Below the pieces are notes generated by a model. That model worked only from the letters and a program-made list of their open reading frames with translations. It made no database searches and was not told where the DNA came from. A program made the translations under genes and the position numbers. From Rhodoplanes serenus (GTDB taxonomy: Bacteria; Pseudomonadota; Alphaproteobacteria; Rhizobiales; Xanthobacteraceae): a stretch of 64,000 bases of DNA. The stretch lies in contig WNKV01000008.1 of the NCBI GenBank assembly GCA_009720755.1, positions 186,001 to 250,000 on the forward strand. Direction: 5' to 3'. Below, piece after piece: positions 1 through 64,000 of this stretch (its first letter is position 1; the number at the start of each line of letters is the position of its first letter).

Positions 1-33
1 CGTTGAGTCGTCGTTTGTGCCGGAGTACGCCGC

Positions 34-894
34 ATGGCCCCGCGTGCGAACTGGAAAGGCCATCTGCGCCTTTCGCTCGTCTCCTGTCCGATCGCGCTCT
101 ACCCGGCGACCACGGACCGCGAGAAGATTCGCCTCAACCTCCTCGACAAGTCGACCGGCCACCGCATCCGCATGCAGAAGGTCGACGCCGACACCGGCGA
201 GCCGGTCGATCCCGGCGACATCGTCCGCGGCTACAAGACCGCCGAGGGCTATGTCGAGATCACCGAGGAGGACCTCGACGCGATCGAGATCGAGAGCACC
301 CGCACCCTCGACATCACCCGTTTCGTTCCCCGCGACGAGATCGACGACCTCTATAACGTCCGTCCGTATTACGTGGTCCCGGACGGCGATGCCGGCCGCC
401 AGGCCTTCGCGGTGATCCGCGAGGCGATCCGCGCCCGCGGCATGGTGGCGCTCGGCCGCGTGGTGATTGCAACCCGTGAGCACATCGTGGCGCTGGAGCC
501 GCGCGGCAAGGGCCTGCTGGCGACCCTGCTGCGCTACCCCTACGAGGTGCGCGACGAGGCCGAGTACTTCGACGACATTCCCGACGAGCCGATCCCCAAG
601 GAAATGATCGACCTCGCCACCCACATCATCGACACCATGAAAGGGCCCTTCGAGCCCGACACTTTCGAGGACCGCTACGAGACCGCCCTGCGCGAGCTGA
701 TCGCCCGCAAGGAGGCCGGCGACGACACGCTGCCGGCCCGCCCCAAGGCACCCGCCAAGGTCGTGAACTTGATGGATGCGCTGCGCCGCAGCGTCGAGGC
801 GCAGGCCGGCCCGCCGACCCGCAAGAGCCCGCCGCGCCGCAGCGCGGCCAAGAAGCCGCGCCGCGCCGGCCCCGCTCGGCGAAAGGCGAGCTGA
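34..894 (+). CDS. ku: Ku protein, non-homologous end joining
   Basis: Bacterial Ku homologue of 286 residues. Ku forms a homodimeric ring that binds DNA double-strand ends and recruits the multifunctional ligase LigD for non-homologous end joining. The N-terminal segment 'MAPRANWKGHLRLSL' is the usual start of rhizobial Ku, and the core beta-barrel extends to about residue 240. The last ~40 residues are rich in Lys, Arg and Pro, as in the basic tails of many bacterial Ku proteins that help DNA binding. The ATG at 34 is preceded by CGGAG at 20-24. No ligD is visible; if linked, it would lie left of the window. Length is normal for the family (about 260-300 aa). Confidence 0.95.
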   Translation: MAPRANWKGHLRLSLVSCPIALYPATTDREKIRLNLLDKSTGHRIRMQKVDADTGEPVDPGDIVRGYKTAEGYVEITEEDLDAIEIESTRTLDITRFVPRDEIDDLYNVRPYYVVPDGDAGRQAFAVIREAIRARGMVALGRVVIATREHIVALEPRGKGLLATLLRYPYEVRDEAEYFDDIPDEPIPKEMIDLATHIIDTMKGPFEPDTFEDRYETALRELIARKEAGDDTLPARPKAPAKVVNLMDALRRSVEAQAGPPTRKSPPRRSAAKKPRRAGPARRKAS

Positions 895-1372
895 CCAGCG
901 CGGCCCACGCGCTAACGCCCATCGGCGACGGACGGCGGACGGCGGACCGTCTGGATGCGGCGTTTCGCTGACCATGATGCAATGCGGTCGTGATCACGAC
1001 GCCGGCCGCCCCGCCGCCGTAACGCCCCTCCTCCGCCACACCGACCTGCGCGCCGCCGGCCCCACACTGCCGCGCCCAGCCCCGTCGCGCCGGACACGCC
1101 TCAAGCCAGCGTGGTCCCGTTCGCTTACGCAGAATGCCGGATGATGCTGCGAGCCGAAGCGGCCGGCGCGGTCGGCGCCGCTGCGCGAGCGCCGCAACAT
1201 CCCGTGCTACGGCCGCTTGTTGCACTGCGGCGGTGAAACTGACCGTCCTGTTGCGCCTGTAATGCGCGCCGCGCGGGGCAGGCCGCCGGGAGCCGTTGCT
1301 TTTCCCTGGATCACGGATGGGGCAGCATTCGGCGCGGCGACCATGCAGGCGCCAGCCGGAAGGGAGACCCCG
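895..1372. other. Intergenic, 478 bp, no gene seen
   Basis: The stretch between ku and the transporter operon holds only GC-rich overlapping shadow frames with no recognisable protein. It presumably carries the promoter of the tctC operon. I could not find a convincing sigma-70 motif or a strong hairpin. Confidence 0.5.
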
Positions 1373-2356
1373 ATGAGCTCGATTCGGAGCACAGCGACGC
1401 CTCTGCGTCTGTTCGGTTCCGCGGCGGCCGCCGCTCTTCTGATCGCCGTGCCACTCGGCACGGCACGCGCCGAATTCCCCGACAAGACCATCGAGATGAC
1501 CACGCTGTTCGGCGGTCCCGCCCAGACCACCAGCCAGGTGCTGGCCGATCTGATGTCCAAGAATATCGGGCAGCCGGTCATCACCGTCAGCCGGCCCGGC
1601 GGCGGCGGCGCCATCGGCTACACCTACGTGCAGAGCGCGCCGGCCGACGGCTACAGCATCGTGTTCAGCTCGAACTCGATCTCGACCGTCTACTATCAGG
1701 GCAACCTGCCGTTCAACTACACGGCGCTCGCGCCCATCGCACATATCGGCATGGAGGTTCCGGTTCTCGCGGTGCGCGCCGACTCCGGCTGGAAGGATCT
1801 CAAGAGCATGCAGGCCGCCGCCAAGGCGAGCGGCAAGAAGCTGCGCGTCGGCGTCTCCGGGCTCGGCACCTTCACGCATCTCGCCTCGGCCGCGCTGTTC
1901 AACCGTCTCGGCCTCCAGGTCGTGTACATCCCGTACGGCGAAGGACGCGCCCCCGCCGAGCTGCTCGGCGGCCGTGTCGATGCGGCCTTGCAGTGGTCGA
2001 GCCAGTTCGCGCCGCACGTCAAGGCCGGCACCATCAACGTGCTGTGCATGACCAGCAAGGACAAGGTCGACCTCGCAATCGAGACCGTGACTTGCGACTC
2101 GGCCGGTGCCACCGGCCTCGATCTCACCATCTGGCGCGGCATCCACGCCCCCAAGGACACGCCGCCCGCCGCCATCGCCAGGCTCGAAGCCTCGATCAAG
2201 CAGGCGGTCGAGTCGGCCGAGTTCAAGAAGGCCGGCGAGAACCTCGGCTTCACCCCGCTGTTCAAGTCCGCCAAGGATTTCGGCAAGCTCGTCGCCGACA
2301 ACGACAAGGAGATCGGCGAGCTGATGACCGAGCTCGGCATCAACAAGAAGAAATAG
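1373..2356 (+). CDS. TctC-type solute-binding protein of a tripartite tricarboxylate transporter
   Basis: Periplasmic solute-binding protein of the Bug/TctC family, 327 residues from the ATG at 1373, which has AGGGAG at 1361-1366. Longer in-frame starts exist upstream but have no ribosome site and no signal peptide at the right place. A signal peptide covers roughly residues 1-33, ending 'GTARA'. The mature protein begins with the family pattern FPDKTIEM and then contains 'RPGGGGAIGYTYV', typical of these receptors. It binds a carboxylated ligand and delivers it to the TctA/TctB membrane subunits encoded immediately downstream. The ligand cannot be read from sequence; Bug proteins bind many carboxylates. 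Confidence 0.9.
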   Translation: MSSIRSTATPLRLFGSAAAAALLIAVPLGTARAEFPDKTIEMTTLFGGPAQTTSQVLADLMSKNIGQPVITVSRPGGGGAIGYTYVQSAPADGYSIVFSSNSISTVYYQGNLPFNYTALAPIAHIGMEVPVLAVRADSGWKDLKSMQAAAKASGKKLRVGVSGLGTFTHLASAALFNRLGLQVVYIPYGEGRAPAELLGGRVDAALQWSSQFAPHVKAGTINVLCMTSKDKVDLAIETVTCDSAGATGLDLTIWRGIHAPKDTPPAAIARLEASIKQAVESAEFKKAGENLGFTPLFKSAKDFGKLVADNDKEIGELMTELGINKKK

Positions 2357-2367
2357 CGAGACCGCAC

Positions 2368-2859
2368 ATGACCGGGACCGTACGCACCCGTGACCTGCTC
2401 ACCGGGTCTCTTCTCCTCGTCGTCGCGCTGGTGTGGATCGGTCTCATCCTGACCACCATTCCCGACGCCGAGGGGATGCCGAGCAGCGCCCGCACCTTCC
2501 CGCTGGCGTCCGGGATCGGCCTCGCCGTCCTATCCGCCATCGTGGTCGCCGGCGCGTTGTTCGGAAACACCGCCGACGCCGACCAGAAGCGCGCCGGGCC
2601 GGGCCTCGACGCGCTCGAATGGCGAGGCATCGCCGCCACCTTCGGGTTCCTGGTCGGCTATATCGCGCTGCTCTGGGCGGTCGGCTTCATCCTCGCCACC
2701 GTCGTGGCGCTCGCCGCCTATCTGTTCCTGATGCTCGGCAAGCGTTCGCCGGCGCTGCTGATCGGCTATCCGGTCGGCTTCGCACTCGCGGTGTGGCTCA
2801 TCCTCGGCAAGTTGCTGGCGGTCTATCTGCCGCGCGGCGTGCTGTTCAACCTGTTCTGA
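2368..2859 (+). CDS. TctB, small membrane subunit of the tripartite tricarboxylate transporter
   Basis: A 163-residue hydrophobic protein with about four predicted transmembrane segments, matching the size and layout of TctB, the poorly conserved small subunit of TTT transporters. The ATG at 2368 lies 11 bases after the stop of the binding-protein gene. The stop is 9 bases before tctA, so all three subunits are one operon in the canonical order C-B-A. Its role is inferred mainly from position and topology, because TctB proteins share little sequence. It is expected to be an inner-membrane partner of TctA that uses an ion gradient for uptake. Confidence 0.85.
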   Translation: MTGTVRTRDLLTGSLLLVVALVWIGLILTTIPDAEGMPSSARTFPLASGIGLAVLSAIVVAGALFGNTADADQKRAGPGLDALEWRGIAATFGFLVGYIALLWAVGFILATVVALAAYLFLMLGKRSPALLIGYPVGFALAVWLILGKLLAVYLPRGVLFNLF

Positions 2860-2868
2860 GATAGCGGC

Positions 2869-4374
2869 ATGGACGCCCTCCTCACGGCTCTCGCGGCCTC
2901 ACTGAGCTGGCAGTCGGTGCTGGCGACCTTCTTCGGCTCACTGGTGGGGCTGATCTTCGGCGCCATTCCGGGCCTGACCTACTCCATGGCGCTCGCCATG
3001 GTGCTGCCGATCACCTTCACCATGGGCCATACGCCCGCCATCGCCATGCTGCTCGGCACCTATATCGGCGGCATGACGGGCGGCGCCGTCTCGGCCATCC
3101 TGATCGGCGTGCCGGGCACGCCCTCGGCCGCCGCCACGGTGCTGGACGGCGAGATCATGGGCAAGCAGGGCAAGGCCAGCCTCGCCATCGGCATCGCCAC
3201 CATCGCGGGCTGCATCGGCGGCATCCTCAGCCTGATCGTGATGCTGGTGAGTGTCGACGCGCTCGCTCGCGTCGCCATCTCGTTCGGCCCGGCGGAGATC
3301 ACGGCGCTCGTCGTGTTCGGCCTGTCGACCATCTGCGGGCTGGCCGGCGGCTCCCTCGTCAAGGGGCTGATCGGCGGCGTCATCGGCCTCATGCTGATGA
3401 ACATCGGCCAGGACCCGATCGACGGTGTTCCGCGCTTCACGTTCGGCTCGACCGCCATGCTCCAGGGCGTCGACCTCCTGGTGGCGATGATCGGCCTGTT
3501 CGCGGTGCCGCACGTGGTGACGGTCTTCGCCACCTACTGGCGTGGCAAGGAGATGAAGATCGATCCCGGCCATGTCCGCACAGAGCTGCCGTCGTGGCGG
3601 CTGCTGCTGGCGCAGCGCTGGAACTTCCTTCGCTCCGCCGCCATCGGCACAGTGGTCGGCGCCATCCCGGGCACCGGCGGGCCGATCGCGGCCTTCCTCG
3701 CCTACGATCAGGCCAAGCGGTGGTCCGGACATCCGGAGACCTTCGGCAAGGGCGAGGTCTCCGGCGTGGTCGCGCCCGAGGCGTCCAACCACGCCGTGAC
3801 CGGCGGCGCCATGATACCGCTGATCGGCCTCGGCATCCCGGGCGATCCGGCGACCGCCATCATCCTCGGCGGCCTGCTGATCCACGGCATTCAGCCGGGG
3901 CCGCTGCTGTTCATGGAGAAGCCGGACGTCATCTCGTCGATCTATCTCCTGTTCGTGCTCTCCTACATCATCACCGCACTGATCCAGCTGTTCGGTGTCC
4001 GGCTGTTCGTCAAGGCGCTGCGGGTGCCGCCACACCTGCTGGCGCTCGGCATCCTGGTGATGTGCGTGATCGGCTCGTTCGCCATTCGAAACTCGCTGTT
4101 CGACGTCGGCGTCATGAGCCTCGTCGGCTTCCTGGCCTATTGGCTGATCAAGGGCGGCATCCCGGTGACGCCGATCCTGCTCGGCCTGGTGCTCGGCCCG
4201 ACGCTGGAGCGTGAGGCGCGCACTGCGCTGATCATGTCCGAAGGCTCGCCGACCGTCTTCGTGGAGTCCTATACGGCGCTGCTGTTCTGGGGGCTCGCTC
4301 TGCTCATCCTGCTCAGCCAGGTCGTCACCATGGTGCGGGAGCGAAACGGGAAGGCCAGCAAGGCGACCACCTGA
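2869..4374 (+). CDS. TctA, large membrane subunit of the tripartite tricarboxylate transporter
   Basis: A 501-residue integral membrane protein with about 11-12 hydrophobic segments. It carries the Gly-rich signatures of the TctA family: 'GLIFGAIPGLTYSMALAM' near residue 25, and a second related motif 'GAIPGTGGPIAAFLAYDQ' near residue 265, reflecting the internal duplication of these transporters. It forms the translocation channel for the ligand presented by the upstream TctC. Its length is the family norm and its reading frame is intact. The gene closes the tctCBA operon, and a 141-base gap separates it from the rhodanese gene. Confidence 0.95.
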   Translation: MDALLTALAASLSWQSVLATFFGSLVGLIFGAIPGLTYSMALAMVLPITFTMGHTPAIAMLLGTYIGGMTGGAVSAILIGVPGTPSAAATVLDGEIMGKQGKASLAIGIATIAGCIGGILSLIVMLVSVDALARVAISFGPAEITALVVFGLSTICGLAGGSLVKGLIGGVIGLMLMNIGQDPIDGVPRFTFGSTAMLQGVDLLVAMIGLFAVPHVVTVFATYWRGKEMKIDPGHVRTELPSWRLLLAQRWNFLRSAAIGTVVGAIPGTGGPIAAFLAYDQAKRWSGHPETFGKGEVSGVVAPEASNHAVTGGAMIPLIGLGIPGDPATAIILGGLLIHGIQPGPLLFMEKPDVISSIYLLFVLSYIITALIQLFGVRLFVKALRVPPHLLALGILVMCVIGSFAIRNSLFDVGVMSLVGFLAYWLIKGGIPVTPILLGLVLGPTLEREARTALIMSEGSPTVFVESYTALLFWGLALLILLSQVVTMVRERNGKASKATT

Positions 4375-4515
4375 TCCCGCCGCCCATCGCAGCCGGCGCC
4401 GCTCAGCCGGCGGCGCCTCTGCGGTGGTCCATGCCGGCGCGTCCGGACCAGCCGGGCCGCCCGCCTCGCCCGTCCGAGGCCGCCGTCGCGGCCCCCGCGT
4501 TTCAAGGATCGTTCC

Positions 4516-5355
4516 ATGGACTCACCCGTCGTCTCTCCGGCCTGGCTCGAGCAGCATCTCGGCGATCCCACTGTCCGCGTGCTGGAGATTTCCAACGTCA
4601 CCGAGCCGACCGCCTATTGCGAGGGCCATGTGCCCGGCGCCGCGTGGCTGTACTGGAAGTCCGCCTGCTGGCACGAGACCGACCGCGAGTTCGTGAGCCC
4701 GGCCGCGCTGGCGACGCTATTCGGCCGGCTCGGCATCGGTCCCGACACCACCGTCGTGCTCTACGGCGAGCCCGTGCAGTACGGCACCTATGCGTACTGG
4801 GCCTTCGCCATGGCGGGCCATCGCAACCTCAAGGTGCTCGATGGCGGCCGCAAGAAGTGGTGGGCCGAGAAGCGCCCGCTCTCCCGCACAATGCCGGCCT
4901 TCGCGCCGGTGGATTATCCGGTGCCGATGCCCGACGCCTCCATGCGGGTCGGCCGCGACGAGGTGAAGGCGCATCTCCATCACGGCCATCGGCTGCTGCT
5001 CGACGTCCGCTCGCCCGAAGAGTACGCCGGCAAGCGCGTCGCCGAGTACACCATGGCGTTCGACCACGGGGCCGAGCGCCCCGGCCGCATCCCGGGGGCG
5101 CGCCACTTCTACTTCCGCGAGGTGCTCAACGACGACGATTCGTTCAAGTCGCCGGAGGCGATCCGCGCCGCGCTCGCGGCCTACGGTCTCGCGCCGGAAC
5201 GGCACGACGACGTCGTCTGCTACTGCCGGCTCAGCCATCGCGCGACGCTCGTCTGGGTCGCGCTCGCCGGCCTCGCCGGGTACGGGAATGTCAAGATCTA
5301 CGACGGCTCGTGGACCGAGTGGGGCAGCATCGTCGGCTTCCCCATCGAGAAGTGA
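4516..5355 (+). CDS. Tandem-domain rhodanese (thiosulfate or mercaptopyruvate sulfurtransferase type)
   Basis: A 279-residue protein with two rhodanese folds (about 5-125 and 140-278). The first fold is the inactive structural one. The second contains 'LLLDVRSPEEYAG' and the active loop 'VVCYCRLSHRATL', whose second cysteine should carry the persulfide. It would transfer sulfur from thiosulfate or mercaptopyruvate to a thiophilic acceptor in the cytoplasm; the loop is not diagnostic for one donor. ATG 4516 is preceded by AAGGA. It lies between tctA and a zinc alcohol dehydrogenase on the same strand, so it may be read with either neighbour. Confidence 0.88.
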   Translation: MDSPVVSPAWLEQHLGDPTVRVLEISNVTEPTAYCEGHVPGAAWLYWKSACWHETDREFVSPAALATLFGRLGIGPDTTVVLYGEPVQYGTYAYWAFAMAGHRNLKVLDGGRKKWWAEKRPLSRTMPAFAPVDYPVPMPDASMRVGRDEVKAHLHHGHRLLLDVRSPEEYAGKRVAEYTMAFDHGAERPGRIPGARHFYFREVLNDDDSFKSPEAIRAALAAYGLAPERHDDVVCYCRLSHRATLVWVALAGLAGYGNVKIYDGSWTEWGSIVGFPIEK

Positions 5356-5412
5356 CGACGCACCCCGCCGATGCCTCGGCGAGCCGCGCGACACGGAGAG
5401 ATCATAAGGACC

Positions 5413-6540
5413 ATGACCAGCTCGAACGACACCGTCCGGTTCGACATCCCCGAGACCATGAAGGCGTGGGTGCTGGACGATCCCGGCCAGCTGCGCTTGA
5501 CCCAGAAGCCGGTGCCGCAGCCCGGCCACTCCGAGGTGCTGATCCGCATCGACGCCATCGCGTTCTGCGCCGGCGACATCAGCATCATCACCAAGGGGCC
5601 GCCGGCGCTGATCGAGGGCGGCAAGCCCTTCAACAAGAACTTCACGCCCGGCCACGAGTACATGGGCACGGTGGTGAAGCTCGGCGCCGGCGTCGACGAG
5701 TTCGCGATCGGCGACCGCGTGGTGGTCGAGGTGCATTACGGCTGCGGCCGTTGCGAACGCTGCCGCGCCGGCATGTACACGGCCTGCCTGAACTACGGCA
5801 TGAACTATCCGGGCCACGACAAGGGCCACCGCGCCAACGGCTTCACCACCGACGGCGGCTTCTGCGAATACGCCGTCAATCACGTCAGCACCCTCGTGCA
5901 CGTTCCCGAAGGCGTGGGCGACCAGGAAGCCACCTTGATCGTCACCGCCGGCACGGCGATGTACGCGCTCGACACCCTCGGCGGCCTGATCGCCGGCGAG
6001 AGCGTGGTGGTGCTCGGCCCCGGCGCCATCGGCCTGATGGTCACGGCGGTCGCGAAGGCGCTCGGCGCCGATCCGGTCATCCTCACCGGCACCCGCGACG
6101 CGCGCCTCGCTCTCGGCCGCAAGCTCGGCGCCGATCACGTCGTCAACATCCGCAACGAGGACCCGCTCGAAGCCGTGAGGCGTATCACCAGCGGCAAGGG
6201 CGTCAACTACGTGATCGAGGCATCGGGCGATCCCAACAGCCTCAATGTCGCCACCGACATGCTCAAGCGTGGCGGCAAGGTGTGCCTGGTCGGCTTCCCG
6301 GAGGAGAAGGCGTCGGTCGATCTCGCCAAGCTGATCCGGCAGCACATCTCGGTGTTCGGCATCCGTGGCGAGGGTCGCAGCGCCACCCACCGGGTCGCCG
6401 CCCTGGTGGCGCAGAAGCGCTTCGATCCGAAGCTCATCCACACCCACACGTTCCCGCTCGACGAGGTGCCGACCGCGTTCCGCTACTCGCGCGACCGCGT
6501 CGAGGACGCCATCAAGGTAGTGGTGAAAATGCGGAGCTGA
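5413..6540 (+). CDS. Zinc-binding medium-chain alcohol dehydrogenase
   Basis: A 375-residue MDR-superfamily dehydrogenase. Visible features are the catalytic-zinc segment 'PGHEYMGTV', the structural-zinc pattern C-x2-C-x2-C-x7-C in 'GCGRCERCRAGMYTAC', and the NAD(P)-binding turn 'VVLGPGAIGLM'. It should oxidise a polyol or alcohol, or reduce the corresponding carbonyl, with NAD(P)H; the substrate is unknown. The ATG at 5413 follows an AAGGA at 5406-5410 only two bases away, so an upstream in-frame start at 5371 (14 residues longer) remains possible. It lies 57 bases after the rhodanese gene and is probably cotranscribed. A double hairpin follows the stop. Confidence 0.9.
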   Translation: MTSSNDTVRFDIPETMKAWVLDDPGQLRLTQKPVPQPGHSEVLIRIDAIAFCAGDISIITKGPPALIEGGKPFNKNFTPGHEYMGTVVKLGAGVDEFAIGDRVVVEVHYGCGRCERCRAGMYTACLNYGMNYPGHDKGHRANGFTTDGGFCEYAVNHVSTLVHVPEGVGDQEATLIVTAGTAMYALDTLGGLIAGESVVVLGPGAIGLMVTAVAKALGADPVILTGTRDARLALGRKLGADHVVNIRNEDPLEAVRRITSGKGVNYVIEASGDPNSLNVATDMLKRGGKVCLVGFPEEKASVDLAKLIRQHISVFGIRGEGRSATHRVAALVAQKRFDPKLIHTHTFPLDEVPTAFRYSRDRVEDAIKVVVKMRS

Positions 6541-6576
6541 CCGCTCCGGCTTTCGTCATGCTCGGCGCTCGCACTC

Positions 6577-6622
6577 CCTCTCCCCGCCTCGCGGGGAGAG
6601 GTGAAGGCCGCGGCTTGCGGCC
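6577..6622. terminator. Double hairpin between convergent genes
   Basis: An 11-bp perfect stem (6577-6587 with 6591-6601, loop of three bases) is followed by a second 6-bp stem (6606-6611 with 6617-6622) and then GTTTGTTC. It lies between the plus-strand dehydrogenase ending at 6540 and the minus-strand oxidoreductase ending at 6629. A terminator for the plus strand is likely, possibly acting in both directions. The first hairpin also resembles a widespread GC-rich intergenic repeat. Confidence 0.55.
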
Positions 6623-6628
6623 GTTTGT

Positions 6629-7636
6629 TCAGTCCTTCTCCAGCATCTCGGCGACCGTGACGCGGCGGCCTTCGCGGGCCGAGACGGTACCGGCCCGCAC
6701 CACCGCGAGTGACGTATAGCCGTGCTCGCCGTCGGTCTCCGGCTTGCCGCCGCCCCGCACCACCGCGGCGAACTCCTCCAGCTCGTCCCGGATCGCGTCG
6801 TTCTTCTCGAAGGGGACCGCCTCGACCTTGTCGGAGTGGCGCTTCTGCAACCGCAGGCCACCGTGCAGGTCGTAGTAGGCGGTCGCCTCCTTGCCGTAGA
6901 TGTTCATCAGATAGTACTCGCCGGCCGACGCATAGGAGGCATTGACGGTGGAGAGCGCGCCGTTCTCGTGCTCCAGGATCATGCTGGCGACGTCGGGGTT
7001 GTCGCCCGGCAGGACGAGCTGGGTCGCGCGTCCTGTGACCGCCACGACCGGCCCCATGATGTAGCTGAGCACATCGATGTAGTGGATGCCGATCTGCAAC
7101 ATCACGCCGCCCGGCATGCCCTCGGCGGTGTGGCGCCAGTGATGGGCATCGAACTTGCCGAGCCGATCACGGCTGATGTTCGACTCGGCATTGACCAGCT
7201 TGCCGAACACGCCGGCGTCGACCTGCTGCTTGATCCAGCGGAACTGGTTCTCGCGCCGGCGCTGGTAGCCGAGCTGAAGGATCACGCCGCCCTTGCGGCA
7301 CACTTCGGCGATGGCGCGCCCGGTCGAGACATTGTTGGCGATCGGCTTGTCGAGAAAGACGTGCTTGCCGGCGGCGGCCGCTTGCGCGGTGGTCTCCAGG
7401 TGCACGTTGTTGGGCGTGGTATTGACGATCCCCTCGATCGACGGATCGGCCAGCATCTCCTCGTAGGTCGCCACCGGCTTGCAGCCGTACTTCGCGGCGA
7501 ACGCCTTTCGCTTGTCCTCGGTCCGCGAGAAGCAGCTGACGATCTCGATCTTGTCCGACCGTTTGATCGCATCGGCGAGAACGTCGGACCACCAGCCCAT
7601 GCCGATGCAGCCGACCCGGACGGGTTTGTTGCTCAT
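6629..7636 (-). CDS. Gfo/Idh/MocA family oxidoreductase
   Basis: A 335-residue NAD(P)-dependent oxidoreductase. The N-terminal Rossmann domain starts 'VRVGCIGMGWWSDVL'; 'KHVFLDKPIA' replaces the usual E-K-P with D-K-P, a conservative change. The C-terminal domain has the G-x-H-x-x-D motif in 'IGIHYIDVLSY', whose His is the usual catalytic base. Members oxidise or reduce sugars, inositols or related hydroxy compounds, and the substrate cannot be assigned here. ATG 7636 is preceded by GGAAG on the minus strand; an alternative start 27 codons upstream lacks a ribosome site. It follows the GlcG-like gene by 84 bases on the same strand. Confidence 0.9.
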   Translation of the reverse strand: MSNKPVRVGCIGMGWWSDVLADAIKRSDKIEIVSCFSRTEDKRKAFAAKYGCKPVATYEEMLADPSIEGIVNTTPNNVHLETTAQAAAAGKHVFLDKPIANNVSTGRAIAEVCRKGGVILQLGYQRRRENQFRWIKQQVDAGVFGKLVNAESNISRDRLGKFDAHHWRHTAEGMPGGVMLQIGIHYIDVLSYIMGPVVAVTGRATQLVLPGDNPDVASMILEHENGALSTVNASYASAGEYYLMNIYGKEATAYYDLHGGLRLQKRHSDKVEAVPFEKNDAIRDELEEFAAVVRGGGKPETDGEHGYTSLAVVRAGTVSAREGRRVTVAEMLEKD

Positions 7637-7720
7637 TGGTTCTTCCGCCTCTTCTGTGTCGAGAGATCGCGCGCGCACCGGCGGCCGTGCCGTCGCACGG
7701 AGCCGCCGGTCCGGCACACC

Positions 7721-8173
7721 TCACTTGCCGTCGATGCTGATGGCCGCGCCGATCGACTTCACCGCCTCTTCGGCGATGCGCGCATCGATCTCCCAGCTGC
7801 CGCCGCTGACGCCGACGCCGCCGACGCATTCGCCGTCGAAGATGATCGGGCAGCCGCCCTCCATGGCGGTCCAGCGGTGGGGGCCGGCGGCGAGCGCCAG
7901 ACCGATCGCGTGGGCCACATCGAGCGGCTGCGCCACGGCGCCCTTGGAGGTCGTCGGGCGCTTGTTGGAGGCGGCACAGACCGCCTTGGTGGTGGACGAA
8001 TGGACGAGATGGAACCGTGCGGTGTCCATGCGTTCGAGCAGCAGCATATTGCCGCCGCCGTCGACGATCGCGACGGCGACCTGGATGCCGGCCTCGCGGG
8101 CCTGGGCGAAAGCAGATTCGAGGATCTTGCGTGCGCCCTCGTTGGTCAGTCGCTTGCTCGTGGCGGTGTACAT
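7721..8173 (-). CDS. GlcG/HbpS family (DUF336) protein
   Basis: A 150-residue protein of the HbpS/GlcG family. The pattern 'IQVAVAIVDGGGNMLLLERMD' minus its last residue begins the conserved core, and the Gly-rich 'GGCPI', 'VGGVGVSGG' and 'DARIAEEAV' close it. Proteins of this family often sit beside glycolate, diol or aromatic degradation genes. Some bind haem or cobalamin, but no enzymatic role is established for most. The start at 8173 is chosen because it matches the family N-terminus; its ribosome site is weak. It is the first gene of a two-gene minus-strand unit with the Gfo/Idh/MocA oxidoreductase. Confidence 0.85.
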   Translation of the reverse strand: MYTATSKRLTNEGARKILESAFAQAREAGIQVAVAIVDGGGNMLLLERMDTARFHLVHSSTTKAVCAASNKRPTTSKGAVAQPLDVAHAIGLALAAGPHRWTAMEGGCPIIFDGECVGGVGVSGGSWEIDARIAEEAVKSIGAAISIDGK

Positions 8174-8281
8174 ATCGGGATGTCGGTGGACCTGTGTTGC
8201 GGGAGCCGCATTGTCGGCCGCACCCTCTCGCGGCGCAAGGCCGCCTCCGGTCCCGGCGCATGGCTCTCGCAGCTGCGAATG

Positions 8282-8309
8282 CAAAAGGAGCAGGGCTCGC
8301 GCCCTGCTC
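8282..8309 (-). terminator. Intrinsic terminator of the oxidoreductase operon
   Basis: On the minus strand a perfect 10-bp stem (8309-8300 with 8295-8286) closes a GCGA tetraloop and is followed directly by TTTT (8285-8282). It sits 46 bases beyond the stop of the NfnAB-like gene at 8355 and before the start region of the GlcG-like gene. It is the best-formed intrinsic terminator in the window. Confidence 0.85.
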
Positions 8310-8354
8310 CTGGCTGCTGTTCCGAACGAGGGAACGCGGCGTCCCCTCACCCTG

Positions 8355-11183
8355 TCAGGCGAGGCCGTGCGCCGCCTTGCTGCGCTGCTCCTGCGCCTTG
8401 AACGTGTTGAACCGGGGCAGGAACTTGTCCCAGTCGATGAGGTGCGCGTCGAGCTCCGGGCCGTCGATGCAGGCGTGCTTGCGCACCATCTTGCCATCGA
8501 CCGTGATCGGCACCATGCAGGCGCCGCACATGCCGGTGGCATCGACCATGATCGAGTTGAGGCTCGCCACCGTCTTGACGCCGTACGGCTTGGTGAGATC
8601 GGACACCACCCGCATCATGATCGGCGGGCCGATGGTGATCACCTCGGCGATCTTGCGGCCCTTCGAGGTCTTGTCGTTCTTCAGCATCTCTTCGAGGGGC
8701 GTCGTGACGAAGCCCTTGATCCCGAAGGTGCCGTCGTTGGTGGCATAGATCACGTCGAGCTGGTCGCCATACTTCGCCTGGAGCTTGCCGACACGCTCGT
8801 CCTCGCCGGTCCAGAACAGGAACTCCTTGGAGCGGAAGCCGGCGATCAGGGTGACGTGGTTGCCCATCTCGAGATGCGCGCGGGCGATCGGGTAGACGGG
8901 CGGCAGGCCGACGCCGCCGGCGGTGAACACCACGGTCTGATCGGGGCCGTAGTGATGCAGCTCGCTGGCGCGGCCGAGCGGCCCGGCGATGCCGGCGAAG
9001 GCGTCGCCGATCGTCATTCGGTTCATCAGCAAAGTCGAGGTGCCCATGCCCTGGATGACCAGGTCGATGGTGCCCTCCTCGGCGTCCCAGTCGGCGAGCG
9101 TCAGCGGGATCAGCTCGCCGTCGTCCCAGCCCAGCACGCGGACGAACTGCCCGGCCTTGGCGGAGCGCGCCACCATCGGGGCCCGCACCTTGAACTCGAC
9201 GATGCCGCCGGCCAGCGGGATCTTCTCGACGATGGTCTGCTTCACCTGGCCGAGCTCGGTGTAGCGCGCCGCCTTGGCGACGCGCTCCTTGATCTCCTCG
9301 GCGGTGAACGGGATGTCGCCGACGATCTCGCGCGCCGCCGCCTGGCCGTCGCCGGCCGCCCGGATGGCGGTGGAGCCGCCGCGGGCCGCGTCGCCGCCCG
9401 AGTAGACGTCCGCGATGGATGTCTTCTGCGATCCGTCACCGACCTCGATGGTGCCCCACTTGGAGGTCTTCAGGCCGGGCTCGGCCTCCTTCATGATCGG
9501 ATTGGCGGTGTTGCCGAGCGCCATGATGACGAGGTCGACCGGCACCCGCTCGGTCTCGCCGGTCGCCACCGGGGCGCGACGGCCCGACTTGTCGGGCGGG
9601 CCGAGCGCGTTGACGGCGAGCACGGCGTGGCTGACGAAGTGGGTCTTCTCGTCGCCGATGAACTCGATCGGAGCGCGCAGCACCTTGAGGTTGATGCCCT
9701 CCTCAAGGGCGTGATGCAGCTCCTCGACGCGGGCCGGCATCTCGCTCTTGGTGCGGCGATAGACGATGGTCACATTGGCGCCGAGCCGGCGCGCCGTGCG
9801 GGCCGCATCCATGGCGGTATTGCCACCACCGATGACGAACACCTCCTTGCCCTTGGTCTCCGGCAACGGCGTCTCGTACTTGTCGTCGAGCGCCCGCATC
9901 AGGTTGACGCGGGTGAGGAACTCGTTGGCCGACATGACGCCGAGGAAATGCTCGCCCGGCACGTTCATGAAGGTCGGCAGGCCGGCGCCGGTGCCGACGA
10001 AGATCTTCCAGAAGCCGTTGGCCTTGAGGTCCTCCAGGGTCGCCGTCTTGCCGACCACGAAGTTCCTTACGAAGCGGCCGCCCAAGAGGGTGATCTTCTC
10101 GACCACGTCGTCGATCAGCGTATTGGGCAACCGGAACTCCGGAATGCCGTAGCGCAGCACGCCGCCGAGATCGTGGAACGCCTCGAACACCGTCACCGGG
10201 AAGCCCTCGGCGGCGAGCAGATAGGCGTTGATCAGTCCCGACGGGCCGGAGCCGACCACGGCGATCGGCGGCTTCTCGGCGCGCGCCCACGGGCTGACGA
10301 CGCCGGCGAAACGCTCGGCCGGCTTGAGGCCGACCAGCTTCTCGCGTTCGGGCAGGTACCATTCGAGCTGGCCGATCTCGATCGGCCGGCGCGTATGGGT
10401 GCACACGCCCTGGCACTGGAGCTCCTGGGGGCAGACGCGGCCGGTCACGTTCGGCAGCGGGTTGCAGCTCTCGATCAGCTCGAGCGCCTGGCGGAACTTG
10501 CCGTGGCCGAGCAGGTCCAGCATCTCGGGGATGTGGATCTTCACCGGGCAGCCGCCCTTCGGCTCCTTCTTGCCGTGGATCAGCACGCCCAGCTCGCACG
10601 GCTTGTCCTGGCACTGCTTGTCGCGCAGCACCTCCAGCCATACGAACATCTCGACCTCCCGCTGGGTGTAGCCGAGCGCCATGTAGCCGAGATAGCCAGT
10701 GTTCACGAGCTCGAAGTCGTGGGTGCGCTCCTCCGGCGGGCGGATGTAGGGCGGGATGAACACCTCGGCCGGCCAACCGTCCGACAGGCCCTTGAACATC
10801 GGGTACTTGTCCGACAGGTGATCGTCGATCGCCTTGATGAACTTGCGCTTGAACCGCAGCGGCATCGCCCAGATGAACCGCAGCAGCACGGTGCTCATCT
10901 CGTCGTCGCGCAGCAGCAGGCCCCACAGCGTGCGCGTGAAGGCGGCGCCCAGCTCCTCCTGCTGGAACTCCCAGGCGATCGCCTGGACACCGTCCGCCAC
11001 GAACATGCTGCGCAGCGACTTGGGATCGCCCAAGAGGCGGCGCTTGAGGAGATCGAGCTGCTTCTGGAACAGCTCGACCGCCTCCGACTGCTCCAGCTCT
11101 TCGAGCTGGCTGCGAGTCTGCTCCAGCGTGCGCGACGTCTGGGCGTAGCGCTGGAGCTGCTCCTGGGGATTCACCGTCGTCAT
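8355..11183 (-). CDS. Fused NfnAB-like flavoprotein: GltD-type FAD/NAD(P) oxidoreductase plus ferredoxin-NADP reductase-type module
   Basis: A 942-residue multidomain protein. Residues 1-~60 are a predicted coiled coil. About 175-290 hold the Cys-rich Fer4_20-type region of glutamate synthase small subunits ('GRVCPQELQCQGVCTH'). About 300-620 is the GltD-like two-dinucleotide fold ('AVVGSGPSGLINAYLLA', 'VFVIGGGNTAMDAARTARRL'). The last ~290 residues resemble NfnA/SudB-type ferredoxin-NADP reductases and end with a [2Fe-2S] motif ('MCGACMVPITVDGK'). NfnB and NfnA are thus joined in one chain. The expected role is electron transfer between reduced ferredoxin and NAD(P)H, possibly bifurcating. 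The start ATG overlaps the upstream stop by 4 bases (ATGA), so translation is coupled to the PFOR gene. Confidence 0.85.
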   Translation of the reverse strand: MTTVNPQEQLQRYAQTSRTLEQTRSQLEELEQSEAVELFQKQLDLLKRRLLGDPKSLRSMFVADGVQAIAWEFQQEELGAAFTRTLWGLLLRDDEMSTVLLRFIWAMPLRFKRKFIKAIDDHLSDKYPMFKGLSDGWPAEVFIPPYIRPPEERTHDFELVNTGYLGYMALGYTQREVEMFVWLEVLRDKQCQDKPCELGVLIHGKKEPKGGCPVKIHIPEMLDLLGHGKFRQALELIESCNPLPNVTGRVCPQELQCQGVCTHTRRPIEIGQLEWYLPEREKLVGLKPAERFAGVVSPWARAEKPPIAVVGSGPSGLINAYLLAAEGFPVTVFEAFHDLGGVLRYGIPEFRLPNTLIDDVVEKITLLGGRFVRNFVVGKTATLEDLKANGFWKIFVGTGAGLPTFMNVPGEHFLGVMSANEFLTRVNLMRALDDKYETPLPETKGKEVFVIGGGNTAMDAARTARRLGANVTIVYRRTKSEMPARVEELHHALEEGINLKVLRAPIEFIGDEKTHFVSHAVLAVNALGPPDKSGRRAPVATGETERVPVDLVIMALGNTANPIMKEAEPGLKTSKWGTIEVGDGSQKTSIADVYSGGDAARGGSTAIRAAGDGQAAAREIVGDIPFTAEEIKERVAKAARYTELGQVKQTIVEKIPLAGGIVEFKVRAPMVARSAKAGQFVRVLGWDDGELIPLTLADWDAEEGTIDLVIQGMGTSTLLMNRMTIGDAFAGIAGPLGRASELHHYGPDQTVVFTAGGVGLPPVYPIARAHLEMGNHVTLIAGFRSKEFLFWTGEDERVGKLQAKYGDQLDVIYATNDGTFGIKGFVTTPLEEMLKNDKTSKGRKIAEVITIGPPIMMRVVSDLTKPYGVKTVASLNSIMVDATGMCGACMVPITVDGKMVRKHACIDGPELDAHLIDWDKFLPRFNTFKAQEQRSKAAHGLA

Positions 11184-14100
11184 CGAATGATCTCCGCGTC
11201 GCAGTTGGCGGCCGCGCGTGCCACCCGGGCCTTCAGCTCGGGCGTCACCTGGAGGGTGTCGAGAACGCCCGGGATGGTGTGGGCGACCTCCTTGGGGGCG
11301 CCGTCCACGACGATCTTGGTCTTCTCGAACAGCTCCGGCACCTGCTGGTAGCAGGTCTTGCAATTGGTGCAGGACGCCACGTCCTCGTCGTGGATGTAGG
11401 GCACCGCGGCGCCGTTGGCCTTGGCGGCCGCGGCAGCCGGGGCGGCCGCCGCCCCCGGCACGGCGCCGAAGGGCGCCAGGGCGTCGGCAAGACCGGCCGC
11501 CTGCGCCGGGGCGCTCGACGCGGCGGCGAGCTCGCTCATCGCGCGCGCGATGGTGTCGAGCGTCGACTCCTGCGTCTTCACCGCCTCGTCGTACCGCTGC
11601 TTCAGCGCATCGAGCTCGACCTTGTGATCGGCATCGAGCTTCTCGATTTGCCGCCCCGCGAGGTATTGCAGCGTCCGCCAGTAGCGGCGCCGCTCCTCGA
11701 CCAGATGCACGATGGTGTCGGACACTTCGAGCCGCACCAGTCGCTTGTCGTGGTCGGTCGCCCACACGAAGGTCCGCTTGCCGGCACGCTGCTCGGCGGT
11801 GAGCGCCACGTACTCGTCCACCGGGATCGCCTCGACGTCGGCGGCGAGCTTGCGGAAGTGCTTCTTGAAGCGGGTCTCCTCCTGGGCGAAGTAGGCCGGC
11901 GTCAGCGGCACGTCCATCAGCTTGGTGGCACCGTCCTCGACATACTCGATGGTGGTCGTCGTCCAATCCTTGTCGAGGTCCGGGTTGCCGTCGAGCGAGA
12001 ACCACCCCTTGCGGGTCGGGTTGGCGCCCGGATCATGGACGAACACCGGGTTCATGCGGCTTTCCACCGCCAGGCGCGCCCGTCGGCTGGCGGCCGCGTC
12101 GGCGATGCCGTGCTCGGCCTGGCACGGCGTGTAGACGTCGAGCACCGCCGGCGACGCCGTATGGTTCAGGTAGCGGGTGACGTTCTGGAGGAAGTGCTGC
12201 TGGAGCGCCGTCGAGGTCTGCACCACGAAGACGTTGGGATGGAACGCGGCGATCAGGCCGAGCTCCTTGCGGTCCTCCTGCTTGCCCTGATGGGCCGAGC
12301 CGAAGCGGGCGAGATCGGAGTCCTGTCCGGTGAGGCTCGCGGTCGATGCCTGGCCGCCGGTGTTGGAATAGACACCAGTGTTGAGCACCACCACCTTCAC
12401 GGGCGTGTTGGTGGCCAAGAGCCGCGACAGCGCGCCGAAGCCGATGTCGTAAGTGGCGCCGTCACCGCCCATGCTGATCACGGTCGGCAGCAGCGACAGC
12501 TCCTCGGGCGTGAACTGCGGCCACGCGAAGGTGCGGAACAGCTTGTCGTGCACCGCCGGATCGTAGGCGTCGTCCAGCTCCAGCCGGGCGATGCGCAACG
12601 CCTTGACGTCGTCGACCGCCGACGCCGTCAGCCCCTCGAACATGCCCTTGGCGACCGCCGGGGTGTCCTGGAACAGGCTGTTGACCCACGGATCGTTGTA
12701 GGGATTGAACGGGAAGGTCGAGGCGTAGACGCTCGAGCAGCCGGTGGCGTTGGCGATCACCGCCGAGGCCGGTCCGTTGCCGGTAGGGCCGCTCTCCAGC
12801 AGATAGAGACGCTTTTCGAGGACGGTCAGCACGCCGGCGATGCGCTCGCGCCGCGTGGCGTCGTCCTGCACGGCGGGCAGCTTCGCCTGGAGATCGGCGA
12901 TCAGCGTCTCCAGCTCGCGCAGATGCTCCTTGCGACGCTTGGCCTGGATGGCGTTGTTGGTCGAGGTCACCAGGCGGATCGCCGTCACCTCGCCGCAGCC
13001 GCGGCAGGCGCCGTGGCCGCCCGTGGTGGCATAGTAGTTGTTGCGGTCGAGCATCAGCCGCTTGGTGTCGCCGTCCGCCGTCAAGGCCGCCTCGGTGAAG
13101 CGGGCCGGCGTGTTCGCCGTCTTGCTGAGGAACTCGAAGCGCGCCTGAAGGGTCTCGAGCAGCGCCGCATCCTGCTCGCGCGCCTTGAGGGCGCCCGGGC
13201 CGCACACGTCGATGCATTCGAGGCAGCCGGAGCATTTCCACGGATCGATGGCGACCGAGTAGAGGCCGCCGGTGCCGGGCCGCTCCTTCTCCATGGCGTC
13301 GAAGAACGGCCGCGTGCGGGCGACCGGGAAGCTCGCCAGCACCTCGGCGAGCTTGCCGAGATTGCGTTCGAGCGTCGGATTGTCGAGGCCGAGCCCGGCG
13401 ACGGCGGCGACGACGACGTCGGCGAGCGGCTTCGTCTCCTTGCCGGACCGATACGCCTCCCGCACCGCCTCCGAGAGCGCGTACACCTGGCCGCGCACCG
13501 CCTCGCGCTGCGCCTCGATCAGATCGAGATGCTTGATGCCGGTGAGCAGCAGATCGTGAATGTCGTGCACCGTGTTGGGGATCGCCGCATCCGGGCAGAC
13601 CAGGGTGCATTCCATGCAGCCGGTGCACAGATCCGGAACGAACTCCGGCACGTCGCGGCGGAACAGGCCCTTGTCCTTCCAGGCCGCACTGCCGGCCGGC
13701 ATGAACAGCCCGGTGCCGGGCAGCACCGGCGCCTCGGCGATGGTGCCGTCGCGGAACGGCGCCGCCATCATCTCCTCGTAGTACTCGCGATCGAAGACGC
13801 CTTCGCTCGGAGCATTGCCGGCGACACGACACATCTCGGCCGAGATGGCGACGCTGCGCAGCGCCTTGACGCCCGCCTCGGTCTCCGCCTCGACGAATTC
13901 GGGCTGGGTGTAGTCGAGCGCCTGGGTGGCCTCCAGGCCCTCACGGATCACCGCCATGTTGCCTTCGACGACGGCGGCCCCCTTGGCACCGAACTTCTTG
14001 GCGATCTGCTGCCGGATCTTGGTGACCATGGCGTCGCGCGAGGCATCGGCGACGATCCGGTCGACATGGCCGCAGACGGCGCCGATGAAGGCGATGCCCA

Positions 14101-16159
14101 TCATCCGGGTCTCCAGCTCGGGCGTCGGCGCGTGGCGCTTGGCCACCGCGAAGCCGTCGACCACGAACACCTTGATCTTCTTGTCGCGGATGGTCTTGCG
14201 GGCGCGCTTCGGCAGCTCCTTCCACACCTCGAGCGGCGACAGGTTCGATTGCAGCACGAAGGTGCCGCCCTCGACCAGGCCACGCAGCGGATTGGTGTGG
14301 CTGAACACCTTGTGGTCCGGCGAGACGACGATCTCGACGTCCTCCAGCTCGGCATTGGTGATCTTCACCAGCTCGGGGCTGAGTGTGATGTAGTAGTTGG
14401 TCGGCGCCCCGCTCTTCTCGGAGCCGTACTTGGGCGACGCCTTGGAGTGCATGTCGAGCACGCCGGCGAGAATGTCGGTGAGCAGCTTGCCGGTCGCGAT
14501 GGTGCCGTAGCCGCCGACCGAGTGGAAGCGCACCCGGAAGGCCGAGGGCGGCAGCAGGGTCGGGTTCGGCTCCGTCTCGAGCGCCATCAGCTCGGTCTCG
14601 GGATAGGCGGCGCGCAGCCGCTCCTGGAGCGCGGCGAGCCGCGGCGACGGGTCCTTGGCGAAGAACTGCGAGCCGAGATAGACGAACGGCGCGTTATTGG
14701 TCTCCATGTTTTTGAACGCGGCGATCAGATGGCGCGGCTGGAGATCGTGGGCGCCGAGCCCGAAGATCGCGGTGGTCATCTTGGGCAGGCGGTCGATGGC
14801 GGCGATGCCGGGATGCCGCGGACCGGCCGCGTTCTCGACGGCCTTGAACAGCGCCTGGGTGACGAGGCTGGTCAGCGCGGTGACGTCCGACCGCTCGAGC
14901 ACCGTCACGGCGGTCTTGCCCTTCAGCGCCTCGACCAACTCGGCCTCCGGGAACGGCTGGAGCAGCTTCACCGAGACGACGCCGACCTTCTTGCCCTGGC
15001 GGCGCAGATGCTCCACCACGGCTTCGACGTCGTCGGTGACCGAGCCGAGGCCGACCATCACATGCTCGGCGTCGTCGCACATGTAGGTCTTCACCGGCTT
15101 GTACTCGCGGCCGGTCAGCGCCGAGTACTCGGCCATCGCCTCGCGGACGAAGCGCGGCACGTCGCGAACGAAATGGGTGCGGTGATCGACCGAACCGGCC
15201 TGGAAGTCGGGCTGGTTCTGCACGCCGCCGGTGAGGCCGGGATTGTGCACGTCGACGAGCGCCGGCACGAGCTGACGGGTGCCCTTCTCGAAGGCGTTGA
15301 GCCACTGGCGGCGGAAGCGCGCGCGCAGCTCGTCGGGCACATGGGCGGCCGCAGTCTCGACGAGAGCGCCGGCATTGTCGGTCTCCACCGCATCGGCGTT
15401 GGCGTCGAGCCAATCACGCAGGGCGGTGAGCTGAGCGGGCGCGAAGTCGATCTCGTGGCGGGCGAGCCACTGGCGGATCTGCTGGACGCGGCCCTTGGCG
15501 CCGAACAGAATCTCCTGCGCCACCGTCGGGCACTTGATGCGCCCCGCCGGATCGCCGAGAAACTCGCGCAGCAGCTCGGGCTCCGGCATCAGCGCCTCGC
15601 TCATCATGTGCGAGGTGGCAAACCCGTCCATCGCGTTGGCGACCGGAATCAGCGAGGTGGCACTGACCTTGTAGGAGATCGCGGCGAGATCGGCCGCTTC
15701 CTGCGGATTGGAGCCGAACAGGATGGTGTAGCCGGACGGCAGCAGAGCATAGACGTCGTCGTGGCCGGCCATCACGTTGAGCGAGTGCTTCGACACCACG
15801 CGGGCGGCGACCTGGAGCACGAAGCCGCCGACCTTCTTGCCGACGGTCACGTAATGGGACTCCAGCCCATACAGGATGCCCTGGCTGGACGATGCGTTGG
15901 AGACGAACTTGCCGCCGGTGAGGGCCGCGCCGAGCGCGCCTGACTGAGCCGAATGCTCTCCCTCCGGCTCGAAGAAGAACGGATGCTTGCCCCAGACGTT
16001 GCAGCCGCCGGCCGAGCGGAACGCCTCGTAGATCTCGGAAATTTCGGTCGACGGAGTGATCGGGTAGCCGATGACGCCTCCGCAGACGTGGCCCATCACC
16101 TGAGCGACGGCACCGTTGCCGTTGATGACTGTCGAAATGCCGGGAAACTTCGCGTTCAT
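11180..16159 (-). CDS. Pyruvate:ferredoxin (flavodoxin) oxidoreductase, extended one-chain form
   Basis: A 1659-residue NifJ-type enzyme, roughly 450 residues longer than usual. Domain I starts with 'GYPITPSTEISEIYEAF' near residue 30. The gamma-type domain lies around 500-700. Two 4Fe-4S motifs follow at about 843 ('CTGCMECTLVCP') and 975 ('CSGCLECIDVCGPG'). The TPP domain has 'CRGCGE' near 1050, 'GGDGATYDIGFGAL' near 1233 and 'NTGVYSNTGGQ' near 1262. A C-terminal extension has a coiled-coil stretch, an Ala/Pro linker and a ferredoxin-like tail with 'CTNCKTC' near 1598. The reaction is pyruvate plus CoA to acetyl-CoA, CO2 and reduced ferredoxin, reversible; 2-oxoacid specificity is not proven. 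ATG 16159 fits the family start. It is cotranscribed with the NfnAB-like gene. Confidence 0.9.
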   Translation of the reverse strand: MNAKFPGISTVINGNGAVAQVMGHVCGGVIGYPITPSTEISEIYEAFRSAGGCNVWGKHPFFFEPEGEHSAQSGALGAALTGGKFVSNASSSQGILYGLESHYVTVGKKVGGFVLQVAARVVSKHSLNVMAGHDDVYALLPSGYTILFGSNPQEAADLAAISYKVSATSLIPVANAMDGFATSHMMSEALMPEPELLREFLGDPAGRIKCPTVAQEILFGAKGRVQQIRQWLARHEIDFAPAQLTALRDWLDANADAVETDNAGALVETAAAHVPDELRARFRRQWLNAFEKGTRQLVPALVDVHNPGLTGGVQNQPDFQAGSVDHRTHFVRDVPRFVREAMAEYSALTGREYKPVKTYMCDDAEHVMVGLGSVTDDVEAVVEHLRRQGKKVGVVSVKLLQPFPEAELVEALKGKTAVTVLERSDVTALTSLVTQALFKAVENAAGPRHPGIAAIDRLPKMTTAIFGLGAHDLQPRHLIAAFKNMETNNAPFVYLGSQFFAKDPSPRLAALQERLRAAYPETELMALETEPNPTLLPPSAFRVRFHSVGGYGTIATGKLLTDILAGVLDMHSKASPKYGSEKSGAPTNYYITLSPELVKITNAELEDVEIVVSPDHKVFSHTNPLRGLVEGGTFVLQSNLSPLEVWKELPKRARKTIRDKKIKVFVVDGFAVAKRHAPTPELETRMMGIAFIGAVCGHVDRIVADASRDAMVTKIRQQIAKKFGAKGAAVVEGNMAVIREGLEATQALDYTQPEFVEAETEAGVKALRSVAISAEMCRVAGNAPSEGVFDREYYEEMMAAPFRDGTIAEAPVLPGTGLFMPAGSAAWKDKGLFRRDVPEFVPDLCTGCMECTLVCPDAAIPNTVHDIHDLLLTGIKHLDLIEAQREAVRGQVYALSEAVREAYRSGKETKPLADVVVAAVAGLGLDNPTLERNLGKLAEVLASFPVARTRPFFDAMEKERPGTGGLYSVAIDPWKCSGCLECIDVCGPGALKAREQDAALLETLQARFEFLSKTANTPARFTEAALTADGDTKRLMLDRNNYYATTGGHGACRGCGEVTAIRLVTSTNNAIQAKRRKEHLRELETLIADLQAKLPAVQDDATRRERIAGVLTVLEKRLYLLESGPTGNGPASAVIANATGCSSVYASTFPFNPYNDPWVNSLFQDTPAVAKGMFEGLTASAVDDVKALRIARLELDDAYDPAVHDKLFRTFAWPQFTPEELSLLPTVISMGGDGATYDIGFGALSRLLATNTPVKVVVLNTGVYSNTGGQASTASLTGQDSDLARFGSAHQGKQEDRKELGLIAAFHPNVFVVQTSTALQQHFLQNVTRYLNHTASPAVLDVYTPCQAEHGIADAAASRRARLAVESRMNPVFVHDPGANPTRKGWFSLDGNPDLDKDWTTTTIEYVEDGATKLMDVPLTPAYFAQEETRFKKHFRKLAADVEAIPVDEYVALTAEQRAGKRTFVWATDHDKRLVRLEVSDTIVHLVEERRRYWRTLQYLAGRQIEKLDADHKVELDALKQRYDEAVKTQESTLDTIARAMSELAAASSAPAQAAGLADALAPFGAVPGAAAAPAAAAAKANGAAVPYIHDEDVASCTNCKTCYQQVPELFEKTKIVVDGAPKEVAHTIPGVLDTLQVTPELKARVARAAANCDAEIIR

Positions 16160-16966
16160 CTGTTGCGTCCGTCTGGTCGTGAACACATTCGAGCGAAAGC
16201 CCGCGCCCGCGTGGCGGCCGGGGCGGCCGGGCGCGCTCGAACTCTTTGGGAATCAGCGCTCCGCCCCTGTGTCCTTCTTCGCAGCACGCCGCGCACGCGA
16301 CGCGGACACTGTGCCACCTTGACTGGCTTCCTCTTACGCCTCGCCCAGCCCACCTTCTCTGACTATTGTCAAAAGCGGCCGGAGCCGCCCGGTCTGGTCG
16401 ACGCAGTGCTGCGATCGAAACATGAGTTGATCCAACCGTGGCGATGCGCGCGAAACGCGGTGGCGACGTCACGCTGCGCCGCCGCGAAGACGGTCGTTCG
16501 GACGCGCTCGTCGCGACGCGACAAGTCCGCGCTCCGCAGGGGTTTCCTGAAGCTTCTGGGCAGCCGGACCGAGCGCCGCGGCGGTGCTGCATATGCGAAC
16601 GCCACCGCTGCGGCACAGCCGTTTCGGCCCGCGAACTCGGCGGCCGCGCGCGGGTCGCAGACCCGCCATGTGAAATATCAAGTGATCTTCCGCGTGAGCT
16701 GCACAAGCGCCATGCTGGGGCGGAGCATCTGGCCTGCGGCCGATGCACGTCATCAAACTAAAAATGGCGAGAGCAGAGAATTCCTGTCGCGACTCGCGTC
16801 GCGAGCGGGTCGTCGGAGCGCCTCGTTTGGGCCGACGGGCCGGCAGCGCACGCCGGCGGCGGACCGCGCAAGGCGCACCGGCAGCCGACGGGCGGGCCGG
16901 CAGCGCGCCAACGCCCGCCGGCCGAGCGGACGCCGACGCCGCGCCGTGGCCTGGCGACGCCGCCCC
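16160..16966. other. Intergenic, 807 bp, no convincing gene
   Basis: This long gap precedes the oxidoreductase operon (minus strand) and follows the end of the esterase gene. Short open frames here have no recognisable domains and look like shadows. TTGACA on the minus strand at 16372-16367 could be a -35 element, but no matching -10 is visible. The operon promoter and any redox control site are expected here; I did not find a clear FNR box. Confidence 0.5.
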
Positions 16967-18181
16967 TCAGCGCCGCCGCATCAGCCCGGCGGCCGTCAAC
17001 GCCTTGCGGATGGAGCCCTCGACCATGCCGGCGAGCCCGCCGCGGCCGTCCCGGCCGGCACCCGCATCTCCGCCGGACGGGACGGCACCACCCGCGGGGC
17101 CGGCCTCGGGGTCGGCCTCTTGGCGCGGCATGGTGGCGGCCGGTGTTTGGGGCGGACGCACCGCGTCACGGCGCGTGTCGACGAGCCCCCAGAAGCGAGC
17201 GATGTGATAGGAGGACGAGATGCCGACCTCGATCAGATACTCGCCCGGCACGCCGTAGCTCTCCCCGGCGTGGGCATCCGCGGCCGCGATCGGCGTGCCG
17301 TGCGCCATCAGCGGGATCATGTAGGATTCGATCACCTCCTCGCCGCGCCCATCGAGCCAGACGTGACGCGGATAGCCGTCCACCGTCTCGGTCCGATCCG
17401 GCCGGGTCGAGAGGCCATGCACATCGGTCCACTGCTTCAGCAGCTCCTCGGCGTTCTTCGGCCGCACGACACGATCGGCGCCGCCCTGCCAGATCGACAC
17501 CTTCGGCCACGGCCCGCGATGCGGCGAGGCGGCGCGGACGAGATCGCCCCATTCGGCCGGCGTGCGCACCCGCACCTGGAACATGCTCTCCAGCGCCTGC
17601 CGCACGCTGGTGGCGCTGCGATAGGGCAGGCCCGCGATGATGGCGCCGCCGGCGAACACCTCCGGATAGGTGGCGAGCATCACGGCCGCCATGGCGCCGC
17701 CGGCCGACAGGCCGGTGATGAAGATCCGCCTCGGATCGATATCGTGGTCGGCCGCCATCCGGGTGATCATCTGGCGGATCGAGGCGGCCTCGCCACCGCC
17801 CCGGACGATGTCGCTTTCGCGGAACCAGTTGAAGCAGGTCTTCGGATTGTTCTCGCGCCGCTGCTCCGGCAGCAGCAGCAGAAAGCCGTAACGATCGGCG
17901 AGCGTCGACCAGCCGGCGCCGAGATCGTAGCTCGCCGCCGTCTGGGTGCAGCCGTGCAGCACCACCACGAGGCTGCGGCGCGGCTTGCGCGGCACATACT
18001 TGAACATCCGAAGCTGGCCCGGGTTAGCCCCGAACTCAGGCACCTCGACGAGCCGGCTCGGTCCGGGCGGCTGCTCGCGGGCCGCGGGCCCGCCCGGCAT
18101 GATGCGCAAGAAGTTCTCCCACTGCTTACGCTGGCGCGCCAGCGCCGCGATGGTCGATTCCAGTCCAGTCACGCGCGTCAT
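16967..18181 (-). CDS. PHB-depolymerase-family esterase
   Basis: A 404-residue alpha/beta-hydrolase of the PHB depolymerase/LpqC esterase family. The core includes the oxyanion segment 'VVVLHGCTQTAASY', the lipase box 'GLSAGGAM' with the nucleophile serine, and 'SIWQGGADRVV' before the acid residue. The C-terminal ~60 residues are a Pro/Gly-rich tail ending 'GLMRRR'. No signal peptide is visible, so a cytoplasmic role is more likely than an extracellular depolymerase. Short-chain polyhydroxyalkanoate or a simple ester are possible substrates. The ATG at 18181 is chosen by family alignment; GAGAGG abuts it too closely to be a good ribosome site, so the start is uncertain. Confidence 0.85.
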   Translation of the reverse strand: MTRVTGLESTIAALARQRKQWENFLRIMPGGPAAREQPPGPSRLVEVPEFGANPGQLRMFKYVPRKPRRSLVVVLHGCTQTAASYDLGAGWSTLADRYGFLLLLPEQRRENNPKTCFNWFRESDIVRGGGEAASIRQMITRMAADHDIDPRRIFITGLSAGGAMAAVMLATYPEVFAGGAIIAGLPYRSATSVRQALESMFQVRVRTPAEWGDLVRAASPHRGPWPKVSIWQGGADRVVRPKNAEELLKQWTDVHGLSTRPDRTETVDGYPRHVWLDGRGEEVIESYMIPLMAHGTPIAAADAHAGESYGVPGEYLIEVGISSSYHIARFWGLVDTRRDAVRPPQTPAATMPRQEADPEAGPAGGAVPSGGDAGAGRDGRGGLAGMVEGSIRKALTAAGLMRRR

Positions 18182-18329
18182 CCTCTCGGTCGTGCCACGG
18201 CCGCAGCCGTGGCCGCGTCCGGCCGCGGTCGTCGGCGACGCGGGCCGGCATCGTTGTCGGTCTTCAGCCTTGTGTTGCGGGGGGATCACGGCTGTCCTAT
18301 GGCGGCGGGATGACAGGAGAACACGCGCC

Positions 18330-19112
18330 ATGGACCTCGCGCTCGCCGGCAAGGCCGCCCTCGTCACCGGCGCGACGGGCGGAATCGGCCGGGCCACCGC
18401 GCTCCGGCTGGCGCGTGAAGGCATGGACGTCGCACTGACCGGACGATCCGCGGAAAGGCTGGCGGCGTTGCACGACGAGATCATCGCCGGCGGCGGCCGC
18501 GCCGTGGCGGTCGCGGCCGACCTGCGCGAGCCGGAGGCGGCCGGCCGCGTCGTCGCCACCGCGGTGGCGGCGCTCGGCCGTCTCGATCTGCTGGTCAACT
18601 GCGCCGGCGCCACCAAGCGCGGCGACGTGCTCGCCCTCGACGAAGCCGACTGGACGGACGGCTTCGCGCTCAAGTTCTTCGGAACGGTGCGGATGGTGCG
18701 CGCGGCGTGGCCGCATCTGCGTGAGGCCGCCGGCGGCATCGTCACCGTGGCGGGCAATGGCGGGCGCACGGGTGATCGCGACTTCGCCATCGGCGGCAGC
18801 GTCAACGCGGCGCTCGGCCTTCTCACCAAGGCGCTGGCCGATCGTGGCATCGGCGACGGCGTGCGGGTCAACGCCATCAATCCGGGCATCGTCGAGACCG
18901 ACCGCTATCGCGTCCGCCTCGCCCGCCTGATGGCGGAGACCGGCCTGTCGGAGCAGGACGCCGCCGCGCGGATGCGGGCGACACACCGCGTTGCGCGCTT
19001 CGCCCGGCCCGAGGAGGTCGCCGACCTGATCGCCGTGATGGCGTCGCCGCGCCTCGCCCACCTCAACGGCGCCATCGTGGATCTCGATGGTGGCGAGACG
19101 CGAGCGCTGTGA
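18330..19112 (+). CDS. Short-chain dehydrogenase/reductase family protein lacking the YxxxK motif
   Basis: A 260-residue SDR-fold protein. The cofactor turn 'VTGATGGIGRATAL' and 'LVNCAGATKRGD' are intact, and the C-terminus 'LNGAIVDLDGGETRAL' is typical. In the catalytic region near residues 153-160, where most SDRs read Y-x-x-x-K, this protein reads 'FAIGGSVNAALGLLTKAL', so Tyr and Lys are replaced by Gly and Asn. The preceding Ser region reads 'VTVAGNGGR'. The protein may be a divergent SDR using other residues, or a non-catalytic binder. ATG 18330 follows AGGAGA at 18315-18320. It is divergent from the esterase gene, sharing a 148-bp promoter region. Confidence 0.85.
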   Translation: MDLALAGKAALVTGATGGIGRATALRLAREGMDVALTGRSAERLAALHDEIIAGGGRAVAVAADLREPEAAGRVVATAVAALGRLDLLVNCAGATKRGDVLALDEADWTDGFALKFFGTVRMVRAAWPHLREAAGGIVTVAGNGGRTGDRDFAIGGSVNAALGLLTKALADRGIGDGVRVNAINPGIVETDRYRVRLARLMAETGLSEQDAAARMRATHRVARFARPEEVADLIAVMASPRLAHLNGAIVDLDGGETRAL

Positions 19113-19136
19113 ATCACGGCGTCGCAAGCGGGTGGA

Positions 19137-19265
19137 TCAACCGCGCTGTTGCGGCTCGCTCGGGCGCGGCGACCGCTGGAGGCCGCGGCGCACACTGTCG
19201 CCGACCTGCTGGACGGCGCCGCCCATGACGATCAGCAGAAAGGTCGCGAGATGGGACATCTTCAT
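19137..19265 (-). CDS. Candidate small hydrophobic protein, 42 aa
   Basis: A 42-codon open frame convergent with the SDR gene. The ATG at 19265 is preceded by GGAG at a good spacing. The N-terminus is 'MKMSHLATFLLIVMGGAV', a plausible single membrane segment, followed by a polar, Arg/Pro-rich tail ending 'PSEPQQRG'. I recognise no family. It could be a membrane microprotein or a chance frame. No homology search was possible, so the call rests on the ribosome site and the hydrophobic N-terminus. Confidence 0.35.
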   Translation of the reverse strand: MKMSHLATFLLIVMGGAVQQVGDSVRRGLQRSPRPSEPQQRG

Positions 19266-19399
19266 GAGGCACTCCGGACGTCTGTGGAGATGGGCTTCCG
19301 ACGGTACCACGAGAGATCCGCGAGACGATGCGCCCGACCGTGACGGTCGGGCGGTCGCGCACGCACCAGGATGCAGGGCGGGTCGGGGCCTGACGCGAA

Positions 19400-19669
19400 T
19401 CAGCGCGCCGCGCCGGTGATCAGCTTGATGAACTCCAGCACCACCAAAGCCACCAGCCCGACCGCGACGATCGCCAGCGGCACCACTGCCATGCGGGTCG
19501 GCTCGGTGCCGGCGCCGAACACGGTCGATACCACGAGCGTCACGAAGACGACCGCGAGCATCGCCCAGATCAGCACGCTCATGCGTTCGTTGTAGCTGCT
19601 GCGATCCGTCCGCCGCATGGCGACATCGAGGGCGGCGGCGCGGTAGCGGCTGGTCGAGGGTTGGGTCAT
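19400..19669 (-). CDS. Small two-helix membrane protein, unknown function
   Basis: An 89-residue protein from the ATG at 19669. Residues 1-27 are polar and basic, followed by two hydrophobic segments ('MSVLIWAMLAVVFVTLVV' and 'MAVVPLAIVAVGLVALVV'). It has the look of a conserved small inner-membrane protein, but I cannot name a family. A longer in-frame start upstream adds an Arg-rich segment with no plausible fold. It is transcribed divergently from the cytochrome-bchO unit, so the two PpsR-like motifs in the shared intergenic region may affect it as well. Function is unknown. Confidence 0.6.
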   Translation of the reverse strand: MTQPSTSRYRAAALDVAMRRTDRSSYNERMSVLIWAMLAVVFVTLVVSTVFGAGTEPTRMAVVPLAIVAVGLVALVVLEFIKLITGAAR

Positions 19670-19896
19670 CGTCGTCTCGTCGGTTCGGGGGCGGCGACGC
19701 GGAACGAAGCGAGCAGGACGGCGTGCCGTTCGAGCCGTGCTGCGTCTACTGCGGCTCCGTCGTCGACAGCATCGACGCGGTGGTCTCACGCTCCGCAGTG
19801 TATGAACCTGGAGCGTAGAGATCCGTTCCGCGCGCCGACAAGCGAAATGGCCCGTGGACAGCGCCGCCGCGCGACTTCAGATCACATCGCGTCGGC

Positions 19897-19914
19897 TGTC
19901 ACGACGAGCTGACA
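19897..19914. promoter_or_regulatory. PpsR/CrtJ-like operator 1
   Basis: TGTCACGACGAGCTGACA fits the PpsR/CrtJ consensus TGT-N12-ACA and is a perfect TGTCA/TGACA palindrome. It lies about 350 bases upstream of the cytochrome start codon. The regulator itself is not in the window, so the assignment rests on the motif and on the downstream bchO gene. Confidence 0.5.
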
Positions 19915-20018
19915 ACGGCGTGCGTCAGTCACGGCCGCGCGCCGTGTCGACTGCCGCACCAAACCGGCCGCGCCATGCCCGAGACTGTCCGCGGGGCGTG
20001 ACGCACGATGACGACGGC

Positions 20019-20036
20019 TGTCTTGTCTGACTGACA
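20019..20036. promoter_or_regulatory. PpsR/CrtJ-like operator 2
   Basis: TGTCTTGTCTGACTGACA also fits TGT-N12-ACA. It lies 122 bases downstream of operator 1 and about 230 bases before the cytochrome start. PpsR/CrtJ binds pairs of such sites cooperatively at several photosynthesis promoters, which makes a pair here more convincing than one site. Confidence 0.5.
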
Positions 20037-20264
20037 CATGCGACCGGATCTGATCACGATCTCAGAATCATGCACGGCGCGCCGTGGCGGCGTGGAACTC
20101 GTCGCTCCGATCCGATTTGGCTTGGCAGACATCGGAGCCTCGCGAGGCCCCCGAGGCGTCGCGACCTGCCGGCCCGGAACGTCTCCGTGACCGACGATGC
20201 GCATGGCCCGACGCCTCCCTCGCTTCGCCGATCTCCACAGAACCGCTGGGAGAGCCACCGGACC

Positions 20265-22325
20265 ATGACGGCCGCCGAAACAGCCGCGCCCGTCGCACCG
20301 GAGAGTGCGAGCCTCGGTACGCGGCGGCTGCTGCGCTGGAGCCTCGCGGCGTGTGGTCTCTTGCTGGTCCTCGATCTCGCCCGCTCGCTGATCGGACATT
20401 TTGGCTACGCCTCGCCCGTCTCGATGTGGCAGCCCGAGACGGACCGCTACGCCGATATCGTGTGGCCGCCCGCCGCGAGCGTGCCGCCGGGCGCATCGCG
20501 CGGGCAGCGCGTCTTCCTGGAGAACTGCGCCATCTGTCACGGCCCCGAAGGCCGCGGCAACGGTGCCGCCGCGCCCTCGCTGGCGCCGCGCCCGCGCGAT
20601 CTCGCCAGCCCCGCCTTCAAGTACAAGTCGACGCCGGCGGGCGCACCGCCGCATGTCGACGACATCCGCCGCGTGGTGCGAGACGGGCTCGCCGCGAGCG
20701 CCATGCCGGGCTTCGGCGACATCCTCACTCCCACCGACCTGGACGCGGTCGTCGCCTTCGTGCGCGATCTCGGCGCGCCGGCCGCTACGGCGAGCCCGAC
20801 GGACACCGCGCCCGTGGTCGTGTCGCCACGTCCGCCGGCGACGGCCGCGAGCGTCTCACGCGGGGCGACGCTGTATTCCGAGCAGGGCTGCGCGGGCTGC
20901 CACGGCGACGATCTGCGCGGCGGACAGGTGATGGCCGAAGCCGGTGACAGCTCCGTCACCAGCCGAGACCTGACGGCGCCGTGGACGTTCCGCGGCGGCG
21001 CCGCGCCTACTGACGTCTTCCTGCGCCTCACCACCGGGCTCGCGCCCGCCCCCATGCCGGCCTACGCGCATCTGCCGGAGCCCGACCGCTGGGCGCTGGT
21101 CGACTTCATCGAGTCGCGCCGCCGCCCCGCCCCCGGCGAGCCCGGCGCCGTGCTGGCGAGCCCCGGCCAATCGGCCGACCCGCTGGTGCGCGGCCGCTAT
21201 CTGGTGCGCGCCGGCCTCTGCGGCCTGTGCCACACCGAGGTGAGCCGCATCGGGATCTATCGCGACGACCGCTATCTGGCCGGCGGCATCCGCGTCGCCG
21301 CGCATCCGCAAGGCGTGTTCGTCAGCCGCAACCTCACCCCCGACGACGAAACGGGCCTGGGCCGCTGGAGCGAGGCCGAGATCGCCCGCGCCATCCGCGA
21401 CGGCCGCACCGCCAACGGCCTGCTCAATCCGTGGAGCATGCCGTGGCTGTTCCTGCACGGCCTGTCGGACCCCGACGCGATGGCGATCGCCCGTTATCTG
21501 AAGACGCTGCCGCCGGTGCACAACGCGGTGCCCGAGCCGCTCGGCTACGGCGCCGTCGAGACGGTGCTGACCAAGCTACGGAGCGGCGATCCGTGGCTCG
21601 GCCGGCCCGAGACGATCACCTATGCGGCCGGCAACTTCGCCGGGCGCAGCGGGCCGAGCCTCGCCCGCGTGCAGACGCTCCTCACCATCGCTCAGGCGGT
21701 GGTACTCCTGCTCTGGCTCGCCCTGCTGGCGCGGGCGATCCCGGCACGGCTGTGGCTGCCGCTCGGCCGGCGGAGCTGGCGTGGCGCCCTCGCCGGCACG
21801 GCGGCGGTCGCCGTCTATGCGGCCCCGATGCTCGGCCTCGTCCCGGCCGGCTTGGTGGCGGACGCGGCGCTGCGCGACGTGCCACAGCCAATTACCGACG
21901 GGCTCGCCCCCGAGCAGGCCGCCCTGATCGACCGCGGCCGCTATCTCTTCACCCATGCGTCCTGCGTGTTCTGCCACCGCGCCGACGGCAGCGGCGGCCT
22001 CAAGCTGAGCGGCCTGCCGGGCACCCTCTACACCGCCAACATCTCGTCCGATCCGAGCGCCGGCATCGGCGCCTGGAGCGATGCCGAGATCGCCCGCGCG
22101 GTGCGCTCCGGCGTCGGCCGCCGCGGCCGCCCGCTCTACTGGCAGGCGATGCCGTGGGACCACTTCTCCAACCTCGACGAGGAGGACGTGATGGCGCTCA
22201 CCGCCTATCTGCGGCGGCTGCCGCCGGTGGCCACGGCGGTGCCGGCCTATCGGCCGCCCTCGGTCGACGATTGCCGCGACTACACGGTGTGGACGGTGCC
22301 CAGCACCACACCCGGATGCCGCTGA
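20265..22325 (+). CDS. Membrane-bound tetraheme c-type cytochrome
   Basis: A 686-residue protein with an N-terminal membrane anchor (about 21-45) and four c-haem motifs: CAICH at 88, CAGCH at 209, CGLCH at 319 and CVFCH at 567. Between the third and fourth motifs are two further hydrophobic segments (about 470-500 and 505-533). Four cytochrome c domains, mostly periplasmic, are thus joined in one chain. The third and fourth domains resemble the cytochrome subunit of membrane alcohol dehydrogenases. It likely carries electrons between a periplasmic dehydrogenase, or a cyclic photosynthetic route, and an oxidase; the partner is unknown. GGGAG lies upstream of ATG 20265. The next gene, bchO, begins 32 bases after its stop. 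Confidence 0.88.
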   Translation: MTAAETAAPVAPESASLGTRRLLRWSLAACGLLLVLDLARSLIGHFGYASPVSMWQPETDRYADIVWPPAASVPPGASRGQRVFLENCAICHGPEGRGNGAAAPSLAPRPRDLASPAFKYKSTPAGAPPHVDDIRRVVRDGLAASAMPGFGDILTPTDLDAVVAFVRDLGAPAATASPTDTAPVVVSPRPPATAASVSRGATLYSEQGCAGCHGDDLRGGQVMAEAGDSSVTSRDLTAPWTFRGGAAPTDVFLRLTTGLAPAPMPAYAHLPEPDRWALVDFIESRRRPAPGEPGAVLASPGQSADPLVRGRYLVRAGLCGLCHTEVSRIGIYRDDRYLAGGIRVAAHPQGVFVSRNLTPDDETGLGRWSEAEIARAIRDGRTANGLLNPWSMPWLFLHGLSDPDAMAIARYLKTLPPVHNAVPEPLGYGAVETVLTKLRSGDPWLGRPETITYAAGNFAGRSGPSLARVQTLLTIAQAVVLLLWLALLARAIPARLWLPLGRRSWRGALAGTAAVAVYAAPMLGLVPAGLVADAALRDVPQPITDGLAPEQAALIDRGRYLFTHASCVFCHRADGSGGLKLSGLPGTLYTANISSDPSAGIGAWSDAEIARAVRSGVGRRGRPLYWQAMPWDHFSNLDEEDVMALTAYLRRLPPVATAVPAYRPPSVDDCRDYTVWTVPSTTPGCR

Positions 22326-22357
22326 CCCGTTTCACCCCCGACCGTCAGGAGTCCCCC

Positions 22358-23338
22358 GTGCGTCGTCCCGTTTCCCGTCCACAGCACTCGCCCGCCTCCC
22401 CATCGGCGTCTCCGCATCCCCCGCTGTCGTGGGAGCGCGACGGCCACGATTGGCCCAATCGACAGGCCAGCCACTTCGTCGAAGCCGCCGGCCTGCGCTG
22501 GCACGTCCAGGAGATGGGGCGCGGGCCGGTGCTGCTGCTGATCCACGGCACCGGCTCGGCCACCCATTCATGGCGCGATCTCATGCCGCTGCTGGCCCGC
22601 CACTTCACCGTGGTGGCGCCCGATCTCCCCGGCCACGGCTTCACCGAGATGCCGGCCCGCGAGCGCCTGTCGCTCGACGGCATGGCGGAGGACCTGCATG
22701 CGCTGCTCCAGGCGCTCGGCCGCTTCCCCGCCGTGGTGGCGGGGCACTCGGCGGGCGCTGCGGTGCTGGCCCGCATGTGCCTCGACGGGCGGATCGGGCC
22801 GCGGGCGCTCGTCGGCCTCAACGGCGCCATGCTGCCGATCGGCGGCATGGCCGGCCGCCTGCTGACACCGTTCGCACGGCTCCTGGCGGCGAGCGCCATG
22901 GTGCCGCGCCTGTTCGCCCGCTTCGCCGCCAACGATGGCTTCGTCGAGCGGATGATCCGCGACACCGGCTCGACCCTCGACCCCGCCGGCATCGCCTTCT
23001 ACCGGCGGCTCACCTGCCATCCCGCCCACGTCGCCGCCGCGGTGCGAATGATGGCCAACTGGCGGCTGCCGCCGCTCGCCCGCGAGCTGCCGCATCTGCG
23101 CACCCGGCTGGTGCTGGTGACCGGCGGCAACGACAAGACCATCGCGCCAAACGACGCCGCGCGCGTCCGCGTGCTGCTGCCGGATGCGACGCTGGTGCCG
23201 CTGCCGGGACTCGGCCATCTCGCCCACGAGGAGCGCCCGGACGAGGTGGCGGCCCTCATGGTGCAGGTGGGGCGGGAGGCCGGCGTGCTGCCGGCGCTCC
23301 ATCTGGTGGAGCAGGAGGTGGCGGTCGCGGCGGAGTGA
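22358..23338 (+). CDS. bchO: BchO, alpha/beta-hydrolase associated with magnesium chelatase
   Basis: A 326-residue alpha/beta-hydrolase. The segment 'DWPNRQASHFVEAAGLRWHV' is the hallmark N-terminus of BchO, followed by 'LLLIHGTGSATHSWRDL', 'VVAPDLPGHGFTEMP' and the nucleophile elbow 'VAGHSAGAAV'. BchO is normally encoded next to bchI and bchD in photosynthesis gene clusters and is thought to assist magnesium insertion; its exact reaction is unproven. The GTG at 22358 has AGGAG seven bases upstream. An ATG at 22316 overlaps the cytochrome stop but has no ribosome site. Here bchO follows a cytochrome gene instead of bchID, with PpsR-like motifs upstream of the unit. The residues before 'DWPNR' form a Ser/Pro/Arg-rich extension. 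Confidence 0.85.
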   Translation: MRRPVSRPQHSPASPSASPHPPLSWERDGHDWPNRQASHFVEAAGLRWHVQEMGRGPVLLLIHGTGSATHSWRDLMPLLARHFTVVAPDLPGHGFTEMPARERLSLDGMAEDLHALLQALGRFPAVVAGHSAGAAVLARMCLDGRIGPRALVGLNGAMLPIGGMAGRLLTPFARLLAASAMVPRLFARFAANDGFVERMIRDTGSTLDPAGIAFYRRLTCHPAHVAAAVRMMANWRLPPLARELPHLRTRLVLVTGGNDKTIAPNDAARVRVLLPDATLVPLPGLGHLAHEERPDEVAALMVQVGREAGVLPALHLVEQEVAVAAE

Positions 23339-23361
23339 TCCGCCCGTAGCGGCGCCTCCAT

Positions 23362-23440
23362 CCGGTTCGCCGTCGAAACCGCGACCATGAAAGACGTCTT
23401 GGAGCGGAATCCGATTCAGTTGAATCGGGTTCCGCTTTAT
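23362..23440 (+). repeat. Family A palindromic repeat, partial copy
   Basis: The sequence matches the middle and 3' end of the repeat at 32229-32331: the GGTTCGCCGTCGAAA block, then a GGAGCGG-(N)-CCGATT-CAGT-TGAATCGG-(N)-CCGCT palindrome. The 5' arm is missing or diverged. It precedes the D-threonine-aldolase-like gene, and an in-frame ATG at 23387 falls inside the repeat. Confidence 0.7.
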
Positions 23441-23479
23441 GAAGGGCCTCGACCCCAACCGGAAGAACGAGGCCCGCCC

Positions 23480-24637
23480 GTGCGCCTGGACGACGTCGGA
23501 ACCCCCGCCGCGGTGATCGACCACGCCGCGATGATGCGCAACATCGCGCGCATGCAGACCCGCATGGACACGCTCGGCGTGCGGCTGCGCCCGCATGTCA
23601 AGACGTCGAAATGCATCGCCGTGGGCACCCTGCAACGCGACGCCGGCGCGCCCGGCATCACCGTCTCGACCCTGAAGGAGGCGGAGGAGTTCTTTTCCGC
23701 CGGCTTCGACGACATCCTCTATGCGGTCGGCATCGCGCCCCAGAAGCTCGACCGCGTGCTGGCGCTGCGCCGCGCCGGCTGCCGGCTCGCCGTGCTGGTC
23801 GATTCGGTCGCCGGCGCCGACGCCGTGGTGGCGCGTGGCCGCGCCGAGGCGCACGCCTTCGACGTCGTCATCGAGATCGACACCGACGGCCATCGTGCCG
23901 GCGTCGACCCGGAGAGCACGACGCTGATCGACATCGGACGGCGCCTCGCCGACGGCGGCGCCACGCTCCAGGGCGTGCTGGCGCATGCCGGCAGCTCCTA
24001 CGGGCTGAGCACCCCCGAGGCGTTGGCCCAGATCGCCGAGCAGGAGCGCCGCCGCACCGTGCGGGCGGCCGAGCGCCTGCGCGCCGCCGGCCTGCCCTGC
24101 CCGCAGGTCAGCATCGGCTCGACTCCGACGGCGCTGTCGGCGCAGAACCTGGAGGGCGTCACCGAGGTGCGCGCTGGCGTCTACGTGTTCTTCGATCTGG
24201 TGATGGCCAATGTCAGCGTCTGCCGGCCGGACGAGATCGCGCTCTCGGTGCTGACCACGGTGATCGGCCACCAGGTCGAGAAAGGCTGGGCGATCGTGGA
24301 TGCCGGCTGGATGGCGATGAGCCGCGACCGCGGCACCCAATCGCAGGCGATCGATTACGGCTACGGCGCGGTGTGCGATGCCGACGGGCGGCTGGTCGAT
24401 GGCTGGATCATGCTCGGCGCCAACCAGGAGCACGGCATCCTGGGGCGGCGGGCGGACGGCGCCGAGCGCGCGGGCGAGGGCGAGGGCGACGACGACGTGG
24501 CGCGCCGCTTCCCGATCGGCACCCGGCTGCGCATCCTGCCCAACCACGCCTGCGCCACGGCGGCGCAGTTCTCCGCCTACGCGGTCGTGGACGCGGCCGG
24601 CGACGTCCAGGAGTGGCCGCGGTTCAACGGCTGGTGA
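23480..24637 (+). CDS. DSD1-family PLP enzyme, D-threonine aldolase / D-serine dehydratase-like
   Basis: A fold-type III (alanine-racemase-like) PLP enzyme of 385 residues from the GTG at 23480, which has AACGAGG eight bases upstream. The N-terminal barrel begins 'VRLDDVGTPAAVIDHAAM'; 'RPHVKTSKC' carries the PLP-binding lysine. The C-terminal domain ends with the metal-binding pattern P-N-H-x-C in 'LPNHACATAAQF'. Relatives cleave D-threonine or other D-3-hydroxy amino acids to glycine plus an aldehyde, or dehydrate D-serine or 3-hydroxyaspartate. The substrate is not determined here. An ATG 31 codons upstream is inside a repeat and adds residues unlike the family. Confidence 0.85.
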   Translation: MRLDDVGTPAAVIDHAAMMRNIARMQTRMDTLGVRLRPHVKTSKCIAVGTLQRDAGAPGITVSTLKEAEEFFSAGFDDILYAVGIAPQKLDRVLALRRAGCRLAVLVDSVAGADAVVARGRAEAHAFDVVIEIDTDGHRAGVDPESTTLIDIGRRLADGGATLQGVLAHAGSSYGLSTPEALAQIAEQERRRTVRAAERLRAAGLPCPQVSIGSTPTALSAQNLEGVTEVRAGVYVFFDLVMANVSVCRPDEIALSVLTTVIGHQVEKGWAIVDAGWMAMSRDRGTQSQAIDYGYGAVCDADGRLVDGWIMLGANQEHGILGRRADGAERAGEGEGDDDVARRFPIGTRLRILPNHACATAAQFSAYAVVDAAGDVQEWPRFNGW

Positions 24638-24726
24638 ACGGCACCTAGACCGTGACGTGACGGCTGGCGGGCGCATGCGCGATCCGCCACCGCGGCCTCA
24701 TACGAGATTCGGCTGATCCATTCGGT

Positions 24727-24829
24727 GTCATTCCGGGGCGGCGTGCAACGCCGCACCCGGAATCCAGCCGAGAGCTCCGAGTTTGCCGTTGGATTCCGGG
24801 CTCGCGGCTTCGCCGCGCCCCGGAATGAC
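24727..24829. repeat. Family B palindromic intergenic repeat, copy 1
   Basis: A 103-bp inverted-repeat element. It begins GTCATTCCGGGGCGGCG and ends CGCCGCGCCCCGGAATGAC, with inner CGGAATCC/GGATTCCG arms. It lies between the convergent PLP-enzyme and chemoreceptor genes and may act as a bidirectional terminator. A related element lies at 51212-51356. Confidence 0.75.
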
Positions 24830-24876
24830 GGTCAACCGATCACCCGGAACAGGATCACGAACCACCGCGCACGCGC

Positions 24877-26994
24877 TCAGGCGGCCCGGCTCGCCGCGCC
24901 CCGACGATCCGCGCGGCGCTCGGGACCCGTGAAGCTCGGATCGTCGGTCTCGCGACGGTCGAGCGGCCCGGTGCGCACGTTGAGCAGGAAGCGCCGCACC
25001 TCGTCCTTCAGCTTGCCGCCCTCGGCGGCCAGCAGAACGGCGGAGTTGCGCACCTGCTCGGATGCGGTCTCGGTGGCGCTCGCACCGTGGCTCACCTCAC
25101 CGATGGTGCGGGCGACATCCTGGGTGCTCTGCGACACCTGCTGAATGTTGCGCGCGACCTCCGACGTGGTGGCGCCCTGCTGCTCGACCGCCGCCGCGAT
25201 CGCCGCGGCGATCTCGGCGATGCGGCCGATGGTGCCGCCGATCTCCTTGATGGCGACCACCGACTCGTGGGTGGCCTGCTGCATGCCGGCGATCTGGGCG
25301 CCGATCTCGCCGGTCGCCTTGCCGGTTTGCGCCGCCAGCGCCTTCACCTCCTGAGCCACCACGGCGAAGCCCTTGCCGGCCTCGCCGGCCCGGGCCGCCT
25401 CGATGGTGGCGTTGAGGGCGAGCAGGTTGGTCTGCTCGGCGATGGCGGTGATGAGCTTCACCACGTCGCCGATGCGGCTCGCCGCCTGCGACAGCTCGCC
25501 GATGCGGCTGTCGGTCTTCTCGGCCTGGCGGACCGCGTCGGCGGCGATGCGGGTCGATTCCTGCACCTGGCGGGCGATCTCGCTCACCGAGGCGGTCATC
25601 TCGGTGGTAGCCGAGGCGACGCTCTCGACATTGGCGGATGCCTGCTGCGACGCCGACGCCACGCTGATGGACAGATGCTGCGTGGTCTCGGCCGTCTGGG
25701 TCAGGCTGCCCGACGCCGCCTCCAGCTCGGACGCCGCGCTCGACACCTGGTCGACGATGGCGCCGATCGCGGTCTCGAAGCTGTCGGCGATGCGGTGAAC
25801 GGCCGCCTGCCGTTCGTGGGCGGCCCGCTCGTCGGCGGCGCGCTGCTCCGCCTCGAGCGTCGCCAGCCGCTCCAGATTGTCGCGGAACGCCTGGGCGGCG
25901 CGGGCATTGTCGCCGACCTCGTCGCGGCGGCTCACATAGGGGATCTCCACCGACTTGTCTCCGTCGGCGAGCGCCCTGAGCACGATCCCGACGCGCCGGA
26001 TCGGGCGCGCGATGGAGAGCTCGCCGAACACCGCCGAGCCGATCAGCACCAGCAGCACGAAGCCGCCGGCCGCGGCGTTGATCAGGGTCGCATCGGAGAT
26101 GCGCGACGCGGTTGCCGCCATCTCCCGCTCGGCCGCCTGGTTGGCCGTCTCGGTGATGCCGTCGAGCTGCGCGCCGATCTGCGCCACGATCGGCTTCAGC
26201 CGGTCGCCCAGCAGGACGTCCTGCTCGCCGCTGGTGGTGATGATCTTGGCGGCGCTCTCGGAGATCGAGGCGACGATGGCGGCGAGGCCGTCGAGCGCGG
26301 CCGTCACCTCGGCCTGTCCGGACGCCGCGGTGCGGGCGCGCCCGAGCAGGATGTTGGCTTCGGCGGCGGCACGGCCCACCTCGGCGCCGCGGTCGGGGCC
26401 GCGCTCGCCGTCCGCCGCGAAGGAGGCGACCCGTAGCAGGTCGACCGCCGCGGCGGTGTCGCGCAGGCGCGCCTCCACGGCGCGCATGTCGCCCGCCTGG
26501 GCGGCGATCAGGTCGAGAACGCGGCCGAACGTGGCGTCCCATTCGGCGCCGAGGCGGCGGCGCTCCGACCACAGGGCGACCAGCGCCCGCTGGCTTTCGA
26601 CCAGCTCGGCGGCGCCGGTGAGATAGTCGGCATACAGCTCCTTGGCCTTGTCGAGCGTCTGGCCGACGGCCGGGTCCTTGTTGCGCTCGATCAGCGCATC
26701 GAGCAGCGCGAAGCCGTCACCGGAACTCTTCTCCAGATCGTGCAGCGCGGTATCGACCTCCGGCTCGGTGCGCGCCAGGCGGGCGTCCCGGGTGAAGGTC
26801 TGCATGCTCTGGAAGTGGTGGTCGACCCGCACCGCGTCCTGGGCGGCGCGCTGGCGCTCGTTGGCGACGCCGGTCATGGTCTGGATCGACCGGCCGTTGA
26901 GCCCCGTGTTGACGATCATTCCGACAACGAACAGCACTCCGATGGCTGCCGAAACAGCGAGCTTGGTTCCAATCCGACGAGCAACTCTGATCAT
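24877..26994 (-). CDS. Methyl-accepting chemotaxis protein
   Basis: A 705-residue transmembrane chemoreceptor. The first membrane segment covers about residues 12-32 ('[18 protein letters not shown]'), then comes a ~270-residue helical periplasmic sensor domain, and a second membrane segment lies near 310-330 ('[18 protein letters not shown]'). A HAMP domain with '[18 protein letters not shown]' follows, then the cytoplasmic signalling hairpin whose tip reads '[19 protein letters not shown]'. It relays ligand binding to CheA/CheW. No CWxxF-type receptor tail for CheR is present. The ATG at 26994 gives the membrane start; its ribosome site is weak. It stands alone, with no che genes nearby. 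Confidence 0.93.
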
Positions 26995-27342
26995 GATATC
27001 GGCAATATGAGGCGCGTTGAGGGAAGCTCCCGACCCATCACGGCAGGCTCGCGCGGATCGAGCCGCCGATCTCGTCCAGACCGAAGCTGGACGACGGGTT
27101 GAAAGCCAGCATGCGCGACAAAGCGCCCAAACGCGCGGGGCCGCGGGCACCTTCAACTTGAACGATCTCGTCCGCTCACTCTTCGGGGGATCTCTTGAGA
27201 TCGGGTTAACCCCCAAGCTGGTTAAGCCGAATTTTGCGCAGTTCGCACTTCCGGCGAGTTTTTGCTACACCTCCACGGGGAGCGGCAGGGTCCGCCCGCC
27301 GCCACCGCCCGTTCTCGTCCACAGGGTTCTGCGTCACACGCG
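26995..27342. other. Divergent intergenic region, 348 bp
   Basis: The region separates the chemoreceptor from the LTXXQ-type membrane protein. It is less GC-rich than its surroundings and contains GGGTTAACCC and a second GGTTAA 16 bases on. No gene is visible; promoters for both directions should be here. Confidence 0.5.
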
Positions 27343-28098
27343 ATGGGTGCGCCCTCGATCCGGCCTGCCGCCACCCGCCCGCAGCATCGGGGAGCCCCCG
27401 TGCGGCGGGAGCCGGCGCCGTGGAGCGGGCGGATCGACCGGGCGCCGCAGCGCCGGCCGCTCGCCTGGCGGACCCTGGCGATGCCGCTCGGCGCGCTCGT
27501 GGTCGCGCTCGGGGTCGCGGCCGCCCTCTCGGTGGTCATGAGCCGCCCCGGCCGCGGCCCGGCGCCGCCGCCCGAGCCGAGCGCCGCCGAGGCCATCCGC
27601 CAGCGTTTCCCAGCCGAATGGACCGCCACGGCGTCGACCGACATGCCCGCCGCCAGTCCCGCCCTGCGCACCGATTTCGCCGACCGCTTCGGCAGTCCCG
27701 CCCCGCCGGCCGAGACCGCTGCGGTTCCGCCCGGCGGCGGGATCACCGCCTATGCGCCGGCGCCGGCGTGGCCGACCCCGGCGCCGCCGGCCGAGACGGC
27801 GCGCCCCCGCCCGTCCAACGCGCTTCTCAACGACGCTCAGATCGCCTCGATCAAGGGCCGCCTCAAGCTCACCGCCGAGCAGGAGAAGCTGTGGCCGCCG
27901 GTGGAGGCCGCGCTGCGCGGCGTGGTGTGGCGGCGCAGCGCCGACCGGCGCGGCACGGCCGTCCTCGACGCGCCGAGCATCGAGCGCCTCAAGGCGGCGG
28001 CCGGCCCCCTGATGGGTCGCCTGCGCGAGGACCAGAAGCGCGAGGTCCGCAGCCTGTCGCACGTCATGGGTCTCGGCGACATCGCCGAGAAGCTCTGA
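27343..28098 (+). CDS. Membrane-anchored protein with LTXXQ/Spy-like C-terminal region
   Basis: A 251-residue protein. The polar, basic N-terminus is followed by a membrane segment at about 47-68 ('LGALVVALGVAAALSVVM') and a long Pro/Ala-rich linker. The C-terminal helical domain holds 'IKGRLKLTAEQEKLWPPVE', the LTxxQ pattern of Spy/CpxP-related proteins widespread in rhizobia. It is probably a periplasmic protein tethered to the inner membrane with a role in envelope stress or metal binding; this is family-level inference. The start is uncertain: ATG 27343 is used, and an in-frame start at 27262 is possible. It is followed by a 224-base gap before tarD. Confidence 0.7.
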   Translation: MGAPSIRPAATRPQHRGAPVRREPAPWSGRIDRAPQRRPLAWRTLAMPLGALVVALGVAAALSVVMSRPGRGPAPPPEPSAAEAIRQRFPAEWTATASTDMPAASPALRTDFADRFGSPAPPAETAAVPPGGGITAYAPAPAWPTPAPPAETARPRPSNALLNDAQIASIKGRLKLTAEQEKLWPPVEAALRGVVWRRSADRRGTAVLDAPSIERLKAAAGPLMGRLREDQKREVRSLSHVMGLGDIAEKL

Positions 28099-28322
28099 GC
28101 CTCCCTCCGCACCTCCGTCCGGCACCCCACCGTCCAGCGCGCCACCGTCCGGATGTCCTCCCGGCTGCCGGCCGCCCTGCGCTCGCGTGCGACGCGCCAT
28201 GCCGGATCGCGCGTTGCCGCGGCGACCCGCCGCGGACTACACGACTGCGACGACCGGGCCATTCGCGCCGCGCCCGCTCCCCCCTCCGCCTCTCCGCCTA
28301 TCCGCCGAAAAGGATCATTCCG

Positions 28323-29489
28323 GTGCGCATCGTCGACATCCGCGAGAAGACCTTCCCGATCGCCTCCGCCATCCGCAACGCCTACATCGACTTCTCGACG
28401 ATGACGTGCAGCCTGGTCGCCGTCGTCACCGACGTGGTGCGCGATGGCCGCCGGGTGGTCGGCTACGGCTTCAACTCCAACGGCCGCTACAGCCCCGGGG
28501 CGCTGCTGCACGACCGCTTCCTGCCGCGCCTGCGCGACGCCGCGCCAGAGACGCTGATCACCGACGACGGCAGCAATCTCGATCCATTCAAGATCTGGCG
28601 CACGCTGATGACCAACGAGAAGCCGGGCGGCCATGGCGAGCGCTCGGTCGCGGTCGGCGTCGTCGACATGGCGGTGTGGGACGCGGTCGCCAAGATCGAG
28701 GGCAAGCCGCTGTGGCGCCTGCTCGCCGACCGCTACCGCGGCGGCGAGGCGGACGAGAAGGTGTTCGTCTACGCGGCCGGCGGGTACTACTATCCGGGCA
28801 AGGACGACGAGAAGCTCAAGGACGAGATGCGGAGCTACCGCGACCGCGGCTATCGCGTCGTCAAGATGAAGATCGGCGGCGCCCCGCTGGCCGAGGATCT
28901 GCGCCGCATCGAGGCGGTGCTGTCGGTGGTGGGCGACGGCGCCAACCTCGCGGTCGACGTCAACGGCCGCTTCGATCTGGAGACCGCCATCGCGTATGCC
29001 AAGGCGCTCGAGCCCTATGGCCTGTTCTGGTACGAGGAGATCGGCGACCCGCTCGACTTCGGCCTCCAGGCCGCCATGGCGCAGGTCTACAAGCACCCGA
29101 TGGCGACCGGCGAGAACCTGTTCTCCATGCAGGACGCCCGCAACCTGATCCGCCACGGCGGGATGCGGCCCGATCGCGACTGGCTCCAGTTCGATTGCGC
29201 GCTCAGCTACGGCCTGGTGGAGTATCTGCGCACCCTCGCAATGCTGAAGGATCACGGCTGGTCGTGGCGGCGCTGCGTTCCGCATGGCGGCCATCAGCTC
29301 TCGCTCAACATCGCGGCCGGTCTCGGCCTCGGCGGCAACGAGTCCTATCCGGACCTGTTCAAGCCGTTCGGCGGCTTCGCCGACGGCTACGCGGTCGAGG
29401 ACTCGTGGGTGCGGCTGCCCGATACGCCCGGGATCGGCTTCGACGCCAAGGCCGACGTGCTGACGGTGATGCGCGAGCTGGCCGAGTAG
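28323..29489 (+). CDS. tarD: D(-)-tartrate dehydratase-like enzyme, enolase superfamily
   Basis: A 388-residue mandelate-racemase-subgroup enzyme very similar in pattern to the characterised Bradyrhizobium D-tartrate dehydratase. The K-x-K motif is at residues 181 and 183 ('VVKMKIGG'), the first metal ligand Asp at 212 ('LAVDVNG'), further acidic ligands in 'WYEEIGDP' and 'ATGENLF', and the catalytic His at 321 ('VPHGGHQ'). All are offset by one from the numbering I recall for TarD (Lys184, His322). The enzyme would dehydrate D-tartrate to oxaloacetate with Mg2+. The start is GTG 28323 with AAGGA at 28309-28313. No tartrate transporter is adjacent; the tctCBA system 24 kb away is a possible partner only in principle. 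Confidence 0.85.
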   Translation: MRIVDIREKTFPIASAIRNAYIDFSTMTCSLVAVVTDVVRDGRRVVGYGFNSNGRYSPGALLHDRFLPRLRDAAPETLITDDGSNLDPFKIWRTLMTNEKPGGHGERSVAVGVVDMAVWDAVAKIEGKPLWRLLADRYRGGEADEKVFVYAAGGYYYPGKDDEKLKDEMRSYRDRGYRVVKMKIGGAPLAEDLRRIEAVLSVVGDGANLAVDVNGRFDLETAIAYAKALEPYGLFWYEEIGDPLDFGLQAAMAQVYKHPMATGENLFSMQDARNLIRHGGMRPDRDWLQFDCALSYGLVEYLRTLAMLKDHGWSWRRCVPHGGHQLSLNIAAGLGLGGNESYPDLFKPFGGFADGYAVEDSWVRLPDTPGIGFDAKADVLTVMRELAE

Positions 29490-29495
29490 CCGGGC

Positions 29496-29531
29496 CACCT
29501 CTTCTCGTGCGCGGGAAGGAGGTGAGAAGAG
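29496..29531 (+). promoter_or_regulatory. Overlapping alternative stems with AAGGAGGTGA
   Basis: Just after the tarD stop, CACCTC (29496-29501) can pair with GAGGTG (29519-29524), and the overlapping CTCTTCTC (29499-29506) can pair with GAGAAGAG (29524-29531). The two stems are mutually exclusive. The 10-base anti-16S sequence AAGGAGGTGA (29516-29525) lies in the loop of the second and in the stem of the first. It may be a tarD terminator or a regulatory leader. Confidence 0.35.
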
Positions 29532-29595
29532 CATCGCGGCGAGGGTCTTCCCATCCGCTGCGGCGCACCCTACATGCCGGGCATCGTCAACAACC

Positions 29596-29610
29596 GAAAG
29601 GAGGTGATCC
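29596..29610 (+). promoter_or_regulatory. Extended Shine-Dalgarno sequence
   Basis: GAAAGGAGGTGATCC is complementary over its full 15 bases to the canonical 3' end of 16S rRNA. AGGAGG lies seven bases before a GTG codon at 29612. It is far stronger than any other ribosome site in the window. Confidence 0.75.
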
Positions 29611-29611
29611 A

Positions 29612-29686
29612 GTGTCTCATTGTCATTCGCCGTGGTCTCCGGCTGCGACCTGGATCCTCGCCTCTCGCGAGGTCCGCGCCGCCTGA
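29612..29686 (+). CDS. Candidate 24-residue peptide behind an extended Shine-Dalgarno
   Basis: A GTG-initiated 24-codon frame beginning 'VSHCHSPWSPAATWILAS' and ending 'REVRAA'. It contains two His, one Cys and two Trp, all rare in this proteome. The ribosome site is extraordinarily good and the frame is closed by TGA at 29684-29686. It may be a functional microprotein or a leader peptide ahead of yaiI-uup; a hairpin stands 80 bases downstream. I recognise no family with certainty. Without the ribosome site I would not call it. Confidence 0.5.
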   Translation: MSHCHSPWSPAATWILASREVRAA

Positions 29687-29766
29687 TGCGGCGTCGGCGC
29701 CGCCTTGCGCGGTGTCTCGTCCCATCAGCGGCGTCCGCGGTCCTCGCCGGACCCGGTTCGACAATG

Positions 29767-29794
29767 GAAGGGCTGCCCTCGCGGGCAGCCCTTC
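29767..29794 (+). terminator. Strong hairpin upstream of yaiI
   Basis: A 12-bp perfect stem (29767-29778 with 29783-29794) encloses a TCGC loop. No T-run follows. It lies between the 24-residue ORF and the yaiI start, so it could terminate or attenuate transcription entering yaiI-uup. Confidence 0.55.
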
Positions 29795-29865
29795 GCATGT
29801 GAAGGGACGCGCCGGACCGCCCTCTCGCGGTGGCGCGGATCGGAAAAACCCGCTATCGCGACCCG

Positions 29866-30396
29866 ATGTCCATACCGTCCGCACCCGAACCGTCCGCGCC
29901 TCGTCGTCCGCGCATTCTCGTCGATGCCGACGCCTGCCCCGTGAAGGACGAGATCTACCGCGTCGCGGCCCGCCACGGCGTGCCCGTGGTCGTGGTGGCG
30001 GCCGGCTTCATCCGGGTGCCGCAGGACCCGCTGATCACCCGCGTGGCGGCCGGCGCCGGCCTGGATGCGGCCGACGACTGGATCGCCGGCGCGGCGGGTC
30101 CGGGGGACGTGGTGGTGACCGCCGACGTGCCGCTCGCCGCCCGCTGCGTGAAGGCCGGCGCCGCCGTGCTGGCGCCGACCGGCAAGGCGTTCACCGAGGC
30201 GGACATCGGCATGGCCTTGGCGGTGCGCGACCTGATGACCGACCTGCGCGCCGCCGGCGAGGTGACCGGCGGTCCGCGGCCGTTCGGCCCGCGCGACCGC
30301 TCCGCCTTCCTGCAAGCGCTCGAGCAGGCGGTGCGCCGCGCCGCTCGCGCCGTGGCGGCCGGGCGCACCGGCCCCGACAGTCGGGCGGGAGGCTGA
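29866..30396 (+). CDS. yaiI: YaiI/YqxD family protein (UPF0178, DUF188)
   Basis: A 176-residue protein of the YaiI/YqxD family, a PIN-like fold. The conserved N-terminus 'RILVDADACPVKDEIYRVA' carries the D-A-D-x-C-P-V pattern, and 'VVTADVPLAARCVKAGA' and 'FTEADIGMALAVRDL' follow. No biochemical function is established for the family; a nuclease-like activity is suspected from the fold. The ATG at 29866 is used; an in-frame start at 29830 adds 12 residues. Its stop is one base before the uup start, so the two form an operon with overlapping translation signals. Confidence 0.9.
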   Translation: MSIPSAPEPSAPRRPRILVDADACPVKDEIYRVAARHGVPVVVVAAGFIRVPQDPLITRVAAGAGLDAADDWIAGAAGPGDVVVTADVPLAARCVKAGAAVLAPTGKAFTEADIGMALAVRDLMTDLRAAGEVTGGPRPFGPRDRSAFLQALEQAVRRAARAVAAGRTGPDSRAGG

Positions 30397-30397
30397 G

Positions 30398-32230
30398 ATG
30401 GCGCCCCCGCTCCTCCAGCTCAAGGACATCGGCCTGACCTTCGGGGGCCGGCCGCTACTCGACGGCGTCGAGCTGGCGGTGGCAGCCGGCGACCGCCTCT
30501 GCCTCGTCGGCCGCAACGGCTCCGGCAAGTCGACGCTGCTCCGCATCGCCGCCGGCCTCGTCGAGCCCGACCGCGGCGACCGCTTCGTGCAGCCCGGCGC
30601 CACCGTGCGCTACCTGCCGCAGGAGCCCGACTTCGGCGACGCCAGGACGACGCTCGCCCATGTCGAGGCCGGCCTCGGCCCCGGTGACGACCCGTACCGC
30701 GCCCGCTATCTGCTGGAGCAGCTCGGCCTCACCGGGGACGAGGAGCCCGCCACGCTCTCCGGCGGCGAGGCGCGCCGCGCCGCGCTCGCCCGCGTGCTCG
30801 CCCCCGATCCCGACATCCTGCTGCTCGACGAGCCCACCAACCATCTCGACCTGCCAGTGATCGAGTGGCTGGAGACGACGCTGGCCGGCTCGCGCGCCGC
30901 ACTCGTGATGATCAGCCACGACCGCCGCTTCCTCGCCGGCCTGTCGCGGGCCACCGCCTGGCTCGACCGCGGCCGGCTGCGCCGCATCGAGCGCGGCTTC
31001 TCGGCCTTCGAGGCATGGCGCGACGAGGTCCTGGCCGAGGAGGAGCGCGAGCAGCACAAGCTCGACCGCAGGATCGTCGCCGAGGAGCACTGGATGCGCT
31101 ACGGCGTCACCGCCCGGCGCAAGCGCAACATGCGGCGCGTCGAGCTGCTGGCGACGATGCGGCGCGAGCGTCGCGACTACCGCGCCGCCGCCGGCAGCGT
31201 GGCGCTGGCGGCGGCCCAAGCCGACACGTCGGGCGCCCTGGTGATCGAGGCCAAGGACGTCGCCAAGGCGTATGACGGCCGGCCGATCGTGACCGGCTTC
31301 TCGACCCGCATCCGGCGCGGCGACCGCATCGGCATCGTCGGCCCCAATGGCAGCGGCAAGACCACGCTGCTGTCACTCCTCACCGGAACGCTGGCGCCCG
31401 ACGCCGGCACGGTGCGGCTCGGCGCCAACCTCGAGGTCGCGATGCTGGAGCAGGATCGCGACAGCCTCGATCCGGCTGCCACCGTCGCCGACACCCTGAC
31501 AGGCGGTCGCGGCGACAGCGTGATGGTGGCCGGCAAGCCGCGCCATGTGGTCGGCTACATGAAGGACTTCCTGTTCGCGCCCGAGCAGGCCCGCACCCCG
31601 GTCGGCGTCCTGTCGGGCGGCGAGCGCGGCCGGCTGATGCTCGCCCGCGCGCTCGCCAAGCCGTCGAACCTGCTGGTGCTCGACGAGCCGACCAACGATC
31701 TCGATCTCGATACGCTCGACGTGCTCGAGGAGATGCTCGGCGACTATGCCGGCACGGTGCTGCTGATCAGCCACGACCGCGACTTCCTCGACCGCATCGT
31801 CAACGCCGTGCTGGTGCCGGAGGGCGACGGCCGCTGGACCGAGTATGCGGGCGGCTACTCCGACATGCTGGCGCAACGCGGCCGCGATCTCGCCCGTGCG
31901 ACCGTCGCCCCGACCCCGAAGGACGCCGGCGACAAGGGGGGCGACGCCGCTCCGGCGACGCCGCGCGACAGCGAGCCCAAGGCCGGCAAGCGTCGCCTCA
32001 GCTTCAACGAGAAGCACGCGCTGGAGACGCTGCCGGCCCGCATCGCGGCCTTGCAGGCCCGCATCGCGGCGCTGCACGACACGCTCGCCGATCCCGGCCT
32101 GTTCGCACGCGACCGCAAGGCGTTCGAGGCGACGTCCGCGGCGGCGGCCGCCGCCGAGACGGAGCTGGCCGCCGCGGAGGAGCGCTGGCTGGAGCTGGAG
32201 ATCCTGCGCGAGGAGATCGAGGGGCGGTAG
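30398..32230 (+). CDS. uup: ABC-F family ATPase Uup
   Basis: A 610-residue soluble ABC-F protein with two nucleotide-binding domains. The first has Walker A 'GRNGSGKST' near 38, signature 'LSGGEARRAAL' and Walker B 'ILLLDEPTNHLDL'. The second has 'GPNGSGKTT', 'LSGGERGRLML' and 'LLVLDEPTNDLDL'. The C-terminal ~80 residues are a coiled coil typical of Uup. Uup acts at the ribosome or on branched DNA; its deletion increases transposon excision in E. coli. GGGAGG inside the end of yaiI serves as ribosome site. The stop codon TAG (32228-32230) coincides with the first bases of a palindromic repeat. Confidence 0.95.
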   Translation: MAPPLLQLKDIGLTFGGRPLLDGVELAVAAGDRLCLVGRNGSGKSTLLRIAAGLVEPDRGDRFVQPGATVRYLPQEPDFGDARTTLAHVEAGLGPGDDPYRARYLLEQLGLTGDEEPATLSGGEARRAALARVLAPDPDILLLDEPTNHLDLPVIEWLETTLAGSRAALVMISHDRRFLAGLSRATAWLDRGRLRRIERGFSAFEAWRDEVLAEEEREQHKLDRRIVAEEHWMRYGVTARRKRNMRRVELLATMRRERRDYRAAAGSVALAAAQADTSGALVIEAKDVAKAYDGRPIVTGFSTRIRRGDRIGIVGPNGSGKTTLLSLLTGTLAPDAGTVRLGANLEVAMLEQDRDSLDPAATVADTLTGGRGDSVMVAGKPRHVVGYMKDFLFAPEQARTPVGVLSGGERGRLMLARALAKPSNLLVLDEPTNDLDLDTLDVLEEMLGDYAGTVLLISHDRDFLDRIVNAVLVPEGDGRWTEYAGGYSDMLAQRGRDLARATVAPTPKDAGDKGGDAAPATPRDSEPKAGKRRLSFNEKHALETLPARIAALQARIAALHDTLADPGLFARDRKAFEATSAAAAAAETELAAAEERWLELEILREEIEGR

Positions 32231-32331
32231 AGCATTTTCCGGCGAAGTGGGACCCGGTTCGCCGTCGAAAATGCGATCAAATAAGGGCTTCTAGAGCGGG
32301 GCCGATCCAGTTGGATCGGATACCGCTCTAG
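32229..32331 (+). repeat. Family A palindromic repeat, complete copy
   Basis: A 103-bp element beginning AGAGCATTTTCCGGCGAAG, with an internal GGTTCGCCGTCGAAAATGCG block, and ending in the palindrome CTAGAGCGG-(N)-CCGATCC-AGTT-GGATCGG-(N)-CCGCTCTAG. It is nearly identical in inverted orientation at 61489-61591, and partly or weakly matched at 23362-23440 and 51386-51465. Confidence 0.85.
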
Positions 32332-32445
32332 GCGGAGCAAACTCCGCCACCTCGTGTCCCGGACGCGGCGCGACGCGCCGTGAGCCGGGACCCATGCGGC
32401 CGCACGCGCGGCGGAATTACATCGCCGGCATCACAGCGTGCGGCA

Positions 32446-32877
32446 TCACATCGCGCAGCGATGGTAGCTCATCTCCATCCCGGACATGCCGGGAAAGACC
32501 CGCACCAGCGTGTCGGGCGACGGCAGCCGCACGCTGAACTGCACGCTCGACAGCATGATGTCGCTGGCGCAGCTGGCCAGCATGTGGACCACCTCACCGT
32601 CGACACGGCGGCTCTTGATCGTGCAGGTCACCGCCTTGCCGCGGATGCGGCTGCCCTCGATGATGAAGCCGCCGCCGTGGATCTCGGACTTATCGCGGAA
32701 CGCGATTCCTTTCGCGTTCCTGACGAACAGCTTGTCACAGGCGGTGCCATCGGTGGCCCAGACGCCGGTAAGGTCGTCCGCCGCGATGGCCACCGACGGG
32801 AGCGCGACGCTCCCGATCGGGATGAAGGCCAAGATGGTCGCCAACATGGTGGCCGGCACGATGCCGAAGGGTCTCAT
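32446..32877 (-). CDS. Small exported protein of unknown function
   Basis: A 143-residue protein with a clear signal peptide (about 1-33, ending 'SVAIAA'). The mature part begins 'DDLTGVWATDGTACDKLF', a pattern seen in rhizobial periplasmic proteins of unknown function. Four cysteines in the mature part could form two disulfides in the periplasm. It follows the RND pump gene on the same strand with a 42-base gap, so it may be cotranscribed. I do not recognise a catalytic motif. Confidence 0.75.
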   Translation of the reverse strand: MRPFGIVPATMLATILAFIPIGSVALPSVAIAADDLTGVWATDGTACDKLFVRNAKGIAFRDKSEIHGGGFIIEGSRIRGKAVTCTIKSRRVDGEVVHMLASCASDIMLSSVQFSVRLPSPDTLVRVFPGMSGMEMSYHRCAM

Positions 32878-32919
32878 GATGCAGTCCTCGTAGGCAACGC
32901 GAGACGAATTTGTTGGTCG

Positions 32920-35900
32920 TCATGTCTCCCGGTCCGACCGGGAGCGCTCCGCTCCGGCGTCGGTGGCTGCGACTGGCGTTAAAGGCGCGACCGCCGAAGG
33001 CCGCTCCACCTTCGGCCGGGTGCTCGGCCGCAACCGCTCCCGCACCGCTTGGAACGCGACATAGAGCGGCGGGATGACGAAGATGCCGAGGAACGAGGCG
33101 AAGATCATGCCGCCGAACACCGGCGTGCCGACGTCGCGGCGGGCGAGCTGCGAGGCCCCTTCCGCCACCACCAGCGGCCACAGCCCGAGGATGAACGCGA
33201 ACGACGTCATCATCACCGGCCGGAAGCGCAGCCGTGCCCCTTCGGTGGCCGCCTCCAGCAGCGGCACGCCGCGCTCGCGCTGCTCCTTGGCGAACTCGAC
33301 GATCAGGATGCCGTTCTTGGCGGCGAGGCCGATCAGCACCACCATGCCGATCTGGGCGTAGAGGTCGAGCGTCAGTCCCGCCAGCACGATCCCCACATAG
33401 GCCCCGAGCAGGCCGACCGAGACCGACAGCAGCACCGGCACCGGGATGGTCCAGCTCTCGTACAGCGCCACCAGGAACAGGTAGGCGAACAGCACCGCGA
33501 AGCCGAGAATGATGGCGGTCTTGCCCTCCGCCCGCTTCTCCTGGAACGCGGTATCGGTCCACTCGCCGGCGAACCCGGTCGGCAGCGTCTTGGCGGCGAC
33601 CCGCTCCATGGCGGCGAGCGCCTGCCCGGACGACACGCCTTCGGCGGGCGCCCCCTGCACCGTCACTGCACGCCTGTTGTTGTAGCGGATCAGCGACGGC
33701 GGCCCGATCGCGATTTCGGCCTCGGCGAGGCTGCGCATCGGGATCATCTGGCCGTCCTTGTTGCGCACATTGATGCGGAACAGGTCGTCCACCGTGGCGC
33801 GGTCCACCGCCTCGCCCTGGAGCTGCACCTTCCAGGTGCGGCCGTAGAGATTGAAGTCGTTGACGTAGAGGCCGCCGAGCGTCGCCTGGAGGGCCTGGAA
33901 CACCGACGACAGCTCGACCCCGAGCACCTGGGCCTTGTCGCGGTCGATGTCGAGCCGGATCGACGGATTGGTGGCCGAGAAGGTGCTGAACACCCGGCTG
34001 AGATCCGGGTCCTGGTTGGCGGCGATCAAGAGGCCGCGCAGCACCTGGGCCAGCACCTTCGGGTCGCCCGCCTGGAGATCCTCCAGCACATAGGTGAAGC
34101 CACCGCCGGTGCCGAGACCGATGATCGGCGGCGGTGCCAGCGGCAGCACCGTGCCGCCCGGGATCTGGCGGAGCTTGGGGGCGAGCCGGGCCATCACGGC
34201 GCCGGCCCCGAGCGAGCGGTCGGCCCGCTCCTCGAACGGCTTCAGGGTGACGACGATGAAGGCGGCGTTGGCCTGCGAGAAGTTGTCGATGAAGTTGAGG
34301 CCGATCACCGTGGTGTAATCCGCGACGGCCTTCTCGTCGGCGAGAATCGCCTCCGCCTGCCGTACCACCTCGGACGTGCGGGCCACCGAGGCGCCGCCCG
34401 GAAGCTGGGCGACGACGAAGAAGGCCCCCTGATCGTCCTCCGGCAGGAACCCGGTCGGCGTGATGCGGGCGAAGCCCCAGGTGCCGGCGAGCGCGACGCC
34501 GACCGCCACCAGGCTGATGGCGCTGATGCGGACGATACGGGCCGTCGCCGCCCCATAGGCGTCGCGCACCCGGTCGATCGCCCGCATGACGGCGCCGATC
34601 GGGCCGCGGCGCGGGCCGTGGTGGCGCTTCAGCAGCACGGCGCACAGCGCCGGCGACAGCGTCAACGCATTGATGGCCGACAGGAACATCGCCACCGCGA
34701 CGGTGACGGCGAACTGCCGGAACAGCTCGCCCGAGATGCCGGGGATGAACGCCACCGGCACGAACACCGACAACAGTACCAGCGTGATGGCGACGATCGG
34801 GGCGGTGATCTCGGTCATCGCCGTCTTGGTGGCGTCGGCGACCGACAGCTCGGGGTGCTCCTCCATCACCCGCTCGACGTTCTCGACCACCACGATGGCG
34901 TCGTCCACCACGATGCCGATCGCCAGCACCACGGCGAGCAGCGACACCGAGTTGGCCGAGTAGCCGATGGCGAGCAGCACCACGAAGGTGCCGACGAGGC
35001 TGACCGGCACCGCGATGGTGGGAATCAGAGTGGCGCGGAAGCTGCCGAGGAACAGGTAGACCACCAGCACCACGAGCACGAAGGCTTCCACCAGGGTCTT
35101 CTGCACCTCGTGGATGGTCGCCTTGACGAAGGTGGTCGGGTCGTAGGTCACCTTCCAGGTCAGATCCTCGGGGAAGCGCTTCTCCAGATCGCCCATCAGG
35201 CGCTTGACGGCGTCGAGCGTGGTGATCGCGTTGGCGCCCGGCGCCTGGTAGAGGGCGATGGCGGCGGCCGGATTGCCGTTCAGCTCGGTGGTGGTGTCCG
35301 AGGTGGCGGCGCCGAGCTCGATGCGGGCGACGTCGGAGAGCCGCAGCGCCGAGCCGTCCGGATTGGTGCGGATGACGATCTGCTCGAACTCCGCCACCGA
35401 GGTGAGGCGGCCCTGGGTCTGGATGTTGAGCTGGAGACGCTGGTCGTCGGAGATCGGCCGGGCACCGATGCGGCCCACCGCCGCCTGCACGTTCTGCGAC
35501 TGGATCGCCTTGACGATGTCGCCGGTGGTGAGATCGAGCCCGGTGAGGCGGTCGGTGCGCACCCACACCCGCATGGCGTAGTCGAGCGGCCCCCACAGCG
35601 CGGCATCGCCGACGCCGGGCGTGCTCTTGATCTGGTCCAGGATGTTGATGGTGACGTAGTTGGAGATGAACAGCGGATCGTGCGTCTGCTTCGGCGACGA
35701 CAGCGCCACGACGCCGAGAATCGCCGACGACTTCTTCTTCACCGTGACGCCCTGACGGCGGACGTCCTCGGGCAGGCGCGACAGCGCGATCTGCACCCGG
35801 TTGTTGACGTTGACGGTGTTGATGTCGGGATCGGTGCCCAGCTCGAAGGAGACGAGCAGCGTATAGCTGCCGTCGTCGCCCGACACGCTCTTCATGTAGA

Positions 35901-36129
35901 TGGACTTGTCGACGCCGACGATCTGGGCCTCCAGCGGCTGCGCAATGGTGGCTTCGACGACCGCTGCCGAGGCGCCCGGATAGCTGGTGGTGACCTGCAC
36001 CTGCGGCGGCACGATGTCGGGATACTGGGCGAACGGGATCGACAGCAGCGACACCAGGCCCGCGATGGTGGTGACGATCGCGATGACGACCGCGAAACGC
36101 GGCCGATCGACGAAGATCGAGGACAGCAT
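32920..36129 (-). CDS. RND multidrug efflux permease (AcrB/MexB type)
   Basis: A 1069-residue HAE1-family RND transporter, the usual length. The first membrane helix starts '[20 protein letters not shown]' less its first residues. The proton-relay pair of aspartates is in '[19 protein letters not shown]'. Twelve membrane segments and two large periplasmic loops are present. It forms the inner-membrane trimer that extrudes hydrophobic drugs, bile-like compounds or solvents in exchange for protons. Its start lies three bases after the stop of the adaptor gene. No outer-membrane factor is encoded nearby, so a TolC/OprM-type channel from elsewhere must be used. Confidence 0.95.
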
Positions 36130-36132
36130 GGC

Positions 36133-37233
36133 TCAGCTCCGGCCGACCGGCTGTGTCGGGTTGGCGCGCACCGGCACGCCGGCGCGCACGCCCTGCAAGC
36201 CCTGGACGATGACCAGCTCGCCGCCCTTCAGGCCGGAGTCGACGACGACGTCGGGACCGATCGAGGTGGAGACCGTGAGCCGCCGCACCGCCGCCTTGCC
36301 GTCCTCGACCACGAAGACGTAGAGGCCCTGCTGATCGGCGATCAGCGCCGCCTGCGGAACCAGCACCTTCTCCTCGGCCGTGGCGGTCTGGAGCGTCACC
36401 CGGACGAACTGACCGTCGATGAGGCGGCCGTCCGGATTGGCGATGGTGGCGCGCGCCAGCACGGTGTCGGTCGAGCGGTTCACCGAGACGTCGATGAAGT
36501 TCATCTTGCCGGTCTGATCGTAGACGGTGCCGTCGGAGAAGCGCAGCGACACGGTCAGCTCCTCGGGCGAGCGCTTGCCGCCGCGGGCCGCCGCCTCCAG
36601 CAGCTCGCGCTGGCTGATCGGAAAGGTGACGTACATCGGGTCTTGGCTGACGATGGTGGTGAGCACGCCGGTGTCCGGCCCCACCACGTTGCCCTTGGTC
36701 AGCGCCGTGCGGCCGACCTTGCCGTCGATCGGCGAGGTGATCGCGGTGTAGCCGAGATTGATCTTGGCGGTGGCCAGGTTGGCCTCGGCGCTCAGCACGG
36801 CGCCCTTGGCCGAGGTCTCCTCGGCGATCGCCTGGTCGCGCGCCACCACGGTACCGGAGCTGCGGGCCAGCAGATCCTCGGCGCGCTGGCGTTGCAGGCT
36901 GGCGAGCGCCAGCGACGCCTTGGCACGTTCCAGGGCCCCCTGCGCCTGCTCCACATCGGCCGCGAACAACCCCTTCTCGATCGCGTAGAGCGGATCGCCG
37001 GTCTTGATCCGGTCGCCTTCCTTGAACTGCACGGCTTCGAGGAAGCCCTTCACGCGGGCTCGGATCTCGACCTTGTCGATGGCGTCGACGCGACCGACGA
37101 AGTCGGCCGACTGGTTGATGGCGCGTCGCTCGGCGGTCGCCACCCCCACCGGGATCGGGTCCGCTCCTGACTGCGCATAAGCTGAAAGTCCTAGTCCGAG
37201 AACAATCGCCGCCACAGAGACCCATGAACGCAT
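36133..37233 (-). CDS. RND efflux periplasmic adaptor (membrane fusion protein)
   Basis: A 366-residue AcrA/MexA-type adaptor. The N-terminal hydrophobic segment 'VSVAAIVLGLGLSAYAQS' is a signal peptide or signal anchor; no lipobox cysteine is visible. The lipoyl-like half 'ADFVGRVDAIDKVEIRARV' and the second half 'YTAITSPIDGKVGRTALTK' flank a short helical hairpin. It bridges the permease to an outer-membrane channel. ATG 37233 follows AGGAGGGGG, an excellent ribosome site; longer in-frame starts add a basic leader without one. It is the first gene of the operon, with no adjacent TetR- or MarR-type regulator. Confidence 0.93.
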   Translation of the reverse strand: MRSWVSVAAIVLGLGLSAYAQSGADPIPVGVATAERRAINQSADFVGRVDAIDKVEIRARVKGFLEAVQFKEGDRIKTGDPLYAIEKGLFAADVEQAQGALERAKASLALASLQRQRAEDLLARSSGTVVARDQAIAEETSAKGAVLSAEANLATAKINLGYTAITSPIDGKVGRTALTKGNVVGPDTGVLTTIVSQDPMYVTFPISQRELLEAAARGGKRSPEELTVSLRFSDGTVYDQTGKMNFIDVSVNRSTDTVLARATIANPDGRLIDGQFVRVTLQTATAEEKVLVPQAALIADQQGLYVFVVEDGKAAVRRLTVSTSIGPDVVVDSGLKGGELVIVQGLQGVRAGVPVRANPTQPVGRS

Positions 37234-37462
37234 GGTCCGCCCCCTCCTCGATCTCATCGGCCCGCCCGGCCGATGCACCGCACGCTTCGCCGACCTCCAG
37301 GACGTTTTGACTCCGGTCAAGGTCGGCGCCGTCTGCCATGCTCATACTTCCGTTGGAATGGCGCTTTAGCAACGGTCCTGATGAGACGGAGCCGGATTTT
37401 CGATGACCGGCTCACGGCGCTCACCCAGCGCGCCGACTCTTCCCAAACCCGCGGAGGCCGCC

Positions 37463-37915
37463 ATGGCCGCAGCGTCCGAGACCATTCTTCCGACCGCCGA
37501 CGACCTGATGAAGACGATCGCCCTCGCCGAGGCCGCGAAGGCCGAGGCCGCAATGCGACTGCGGGCCCAGGAGGAAGCCGAGAAGATGGCTCTCCTGGAG
37601 AAGTTCGAGAAGCCCTCGGGAGTGGACGACGCGGAGCGGCTGAAGCGAGCCGCCGCGATCATCAACCGGGCGGTCGCCAACGGGCTCACCGAGATCCAGG
37701 TGATCCGTTTCCCCAACGCGCTCTGTACCGATCGCGGCCGTGCGATCAACAACCAGGAGCCCGGCTGGGCGGCCACGCTCACCGGGCTGCCGAAGGAGCT
37801 GTACGACTTCTGGGATCGGCACATGAAGCCACGCGGCTATCGCCTCAAGGCCCAGATCGTCTCGTTCCCGAACGGCATGCCGGGCGACGTCGGCCTGACC
37901 CTGTGTTGGGGCTGA
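37463..37915 (+). CDS. Conserved hypothetical protein, 150 aa
   Basis: A protein with a helical, Ala/Glu/Lys-rich N-terminal half (likely coiled coil, residues ~15-60) and a compact C-terminal half containing 'RFPNALCTDRGRAINNQEPGW' minus its last two residues, then 'FWDRHMKPRGYRLKAQIVSF'. The codon use and the GCGGAGG ribosome site at 37451-37457 support a real gene. I do not recognise a named family; similar proteins occur in other Hyphomicrobiales by pattern. It lies between the divergent efflux operon and the DUF3141 gene. No membrane segment or signal peptide is seen. Confidence 0.7.
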   Translation: MAAASETILPTADDLMKTIALAEAAKAEAAMRLRAQEEAEKMALLEKFEKPSGVDDAERLKRAAAIINRAVANGLTEIQVIRFPNALCTDRGRAINNQEPGWAATLTGLPKELYDFWDRHMKPRGYRLKAQIVSFPNGMPGDVGLTLCWG

Positions 37916-38004
37916 TGGCGCTCCAGCACGGCCTGGACCGATCCGGGCCACGGCCCGCATCGATCAAACAACCGTGACTATCACCCCCACGCCAGGAGCC
38001 GATC

Positions 38005-40242
38005 ATGGCTGCCGAACATAGTCCGTCGCCGCAGGCCGGCGCCGTCGTGACGGGCGGCAATGCCGCCGTCGCGGCCCTCTCCTACCTGATCGACTATGCC
38101 CAGCGCACTGTCCTGTTCTGGGACGTGATGCGCCAGCGCGGTAACGGCTATCGCGACCACATGGCGATGGCGGTGCCCCACGTCCTCGACTATGCGGCCG
38201 AGCTGGTGGTCGATGGCCGAACCCTGGAGCGGCCGGTCAATTACGGCCTCGTCCGCATCGTGCCGCCGGAGGGCGTCGCGATCGATCCGAAGCGGCGCCC
38301 GTTCGTGGTGGTCGACCCGCGCGCCGGCCACGGCCCCGGCATCGGCGGCTTCAAGGCGGACAGCGAGATCGGCGTCGCGCTCGCGGCCGGGCATCCGTGC
38401 TACTTCGTCGGCTTCCTGCCCGATCCGATGCCGGGCCAGACCATCGAGGACATCGCCCGCGCCGAGGCGGTGTTTCTCCAGGCGGTGATCGACCGCCACC
38501 CAGAGGCGGACGGCAAGCCCTGCGTCGTCGGCAACTGCCAGGCCGGCTGGGCCGTGATGATGCTGGCCGCCGTGGCGCCCGAGCTGTTCGGCCCGATCAT
38601 CGTGGCCGGCTCGCCCTTGTCCTACTGGACCGGGCAGAGCGGCCTCAACCCGATGCGCTACACCGGCGGGCTGCTCGGCGGCAGCTGGCTCACCGCCTTG
38701 ACCAGCGATCTCGGTCACGGCCGCTTCGATGGCGCCTGGCTGGTGCAGAACTTCGAGAACCTGAATCCCGCCAACACCGTCTGGAAGAAGCCCTACAATC
38801 TCTATGCCCATGTCGACGACGAAGCGCCGAAATATCTCGGCTTCGAGCGGTGGTGGGGCGGCCACGTCAACCTGAACGCCGACGAGATGCAGTTCATTGT
38901 CGACGAGCTGTTCGTCGGCAACAAGCTGGCGGCCGGCGAGGTGCGCTCCTCGACCGGCACCGCCATCGACCTGCGCAACATCCGCTCGCCCATCGTGGTG
39001 TTCTGCTCCAAGGGCGACAACATCACGCCACCCCAGCAGGCGCTCGGCTGGATTCTCCAGCTCTACGACGACGTCGACGAGATCCGATCCTACGGCCAGA
39101 CCATCGTCTATTCGGTGCACGAGTCGGTCGGCCATCTCGGCATCTTCGTGTCGGGCGGTGTCGCCCGCAAGGAGCACGGCGAGTTCGCCAGCAACATCGA
39201 TCTCGTCGATGTGCTGCCGCCCGGGCTGTACGAGGCCGTGTTCGTTCCCAAGGCCGACGATACCGTCAACCCGGACCTCGCCCATGGCGACTGGGTGATG
39301 CGCTGCGAAGCCCGCACCCTCGACGACATTCGGCGGCTCGGCGGCAACACGGCGGACGACGACCGCCGCTTCGCCACCGTGGCGCGGATGTCCGAGGTCA
39401 ATCTCGCGCTCTACAAGACCTTCGCGCAGCCGGTGGTGCGCGCCATGGTCACCGCCCCGATGGCGGAGGCGATGTACCGGCTGCATCCGCTGCGGCTGCA
39501 ATACGAGCTGGTGTCGGATGCCAACCCGTTCGCCGCGCCGCTCGCCGCCGCGGCCGACTGGGTCCGCCAGCACCGCCGGCCGGCCGATCCGGACAACCCG
39601 TTCCTGGCCTGGCAGGACAGGGTGTCGGAGCAGATCGTCGCCGGCCTCGACGCCTGGCGGGACTGGCGCGACGGCGCCAGCGAGGCGGTGTTCCAGGCCG
39701 TCTTCGGCTCACCCTTCGTCCAGGCGTTCTACGGCGTCGACCCGCAGTCGGAGGCGCCGCTGCGGCGGGCCGGCAAGAGCGCGCTGCACCGCGAGCTGGT
39801 GGAGCGGCGGATCGCCGAGCTGCGCGACAAGATCCCGGTCGGCGGGCTGCGCGAGGCGGTGGTCCGCGCCATCGTCTATGTCGGCCTGCCGCGCGCCTCG
39901 GTCGACGAGCGCGGCTTCGAGATGGTCCGTCGCATCCGCAGCGCCAGCGAGAAGACCCGGGCGGTGCCGCTGGCCGAGTTCAAGACGCTGCTGCGCGAGC
40001 AGTTCTTCATGCTGCTGATCGACCCGGAGGCGACCGTGGCGGCCATCCCGTCGCTGCTGCCCGACGATCCGGCCGCCCGCGCCGAGGGGCTGGCGATCGT
40101 CCGCCAGGCGCTCTCCGCCTGCGGCGAGCCGACCGGCGAGATGGAGACGCGGCTGCGCCGGGTCGTTCGGATGTTCGGCGGCGAGGCCGGACCGAGCCTC
40201 ACGGTGGTGCCACGCGAGGCGACCATCCGCGAGGCGTCGTAG
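38005..40242 (+). CDS. DUF3141 protein, PHA-synthase-like alpha/beta hydrolase
   Basis: A 745-residue protein matching the DUF3141 family, annotated loosely as 3-hydroxyalkanoate synthetase-like. The N-terminal ~430 residues form an alpha/beta-hydrolase core: 'PFVVVDPRAGHGPGIGGFK', the nucleophile elbow 'VVGNCQAGWAVMML' with Cys as in PHA synthases, and 'VVFCSKGDNITPPQQALGW'. The acid and His regions follow ('VHESVGHLGIFV'). The C-terminal ~300 residues are a helical domain of unknown role. Its actual substrate is unknown; the similarity to PHA synthase is confined to the fold and the Cys elbow. AGGAG precedes ATG 38005. It is followed by fabI 204 bases on. Confidence 0.85.
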   Translation: MAAEHSPSPQAGAVVTGGNAAVAALSYLIDYAQRTVLFWDVMRQRGNGYRDHMAMAVPHVLDYAAELVVDGRTLERPVNYGLVRIVPPEGVAIDPKRRPFVVVDPRAGHGPGIGGFKADSEIGVALAAGHPCYFVGFLPDPMPGQTIEDIARAEAVFLQAVIDRHPEADGKPCVVGNCQAGWAVMMLAAVAPELFGPIIVAGSPLSYWTGQSGLNPMRYTGGLLGGSWLTALTSDLGHGRFDGAWLVQNFENLNPANTVWKKPYNLYAHVDDEAPKYLGFERWWGGHVNLNADEMQFIVDELFVGNKLAAGEVRSSTGTAIDLRNIRSPIVVFCSKGDNITPPQQALGWILQLYDDVDEIRSYGQTIVYSVHESVGHLGIFVSGGVARKEHGEFASNIDLVDVLPPGLYEAVFVPKADDTVNPDLAHGDWVMRCEARTLDDIRRLGGNTADDDRRFATVARMSEVNLALYKTFAQPVVRAMVTAPMAEAMYRLHPLRLQYELVSDANPFAAPLAAAADWVRQHRRPADPDNPFLAWQDRVSEQIVAGLDAWRDWRDGASEAVFQAVFGSPFVQAFYGVDPQSEAPLRRAGKSALHRELVERRIAELRDKIPVGGLREAVVRAIVYVGLPRASVDERGFEMVRRIRSASEKTRAVPLAEFKTLLREQFFMLLIDPEATVAAIPSLLPDDPAARAEGLAIVRQALSACGEPTGEMETRLRRVVRMFGGEAGPSLTVVPREATIREAS

Positions 40243-40446
40243 CGTGCCGGCGCCGCGCGGCCCGCTCGTCCCGCGCGGCGCTCCCCCTGCTGGGCCGCAC
40301 GAGGGGCTGGACGCCCCCGCCGACCCGCCCGCGCCCGGCGGTCCATCTTTGGCCTTACCTCCGTCGTTGTCCCGTCGTTCTCCCTCCGCCATCGTCGCAC
40401 CGGGATGTCGCCGAAGGCGGCGCCACCCACAGCAGAGAGACAGCGC

Positions 40447-41229
40447 ATGATTCCCGCCTACAAGGCCCGCATCCACGAGGGCAAGCGTGGCCTGATCGTC
40501 GGCATCGCCAACGACCAGTCGATCGCCTGGGGCTGCGCCCGGGCGTTCCGCGCGCTCGGCGCCGAGCTTGCCGTCACCTATCTCAACGAAAAGGCGCGGC
40601 CGCATGTCGAGCCGCTCGCCCAGGAGCTGGAAGCCGACATCGTCATGCCGCTCGATGTCCGCGAGCCCGGCCAGATGGAGGCGGTGTTCGAGCGCATCAC
40701 AAAGACCTGGGGCCGCCTCGACTTCGTCGTCCACTCGATCGCCTTCGCGCCGCGGGAGGCGTTGTCGGGCCGCGTCATCGATGTGGACCGCGACGGCTTT
40801 CTCACCACCATGGACGTGTCGTGCTGGTCTTTCATCCGCATGGCGCACCTGGCCGAGCCGCTGATGACCGAAGGCGGCGCGCTTTTCACCATGACGTATT
40901 ACGGCAGCCAGATGGTGGTGCAGAACTACAACATCATGGGCGTCGCCAAGGCGGCGCTGGAGAGCGCAGTGCGCTATCTCGCGGCCGAGCTGGGACCGAA
41001 GGGCATCCGGGTGCACGCCATCTCGCCCGGCCCGCTGGCGACGCGGGCCGCCTCCGGCATCCCGGAATTCGACGAGCTGTTGGAGAAGGCACGGGGCAAG
41101 GCGCCGACCCACGCGCTGGTCAGCATCGACGATGTCGGTCTCACCACCGCCTTCCTGGCGCACGACGCGGCGCGCTCGATCACCGGCTCGACCCTCTACG
41201 TCGACGGCGGCTATCACATCGTCGACTGA
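40447..41229 (+). CDS. fabI: Enoyl-[acyl-carrier-protein] reductase (NADH) FabI
   Basis: A 260-residue SDR-type enoyl-ACP reductase that performs the last step of each fatty-acid elongation cycle. The divergent nucleotide-binding pattern 'GIANDQSIAWGCARAF' and the catalytic Y-x6-K in 'YNIMGVAKAALESAV' are those of FabI. 'FVVHSIAFAPREAL' and the C-terminal 'TGSTLYVDGGYHIV' are conserved. ATG 40447 is preceded by AGAGAG; an in-frame start at 40405 adds 14 residues not seen in FabI. Rhizobial genomes often carry more than one FabI, so this may be one of two. Confidence 0.93.
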   Translation: MIPAYKARIHEGKRGLIVGIANDQSIAWGCARAFRALGAELAVTYLNEKARPHVEPLAQELEADIVMPLDVREPGQMEAVFERITKTWGRLDFVVHSIAFAPREALSGRVIDVDRDGFLTTMDVSCWSFIRMAHLAEPLMTEGGALFTMTYYGSQMVVQNYNIMGVAKAALESAVRYLAAELGPKGIRVHAISPGPLATRAASGIPEFDELLEKARGKAPTHALVSIDDVGLTTAFLAHDAARSITGSTLYVDGGYHIVD

Positions 41230-41265
41230 CGGTGGGCATCGCCGCGTGGCGGCCGCTCGCCGCTG

Positions 41266-42126
41266 CTACGGACCGAGGCGGTCGGCCGCCTCGGCGGCCG
41301 CCTCGGCCATGGTCAGGAACACGACGCCGGCCTCGATCAGCGTGTCCAGCACGTCGCCGAGGGCCCGCAGGCCGGCGCCGCGGCCGATCACCGCCGGGTC
41401 CAGCGCCAGGGTGAGCACGCCCCAGTCGAGGCTGTCGCGCATGAACAGGGCCTCGTCGAGCAGGGTCTGAAGGGCGAGGCGGGGCGCCTCCAGCGCCAAC
41501 GCCGAGACCGGGACCGGGTGCGCGCCGTCAACGCCGGTCCGCGCCACCGGCGGCCAGCCGATGGGCATCTCGATCAGGCCGGCGGCCGTCGCGTCGTCGC
41601 CCGTCGCGCCTTCGCCCGGCGCGGCGGGGCCGTGGCGCGGCAGCCGCCAGGGCCAGAGGTGCCCGCTGCGGAGCGACGAGTCGTAAGTGAATCGCTGCGC
41701 GTCGAGCCGCGCCAGGGTGGCGTCGTCCAGCGCCGCGCCGGCCGCCCGAAAACCGCGCGGCGGCTGTCCGCTGAGCCCACGGATCGCCGCGATGCCACGG
41801 CTCAGATCGGCGTCCGCGGACGGCAGCCCCGCGGGCGCTGCGCCCACACCGAGCAGGCCGATCTCGTGCCCGGCGAAGACCGCCCGCTCGCACAGCTCCG
41901 GATGCGCCGCGATGGCCTCCGTCGCCATGAACCAGGTGGCCGGCAGCCCGCGCCGCCCGAGCAGATCCAGGAGGCGGGCGGCACCGACCGACGCGAATGG
42001 CGTCGCCGGCCGCGCCACGGCCGCGCCATGCGGCGGGGCGGCGAGATCGATGGTGAGGCAGACGATGGAACGCGGCACGGTCCGGATCTCCCGCGCGAAG
42101 GTCGTGCTCGGTGCCGATCCGCTCAC
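41266..42126 (-). CDS. Polysaccharide-deacetylase-like protein with degenerate metal site
   Basis: A 286-residue protein with the outline of the NodB/PuuE-like deacetylase fold: 'SIVCLTIDLAAP', 'ATWFMATEAIAAHPEL', 'AGHEIGLLGVG', 'GFRAAGAAL' and 'FTYDSSLRSG'. Family members have Asp in the first motif and H-x3-H (HHG-x-x-H-E context) in the second; here the second and third histidines are replaced in 'GLLGVGAAP'. It probably no longer binds metal in the usual way. It starts with GTG 42126, overlapping the upstream stop as GTGA, with GGAGG five bases before. Translation is therefore coupled to the hydrolase gene. Confidence 0.75.
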   Translation of the reverse strand: MSGSAPSTTFAREIRTVPRSIVCLTIDLAAPPHGAAVARPATPFASVGAARLLDLLGRRGLPATWFMATEAIAAHPELCERAVFAGHEIGLLGVGAAPAGLPSADADLSRGIAAIRGLSGQPPRGFRAAGAALDDATLARLDAQRFTYDSSLRSGHLWPWRLPRHGPAAPGEGATGDDATAAGLIEMPIGWPPVARTGVDGAHPVPVSALALEAPRLALQTLLDEALFMRDSLDWGVLTLALDPAVIGRGAGLRALGDVLDTLIEAGVVFLTMAEAAAEAADRLGP

Positions 42127-42920
42127 CGGCCCTCCAGGAACGGCAGCACGGCGGCGAGAAAGTCCTCCGGCGCCGTCTGCGAGCAAGCGTGACCGCCCCA
42201 TGGCAAACGCGCCAGCCGCGCGTCCGGGATGCCGGCGGCCAGCTCCTCCGACAGATGGGGCGGCGTCAGGATGTCGTCCTCGGCGCAGACCACGAGGGTC
42301 GGCGCGCGGATCGCGCCGAGCCGAGCCCGCCGGTCGAAGGCGACGATCATGTCGATGCGCGCCGCGATCGCCTCGGCCGGGGGCGGCGCCGCGTCGGCGT
42401 CGGCGATGATCTTGGCGACCCTGTCGCGGTGGCGCGCGATCCAGCGCGGCGGATAGAGGAACAGCGGCCCCATCTCGTTGTAGGCCGGCACGCCGCGCTC
42501 GATCAGCGCGCGGCGGCGGATCTCGAAGCAGTAGGAGAAGTGCGGGTCGGGTCCGGCCCAGCCGGCGTAGAGCACCAGCCGGTCGAGCCGCTCCGGATGG
42601 TCGAGCGCCATCACCTGCCCGACCGCGGCGCCGGTCGAGTGACCGATCATGTGGCAGCGGTCGCAGCCGAGATGGTCCAGGAGCGCGGCAAGGTCGGCGG
42701 CCAGCGCCTCGACGCTGTGGGTGGTGCGACGCGCGCGGGCGCGCGACGCGCCGGTCGGGATCTGATCGTGTAGGATCACCGAGAAGGAGCGCGACAGCAC
42801 CGGCACCAGGTTGGTCCAGTAGGCCGCCACCCCGCCCAGGCCGGTGACCAGGGCGAGCGGCGGGCCTTCGCCGACCACCTCGTAGGCGAGTTCTCCATCG
42901 GGGCGGGCGAGCGTCGGCAT
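42123..42920 (-). CDS. Alpha/beta-fold hydrolase
   Basis: A 265-residue hydrolase of the 3-oxoadipate-enol-lactonase/RutD type. 'LALVTGLGGVAAYWTNLV' is the oxyanion region, 'MIGHSTGAAVGQVMAL' the nucleophile elbow, 'TLVVCAEDDILTPPHLSEE' the acid region and 'LPWGGHACSQTAPEDF' the catalytic His. It may hydrolyse an enol-lactone, carbamate or peroxy substrate; no substrate can be assigned. GAGAG precedes ATG 42920. It is the first gene of a two-gene unit with the coupled deacetylase-like gene, a pairing seen in the pyrimidine- or purine-degradation context only by analogy. Confidence 0.85.
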   Translation of the reverse strand: MPTLARPDGELAYEVVGEGPPLALVTGLGGVAAYWTNLVPVLSRSFSVILHDQIPTGASRARARRTTHSVEALAADLAALLDHLGCDRCHMIGHSTGAAVGQVMALDHPERLDRLVLYAGWAGPDPHFSYCFEIRRRALIERGVPAYNEMGPLFLYPPRWIARHRDRVAKIIADADAAPPPAEAIAARIDMIVAFDRRARLGAIRAPTLVVCAEDDILTPPHLSEELAAGIPDARLARLPWGGHACSQTAPEDFLAAVLPFLEGR

Positions 42921-43007
42921 GGCGTCTCTCGTCGTCTCGTCGCTTGGTCGCAGGATGAGGCATCGCGCCGGCCACCCGGCGGCCGACGCGAGGACGCCGC
43001 CAGGCGG

Positions 43008-44000
43008 CTATTCGGGCTTGATGCCGGCGGCGCGGATCACCTCGCCCCATTTCGCCGTCTCGCTCCGGATGAAGGCGGCGAACTCCTCCGGCGTGCCGCC
43101 GGCCGGGTCGCTCGCCTGCGACACGATGCTGTCGCGCACGTCGGGCATCTGGAGGATGGCGTTCAGCTCCTTGTTGAGCCGGGCGACGATCTCGGGCGGC
43201 GTCCCCTTCGGCATCACGACGCCCTGCCAGTTGTAGGACTCGAAGCCGGGCAGCCCCGCCTCCGCCATGGTGGGCACGTCGGGAAGCTGTGCCAGGCGGT
43301 GATTGGCGGTGACCGCCAGCGCCTTGATCTTGCCCGCCTCGATCGACGGCAGCGCCGCATAGCCCATCTCGAACATCATGGAGATATGGCCGGCGAGCAG
43401 ATCGTTGGCGGCGGCGCCGCCGCCCTTGTAGGGCACATGGACGATGTCGATGCCGGCCTGGCGGCCGAACATCACGCCAGAGAGGTGGTGCGCGCCGCCG
43501 ATGCCGGACGAGCCGTAGTTGATCCGCCCCGGCGCCGCCTTCGCCCGCGCAATGATGTCGGCGACGCTGGCGAGCCCCTGCCCCGGCGCCGCGGTGAGAA
43601 CCAGCGGCGACCGCTCGATCAGGATCACCGGCACCAGGTCGGTGGCGGGATCGTAGGGCAGCTTGCCCATGAGCGAGACGTTGACGGCGAGCGGCGCCAG
43701 ATTGCCCATGCCGATCACCGAGCCGTCGGCCGGCGCCTTGGCGACGGCGGCGGTGCCGAGCACGCCGCCAGCGCCCGCCTTGTTGTCGATGATCACGGTG
43801 GCGCCCAGCGCCTTGCCGAGCTTCTCGGCGATCTTGCGAGCGCGGATGTCGGCGAAGCCGCCGGCCGCGTAGGGAATCACCCAGGTGATCTGGCGCGCCG
43901 GATAGTCGGGCGCCGCCGGCGTCTGGGCGCGGGCGGCGGGGGGCGCGGCGAGCTGGCCCACCACGAGGACCGCGAGGGCGGCGGCGAGAAGGCGGAGCAT
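43008..44000 (-). CDS. Second TctC/Bug-type solute-binding protein
   Basis: A 330-residue periplasmic binding protein with a signal peptide (about 1-26, ending 'PPAARA'), then 'YPARQITWVIPYAAGGFADI' minus its last residue and 'VIIDNKAGAGGVLGTAAVA', both typical of the Bug family. It delivers a carboxylate to TctA/TctB subunits, but none are adjacent; it must share a membrane pair such as the one at 2368-4374 or act as a sensor. GGGAGA precedes ATG 44000. The upstream PrpF-like gene on the same strand ends 32 bases before, so they form an operon. Confidence 0.9.
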   Translation of the reverse strand: MLRLLAAALAVLVVGQLAAPPAARAQTPAAPDYPARQITWVIPYAAGGFADIRARKIAEKLGKALGATVIIDNKAGAGGVLGTAAVAKAPADGSVIGMGNLAPLAVNVSLMGKLPYDPATDLVPVILIERSPLVLTAAPGQGLASVADIIARAKAAPGRINYGSSGIGGAHHLSGVMFGRQAGIDIVHVPYKGGGAAANDLLAGHISMMFEMGYAALPSIEAGKIKALAVTANHRLAQLPDVPTMAEAGLPGFESYNWQGVVMPKGTPPEIVARLNKELNAILQMPDVRDSIVSQASDPAGGTPEEFAAFIRSETAKWGEVIRAAGIKPE

Positions 44001-44031
44001 GGTGCAGGTCTCCCGATGACGAGCGCCGCCC

Positions 44032-45228
44032 TCAGGCGGCGCGAGAGGAGGACGCGAGGACGGCGGCCGGCACATGCACGACCCCCTCCATCAGACGGCG
44101 GGCGGTGCGGCTGAGCACCGCCTTGTCGATCACCACGGCGCCGTCGCGGACCGACGTCTCGGCGCCGACCGGCAGCACCCCGGAGGCGTGGCCGAAGCGG
44201 ACCGGCCGGCCGCCCGCGGCGCCGCGCGCCGCGCCGGTGCCGTGGCCGAGAAGGTCCGCCACCAGGGTGCCGGGCAGCGCCGCCGCGACCGCCAGCGCCA
44301 CCGCGCCGGTGCCGGTCAAGGCGTGGTGCATCTTGCCCATGGAGATCATGCGGGCGACGACGTCGACCTCCTCCGGCGCGATCGCCCGGCCGCCGGCCGC
44401 GACATACGCGGCTGGCGGGCCGACCAGCGCCAGCTTGGGGGTGGCGGGACGCTTGGCGGTCGCCTCCGCAGCGGAAGCGGCGAGGCCCATGGCGACGGCG
44501 CCGGCCGCCCGCACGGCCTCGCAGCGGGCCACGAACGCCGCATCGGCGTCCGCCTCGGCGGGCCGCACCGTCGCCGAAACGCCGAGCGCCGTGGCCGCGA
44601 TGATCACGGTCGGGTTGCCGGCGTCCACCAGGCTCGCGGCGACCGGCCCGAGGCCGGGCACGTCGAGCGTGTCGCATGGCCGCCCGGTCGGCAGCACGCC
44701 GGCAGCGCCGCCACCCGGATCGAGGAACTCGAGGCGGATCTCGGCCGCCGGAAAGGCGACGCCGTCGAGCTCGAAGGCGCCCTCCTCGACGACCTCGCCA
44801 TTCCGCACCGGCACGTGGGCGACGATGCGCTTGCCGAGATTGGCCTGCCACAGCCGCACGACACGTAGGCCGTCCGGCCCCGCCGGCACCAACCCCTGCT
44901 GGATGGCGAACGGCGCCACCGCGGTGGTGAGATTGCCGCAATTGCCCGACCAATCGATCAGCGGCTCGGCGATGGAGACTTGCCCGAACAGATACGCAAC
45001 GTCGCAATCGGGCCGCGGCGAGCGCTGCACCAGCACCACCTTGCTGGTGCTGGAAGTGGCGGCGCCCAGGCCGTCGATCTGCTTGCCGTAAGGATCGGGG
45101 CTGCCGATCACCCGCAGCAGCACCGCGTCGCGCCGTGCCGGATCGTCCGGCAGGTCGCCGGCATGGAAGAAGACACCCTTGCTGGTGCCGCCGCGCATGT
45201 ACACGGCGGGGATGCGAAGCCCACTCAT
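44032..45228 (-). CDS. PrpF-family isomerase (methylaconitate / oxalomesaconate type)
   Basis: A 398-residue protein of the PrpF family, a diaminopimelate-epimerase fold. The N-terminal 'YMRGGTSKGVFFHAGDLP' and 'IDWSGNCGNLTTAVAPFA' are family signatures; the Cys in SGNCGN is important for the isomerase. Known members shift a double bond in trans-2-methylaconitate (methylcitrate cycle) or 4-oxalomesaconate (aromatic meta-cleavage). No AcnD or PrpC is nearby, so the first role is not assured. It is the first gene of an operon with the TctC-type protein and is divergent from the PrpB-like gene. Confidence 0.85.
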   Translation of the reverse strand: MSGLRIPAVYMRGGTSKGVFFHAGDLPDDPARRDAVLLRVIGSPDPYGKQIDGLGAATSSTSKVVLVQRSPRPDCDVAYLFGQVSIAEPLIDWSGNCGNLTTAVAPFAIQQGLVPAGPDGLRVVRLWQANLGKRIVAHVPVRNGEVVEEGAFELDGVAFPAAEIRLEFLDPGGGAAGVLPTGRPCDTLDVPGLGPVAASLVDAGNPTVIIAATALGVSATVRPAEADADAAFVARCEAVRAAGAVAMGLAASAAEATAKRPATPKLALVGPPAAYVAAGGRAIAPEEVDVVARMISMGKMHHALTGTGAVALAVAAALPGTLVADLLGHGTGAARGAAGGRPVRFGHASGVLPVGAETSVRDGAVVIDKAVLSRTARRLMEGVVHVPAAVLASSSRAA

Positions 45229-45620
45229 CGGCGGTCCTCTCGCGTCAACATAGCGGGGCGACGGCACGTGTCCAGGGACGGGTGATGACGGGCGGGCGGG
45301 GAATCGCGGCGCACGCCGCGCCCGACCATGACGCCGCGGCGGCGCCACCGCAAGCGTGCGACCACCCGCATGCGACCACCAGCATGCCGGGGCGCGTCGA
45401 CAGCCGCCGAGGAGCGCGGTAAGCGTGGTCCGACGCGCTCACCCCGTCCTCCACTCGCGCCCGCGACAGCGGGAAACCAGAGCCACCCATCAAGCCGCCG
45501 GTCGAACAATCCCTGTCCTCGCCGTCGCGGGGACGAACGGACCTCGAGGTGGGCGCCGCGCGGCCGGACGATTCCCCCGAACAGCGACCATGCGGCCACC
45601 GCCGGCCGCGGGAGACAGCC
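45229..45620. other. Divergent promoter region, 392 bp
   Basis: The region lies between the divergent prpF-like and prpB-like genes. It contains a short direct repeat of GCGACCACC-(A/C)-GCATGC type near 45358-45386 ('GCGACCACCCGCATGC' and 'GCGACCACCAGCATGC', 16 bases each and one mismatch), a possible operator for the IclR protein encoded at 46685. No gene is seen. Confidence 0.45.
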
Positions 45621-46550
45621 ATGACCTACCTGATCTCCTCGGATTGCCCTGCGGCCCCCGCCGGGCAGCGCCTGCGCGCCCTGCTCCAGCGCCCCGGCAT
45701 CCTGCCGATGCCGGGCGCCCACAACGGTCTCGCCGCCCTCCAGGCGAAGGCCGCCGGCTTCGAGGCGCTGTATCTCTCGGGCGCCGCCATGACGGCTTCC
45801 ATGGGCCTGCCCGATCTTGGCATCGTCACGGTCGACGAGGTGGCGTTCTTCGTCCGCCAGGTGGCGCGCGCCGCCGGCCTGCCGGTGCTGGTCGACGGCG
45901 ACACCGGCTATGGCGAGGCGCTCAACGTCATGCACATGGTGCGCTGCTTCGAGGAGGCGGGCGCCGCCGCGGTCCATATCGAGGACCAGCTCCTGCCGAA
46001 GAAGTGCGGCCACCTCAACGACAAGAAGCTCGCCGACCCGGCCGACATGGCGGCCAAGATCCAGGCCGCCGTGCGGGCGCGCCGCGATCTCGTGATCGTC
46101 GCCCGCACCGACGCGGCAGCGAGCGAGGGGCTCGACGGCGCCGTCTCGCGCGCGAAACGTTACGTCGAGGCCGGAGCGGACGTCATCTTCCCGGAGGCAC
46201 TGACCACACCCGAGATGTTCCGCGCGTTCGCCCAACGCCTGCCCGGCGTGCCGCTGCTCGCCAACATGACCGAGTTCGGCCGCACGCCGTTCCTCACCGC
46301 GGCGGAGTTCGCGGCGCTCGGCTACAAGATCGTCATCTGGCCGGTGAGCGCGCTGCGCTGCGCCGCCCGGGCACAGGCCGATCTCTACGCGACGCTCGCC
46401 CGCGACGGCAGCACCGAGGCGATGCTGCCGCGCATGCAGACCCGCGCCGAGCTGTACGCCACCATCGGCTACGCCGACTACGAGGCGCTGGACTCCTCCA
46501 TCGTCGCCACCGTGGTGCCCGAGATGCCGGCACGCGGGACGACCGGCTGA
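45621..46550 (+). CDS. PrpB/ICL-superfamily lyase (2-methylisocitrate lyase-like)
   Basis: A 309-residue isocitrate-lyase/PEP-mutase superfamily protein. 'LVDGDTGYGEALNVMHM' gives the Mg-binding acidic motif, and 'EDQLLPKKCGHLNDKKL' contains the K-K-C-G-H loop diagnostic of methylisocitrate or isocitrate lyases. 'LYLSGAAMTASMGLPDLG' precedes these. It should cleave a 2,3-substituted malate such as 2-methylisocitrate, dimethylmalate or a related compound to pyruvate plus a C4 acid. GGGAGA precedes ATG 45621. With the divergent PrpF-like gene it suggests catabolism of a branched tricarboxylate. PrpC and PrpD are missing locally. Confidence 0.88.
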   Translation: MTYLISSDCPAAPAGQRLRALLQRPGILPMPGAHNGLAALQAKAAGFEALYLSGAAMTASMGLPDLGIVTVDEVAFFVRQVARAAGLPVLVDGDTGYGEALNVMHMVRCFEEAGAAAVHIEDQLLPKKCGHLNDKKLADPADMAAKIQAAVRARRDLVIVARTDAAASEGLDGAVSRAKRYVEAGADVIFPEALTTPEMFRAFAQRLPGVPLLANMTEFGRTPFLTAAEFAALGYKIVIWPVSALRCAARAQADLYATLARDGSTEAMLPRMQTRAELYATIGYADYEALDSSIVATVVPEMPARGTTG

Positions 46551-46684
46551 GGCCGGCGCCCACCGGCCGACATCCTCGTCGCGGGTCGCGGGTCGCGGGC
46601 GCCCCTGCCCTATCGTGGCGGGACGCGGCGCCACGCCGCGGGCCGGCGGCTTGCCGACGGGCGATAGGGGATTAATCTGGTTGC

Positions 46685-47686
46685 GTGTTGCGGATGATAC
46701 CGGGGGTCCGCGTGCGCGACGGGTCGGGTGCGGGCGACGAGCAAGCCGACAGCTTGCGGGCGGACAGCCTGCGGGCCGAGAAATCGCGGGCCGGCAACTT
46801 GAAGGCCGTCTCCCTGCGAGCCGACCGCCTGGGAGCCGACCGCCGGCGGGCCGATGAACGAGCCGGCGACGAGCGGGCTAGCAGTCAGCAAACCAGCAGC
46901 AAGCAAGCCAGCGACGAGCGGGCCGGCGCCGGGGTCCGTTCGGTCCACCTCGCTCTCGACGTGCTCGAGGCGATCGCCTTGTCGGGCGACGAGCTCGGCG
47001 TCACCCAGATCGCCGATCGCCTGGCGGTCACCAAGGGCGCGGTTCACCGCCACCTGCACACGCTGGTCGAGCGCGGCTACCTGACCCGCAACCCGACGAC
47101 CGCGCGCTACGCCCTCGGCCCCAAGAGCCGGCTGCTCGCCCGCTTCTCGCCGCAGACCGACCTCGTGCAGGCGGCCGACGGCCCCATGCGCGCGCTGCGC
47201 GACCGGCTCGGCCACACCGCGGTGCTGTCGGCGATGACGCCGCGCGGCGCCCTGGTGCTGGCGACGGTCGCCGGCGCGTCGACCATCGAGATCGGCGTGC
47301 GGCCCGGCAGCGAGCTGCCGTTCCATGCCTCGGCCCAGGGCAAGGTGCTGCTCGCCTTCGCGCCGCCCCCCGTGAAGGAGCGTGTGCTGGCGCGTCCGCT
47401 CGAAGCCTTCACGGCGCGGACCGTGGTCGACCGGGCGCGGGTCGAGGCCGAACTCGCCCGCATCGTCCAGCAGGGCTATGCCACCGCACCCGAAGAGGTG
47501 GTGGTCGGCATCAATGTGATGGCGGCGCCGGTCTTCGATGCGCGGGACGGGTGCATCGGCGCCCTGGCGGTGGTCGGCTCGATCCGGGTCCTTCCCGAGG
47601 AACCGAACCCCGACACGGTGACGAGCCTCCAGGGCTACGCACGGCAGTTGTCGCGGCGGCTGGCCCAGCCTCGCCGGGTGCCGTAA
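46685..47686 (+). CDS. IclR-family transcriptional regulator with long low-complexity N-terminus
   Basis: A 333-residue regulator. Residues ~1-80 are low complexity with repeated A-D-x-L-R-A / A-D-E-R-A units. The winged helix-turn-helix follows ('LGVTQIADRLAVTKGAVHRH') and then the IclR effector domain ('ELPFHASAQGKVLLAF', 'YATAPEEVVVGINVMAAPV'). IclR proteins regulate catabolic genes in response to small carboxylates, so the prpB-like and prpF-tctC units are probable targets. The first possible start is GTG 46685; ATG 46694 is also in frame, and a real start farther inside is possible because the N-terminal tail has no known function. Confidence 0.88.
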   Translation: MLRMIPGVRVRDGSGAGDEQADSLRADSLRAEKSRAGNLKAVSLRADRLGADRRRADERAGDERASSQQTSSKQASDERAGAGVRSVHLALDVLEAIALSGDELGVTQIADRLAVTKGAVHRHLHTLVERGYLTRNPTTARYALGPKSRLLARFSPQTDLVQAADGPMRALRDRLGHTAVLSAMTPRGALVLATVAGASTIEIGVRPGSELPFHASAQGKVLLAFAPPPVKERVLARPLEAFTARTVVDRARVEAELARIVQQGYATAPEEVVVGINVMAAPVFDARDGCIGALAVVGSIRVLPEEPNPDTVTSLQGYARQLSRRLAQPRRVP

Positions 47687-47777
47687 CGCGGCGCGAGCGT
47701 CACGTCCCGGTCACCGACGAGGCGTCCACCAGAGGGGGGCCGCACCGGCGATCACGTTCCGGACGAACGACTGGACC

Positions 47778-48200
47778 TCACGCCTCGCCGGCGCAGCGCC
47801 GGCGACGCAAGGAGTCGGGCCGCAGGCGGTTGCGATCCCGCCAGCCGCGCCGGACCACCCCCGGCTCGTCGCGGTCGATCTCCGCCATGACGGCGCGAAG
47901 CCTGCGCCCGAACGGCACCCCGTCGGGCTCGGCCGCATCCACCACGGCGACGATCCGCTCCAGGTCGACCAGGATGCGGTTGTAGTCCCGCCGCAGATGC
48001 GCCAGCAGCGCGCGGCGACGCTCGACTGATTCGCCTGCCGCCGACAACTCTCCGACGAGCTGCTCCAGGCAGGTCGCGTAGACGTCGAGCACGCTTCGCA
48101 GTCGCGGCAAGTCTGCCCGCAGCACGGTTGCCAGGGCGCTGTCCGCACCACTGACAACGCCGTTTCCCATATTCTGGGAGTTGTGGCAGTAGTTATCCAT
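47778..48200 (-). CDS. Conserved hypothetical helical protein, 140 aa
   Basis: A protein rich in Arg, Leu and Ala that is probably all helical: 'LRADLPRLRSVLDVYATCLE' and 'RRALLAHLRRDYNRILVDLE' are amphipathic. The C-terminus is very basic (ending 'DSLRRRRCAGEA'). No family is recognised and no membrane segment is visible. ATG 48200 has AGGA nine bases upstream; a second ATG lies nine bases further 5'. Codon use is consistent with a real gene. It is divergent from the TPR protein across a 329-bp gap. Confidence 0.6.
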   Translation of the reverse strand: MDNYCHNSQNMGNGVVSGADSALATVLRADLPRLRSVLDVYATCLEQLVGELSAAGESVERRRALLAHLRRDYNRILVDLERIVAVVDAAEPDGVPFGRRLRAVMAEIDRDEPGVVRRGWRDRNRLRPDSLRRRRCAGEA

Positions 48201-48529
48201 TCTCGCCATTCCTGTGAGGATTCGGCCCGTCTCTCTCTTGTCGAACGCTACCGTCTGATCCAATCCTTACCGAAATTCTGCGAATATGGGGGACTTGGCT
48301 GTCAGTTGACAGTCATACGACGGACGGCCAGACGATGGACGGCCTGTCGTGTCCCAACTCGCACGCGAATTTGGAATGCGCTGATGTTCGAGATCTGCGG
48401 GCGCTCGTTAGGACCGTGACCGCGTCGGCATGCCGCCGCGATACCGATCGCGCTCTCGGCCTCGGTCAGCGGCATCGCGAATCCAGTCGGCACTGATCTC
48501 GGCCTCGCCGAGCAACCGGAACCTCGCCC
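48201..48529. other. Divergent intergenic region, 329 bp
   Basis: This gap is somewhat less GC-rich near 48240-48320 ('TTACCGAAATTCTGCG' region). It must hold promoters for both flanking genes. I see no gene, hairpin or recognisable operator. Confidence 0.45.
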
Positions 48530-50332
48530 GTGCTGCGTTCGGACGGCACTCTCGAACTCTCCGAGGCCGAGATCAGGGCAGCCCTGACTCGCGTCCTCGC
48601 CAGCCCGCGCTTTCGGGATTCGCCTCAGATCAGCGCCTTCCTGTCCTATGTGGTGGACCGGACGCTGGCCGGGCGAAGCGACCAGATCAAGGGCTACACC
48701 ATCGCGGTCGAGGCCCTCGGGCGCGACGCCAGCTTCGATCCCAACTCCCAGTCGATCGTCCGCACCGAGGCGGCGCGCCTGCGCCAGGAGCTGGCGCGCT
48801 ACTATGCCGATGCGGGCCACGACGACGCGGTCCGCATCACGCTGCCGCGCGGCCGCTACGTTCCCGTGTTCGAGTGCGGGCCACCGGCCGTCCCCCCCGA
48901 GACCGCCGAGATGCCGACCGTCGACGCCGCTGCGCCGGCGCCAGCTGCGACCGCCCCCCTCGCTCCCGACATTCGCACCGTCCCGGCGCCGGCTGGCGGC
49001 GACCGTCGCGGGCGGATCGGCGCCGCCTGGCTGCCGGTCGCCGTGATGGTGATCGGCGCCCTGGTGGCCTATGGGCTGGTCAATACCCTGGTGCTGCGTG
49101 CCCAGAGGAGCCGAACGCCGGCCGTCGAGCAGGCCGACGACCCGGTCCGCGCGTCCGCCTACGCCGCCCGCCACGGCGAGCCGCGCATCGCCGTGGCACC
49201 GATGACGACGACCGGCGCGGTCCGGGAGGGCCGCGTCGATCCGGCCGCCGTCCACACCATCCTGGTCAATGCACTGTCGCGGTTCGAGGACATCGTCGTC
49301 GTCCTGGCGCGGCCCGGCAACGACCGGCCCGGCGCAGTGCCGGCCGACTATCTGCTCACGCCCATCCTGGTCTATGGCAACGAGAGCGACCCAGTGCTGA
49401 CGCTGCGGCTGACCACGCTGCCCGACCAGGCGGTGATCTGGCACGCCGACTTCGAGACGGCGCGGCCCGGCGAGACACGCGAGGTGGCGCGCCGGCGGGT
49501 TGCGCTGGAGGCCTTGAGCATCCTGCTGGAGCCGTTCGGCATCGTCGCCGCCGCGGAACGCCGCAAGCAGGAGCAGCAGCAGCCGCCGCGCTACGGATGC
49601 GCCCTCCTGGCCGCCAAGGTGGCGCGCTACTACGATCCCGGACGACACACCCAGACGCGGGAGTGCCTCGAAAGGGCGATCGCCGACGATCCCGGCTTCG
49701 TCCTCGCCCATGTGCTGCTGGCCCGCCTGCACGTCCGCGACTACGTGCACGGCCTGAGCGTGTCGAGCGATCTGTCGACCGCGGTGGCGCTGGCCCATCG
49801 CGCCGTCGAGCTCGGCCCCAACAGCGCGCGCGCCCACTACACCCTCATGCAGATCGAGCTCGCCCGCGGCCGTGTCGAGCGCGCCCACGAGCTGGCCCGC
49901 AAGGCCCTGGCGCTCAATCCCTACGACGTGCGCGTGCTGATGCAGGTCGGCGGCTTCATGGTGGCGACCGGCGACGTCGACGGCGGCCTGGCGCTGCTCC
50001 AGCAGGCCCGCCGCCATCTCTCCACCAACCCGCATCCGCTCGCCTGGAGCCTGTTCCTCGCCCACTATCTCCGCGACGAGATGGCCGAGGCCGCAGCCGA
50101 CATCGCGGAGATGCCCGGCGAGTACGACATCAACCTGGTCGCGCGCGCGCTCCTGTCGGCCCGCACCGGCGACCCCGAGGGCGCTCGAGCGGCGCTCGCC
50201 GTGCTGCACGCCCGCCAGCCCACATGGATCGAGGGGGCGCAGGAGCGGCTGTCGCGCCTGGTGGCGGCGCCATGGATTCGCGATCGCCTCGAGGCCGACT
50301 TGAAGGCCATCGGCGGCGCCGACACACACTGA
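48530..50332 (+). CDS. Membrane protein with cyclase-type N-terminal domain and TPR repeats
   Basis: A 600-residue protein. Residues ~8-118 form a domain usually found at the N-terminus of rhizobial class III adenylate cyclase-like or TPR proteins: 'LASPRFRDSPQISAFLSYVV', 'IKGYTIAVEALGRDASFDP' and 'RITLPRGRYVPVFE'. A membrane segment lies near 163-185 ('LPVAVMVIGALVAYGLVN'). A periplasmic-side alpha/beta region follows and resembles TolB N-terminal domains, then TPR-like helices from about 370 to 560. No cyclase catalytic domain is present. It may be a sensor or scaffold. Start is GTG 48530 with a weak ribosome site. Confidence 0.75.
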   Translation: MLRSDGTLELSEAEIRAALTRVLASPRFRDSPQISAFLSYVVDRTLAGRSDQIKGYTIAVEALGRDASFDPNSQSIVRTEAARLRQELARYYADAGHDDAVRITLPRGRYVPVFECGPPAVPPETAEMPTVDAAAPAPAATAPLAPDIRTVPAPAGGDRRGRIGAAWLPVAVMVIGALVAYGLVNTLVLRAQRSRTPAVEQADDPVRASAYAARHGEPRIAVAPMTTTGAVREGRVDPAAVHTILVNALSRFEDIVVVLARPGNDRPGAVPADYLLTPILVYGNESDPVLTLRLTTLPDQAVIWHADFETARPGETREVARRRVALEALSILLEPFGIVAAAERRKQEQQQPPRYGCALLAAKVARYYDPGRHTQTRECLERAIADDPGFVLAHVLLARLHVRDYVHGLSVSSDLSTAVALAHRAVELGPNSARAHYTLMQIELARGRVERAHELARKALALNPYDVRVLMQVGGFMVATGDVDGGLALLQQARRHLSTNPHPLAWSLFLAHYLRDEMAEAAADIAEMPGEYDINLVARALLSARTGDPEGARAALAVLHARQPTWIEGAQERLSRLVAAPWIRDRLEADLKAIGGADTH

Positions 50333-50523
50333 TCGGTGATCCGGACGGCCCGCCGCCGCGCAGTCCGGCCGGCGGTTGTCCGGTCGCGCGCTCGCCCGAG
50401 CGGCCGGCCGTGCCCGTATTTGCCCCGGCTGCTCGGCACGACGCGCTGCGCTACCATCCCGCACGGCGAGCCCGCGTCGCCCCGCGTCGCCCGCCCCGTC
50501 GCGACGTTCGTGTGGAACCCTTC

Positions 50524-51186
50524 ATGACCAAGCCTGCCGAACCGACCTGCTCCGAATGCGGACAGCTCGACTGCTATCACCAGCGCGGTAACCCGCCCGC
50601 CTTCTGCGTCGGCAAGAAGACCGCCCCGGAGGTGGTGGAGGAGGTGGCGGAGCGCTATCGCGGCGACGGCCCGGATGCGGTTCTGGCGCGCGCCTCCGCC
50701 GAGGTCGAGGGCACCTATTACGGCAAGCTCAACCGGGTGGAGGAAACGCTCGCCTTCGCGCGCCGTATCGGCGCCCACCGCATCGGCATCGCCACCTGCG
50801 TCGGCCTGATCGAGGAGGCGCGGTTGTTCGCCACCATCCTGCGCCGCGGCGGCTTCGACCCGCAGACCGTGCTGTGCAAGATCGGCGGCCTCGACAAGAC
50901 CGAGATCGGCGTGCCCGACGCCCACAAGATCAAGCCGGGCGGCTTCGAGGCGTGCTGCAACCCGGTGCTCCAGGCGGTCGCCCTCAACGCCAAGAAGACC
51001 GACCTCAACGTGCTGATCGGCCTGTGCGTCGGGCACGACGCCCTGTTCTACAAGCACTCCGACGCGCCGGTGACCACCCTGATCACCAAGGACCGGGTGC
51101 TCGGCCACAATCCCGCCGCCGCCCTCTACACCGCCAAGAGCTACGGCAAGCGGGTGCTCGACGAGGATCGCCTGAAGGACCTTTAG
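50524..51186 (+). CDS. DUF1847 metal-binding-type protein
   Basis: A 220-residue cysteine-rich protein of the DUF1847 family. The N-terminus holds 'CSECGQLDCYHQRG' and then 'FCVGKKT'; further Cys occur in 'IATCVGLIEEARLF', 'VLCKIGGLD', 'FEACCNPVLQA' and 'GLCVGHDALFYKHSD'. The spacing suggests an iron-sulfur or zinc site. The function of the family is unknown; it occurs in anaerobes and phototrophs. It lies 191 bases after the TPR protein and is likely transcribed alone. An overlapping longer frame upstream has no domain content. ATG 50524 matches the family start. Confidence 0.88.
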   Translation: MTKPAEPTCSECGQLDCYHQRGNPPAFCVGKKTAPEVVEEVAERYRGDGPDAVLARASAEVEGTYYGKLNRVEETLAFARRIGAHRIGIATCVGLIEEARLFATILRRGGFDPQTVLCKIGGLDKTEIGVPDAHKIKPGGFEACCNPVLQAVALNAKKTDLNVLIGLCVGHDALFYKHSDAPVTTLITKDRVLGHNPAAALYTAKSYGKRVLDEDRLKDL

Positions 51187-51211
51187 TCCTGTTTCCGGAG
51201 ATCATTTCGCC

Positions 51212-51356
51212 GTCGTTCCGGGGCGCGGCACCCGAATCGGCGCGTCGCGCCGTCCGGGCGCCGCGAACCCGGAACCCAGCGACACACGTCATTCCGCGGC
51301 AAGCTTTTGACTCTCGGCTGGATTCCGGACAGCCGCTTCGCGGCTTCCGGAATGAC
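51212..51356. repeat. Family B palindromic intergenic repeat, copy 2
   Basis: A longer relative of 24727-24829: the left end GTCGTTCCGGGGCGCGGC, an inner GTCATTCCGCGG arm, and the right end GGCTTCCGGAATGACC. The spacer is about 40 bases longer than in copy 1. It follows the DUF1847 stop closely and may terminate transcription. Confidence 0.65.
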
Positions 51357-51385
51357 CGCCGAGTGGATTAGCCGGTCTCGCACAA

Positions 51386-51465
51386 GACCATTCCCGGCGA
51401 AGCGGGACCCCGGCTCGTCGTCGGGACTGAGATCGATCAAGGACGGCTGGAGCGGATTCCTGCTT
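51386..51465 (+). repeat. Family A repeat, diverged copy
   Basis: Weak but ordered similarity to 32229-32331: CATTCCCGGCGAAGCGGGACCC, then CTCGTCGTCG, GATCGATCAA and GGAGCGGATTCC in the same order and spacing (the first block is cited as CATTCCCGGCGAAGCGGGAC here). The terminal palindrome is lost. Confidence 0.5.
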
Positions 51466-51625
51466 CACATCGCGGCGACCCGCCACGGGGCCCGATCGGC
51501 CGCCGTCGTGTCACCGTCTCCACCGCACGGCGCCGTCGCGATGGTGTCCCGCATCGCACCGATGTTCCGCGTCCCGCATCGCGACGACGGCGCCCCGCGC
51601 CACGCTCGCCCGACCAGAGAGCCGC

Positions 51626-53044
51626 ATGCCGATGTTTCGAGCCGATCAGATGTTCCGGACCAAGCAGATCGCCACGGTGAGCGACGACATCGGCAAGACC
51701 GGCCTCCGCCGCTCGCTCGGCGCCTTCGACATGGTCATGCTGGGCATCGGCGCCGCCGTCGGCACCGGCATCTTCGTGCTCACCGGCGTGGCGGCGGCCC
51801 GCTACGCGGGTCCCGGCATCATGCTCTCCTTCGTGCTGTCGTCGGTGGTCTGCGGGCTCGTGTGCCTCGCCTATTCGGAGCTCGCCTCGTCGATCCCGGC
51901 GGCCGGCAGCGCCTACACCTATTCCTACGTGGCGGCCGGCGAGTTCGTCGCCTGGCTGGTCGGCTGGAACCTGATTCTCGAATACTCGGTCGGCGCCTGT
52001 GCGGTCGCCGGCGGCTGGTCGGCCTATCTGGTCGGGATCCTCAAGTCGGGCGGCATCGAGCTGCCCAAGGCGATCACCGCGGTGCCGCACGACGGCGGCG
52101 TCGTCAATCTGCCCGCCATGCTGATCATCGCCTTCGTCACCGTGCTGCTGGTGCGCGGCATCCGCGAGAGCGCCGCGGTCAACCGCACTCTCGTGGGCCT
52201 CAAGCTCGGCACCATCTTCCTGTTCCTGCTGCTCGCCGGGCCGCGCGTCGACGTCACCAACTGGACGCCGTTCCTGCCCTTCGGCTGGGCGGGCATCTCG
52301 GCCGGCGCCGCCATCATCTTCTTCGCCTATCTGGGCGTCGACTCGCTCACCACCGCGGCCGAGGAGACGCGCAACCCGCGCCGCGACGTGCCGATCGGCA
52401 TCATCGTGTCGCTCGCCATCTGCACCCTGCTGTATGTGGCGGTCGCCGCGGTGCTCACCGGGGTGGTGCCGTTCGCCCGGCTCGACACCGCCGAGCCGGT
52501 CACCTACGCGCTGCGGACGCTCGGCTACAATTTCGGCTCGGCACTCGTCGGGGTCGGCGCCATCTCGGGCCTCACCACCGTCTGCCTGGTGATGATCTAC
52601 GCCCAGACCCGTGCCTTCTTCGCGATGTCGCGCGATGGGCTGATCCCGCCGGCGCTGTGCCGCGTGCATCCGCGCTACGGCACGCCCCACGTCGCCACCA
52701 TCCTGGTCGGCAGCGTGGTGGCCGTGATGGCCGGCTTCACCCCGATCGGCCTGGTCGCCGAGATGTGCAACATCGGCACGCTGTTCGCGTTCGTGGTCGT
52801 CAGCGCCTGCGTGCTGGTGCTCCGCCGCACCCAGCCCGATCTGCCGCGGCCGTTCCGCTGCCCGGCCGCCGTCGTGGTGGTGCCGCTGGCGATCGCGTCG
52901 TCGCTCTACATCATGATGAGCCTGTCGGGCGCCACCTGGGTCCGCTTCGTGGTGTGGACCGCCGTCGGGATCGTCGTCTATGCGGGGTATGGGGCGCGCC
53001 ACAGCCGGCTGAACCAGCCGACCGCCGTGGCGGCGGTCGCCTGA
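51626..53044 (+). CDS. Amino-acid permease, APC superfamily
   Basis: A 472-residue transporter with 12 predicted membrane segments. The first helix has the unwound-helix motif 'MVMLGIGAAVGTGIFVLTGV', typical of cationic amino-acid permeases. It resembles the CAT/YfnA group, which takes up branched or cationic amino acids with protons. The N-terminal ~30 cytoplasmic residues contain 'LRRSLGAFDMV', also typical. Length is normal. The gene stands alone between repeats and ppa. The ATG at 51626 is used; a second ATG seven residues inside the frame is a possible alternative. Confidence 0.92.
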   Translation: MPMFRADQMFRTKQIATVSDDIGKTGLRRSLGAFDMVMLGIGAAVGTGIFVLTGVAAARYAGPGIMLSFVLSSVVCGLVCLAYSELASSIPAAGSAYTYSYVAAGEFVAWLVGWNLILEYSVGACAVAGGWSAYLVGILKSGGIELPKAITAVPHDGGVVNLPAMLIIAFVTVLLVRGIRESAAVNRTLVGLKLGTIFLFLLLAGPRVDVTNWTPFLPFGWAGISAGAAIIFFAYLGVDSLTTAAEETRNPRRDVPIGIIVSLAICTLLYVAVAAVLTGVVPFARLDTAEPVTYALRTLGYNFGSALVGVGAISGLTTVCLVMIYAQTRAFFAMSRDGLIPPALCRVHPRYGTPHVATILVGSVVAVMAGFTPIGLVAEMCNIGTLFAFVVVSACVLVLRRTQPDLPRPFRCPAAVVVVPLAIASSLYIMMSLSGATWVRFVVWTAVGIVVYAGYGARHSRLNQPTAVAAVA

Positions 53045-53046
53045 CG

Positions 53047-53076
53047 GTCGCGGCGACGTCCGTCGCGGCGACGTCC
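53047..53076. repeat. 15-bp tandem repeat, two copies
   Basis: GTCGCGGCGACGTCC occurs twice head to tail just after the permease stop, followed by a partial third copy. Each unit contains the palindrome GTCGCGGCGAC less one base pair. Confidence 0.6.
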
Positions 53077-53223
53077 GTCGCATCGCCGCTTGGCCGCGGC
53101 GTCCGGCGGCGGCCCGGCATGGTTGAATTCTGTTGTGGCGGGGCGGCCCGGCGCAGTAATCAGGCAGCGTTGGTGGAGCCTTCGACGGCCCGCCGAGACC
53201 TGTCCGTTGCCACTGGAGCTCCG

Positions 53224-53769
53224 ATGAACCTCTCCGAAATCTCGCCCGGCCGCAATCCGCCCAAGGACATTCACGTCGTGATCGAGATCCCGCTCGGCGG
53301 CGAGCCGGTCAAGTACGAGATCGACAAGAAGTCGGGCGCCCTGTTCGTCGATCGCTTCCTGCACACGGCGATGTACTATCCCGGCAACTACGGCTTCATC
53401 CCGCACACGCTGTCGCCGGACGGCGACCCCATCGACGTGATGGTGGTGAACCGGGTGCCGGTGTTCCCGGGCTCGGTGGTCCGCTGCCGGCCGGTCGGCG
53501 CGCTGCTGATGGAGGACGAGTCGGGCGGCGACGAGAAGATCCTCGCGGTGCCGGTCGACAATCTGCATCCCTACTACACCGACATGCAGAACTACACCGA
53601 CCTGCCCCTGATCGTGCGCGACCAGATCGCCCACTTTTTCCAGCACTACAAGGACCTGGAGAAGGGCAAGTGGGTCACCATCGCGAAATGGCTCGACACC
53701 GCCGGGGCCGAGGACCTGATCATGAAGGCGATCGCCCGCGCGGCCGAGAAGGCGGCGCAGGAGGGCTGA
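53224..53769 (+). CDS. ppa: Inorganic pyrophosphatase (family I)
   Basis: A 181-residue soluble family I pyrophosphatase that hydrolyses pyrophosphate to phosphate and drives biosynthetic reactions. 'IEIPLGGEPVKYEIDKKSGA' opens the fold, and 'YYPGNYGFIPHTLSPDGDPI' and 'DVMVV' carry the Asp residues of the signature D-G-D-P-I-D. 'LAVPVDNLHPYYTDMQNY' follows. Its length matches the hexameric bacterial enzymes. GGAG precedes ATG 53224. An essential housekeeping gene, monocistronic here. Confidence 0.97.
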   Translation: MNLSEISPGRNPPKDIHVVIEIPLGGEPVKYEIDKKSGALFVDRFLHTAMYYPGNYGFIPHTLSPDGDPIDVMVVNRVPVFPGSVVRCRPVGALLMEDESGGDEKILAVPVDNLHPYYTDMQNYTDLPLIVRDQIAHFFQHYKDLEKGKWVTIAKWLDTAGAEDLIMKAIARAAEKAAQEG

Positions 53770-54086
53770 GGACGGCGGACGACGTCGACCTCGACCGCCT
53801 GGTGGCGCACCACCCGCAACACTCCGTCGCCGGACCGCCGGAATACGGCCGTCCGGCGACTGCGTTTCGGCCCTGACTTCGCCGCGGTCGGGGACTGACA
53901 TACCGCCGCCACTGCGGAGCCGTCGCCGGTCCGCCGCGGCGGGGGCGCGCGAGATCGGCCGGTCCGGGTCGAACGGCGCGAGGCCGCGCCGCGACCAACC
54001 TGCGCCATCGGCACTGCACGGCTCGGTTCCCTAGGACCCGGTTCCGCACGACCCCGAGCTGCCGCCACGCCAACCACGAGGCCCCC
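53770..54086. other. Intergenic, 317 bp, no gene seen
   Basis: The gap between ppa and the DUF4139 gene holds only shadow frames. No strong hairpin or promoter motif was recognised. Confidence 0.45.
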
Positions 54087-56198
54087 ATGTTCGCGCCGAC
54101 GCCGCCATCGCGGAGCAACCGCCCGACGCTGTCCCTGCCTTTCACGGCCCGCCCGTCGCGACGCGCCCGCCTCGCCGGCGGCCTCGCGGCGGCCGCGCTC
54201 CTCGCCGGGACGACGGCCGGCGCCGCCGAGCTGCCGCTCGTCCGCGTCGTGCTGTCGAGCGCCGGCCTCGCCCAGTTCCTGCACGCCGGCCCGGTCACCG
54301 GCGGCGGCAGCGTCGAGCTGCCGGTGCGGCTCGACCAGGTCGACGACGTGCTCAAGAGCCTCACCGTGTTCGACCGCGAGGGTGGCGTCGGCGCCGTCGG
54401 CCTGCCCGGCAAGCAGCCGCTCGCCGAGCTCTACCGCGACCTGCCGTTCGGTCCGGACGCGCTCGCCTCGCCGACCGCGCTGCTCAACGCGCTGGTCGGC
54501 GCCGAGGTGGAGATCGCCGGCCCGGTCACCGCCACGGGTCGGGTGTTCCGGGTCGAGCCCGAGGAGATCGCGTTGCCGAACAACGGCGGCACCGTCACCC
54601 GCCACCGCCTGTCGCTGATGACCGGGCGCGGCCTCGTCCAGGCCGTGCTGGAGGACCTGACGACGCTGCGCTTCACCGATCCGGAGACGCGCGCCCAGAT
54701 CGAGCGGGCGCTCGCCGGCCAGACCCGCAACCGCGCCAAGGACCGCCGCACCGTCTCGGTCGGCTTCCTCGGCGACGGCACCCGGCGGGTCGCGCTCGGC
54801 TACGTGGTGGCGGCGCCGGTGTGGAAGACCTCCTATCGGCTGGTGCTGCCCAAGGAGGGCGGCACGGCGCGTCTGCAAGGCTGGGCCGTGGTCGAGAACC
54901 TCACCGGCGGCGACTGGACCGATGTCGAGCTGGTGCTGGTCTCGGGCAATCCGGTGGCGCTCCGCCAGGCGCTCTACACCGCCTTCTACACCGATCGCCC
55001 CGAGGTGCCGGTGACCACCGCCACGCGGGTGATGCCGCGCAGCGACGACGCCGATGCGGCCGAGCAGCGGCCCAAGATGTACGAGGGGGCGGCGCCCCGC
55101 CGGATGCCGGCCCCGCAGGTCGGGCAGATGCAGCGCATGGCGCCGGCCCTGGCGGCGCCGGCCGCGATGCCGCCGCCGGCGCCCGAGACCGAGAGCATGG
55201 CGAACCTGGCCCGGGCCAGCGAGGCCGAGGAGGCGGCGACCCAGCTCCTCTACCGCTTCCCCGCCAAGGTGACGGTGGCGACCGGCCACACCGCCATGGT
55301 GCCGTTCGTCGATCGCGACGTGCAGGCGACCCGCACCTGGCTGTACCAGCCGGAGACCTCGGCGCGGCGGCCGCTCGCCGCGGTGCGCATCAAGAACGAC
55401 GGCGACACCAGCCTGCCGCCCGGCATCGTCACCGCCTTCGACGGCGCCGACGGCACCGCCGCCTTTGTGGGCGATGCCCAGTTGCCGCTGCTGGCGCGCG
55501 GCACCTTCCGGTACGTCACCTTCGCGCTCGACGCCAAGACCGACATCCGCCGCGAGGATCTGGGCATCCGCCGCACCACGCTCGGCAAGGCGGTGGACGG
55601 CGAGCTGAGCCTGACGGTGAAGTCGCGCCGCACCCTCTCCTACGAGATCACCCCGCCGGCCGACGAGGATCGCGAGATCGTCATCGAGGAGGCGCGTGCC
55701 GACGGCTTCGCGCCGGCGCCAGACCAGAAGGGCGTCGAGGAGACGCCGACCCGCGTCCGCGCCACCGTCGCGGCGCCGCGCGGAAAGACCACCAAGGCGT
55801 CGCTGGTGCTGGAGCGCACCGACCGCCAAACCGTGATCCTCACCGATCTCGCGCCCGAGGAGATCCTCGCCCGCATCCGTGGCCTGGAGAACGAGACGCC
55901 GGCCGTGAAGGACACGGCCGCCAAGCTCGGCGCGCTCGTCGGCGACATCAACCGGGCGCGCGGCGAGCGGGGCCGGCTCGACGCCGAGCGCAAGCGCATC
56001 GGCGACGACCAGGCGCGGCTGCGCCAGAACCTCGGCGCCGTCGGCTCCGGCACCGATCTCGGCCGCCGCTACATCGACACGCTGAAGACCCAGGAGGATC
56101 GCCTCGCCGAGATCGGCCGCGCCGACCAGGCGCTGGAGGCCGACATCGCCGCCAAGCGCCAGGCCGCCGTGCAGCTCGCCCGCCAGCTCAAGCTGTAG
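54087..56198 (+). CDS. Exported DUF4139 protein
   Basis: A 703-residue protein with a signal peptide: residues ~24-48 read 'RARLAGGLAAAALLAGTTAG' and cleavage is expected near 'GAAE'. A beta-rich N-terminal region ('LPLVRVVLSSAGLAQFLHAG') leads into the DUF4139 domain, which includes 'WKTSYRLVLPKEGGTARLQG' and 'WAVVENLTGGDWTDVELVLV'. A Pro/Ala/Met-rich linker lies near 330-375, and the C-terminal ~90 residues are helical and Arg/Glu-rich, likely coiled coil. The function is unknown; the protein should be periplasmic. The start may lie up to a few codons within, because no strong ribosome site precedes ATG 54087. Confidence 0.85.
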   Translation: MFAPTPPSRSNRPTLSLPFTARPSRRARLAGGLAAAALLAGTTAGAAELPLVRVVLSSAGLAQFLHAGPVTGGGSVELPVRLDQVDDVLKSLTVFDREGGVGAVGLPGKQPLAELYRDLPFGPDALASPTALLNALVGAEVEIAGPVTATGRVFRVEPEEIALPNNGGTVTRHRLSLMTGRGLVQAVLEDLTTLRFTDPETRAQIERALAGQTRNRAKDRRTVSVGFLGDGTRRVALGYVVAAPVWKTSYRLVLPKEGGTARLQGWAVVENLTGGDWTDVELVLVSGNPVALRQALYTAFYTDRPEVPVTTATRVMPRSDDADAAEQRPKMYEGAAPRRMPAPQVGQMQRMAPALAAPAAMPPPAPETESMANLARASEAEEAATQLLYRFPAKVTVATGHTAMVPFVDRDVQATRTWLYQPETSARRPLAAVRIKNDGDTSLPPGIVTAFDGADGTAAFVGDAQLPLLARGTFRYVTFALDAKTDIRREDLGIRRTTLGKAVDGELSLTVKSRRTLSYEITPPADEDREIVIEEARADGFAPAPDQKGVEETPTRVRATVAAPRGKTTKASLVLERTDRQTVILTDLAPEEILARIRGLENETPAVKDTAAKLGALVGDINRARGERGRLDAERKRIGDDQARLRQNLGAVGSGTDLGRRYIDTLKTQEDRLAEIGRADQALEADIAAKRQAAVQLARQLKL

Positions 56199-56294
56199 GC
56201 CCGGGCTCGTCCGGGCGGCGACGCCCGCCGCGACGCGGATCTGCTATCGATGCCCTCGGCACGGTGTCGCCGTGCCCCGTGACGAGGACATGCG

Positions 56295-56600
56295 ATGAGC
56301 CCGACCCTGCTACAGTTCGATTTTCCTTATGACGGCCCGTTCGGCGCCGCGATGACGGCGGCCTTCGACGGGCTCGCTCGCGACATCGCGGCGGAAGACG
56401 GGCTGATCTGGAAGATCTGGACCGAGAACACCGAGACGCGCCGCGCCGGCGGCGTCTACCTGTTCCGCGATGCCGAGGCGGCGGAGCGCTACCGCGCCAA
56501 GCACGCGGCCCGGCTGGCGGCGTTCGGCGTCACCGGCATCGTGGCGCACGCCTTCGACGTCAACGGACCGCTGTCGGCGATCACCCGAGCGCCGCTCTGA
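56295..56600 (+). CDS. YdhR-family monooxygenase-like protein
   Basis: A 101-residue protein of the YdhR/putative mono-oxygenase family, a dimeric ferredoxin-like alpha/beta barrel. Conserved features are 'LLQFDFPYDGPFGAAM', 'EDGLIWKIWTENTETRRAGG' and 'YLFRDAEAAERYRAKHAARL'. The physiological substrate is unknown; members of the wider fold oxidise aromatic compounds without cofactors. CGAGGA precedes ATG 56295; another ATG five bases upstream is closed after two codons. The gene is monocistronic. Confidence 0.85.
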   Translation: MSPTLLQFDFPYDGPFGAAMTAAFDGLARDIAAEDGLIWKIWTENTETRRAGGVYLFRDAEAAERYRAKHAARLAAFGVTGIVAHAFDVNGPLSAITRAPL

Positions 56601-56669
56601 TCCGCTCGCCGCATCGCGCGGCGCGGCTCAACCGCGCGGCGCGGTGCGGGATCAGGTGTACGGCGCGGC

Positions 56670-56876
56670 TCAGCCGCGCGAGACGGTCAGCGACTGGATC
56701 TTCTTGGCGATGACGAGCGCGACCGGAATGGCGGCCAGAAAGCCGGCCGCCGCGGCGATCGGGATCAGGCTCATGCCCTGCGCATAGAGCGACGGCACCG
56801 TGACGATGACGACGACCAGAACCCCGGCGAGGGTGATGCCGACGATCATCCAGACGAGAACGGCGATCTTCAGCAT
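56670..56876 (-). CDS. Small two-helix membrane protein, 68 aa
   Basis: A small protein with two hydrophobic helices: 'IAVLVWMIVGITLAGVLVVV' and 'LIPIAAAAGFLAAIPVALVI', ending in a short basic tail ('KKIQSLTVSRG'). Similar short proteins are common in rhizobia, often mis-annotated as CTP synthetase. The function is unknown. GGAGAAG precedes ATG 56876 at a good distance. It is convergent with the YdhR-type gene and follows ispG on the same strand. Confidence 0.75.
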   Translation of the reverse strand: MLKIAVLVWMIVGITLAGVLVVVIVTVPSLYAQGMSLIPIAAAAGFLAAIPVALVIAKKIQSLTVSRG

Positions 56877-57042
56877 CGTGCTTCTCCGAACTGGTTCGAG
56901 CCGGCTCGCCTTATAGGCAACGGGCCACGACCCCGGCTTGACCTGCATCAACATGCGGATATGTGCATGCGAGAGGGGCACCCAGGCCGGGCGGGCAGCC
57001 GACCACCGCCAGGCCACATCGGAGCGTGACGGCCGCCGTCGC

Positions 57043-58320
57043 CTACTCGGCCGCCGTGCGTCCCTGGCCGCCGCCGGTCACGCTGGTGGCGCCGGTGCCG
57101 TAGCGGCGCTCGATGTAGTCCATCACCATGGCCTTGAACTCGGTGGCGAGCGTCGGGCCGCGCAGGGTGGCGACCTTCTTGCCGTCGACGAACACCGGCG
57201 CGGTCGGCTGCTCGCCAGTGCCGGGCAGCGAGATGCCGATGTCGGCGTGCTTCGACTCGCCCGGCCCGTTGACGATGCAGCCCATCACGGCGACGTTGAG
57301 GGCCTCGACGCCCGGATAGCGCGTCTTCCACTCCGGCATCGAGGCGTGGATGAAGCCCTGGATCTCCTGGGCCAGCTCCTGGAACGTCGTCGAAGTGGTG
57401 CGTCCGCACCCCGGGCACGCCGCGACGAGCGGCACGAACACCCGGAACCCCATGGTCTGCAACAGCTCCTGAGCGACCTTCACCTCCAGGGTGCGGTCGC
57501 CGCCGGGCTTCGGCGTCAGCGAGATGCGGATGGTGTCGCCGATGCCCTGCTGGAGCAGGATGCCGAGCGCCGCCGACGAGGCGACGATGCCCTTGGAGCC
57601 CATGCCGGCCTCGGTGAGGCCGAGATGGATGGCATAGTCGGAGCGTGCCGCGAGGTCCTGGTACACGGCGATCAGGTCCTGCACGGCCGACACCTTGGCG
57701 GACAGGATGATGCGGTTCCGCGGCAGGCCGATCTCCTCGGCCCGGGCGGCCGACAGCAGCGCCGACTGCACCATCGCCTCGCGGGTGACGGCGCGCACGT
57801 CCTTCGGGCTCGCCGCCTTGGCGTTCTCGTCCATCAGGTGGGTCAGCAGCTCCTGATCGAGCGAGCCCCAGTTGGCGCCGATGCGCACCGGCTTGCCGTG
57901 GCGGATCGCCATCTCGACGATGGCGCCGAACTGCCGGTCCCTCTTCTCCTTGAAGCCGACATTGCCGGGGTTGATCCGGTACTTGTCGAGCGCCTCGGCG
58001 CACGCCGGATGGTCGGCGAGCAGCTTGTGGCCGATATAGTGGAAGTCGCCGACGATCGGCACGGTGACGCCGGTCTTGAGCAGCTGCTCCTTGATGTGCG
58101 GCACGGCGGCGGCCGCCTCGTCGCGGTCGACCGTGATGCGGACGATCTCGGAGCCCTGGCGGGCGAGTGCCGTGACCTGGGCGACCGTCGCCTGCACGTC
58201 GGCCGTATCGGTGTTGGTCATCGACTGCACGACGATCGGCGCGCCGCCGCCCACCGTGACGTTGCCGACCTTCACGGCCACCGTCCTGCGGCGCGGGGCC
58301 GGCCCTGCCAGATCACTCAT
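57043..58320 (-). CDS. ispG: 4-hydroxy-3-methylbut-2-enyl-diphosphate synthase (IspG)
   Basis: A 425-residue [4Fe-4S] enzyme of the MEP isoprenoid pathway. It converts 2-C-methylerythritol 2,4-cyclodiphosphate to HMBPP using reduced flavodoxin or ferredoxin. The N-terminal TIM barrel contains '[15 protein letters not shown]' and '[12 protein letters not shown]'. The cluster cysteines lie in 'ACPGCGRTT' and '[20 protein letters not shown]', with the conserved Glu in the last segment. GGAGAG precedes ATG 58320. Isoprenoids made here feed carotenoids, quinones and bacteriochlorophyll phytyl chains. Length is typical for the proteobacterial form. Confidence 0.97.
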
Positions 58321-58388
58321 CGCACTCTCCTCCGGCCTGTGCGGCCCGTCCGTGGAGCCCGCGGCCCGCCTGCGGAGTGCCAGACCCG

Positions 58389-58505
58389 CAGGCCGCCGTC
58401 AACGCGGGCGGCAGTCCACCAGCGACGCGGGGCGGCAGGCCGCCGTCAACGCGGGCGGCAGTCCACCAGCGACGCGGGGCGGCAGGCCGCCGTCAACGCG
58501 GGCGG
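58389..58505. repeat. 47-bp tandem repeat, 2.5 copies, at the 3' end of the DMT gene
   Basis: The unit starts CAGGCCGCCGTCAACGCGGG and recurs exactly at 58389, 58436 and 58483. The third copy is partial and ends at 58505. On the minus strand this partial copy includes the stop codon and last codons of the transporter gene at 58493; the other copies lie just downstream. Confidence 0.95.
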
Positions 58506-59392
58506 TTGACCAGCACGAGCCCGGCCACCACCAGGGCGGCGGCCACCGCGAACGGCCAGTCGATCGCCTCCCCCAGCACCACATGGCCGGCCGCCACCCC
58601 GAACAGCGGGGTGAGAAACGTGAAGGCGGACAGGCGGCTGGCCGAATAGTGCTTCACCAGGGCGAACCACAGCCCATAGGTGATTCCGACCACCCAGACG
58701 GTTTGATAGGCGAGCCAGCCGATCGCCCCGGGGCGCGGGGCCGCCGTCAGGCTCTCCCCGAACACCATCGCGGCGACCGCGAGCACCGGAATCGACACCG
58801 CGAGCTGGTAGCCGAGGGTCTTCTCCGGGGCGGCATGGACCAGCCGGGTCCCCTTGATCACCAGGGTGGTGGCGGCCCAGCCGACGCCGGCGATCAGCAG
58901 CAGCGCATCGCCGACCAGGGTCGAGCCCGCCGGGGTGGTGGCCGAGGCTTGAGGAGCCCCGAACGCCACCACGACACCTGCGAAGGCGAGCCCGAGCCCG
59001 AGCCACTGCGACGGCCCGAGCCGCTCGCCGGGCAGCACCCGCGAGCCGATCAGGGCGACGAACAGCGGCGCCGTGTAGAGGAAGATGGTGGCGCGGCTCG
59101 CGGTGGTGAGCGGCAGGCCGCGATACACCATGACGAATTCGACCCCGAACAAGAGGCCGGCGGCGAGCCCGGGCAGCAGGCTGCCGTCGCGGGAGAACAG
59201 CCGCACGCCGCGCGCCCACGACCAGGCGAACAGCATCAGCAGGGCACCGGAGGAGCGGATCACCCCTTGGACGAGCGGCGGAATGTCCGGCAGCGCCGCC
59301 TTGATGGCCACCTGGTTGAGGCCCCAGCTCAGGCTGAGGGCGACCACCGTGACGGTCGCGAGGGTGTCGAGCGGGCGGGCATGGGGGGACAT
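58493..59392 (-). CDS. EamA/DMT-family transporter
   Basis: A 299-residue membrane protein with ten predicted helices and two EamA repeats, the standard layout of drug/metabolite transporters. The first repeat begins 'LSLSWGLNQVAIKAALPDIP' and the second near 'LLIAGVGWAATTLVIKGTRL'. It likely exports an amino acid or other small metabolite; the substrate is unknown. The C-terminus ends 'GLVLVNRPR' inside the tandem repeat. It is probably transcribed after zur, which ends 91 bases upstream on the same strand. The ribosome site before ATG 59392 is weak. Confidence 0.9.
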   Translation of the reverse strand: MSPHARPLDTLATVTVVALSLSWGLNQVAIKAALPDIPPLVQGVIRSSGALLMLFAWSWARGVRLFSRDGSLLPGLAAGLLFGVEFVMVYRGLPLTTASRATIFLYTAPLFVALIGSRVLPGERLGPSQWLGLGLAFAGVVVAFGAPQASATTPAGSTLVGDALLLIAGVGWAATTLVIKGTRLVHAAPEKTLGYQLAVSIPVLAVAAMVFGESLTAAPRPGAIGWLAYQTVWVVGITYGLWFALVKHYSASRLSAFTFLTPLFGVAAGHVVLGEAIDWPFAVAAALVVAGLVLVNRPR

Positions 59393-59482
59393 GGAGGGCT
59401 CGGGGGTGGAGTCCGGAAGGGGCGCGGCGCCTCGGCGGCGCGTCCAGGGGTTCGGGTTCGTCAGGAGGCGCGGCCGGCCGGG

Positions 59483-59962
59483 TCAGGCATCCCGGCAATG
59501 GGCGCACAGGCCGGTCACCTCGATGACCGAGATTTTGGGCGAGAAGCCCATGGCGGCGGCCGCCGATCCGATCGCCTCGGAGATGGCGGTCGCCGGCGCC
59601 TCGCCCACCGTGCCGCAACGATCGCAGATCAGGAACGCCACCAGGGCGCCGCTGGCATGGCGGTGGGCACAGGCCAGGAAGGCGTTGCGGCTCTCGATGC
59701 GGTGCACCAGGCCCTGCGCCATCAGGAAGTCGAGCGCCCGGTAGACGGTGATCGGCGCCGGGCGCGGCCCGTCCGGGGCGGCCAGCTCCATGATCTCGTA
59801 GGCGCCGAGCGGCTTGTGGCTGTCGGCCAGGATGGTCAGCACCTGCCGCCGCATCGGCGTCAGCCGCTCGTGGCGCTCCTTGCACACCGCCTCGGCGTGC
59901 GCCAGGACGGCGGCCGAGCAGCGGGCGTGGTCGTGGTCGGGGGTCGGGAAGGTCGCGGCCAT
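59483..59962 (-). CDS. zur: Zinc uptake regulator Zur (Fur family)
   Basis: A 159-residue Fur-superfamily repressor. The winged helix contains 'ERLTPMRRQVLTILADSHKP' and 'ITVYRALDFLMAQGLVHRIE'; the dimerisation half has 'CAHRHASGALVAFLICDRC' with the C-x2-C structural zinc pair and a second pair at 'LCAHCRDA' near the C-terminus. The arrangement 'R-C-x-A' near the N-terminus and the 'AYEIMEL' helix favour Zur over Fur. It would repress zinc uptake genes when zinc is plentiful. No znu genes are adjacent. Regulation by itself was not resolved. Confidence 0.88.
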   Translation of the reverse strand: MAATFPTPDHDHARCSAAVLAHAEAVCKERHERLTPMRRQVLTILADSHKPLGAYEIMELAAPDGPRPAPITVYRALDFLMAQGLVHRIESRNAFLACAHRHASGALVAFLICDRCGTVGEAPATAISEAIGSAAAAMGFSPKISVIEVTGLCAHCRDA

Positions 59963-60140
59963 GAGGTCTATTTATCGGCTCCGCCGACGTTTTTCAAAGC
60001 CGGCCGGCCTGACGCCGGGCGGGCAGGCGGAACCGCCAGGGCGCGCCCCTGTCGGGGGCGGAGAGCGCGCCGGAGGGCCGCCGGCGGCGCCGCCGCATCA
60101 CTTGCCAACCGCGCCGCCGACCAGTATCAGGGAGCCCGAC

Positions 60141-60216
60141 GCCGCAATAGCTCAGCCGGTAGAGCACATCATTCGTAATGATGGGGTCGGGGGTTCGAAT
60201 CCCTCTTGCGGCACCA
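60141..60216 (+). tRNA. tRNA-Thr (CGT)
   Basis: A complete 76-base cloverleaf. The acceptor arms GCCGCAA (60141-60147) and TTGCGGC pair perfectly, the anticodon stem CATCA/TGATG closes a TTCGTAA loop with anticodon CGT, and the T loop is TTCGAAT. The 3' CCA is encoded (60214-60216). It is followed by a lower-GC region, so it could be a former integration site. Confidence 0.96.
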
Positions 60217-60402
60217 AAGGCTTAGCCGCCGCTCTCGTCTTTGCGACGCCCTCGGGTAACGCACGGGGTAACGCCCTGCGTGCAAACCACGTTGCCCGCC
60301 GGTAACGGAGCTTCAACGATTCAAGAGCGCAACTATGCCTCAGTTGACGTGTTCAATGACTGTGTGGCTGAATTGACACTGCAAGGTACCGGAGGATGTT
60401 CG
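60217..60402 (+). other. Lower-GC stretch after tRNA-Thr, no gene
   Basis: This 186-base stretch contains GGGTAACGCACGGGGTAACG near 60254-60273, a GGTAACG pair, and a third GGTAACGG near 60300. No integrase or second copy of the tRNA 3' end is seen within the window. Confidence 0.5.
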
Positions 60403-60699
60403 ATGGAAATCCGCGACAACCCAATCGTGCGGGTCACGGTCACCATCGAGAAGCGTTGCGATGGCGGCCTGTACGTCTATTCCGATGACCTGCCGGGCTT
60501 CGTTCTGTCTCACATTGATGCCCACGCCGTGCTGGCCGACATCGAGCCGGCACTCGGAGTCTTCCTGTCCCAGCGGCTTAACCGGAGCGTGTCGGTCAAA
60601 CCGATCGTCGGACTTCGCGATGCTCTGATTAGGGAACAGATGATCGATCCTACCCCCGGCGCTCGGATCACGCGGCGCGAGTACGGCGTGGCGGCCTGA
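60403..60699 (+). CDS. Small conserved hypothetical protein, HicB-like fold possible
   Basis: A 98-residue protein starting 'MEIRDNPIVRVTVTIEKRC', then 'DGGLYVYSDDLPGFVLSHID', a pattern reminiscent of HicB or DUF1902 proteins, whose strand 'G-G-x-x-V-x-x-D-x-P-G-F' is similar. A helix with 'DIEPALGVFLSQRL' follows. No HicA-type toxin is adjacent, so a toxin-antitoxin role is not supported. GGAGG (60391-60395) precedes ATG 60403 by seven bases. Base composition is clearly lower in GC than the surroundings. It forms a likely pair with the next ORF. Confidence 0.7.
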   Translation: MEIRDNPIVRVTVTIEKRCDGGLYVYSDDLPGFVLSHIDAHAVLADIEPALGVFLSQRLNRSVSVKPIVGLRDALIREQMIDPTPGARITRREYGVAA

Positions 60700-60706
60700 T
60701 CCAACA

Positions 60707-60946
60707 ATGATCGCGCTTCGGTTCCTGCCCCGCGAAAATTGGGAACCGAGGCTCAGATATTATCGCTGCCGTCCACTTGAAGGGAAAACCAAGCTGAACA
60801 CGGCCGAGTGGTGGATCAGCGAGTGGGGCTTCGTCTTTACTGTACCTGTCGAACCTGCGGGTTGCTGTCAAGAAGACGCTTTTCAACGCGTCGTCGCAAG
60901 TGTCGTTGGATCGGCACCGTTTGACACTCGATTTCCTGGTCCTTGA
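60707..60946 (+). CDS. Small hypothetical protein, 79 aa
   Basis: A 79-residue protein with an aromatic- and charge-rich sequence ('MIALRFLPRENWEPRLRYY', 'WWISEWGFVFTVPVEPAGCC'). No family is recognised. The start lies seven bases after the stop of the preceding gene with no ribosome site of its own, so coupled translation is likely. GC content is below that of the neighbouring genes. It may be a chance frame, but the codon position pattern and linkage favour a gene. Confidence 0.5.
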   Translation: MIALRFLPRENWEPRLRYYRCRPLEGKTKLNTAEWWISEWGFVFTVPVEPAGCCQEDAFQRVVASVVGSAPFDTRFPGP

Positions 60947-60965
60947 GCATGAAGAGAGTGTCAGC

Positions 60966-61335
60966 CTAGCCCACGGGGGCCGACGGCTCCCGCAAGCCGC
61001 CCCCGGAGCGCCGCGCCGACGGCAGCGCGTGCAGCCCCAGCAGCCGCGGCATCGGGGCAGCCGGCCCGCAGCGGGCGCATGTGAGGCCAAGCACCAGGGC
61101 GGCAACGGCGCCTTCCGGGTGGCGATCGACCCGCCGCAGGTCGACGGCGCCGACGGTCTGGCATGCCGGGCACAGCACCTCGAGCCCCGGCATGCCGGCG
61201 ATCAGGGCGCCGCGGATCAAAGGAGACACAACGGCACTCGCCGCCGATCAGCTCGGCGTTCCACCGGGCGACGAGCTCGCGCGCCTGGTTGCGCCGCGCC
61301 GCGCTCTCGGCGGCTTCAGCCGACCGGGCCAGCAT
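60966..61335 (-). pseudogene. Frameshifted rhizobial conserved protein (zinc-ribbon-like)
   Basis: Two overlapping frames make up one familiar protein. The first, from ATG 61335, reads 'EAAESAARRNQARELVARWN' and 'AELIGGECRC'. The second, from about 61229, reads 'SPLIRGALIAGMPGLEVLCP', then 'ACQTVGAVDLRRVDRHP' and 'LGLTCARC'. In related rhizobial proteins the two halves are continuous ('GGECRC-x-SPLI'). A single-base shift near 61229 separates them here. Two C-x2-C pairs in the second half suggest a small metal site. A sequencing error, or a genuine restart at GTG 61229, cannot be excluded. Confidence 0.6.
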
Positions 61336-61488
61336 GCGGGGAATGCCATGAGCCCCGATCGGAACTCCCTATCGGCATGGCGCCCCCCGCACCGCCCGAT
61401 ATTCCGCGTCTGCGGAGGCCGCAAGCGGGTCTCTGCGCTCGCCGGTACACATGCGCGGTACAGATGCGTCAGGGCGTCCAAACGGATT

Positions 61489-61591
61489 CTAGACCGGTAT
61501 CCGATCCAACGGGATCGGCCCCGCTCTAGAAGTCCTGATCTGATCGCATTTTTCGACGGCGAACCGGCGTCCACTTCGCCGGAACATGCTC
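61489..61591 (-). repeat. Family A palindromic repeat, complete copy, inverted
   Basis: Read on the minus strand, the sequence matches 32229-32331 along its length: AGCATGTTCCGGCGAAGTGG, GGTTCGCCGTCGAAAAATGC, GGACTTCTAGAGCGGGGCC and GATCCCGTTGGATCGGATAC in order. It lies just downstream of hisN on the same strand. The remaining bases of the gap 61336-61617 hold no gene. Confidence 0.85.
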
Positions 61592-61617
61592 CAACACCAC
61601 CAGGCTCGTATTCGCCC

Positions 61618-62403
61618 TCACCCCGCCTTCAGCATCTCCAGGGCGGCGGCGTGGACGCGGCGGTCGCCGGCCGCCACCAGGCGGCCGCCCTGCTCGGGCG
61701 CCTCGCCCTCCCAGGTGGTGACGATGCCGCCGGCCCCGGTGATGATCGGGATCAGGGCGGCGACATCGTGCGGCTTCAGCTCGGTCTCGATGACGAGATC
61801 GATGTGGCCGGCCGCCAGCATGCAATAGGCGTAGCAGTCACCGCCGTAGCGCGACAGCCGCACCTTCTCCTCGATCCGCGCATAGACGGCGCGATCGGCC
61901 TGGTTCATCAGCCGCGGGCTGGTGGTGAACAGCACGGCGCGATCGAGGCTCTCGCAGGGGCGCACCATGAGAGTCCGCTCGCTGCGCGGCCCGCGATAGC
62001 GAGCCGTCTTGCCGTCGCCGCTGAACCGCTCGGCGAAGAACGGCTGGTGCATCATGCCGAACACCGGGTGGCCGTGGCGAGTCAGCGCGATCAGCGTGCC
62101 CCAGGCCGGCATGCCGGCGATGAACGACTTGGTGCCGTCGATCGGGTCGAGCACCCAGACGTATTCGGCGTCCGGCTTGTCGGCGCCGAACTCCTCGCCG
62201 ACCACCCCGTGGCTCGGAAAGGTGTCGCGGATGAGCGCCCGCATGGCGAGCTCGCCGGCCCGGTCGGCCGCCGTCACCGGATCGAAGATGCCGCCCGCGC
62301 TCTTGTCGTCGACCGTCAGGGCGGTGCGGAAGAACGGCAGGATCGCCTCTCCCGAGGCCGTCGCCAGACGGTCGATGAACGCCGAAAACTCGATGGCCGT
62401 CAT
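61618..62403 (-). CDS. hisN: Histidinol-phosphatase of the inositol-monophosphatase type
   Basis: A 261-residue IMPase-superfamily phosphatase. 'VVGEEFGADKPDAEYVWVLD' carries the first metal-binding Glu, 'LDPIDGTKSFIAGMPAWGTL' has the D-P-I-D-G-T metal motif, and 'GGDCYAYCMLAAGHIDLVIE' the later Asp. The pattern fits HisN-type histidinol-phosphate phosphatases, which perform the next-to-last phase of histidine synthesis; inositol or CysQ-type substrates are not excluded. ATG 62403 fits the family start; longer frames upstream add an unrelated basic leader. It is divergent from the MFS transporter, and a family A repeat lies downstream. Confidence 0.88.
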   Translation of the reverse strand: MTAIEFSAFIDRLATASGEAILPFFRTALTVDDKSAGGIFDPVTAADRAGELAMRALIRDTFPSHGVVGEEFGADKPDAEYVWVLDPIDGTKSFIAGMPAWGTLIALTRHGHPVFGMMHQPFFAERFSGDGKTARYRGPRSERTLMVRPCESLDRAVLFTTSPRLMNQADRAVYARIEEKVRLSRYGGDCYAYCMLAAGHIDLVIETELKPHDVAALIPIITGAGGIVTTWEGEAPEQGGRLVAAGDRRVHAAALEMLKAG

Positions 62404-62657
62404 GATTGGTGGTCCCCCGCCCCCGCCGGGCCGTCCGGCCCCGTCCGCGGCGTCCTGCCGAGGTCCTGCCCCGGCGCGCTCCGCGACCTCACCCCGATGC
62501 CGTATAAGACGCCGCGGCGGCGAGCAACCCGCCCGTTCGTCGCGTGCCGCCACGCCCGCCGGCCACGCCCGCCGGCCCACCGCCCGGCTTGCCTCGGCCC
62601 GCGACCGCGTGCGACGACAGGCCGGGCCGGATCGGCCGGCCGGCCACAGGAAATGCC

Positions 62658-63911
62658 ATGACCGAGACCACCTCCCGTCCATCCGGCGCGATGGGCGGAC
62701 CGACGACCGTCGCCGTCGGCCTCGTCGCCACCCTCGGCGCCAGCTACGTGGTCAGCCAGTTCCTGCGCAACAGCATCGGCGTGCTGGCCCCGACCCTGAC
62801 GACCGAGATCGGCCTCACGGCGCGCGACCTGGCGCTGATCTCCAGCCTGTTCTTCTTCGTCTTCCTGGCCGTGCAGATTCCGCTCGGCGTGGTGATCGAT
62901 CGCTTCGGGCCGAAGCGCTGCATGCTGGCCTGCGCGGTCCTGGTGGTCGGCAGCACGCTGCAATTCGCGGTCGCTACCGACGCCGCCGAGATGCTGGCGG
63001 CGCGCGCCCTGATGGGGCTCGGCACCTCGTGCTTCCTGATGGGGCCGCTCACCTATTACGCCCGCACGGTGGCGCCGGAGCGGTTCGCGGCGCTCGCCGG
63101 GCTCCAGCTCGGGGTCGGCACCCTCGGCTCGCTGCTCGCCACCGCGCCGCTCGCCGTCGCCACCGCCCTGGTCGGCTGGCGCGCCGCCTTCGTGGCCATC
63201 GCCCTGGCCATGGCGGTGATCGGCGTGCTCATCGCGCTCCTGCTGCGCGAGCCGCCGGCGCCGCCCGAGGCCCGCCACGAAACGGTGGCGGAGGGCCTGC
63301 GCGGTGTCGCCGCGGTGTGGCGCCAGCCCGACATCCCGCGCCTGTTCGTGATGCATCTCACCGCCTATGGCGGCTACGTGATGATCGTCGGCCTGTGGGG
63401 CGGCCCCTACCTGACCCATGTGTACGGCTACGACCTGACCGAGCGGGGCACGCTGCTGTTCATTCCGGCCCTGACCCAAGCGATCGGCATGATCGCCTGG
63501 GGAGCCGCCGACCGGGTGTTCGGGGGCTACCGGGCCGCCACCCTGGCGGGGGCGAGCAGCACGGCAGCGCTGCTGCTCCTCCTCGGCGTGCTCGGCGCCC
63601 TGCCGGCGTGGGGACTGTGGGCCTGGCTCGCCGCCTTCGGATTCTGCTCGGCTTTTCTGCCTGCCGTCATCGCCCATGGACGGGCCTTGTTCCCCCCGCA
63701 TCTGATCGGGCGCGGCATGACCTTGATGAACATGGGCACCATGGGGGGCGGCTTTCTGTCGCAGCTCATGGGGGGAATTCTGATCGATCGCTTCGATTCG
63801 GTCGGGGGCACCTATCCGCTGGCCGCCTACCAAACGGTATTTCTTGCACAATTCGTGTTCTGTCTGGCCGGGCTGCTGGTTTATCGTGCAGTCCGCGAGC
63901 CCCTACGATAG
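62658..63911 (+). CDS. Major facilitator superfamily transporter
   Basis: A 417-residue transporter with 12 predicted membrane segments. The MFS loop 2-3 motif reads 'PLGVVIDRFGPKRCMLAC', and a related loop occurs between helices 8 and 9 ('WGAADRVFGGYRAATLAG'). A charged cytoplasmic loop after helix 6 contains 'REPPAPPEARHETVAEG'. It could be an organic anion, nitrate or drug carrier; substrates are not predictable. ATG 62658 is preceded by AGGAAA. Its stop is 89 bases before the end of the window. Length is typical of the family. Confidence 0.9.
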   Translation: MTETTSRPSGAMGGPTTVAVGLVATLGASYVVSQFLRNSIGVLAPTLTTEIGLTARDLALISSLFFFVFLAVQIPLGVVIDRFGPKRCMLACAVLVVGSTLQFAVATDAAEMLAARALMGLGTSCFLMGPLTYYARTVAPERFAALAGLQLGVGTLGSLLATAPLAVATALVGWRAAFVAIALAMAVIGVLIALLLREPPAPPEARHETVAEGLRGVAAVWRQPDIPRLFVMHLTAYGGYVMIVGLWGGPYLTHVYGYDLTERGTLLFIPALTQAIGMIAWGAADRVFGGYRAATLAGASSTAALLLLLGVLGALPAWGLWAWLAAFGFCSAFLPAVIAHGRALFPPHLIGRGMTLMNMGTMGGGFLSQLMGGILIDRFDSVGGTYPLAAYQTVFLAQFVFCLAGLLVYRAVREPLR

Positions 63912-64000
63912 TCTAATGCAACGAAGCAACGGTTGTAGAGAAACCCTCGGCAAGCTGATCAGCCATGACCCCGGCGTCTTGCATTTTGTGCGCCGCGATG
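63912..64000. other. Window end, 89 bp, no gene seen
   Basis: The stretch after the MFS stop carries no recognisable start of a gene. It is somewhat richer in AT than the coding sequence and may begin a promoter region. Confidence 0.4.

Follow-up and report, generated by a model that had tools for sequence, protein, structure and literature searches.

A bchO gene that stands behind a four-haem membrane cytochrome and a set of PpsR-type sites raises the question whether the two genes form a unit of photosynthetic control and what the cytochrome does in it. We studied this for a stretch of 64,000 nucleotides from Rhodoplanes serenus, referred to as the window, and compared it to related genomes (denoted by G numbers, with G000 for the genome of the window). 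With fair confidence we read positions 19897-23338 as a two-gene operon under a PpsR-type operator array, in which the cytochrome gene and then bchO2 would be transcribed together, with PpsR as the predicted binding protein and presumed repressor. The label bchO2 was coined in the present analysis for a clade of bchO paralogues. Table 1 gives the features of the locus.

Table 1. Features of the cytochrome-bchO2 locus, in window positions
Feature	Position	Strand	Remarks
First PpsR-type palindrome	19897-19914		TGTCACGACGAGCTGACA; TGT-N12-ACA, ends TGTCA/TGACA
Half-site CGTCA	19923-19927	+	8 nt past the first palindrome
One-mismatch site	19986-20003		TGTCCGCGGGGCGTGACG; aligned to the exact second site of G079, TGTCCGGCGCGCGTGACA
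Second exact site	20019-20036		TGTCTTGTCTGACTGACA
Tetraheme membrane c-type cytochrome, 686 aa	20265-22325	+	haem motifs, alignment to relatives
bchO2, alpha/beta hydrolase	22358-23338	+	TIGR03056 match; GTG start, AGGAG upstream
Strong hairpin, then TTTA	23404-23438	+	directly after bchO2; -31.2 kcal/mol, z -6.3

The tetraheme cytochrome and its possible role

The first-pass annotation had placed a four-haem membrane cytochrome 32 bases before bchO, and this was borne out: the protein has four CXXCH motifs (residues 88, 209, 319 and 567) and three hydrophobic segments, and 32 bases lie between the end of its coding sequence and the GTG of bchO2. We set the gene start on the basis of aligned relatives; a start at 20070 would also be compatible with the open frame. 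Each haem motif is followed by an invariant Met (M147, M264, M392 and M629), and the four haems are probably His/Met-ligated and periplasmic. As the AlphaFold model, built from 11 rows, has a mean pLDDT of 65.4, the fold comparison was restricted to domain-level matches.

The reaction-centre cytochrome PufC has four haems and is likewise a multihaem cytochrome of a phototroph, but the window protein did not match the PufC model (NF040706) at an E-value of 0.001 and the same genome carries a separate pufC. The best sequence stretches came from the cytochrome c subunits of membrane alcohol, glucose, fructose and aldehyde dehydrogenases (9x0q_B, 8gy2_B, 8hdd_B, 7w2j_C and 8gy3_A) and correspond to the last haem domain; the fold matches belong to the same group, and 9jqa_C matches the third haem domain. 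Such subunits carry three haems, and their operons also encode a dehydrogenase subunit. The window cytochrome, in contrast, has four haem motifs with an extra N-terminal pair and hydrophobic segments in mid-protein, no dehydrogenase of the alcohol, glucose, fructose or aldehyde kind was seen beside it, and the next gene in the linked genomes is bchO2. The cytochrome chain of the Kuenenia Kustc0457/0458 complex (6h5l_B) matches the first two haem domains (residues 78-288), but it has only about 220 residues compared to 686, with hydrophobic segments, in the window protein.

The cytochromes linked to bchO2 form one clade (support 100/100); in the five linked genomes they are 67-72% identical to that of the window, and the gaps to bchO2 are 32, 46, 34 and 31-64 nt in four genomes and 179 nt in G009. 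Homologues with neither a bchO neighbour nor such operators were found in a further six genomes or MAGs, among them members of Nitrospinia and Anaerolineae, and reading their flanks revealed no common partner gene. The lineage of Rhodoplanes and Rhodopseudomonas rhenobacensis apparently acquired the arrangement with the cytochrome gene between the operators and bchO2 in a single event. The analysis covered six Rhodoplanes genomes, of which one was 58% complete. In the close relative G053, genes of the photosynthesis cluster are present while both the cytochrome and bchO2 are absent; the unit is therefore dispensable for having a cluster.

It had been proposed that the cytochrome belongs to the photosynthetic regulon, perhaps as an unrecognised electron carrier. 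The first part is likely to hold, given two ppsR genes in the genome and a PpsR-type site upstream of the pair in all five genomes; the second was not supported, given the six homologues outside such a setting, and stays a hypothesis. The cytochrome may instead be a passenger of a PpsR-controlled unit, without a role in photosynthesis, that serves general periplasmic electron transfer and is merely controlled by oxygen. This is a real possibility, if on the unlikely side: related cytochromes occur as solitary genes in MAGs from several phyla, G053 does without it, and CrtJ acts also on a respiratory oxidase operon of Rhodobacter capsulatus (available text of PMC5362033), whereas the retention of a linkage that apparently arose once, at the identities given above, and the short gaps in four of the five genomes speak against it. 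One may also hypothesise that the cytochrome is an electron carrier of photosynthesis. In this form, which we put forward tentatively and consider rather unlikely, a once-solitary and previously unrecognised four-haem carrier would have been captured by a PpsR promoter and be made with BchO2, so that in these purple bacteria electrons could enter or leave the reaction-centre/cytochrome chain by an additional periplasmic path when oxygen is low.

Operator-type sites and their probable regulator

The two TGT-N12-ACA sites that had been reported upstream, 122 bases apart and the first with TGTCA/TGACA ends, were found as described; the 122 bases run from start to start and 104 bp lie between the sites. 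A search for ppsR and a photosynthesis gene cluster, suggested earlier as a check, was positive for both, with two full-length ppsR genes (538 and 513.7 bits; cut-off 275.4) and a cluster whose genes were assigned by family models. According to the available text of PMC6199135, recognition sites of CrtJ are spaced by 8 bp or by 45-500 bp. The 104 bp between the exact sites and the half-site after 8 nt fit these spacings. The same text describes the bchODI-crtA operon of R. capsulatus as CrtJ-controlled, with TGT-N12-ACA motifs 45-500 bp apart. In both cases bchO lies behind such motifs, but in R. capsulatus it leads the operon, whereas the paralogue in the window lies apart from the cluster, follows a cytochrome gene and has neither bchD nor bchI with it.

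Across 80 kb around the cluster we counted 10 TGT-N12-ACA sites, four of them between called genes and all four of the form TGTC...GACA. The site at C11:116787 precedes a crtF-like methyltransferase gene, itself before bchC, and is followed after 8 nt by a GGTCA half-site. Genome-wide there are 92 TGTC-N10-GACA sites compared to 26 in the control. Since this pattern alone was too unspecific and its sites were listed as far as contig C17, we adopted the palindrome with a half-site (palindrome-N5-9-GTCA), as a filter and not as proof. It occurs at seven places in the 5.5 Mb genome and the reversed pattern at none: two are in the intergenic region upstream of the cytochrome, one is the site before the crtF-like gene, one is at the gene of a 249-aa protein, one is by a GntR-family gene and two are in or near coding frames. 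The 249-aa protein, which had no Pfam, PHROGs or PDB sequence match and a poor structure model (pLDDT 49.3), is a further candidate target of PpsR. Ten other genomes have 0 (G049), 1 (G013), 2 (G117), 4 (G009), 6 (G079), 7 (G053, G107 and G024), 10 (G050) and 11 (G046) such places; the reversed control gave 3 in G024 and a single one in each of G117, G050 and G049. G024 gave no BchO match. The genome-wide patterns also match places without a link to photosynthesis, and the counts vary widely among genomes.

A different regulator recognising TGTC...GACA could bind the sites in place of PpsR. The strict pattern by the GntR-family gene (C50:260916) demonstrates that it is not exclusive to PpsR, and the genome-wide excess points the same way. 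We nevertheless regard this as improbable, as the intergenic sites of the cluster region are all of the same form, one cluster site shares the half-site at 8 nt, and phototroph genomes repeatedly have such sites ahead of a bchO-family gene.

Of the 13 bchO2 units, 11 have an exact TGTC-N10-GACA site in the 500 nt upstream, whether the cytochrome is present or not, and the remaining two have sites matching at 7/8 positions; 0.004-0.018 sites would be expected per upstream region. At the cytochrome homologues without an adjoining bchO the count was 0/6 loci (seven rows, as L060 and L088 are from the same MAG). The operators therefore go with bchO2. Of the 26 sites that are exact or match at 7/8, 17 are followed after 5-8 nt by a half-site (T/C)GTCA; these come from 12 of the 13 units, and the background is 2.2% of all positions in the same regions.

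Conservation among the genomes with the cytochrome-bchO pair had also been named as a check, and the outcome was mixed: a first site is present in all five genomes, exact in three (G000 included) and at 7/8 in two. The palindrome at 19897 aligns with sites of G079 (exact) and G117 (7/8), and sites are also present in G046 (exact) and G009 (7/8). The mismatched site of G117 retains TGT-N12-ACA, that of G009 reads CGT-N12-ACA, and neither genome has an exact strict site. For the site at 20019, given earlier as the second operator, no counterpart was seen in the four relatives with the pair; it is the one-mismatch site at 19986 that aligns with an exact site of G079. A second site is exact only in G079, with a near-site in G046 and none at 7/8 in G117 and G009. 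The second operator is poorly conserved.

The claim that such a pair is not expected by chance was upheld: at least two sites occurred in the 592-base intergenic region in 6 of 5000 dinucleotide shuffles for the loose pattern (TGT-N12-ACA) and in 1 of 5000 for the strict one (TGTC-N10-GACA). Although the loose pattern is common in the window (7 observed, 3.2 expected) and a pair within 140 bases arose somewhere in 5 of 300 whole-window shuffles (strict: 1 of 300), a chance match is highly improbable and was rejected on the intergenic shuffles and the recurrence upstream of bchO2 units; it is this recurrence in relatives that makes the pair firm.

The region with the palindromes would be the promoter region; no sigma-70-like promoter was found in it, and real promoters may not fit the sigma-70 model. 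A small open frame diverges at 19400-19671 (-) and may be the target of the operators, either in place of the unit or along with it. No Rfam family reached its gathering score in 19000-24000. The hairpin behind bchO2 was matched in stability by 0/200 shuffles and is not among the output of the terminator scan; possibly it marks the 3' end of the unit as a putative terminator.

bchO2 and the bchO of the photosynthesis gene cluster

The product of bchO2 matched the BchO model TIGR03056 with 325.5 bits (cut-off 172.55). Its residues S131, D259 and H287 are invariant in an alignment of 19 rows, with the Ser in a GHSAG motif, and we take them to be the catalytic triad. The search for another bchO, likewise suggested earlier, had a positive outcome: a second copy (G000:C11:126902-127723, 315 bits) is present, with a bchD-type gene (C11:130557; 495.1 bits, slightly below the cut-off of 499.55) some 2.8 kb away. 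A shorter second match to the bchD-type model, at C11:132479, was assigned as bchI by place and length. Beside the window copy, neither bchI nor bchD was found in the ORF reading of the surrounding window. The description of bchO as lying away from bchID thus applies to the window copy and not to the genome.

Despite the shared GHSAG motif and the conserved Asp and His, bchO2 is only 55% identical to the cluster BchO of its own genome and belongs to a single separate clade (support 100/99), which occurs in 13 of 149 genomes of the family. On sequence grounds it is a paralogue of the cluster bchO and not a displaced bchO. A move out of the bchID neighbourhood, as the first-pass annotation implied from the lack of adjoining bchI and bchD, is barely credible and was rejected, given the second copy near bchD and the different clade of the window copy. 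Among the open-licence PMC papers listed by our searches, none appeared to describe a second bchO in this family or to be a functional study of a purple-bacterial BchO; the available text of PMC10569730 treats bchO as one cluster gene.

Proposed control and its implications

PpsR most likely controls the cytochrome and bchO2 together. In the proposed mechanism bchO2 would be a second BchO with PpsR-type operators outside the photosynthesis gene cluster, and a membrane cytochrome gene, solitary elsewhere, would have come to stand between these operators and bchO2 and so under the same control. Oxidised PpsR would bind the palindromes and the half-site and repress; at low oxygen, possibly with phytochrome and light input, repression would be lifted and the cytochrome and BchO2 would be made along with the photosystem. 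The cytochrome would then relay electrons between a donor in the membrane and an acceptor that is either soluble or the reaction centre.

The PpsR-type regulon is apparently not confined to the photosynthesis gene cluster and takes in a paralogous BchO. The genomes offer a natural comparison of bchO2 with operators and without the cytochrome, of the cytochrome without operators or bchO, and of both together. With these three arrangements the capture of an electron carrier by a promoter becomes testable in cultured Rhodoplanes and Rhodopseudomonas rhenobacensis.

A second bchO gene behind a four-haem cytochrome

The table lists the positions of the features discussed; the window spans C50:186001-250000. 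The first-pass annotation described a bchO gene 32 bases behind a membrane c-type cytochrome gene, with two exact TGT-N12-ACA sites upstream, and this arrangement is borne out by the sequence. An AGGAG motif precedes the bchO start. Directly 3' of bchO lies a long, strong hairpin which overlaps the 5' portion of the next open frame; judged by reading, the real start of that frame is probably later, near 23480. Elsewhere in the window, overlapping open frames include a large pyruvate:ferredoxin oxidoreductase-like frame, adjoined by one with glutamate-synthase-small-subunit-like and ferredoxin-NADP-reductase-like stretches (both identified by reading translations only).

Positions of features in the window, elsewhere on its contig (C50) and on the contig of the photosynthesis gene cluster (C11)
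Feature	Position	Strand	Remarks
Pyruvate:ferredoxin oxidoreductase-like frame and adjoining frame	window 8355-16186	-	
Exact TGT-N12-ACA site	window 19897		intergenic, before cytochrome
One-mismatch site	window 19986		intergenic, before cytochrome
Exact TGT-N12-ACA site	window 20019		intergenic, before cytochrome
Cytochrome gene	window 20265-22325	same as bchO	Pfam: cytochrome c domains
bchO	window 22358-23338	same as cytochrome	NCBIfam BchO 325.5 bits (cut-off 172.55)
Open frame	window 23387-24637		
Hairpin	window 23404-23438		
249-aa gene	C50:114219-114965 (L152:657-1403)	-	outside the window
Palindrome beside GntR/UTRA-family gene	C50:260916-260942 (L155)		
Cluster bchO	C11:126902-127723		above BchO cut-off
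bchD-type gene	C11:130557		495.1 bits (cut-off 499.55)
Shorter match	C11:132479		taken as bchI

A search for ppsR, a photosynthesis gene cluster and another bchO, as that annotation had proposed, found all of them in the genome (5.5 Mb, 51 contigs). Two ppsR genes above the cut-off are both on C11. The genes pufL, pufM, pufC, bchC, bchX, bchY, bchE, bchJ and crtD exceeded their family-model cut-offs, and crtI-, crtB- and crtE-like genes and a phytochrome-like gene are also present. The bchO in the window is additional, since a second bchO and bchD-type and bchI-type matches lie together in the C11 cluster. The separation of bchO from bchID thus holds for the window copy but not for the genome. 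A fructose-bisphosphatase gene lies between the cluster bchO and the bchD-type gene (within C11:126902-133402), and one adjoins bchO in G053 and G143 too (tblastn).

Following the NCBI taxonomy, Rhodoplanes was placed in the Nitrobacteraceae. BchO was above the cut-off in 20 of 149 family genomes, with one copy in seven and two in 13 (four of Rhodoplanes, two of genus g6, six of g28, and Rhodopseudomonas rhenobacensis G046 of g46). Among 27 of 385 class genomes with BchO, only the genome studied here has two copies. The 13 second copies form a single clade (support 100/99, 58-row tree), which we label bchO2. Its placement next to the copies that g16, g28, g46 and g6 carry in their clusters is not firm (92/75), and the deep order of the tree is unsure owing to long outgroup branches. 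The Rhodoplanes cluster copies form a separate clade (100/100). Ser131, Asp259 and His287 are invariant across 19 aligned BchO rows. The gene named bchO in green sulphur bacteria is, according to PMC6166724, unrelated.

Operator-like sites upstream of bchO2 and elsewhere

For every bchO2 unit, with or without cytochrome, the 500 nt that precede its first gene were compared with those of cytochrome loci (starts partly approximate), using 1000 dinucleotide shuffles per region. Exact TGTC-N10-GACA palindromes were found in 11 of 13 units, five of which have two copies, against an expectation of 0.004-0.018 per region. The other two units, in G117 and G009, have one site each with a single mismatch (7/8 site; CGT in place of TGT in G009). 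By contrast, none of six distinct cytochrome-homologue loci without a bchO match in the locus has an exact palindrome. Judged from these sequences, the operators go with bchO2 and not with the cytochrome.

The cytochrome-less units have a second exact or 7/8 site 64-66 bp behind the first in seven of eight cases; the aligned pairs of the window and of G079 are 89 and 90 bp apart, respectively. Of 26 exact or 7/8 sites, 17 have a [TC]GTCA half-site 5-8 nt behind them, in 12 of 13 units; over all positions of these regions the rate is 2.2%. The joined 80 kb that surround the cluster contain ten TGT-N12-ACA sites, six intragenic and four intergenic by simple gene calling, and all four intergenic sites have the TGTC...GACA form. 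The best reading of these patterns is PpsR control of the cytochrome-bchO2 unit. According to PMC10569730, PpsR1 acts as activator and PpsR2 as repressor in Bradyrhizobium, and in R. palustris both of them repress; control in Rhodoplanes could thus be of either sign.

Genome-wide, palindrome-N5-9-GTCA occurs at seven places, against none for the reversed pattern. Two are in the intergenic region before the window cytochrome, one lies within the cluster, ahead of a crtF-like methyltransferase gene which is itself followed by bchC, one is upstream of a 249-aa gene, one adjoins a GntR-family gene, and the remaining two are in or near coding frames. Ten other genomes gave 0 (G049) to 11 (G046) places; the filter has false positives, as the reversed control gave up to three there. 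On C50, TGTCTAGTATCATAGACA adjoins a GntR/UTRA-family gene and fits the strict PpsR pattern; this palindrome may belong to the GntR/UTRA-family regulator instead of PpsR.

The 249-aa gene, with the palindrome TGTCAGCTCGGGCTGACA about 100 bp upstream, is a candidate new PpsR target. It occurs in six of 149 family genomes (four of Rhodoplanes, two of g28), and its protein has no sequence match in Pfam, PHROGs or PDB. In G079 and G117, exact TGTC-N10-GACA sites likewise precede the orthologous gene; no such site was found close to the orthologues of G028 and G125, or in the 251 bases covered before that of G009.

The cytochrome and its association with bchO2

The cytochrome has four CXXCH motifs, each followed by a Met that is invariant in all 11 aligned rows, which suggests four His/Met haems. 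Of its hydrophobic segments, one is N-terminal and two lie mid-protein, which would place all four haems in the periplasm. By sequence and fold matches, with moderate model confidence, haem domains 1 and 2 resemble 6h5l_B, and domains 3 and 4 resemble cytochrome subunits of membrane dehydrogenases.

Across 84,980 species genomes, a pattern scan gave 24 loci, though such a scan can overlook relatives and this one may have excluded the genome that the window comes from. Most of the length was matched by ten of them (L084-L093, 45-71% identity); the other 14 were partial and left out of the counts. In four of the ten, bchO2 lies directly behind the cytochrome (R. elegans, R. tepidamans, 'Rhodovulum sp. 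PH10' and R. rhenobacensis). The available locus DNA of the other six has no BchO match, and no common neighbour was seen in their flanks by reading.

One clade (100/100, 11-row tree) unites the cytochromes linked to bchO2, and the branching within Rhodoplanes is identical in the cytochrome and bchO2 trees. In the simplest history, the two genes became associated once and were then inherited or transferred together. The g6 units group with g46 and Rhodoplanes in the bchO2 tree (93/92) yet have no cytochrome; under a single association they would have lost it or branched off earlier. Because G053, of the same genus as the window, has the cluster genes and gave no match for the cytochrome, bchO2 or the 249-aa gene, the cytochrome-bchO2 unit is accessory.
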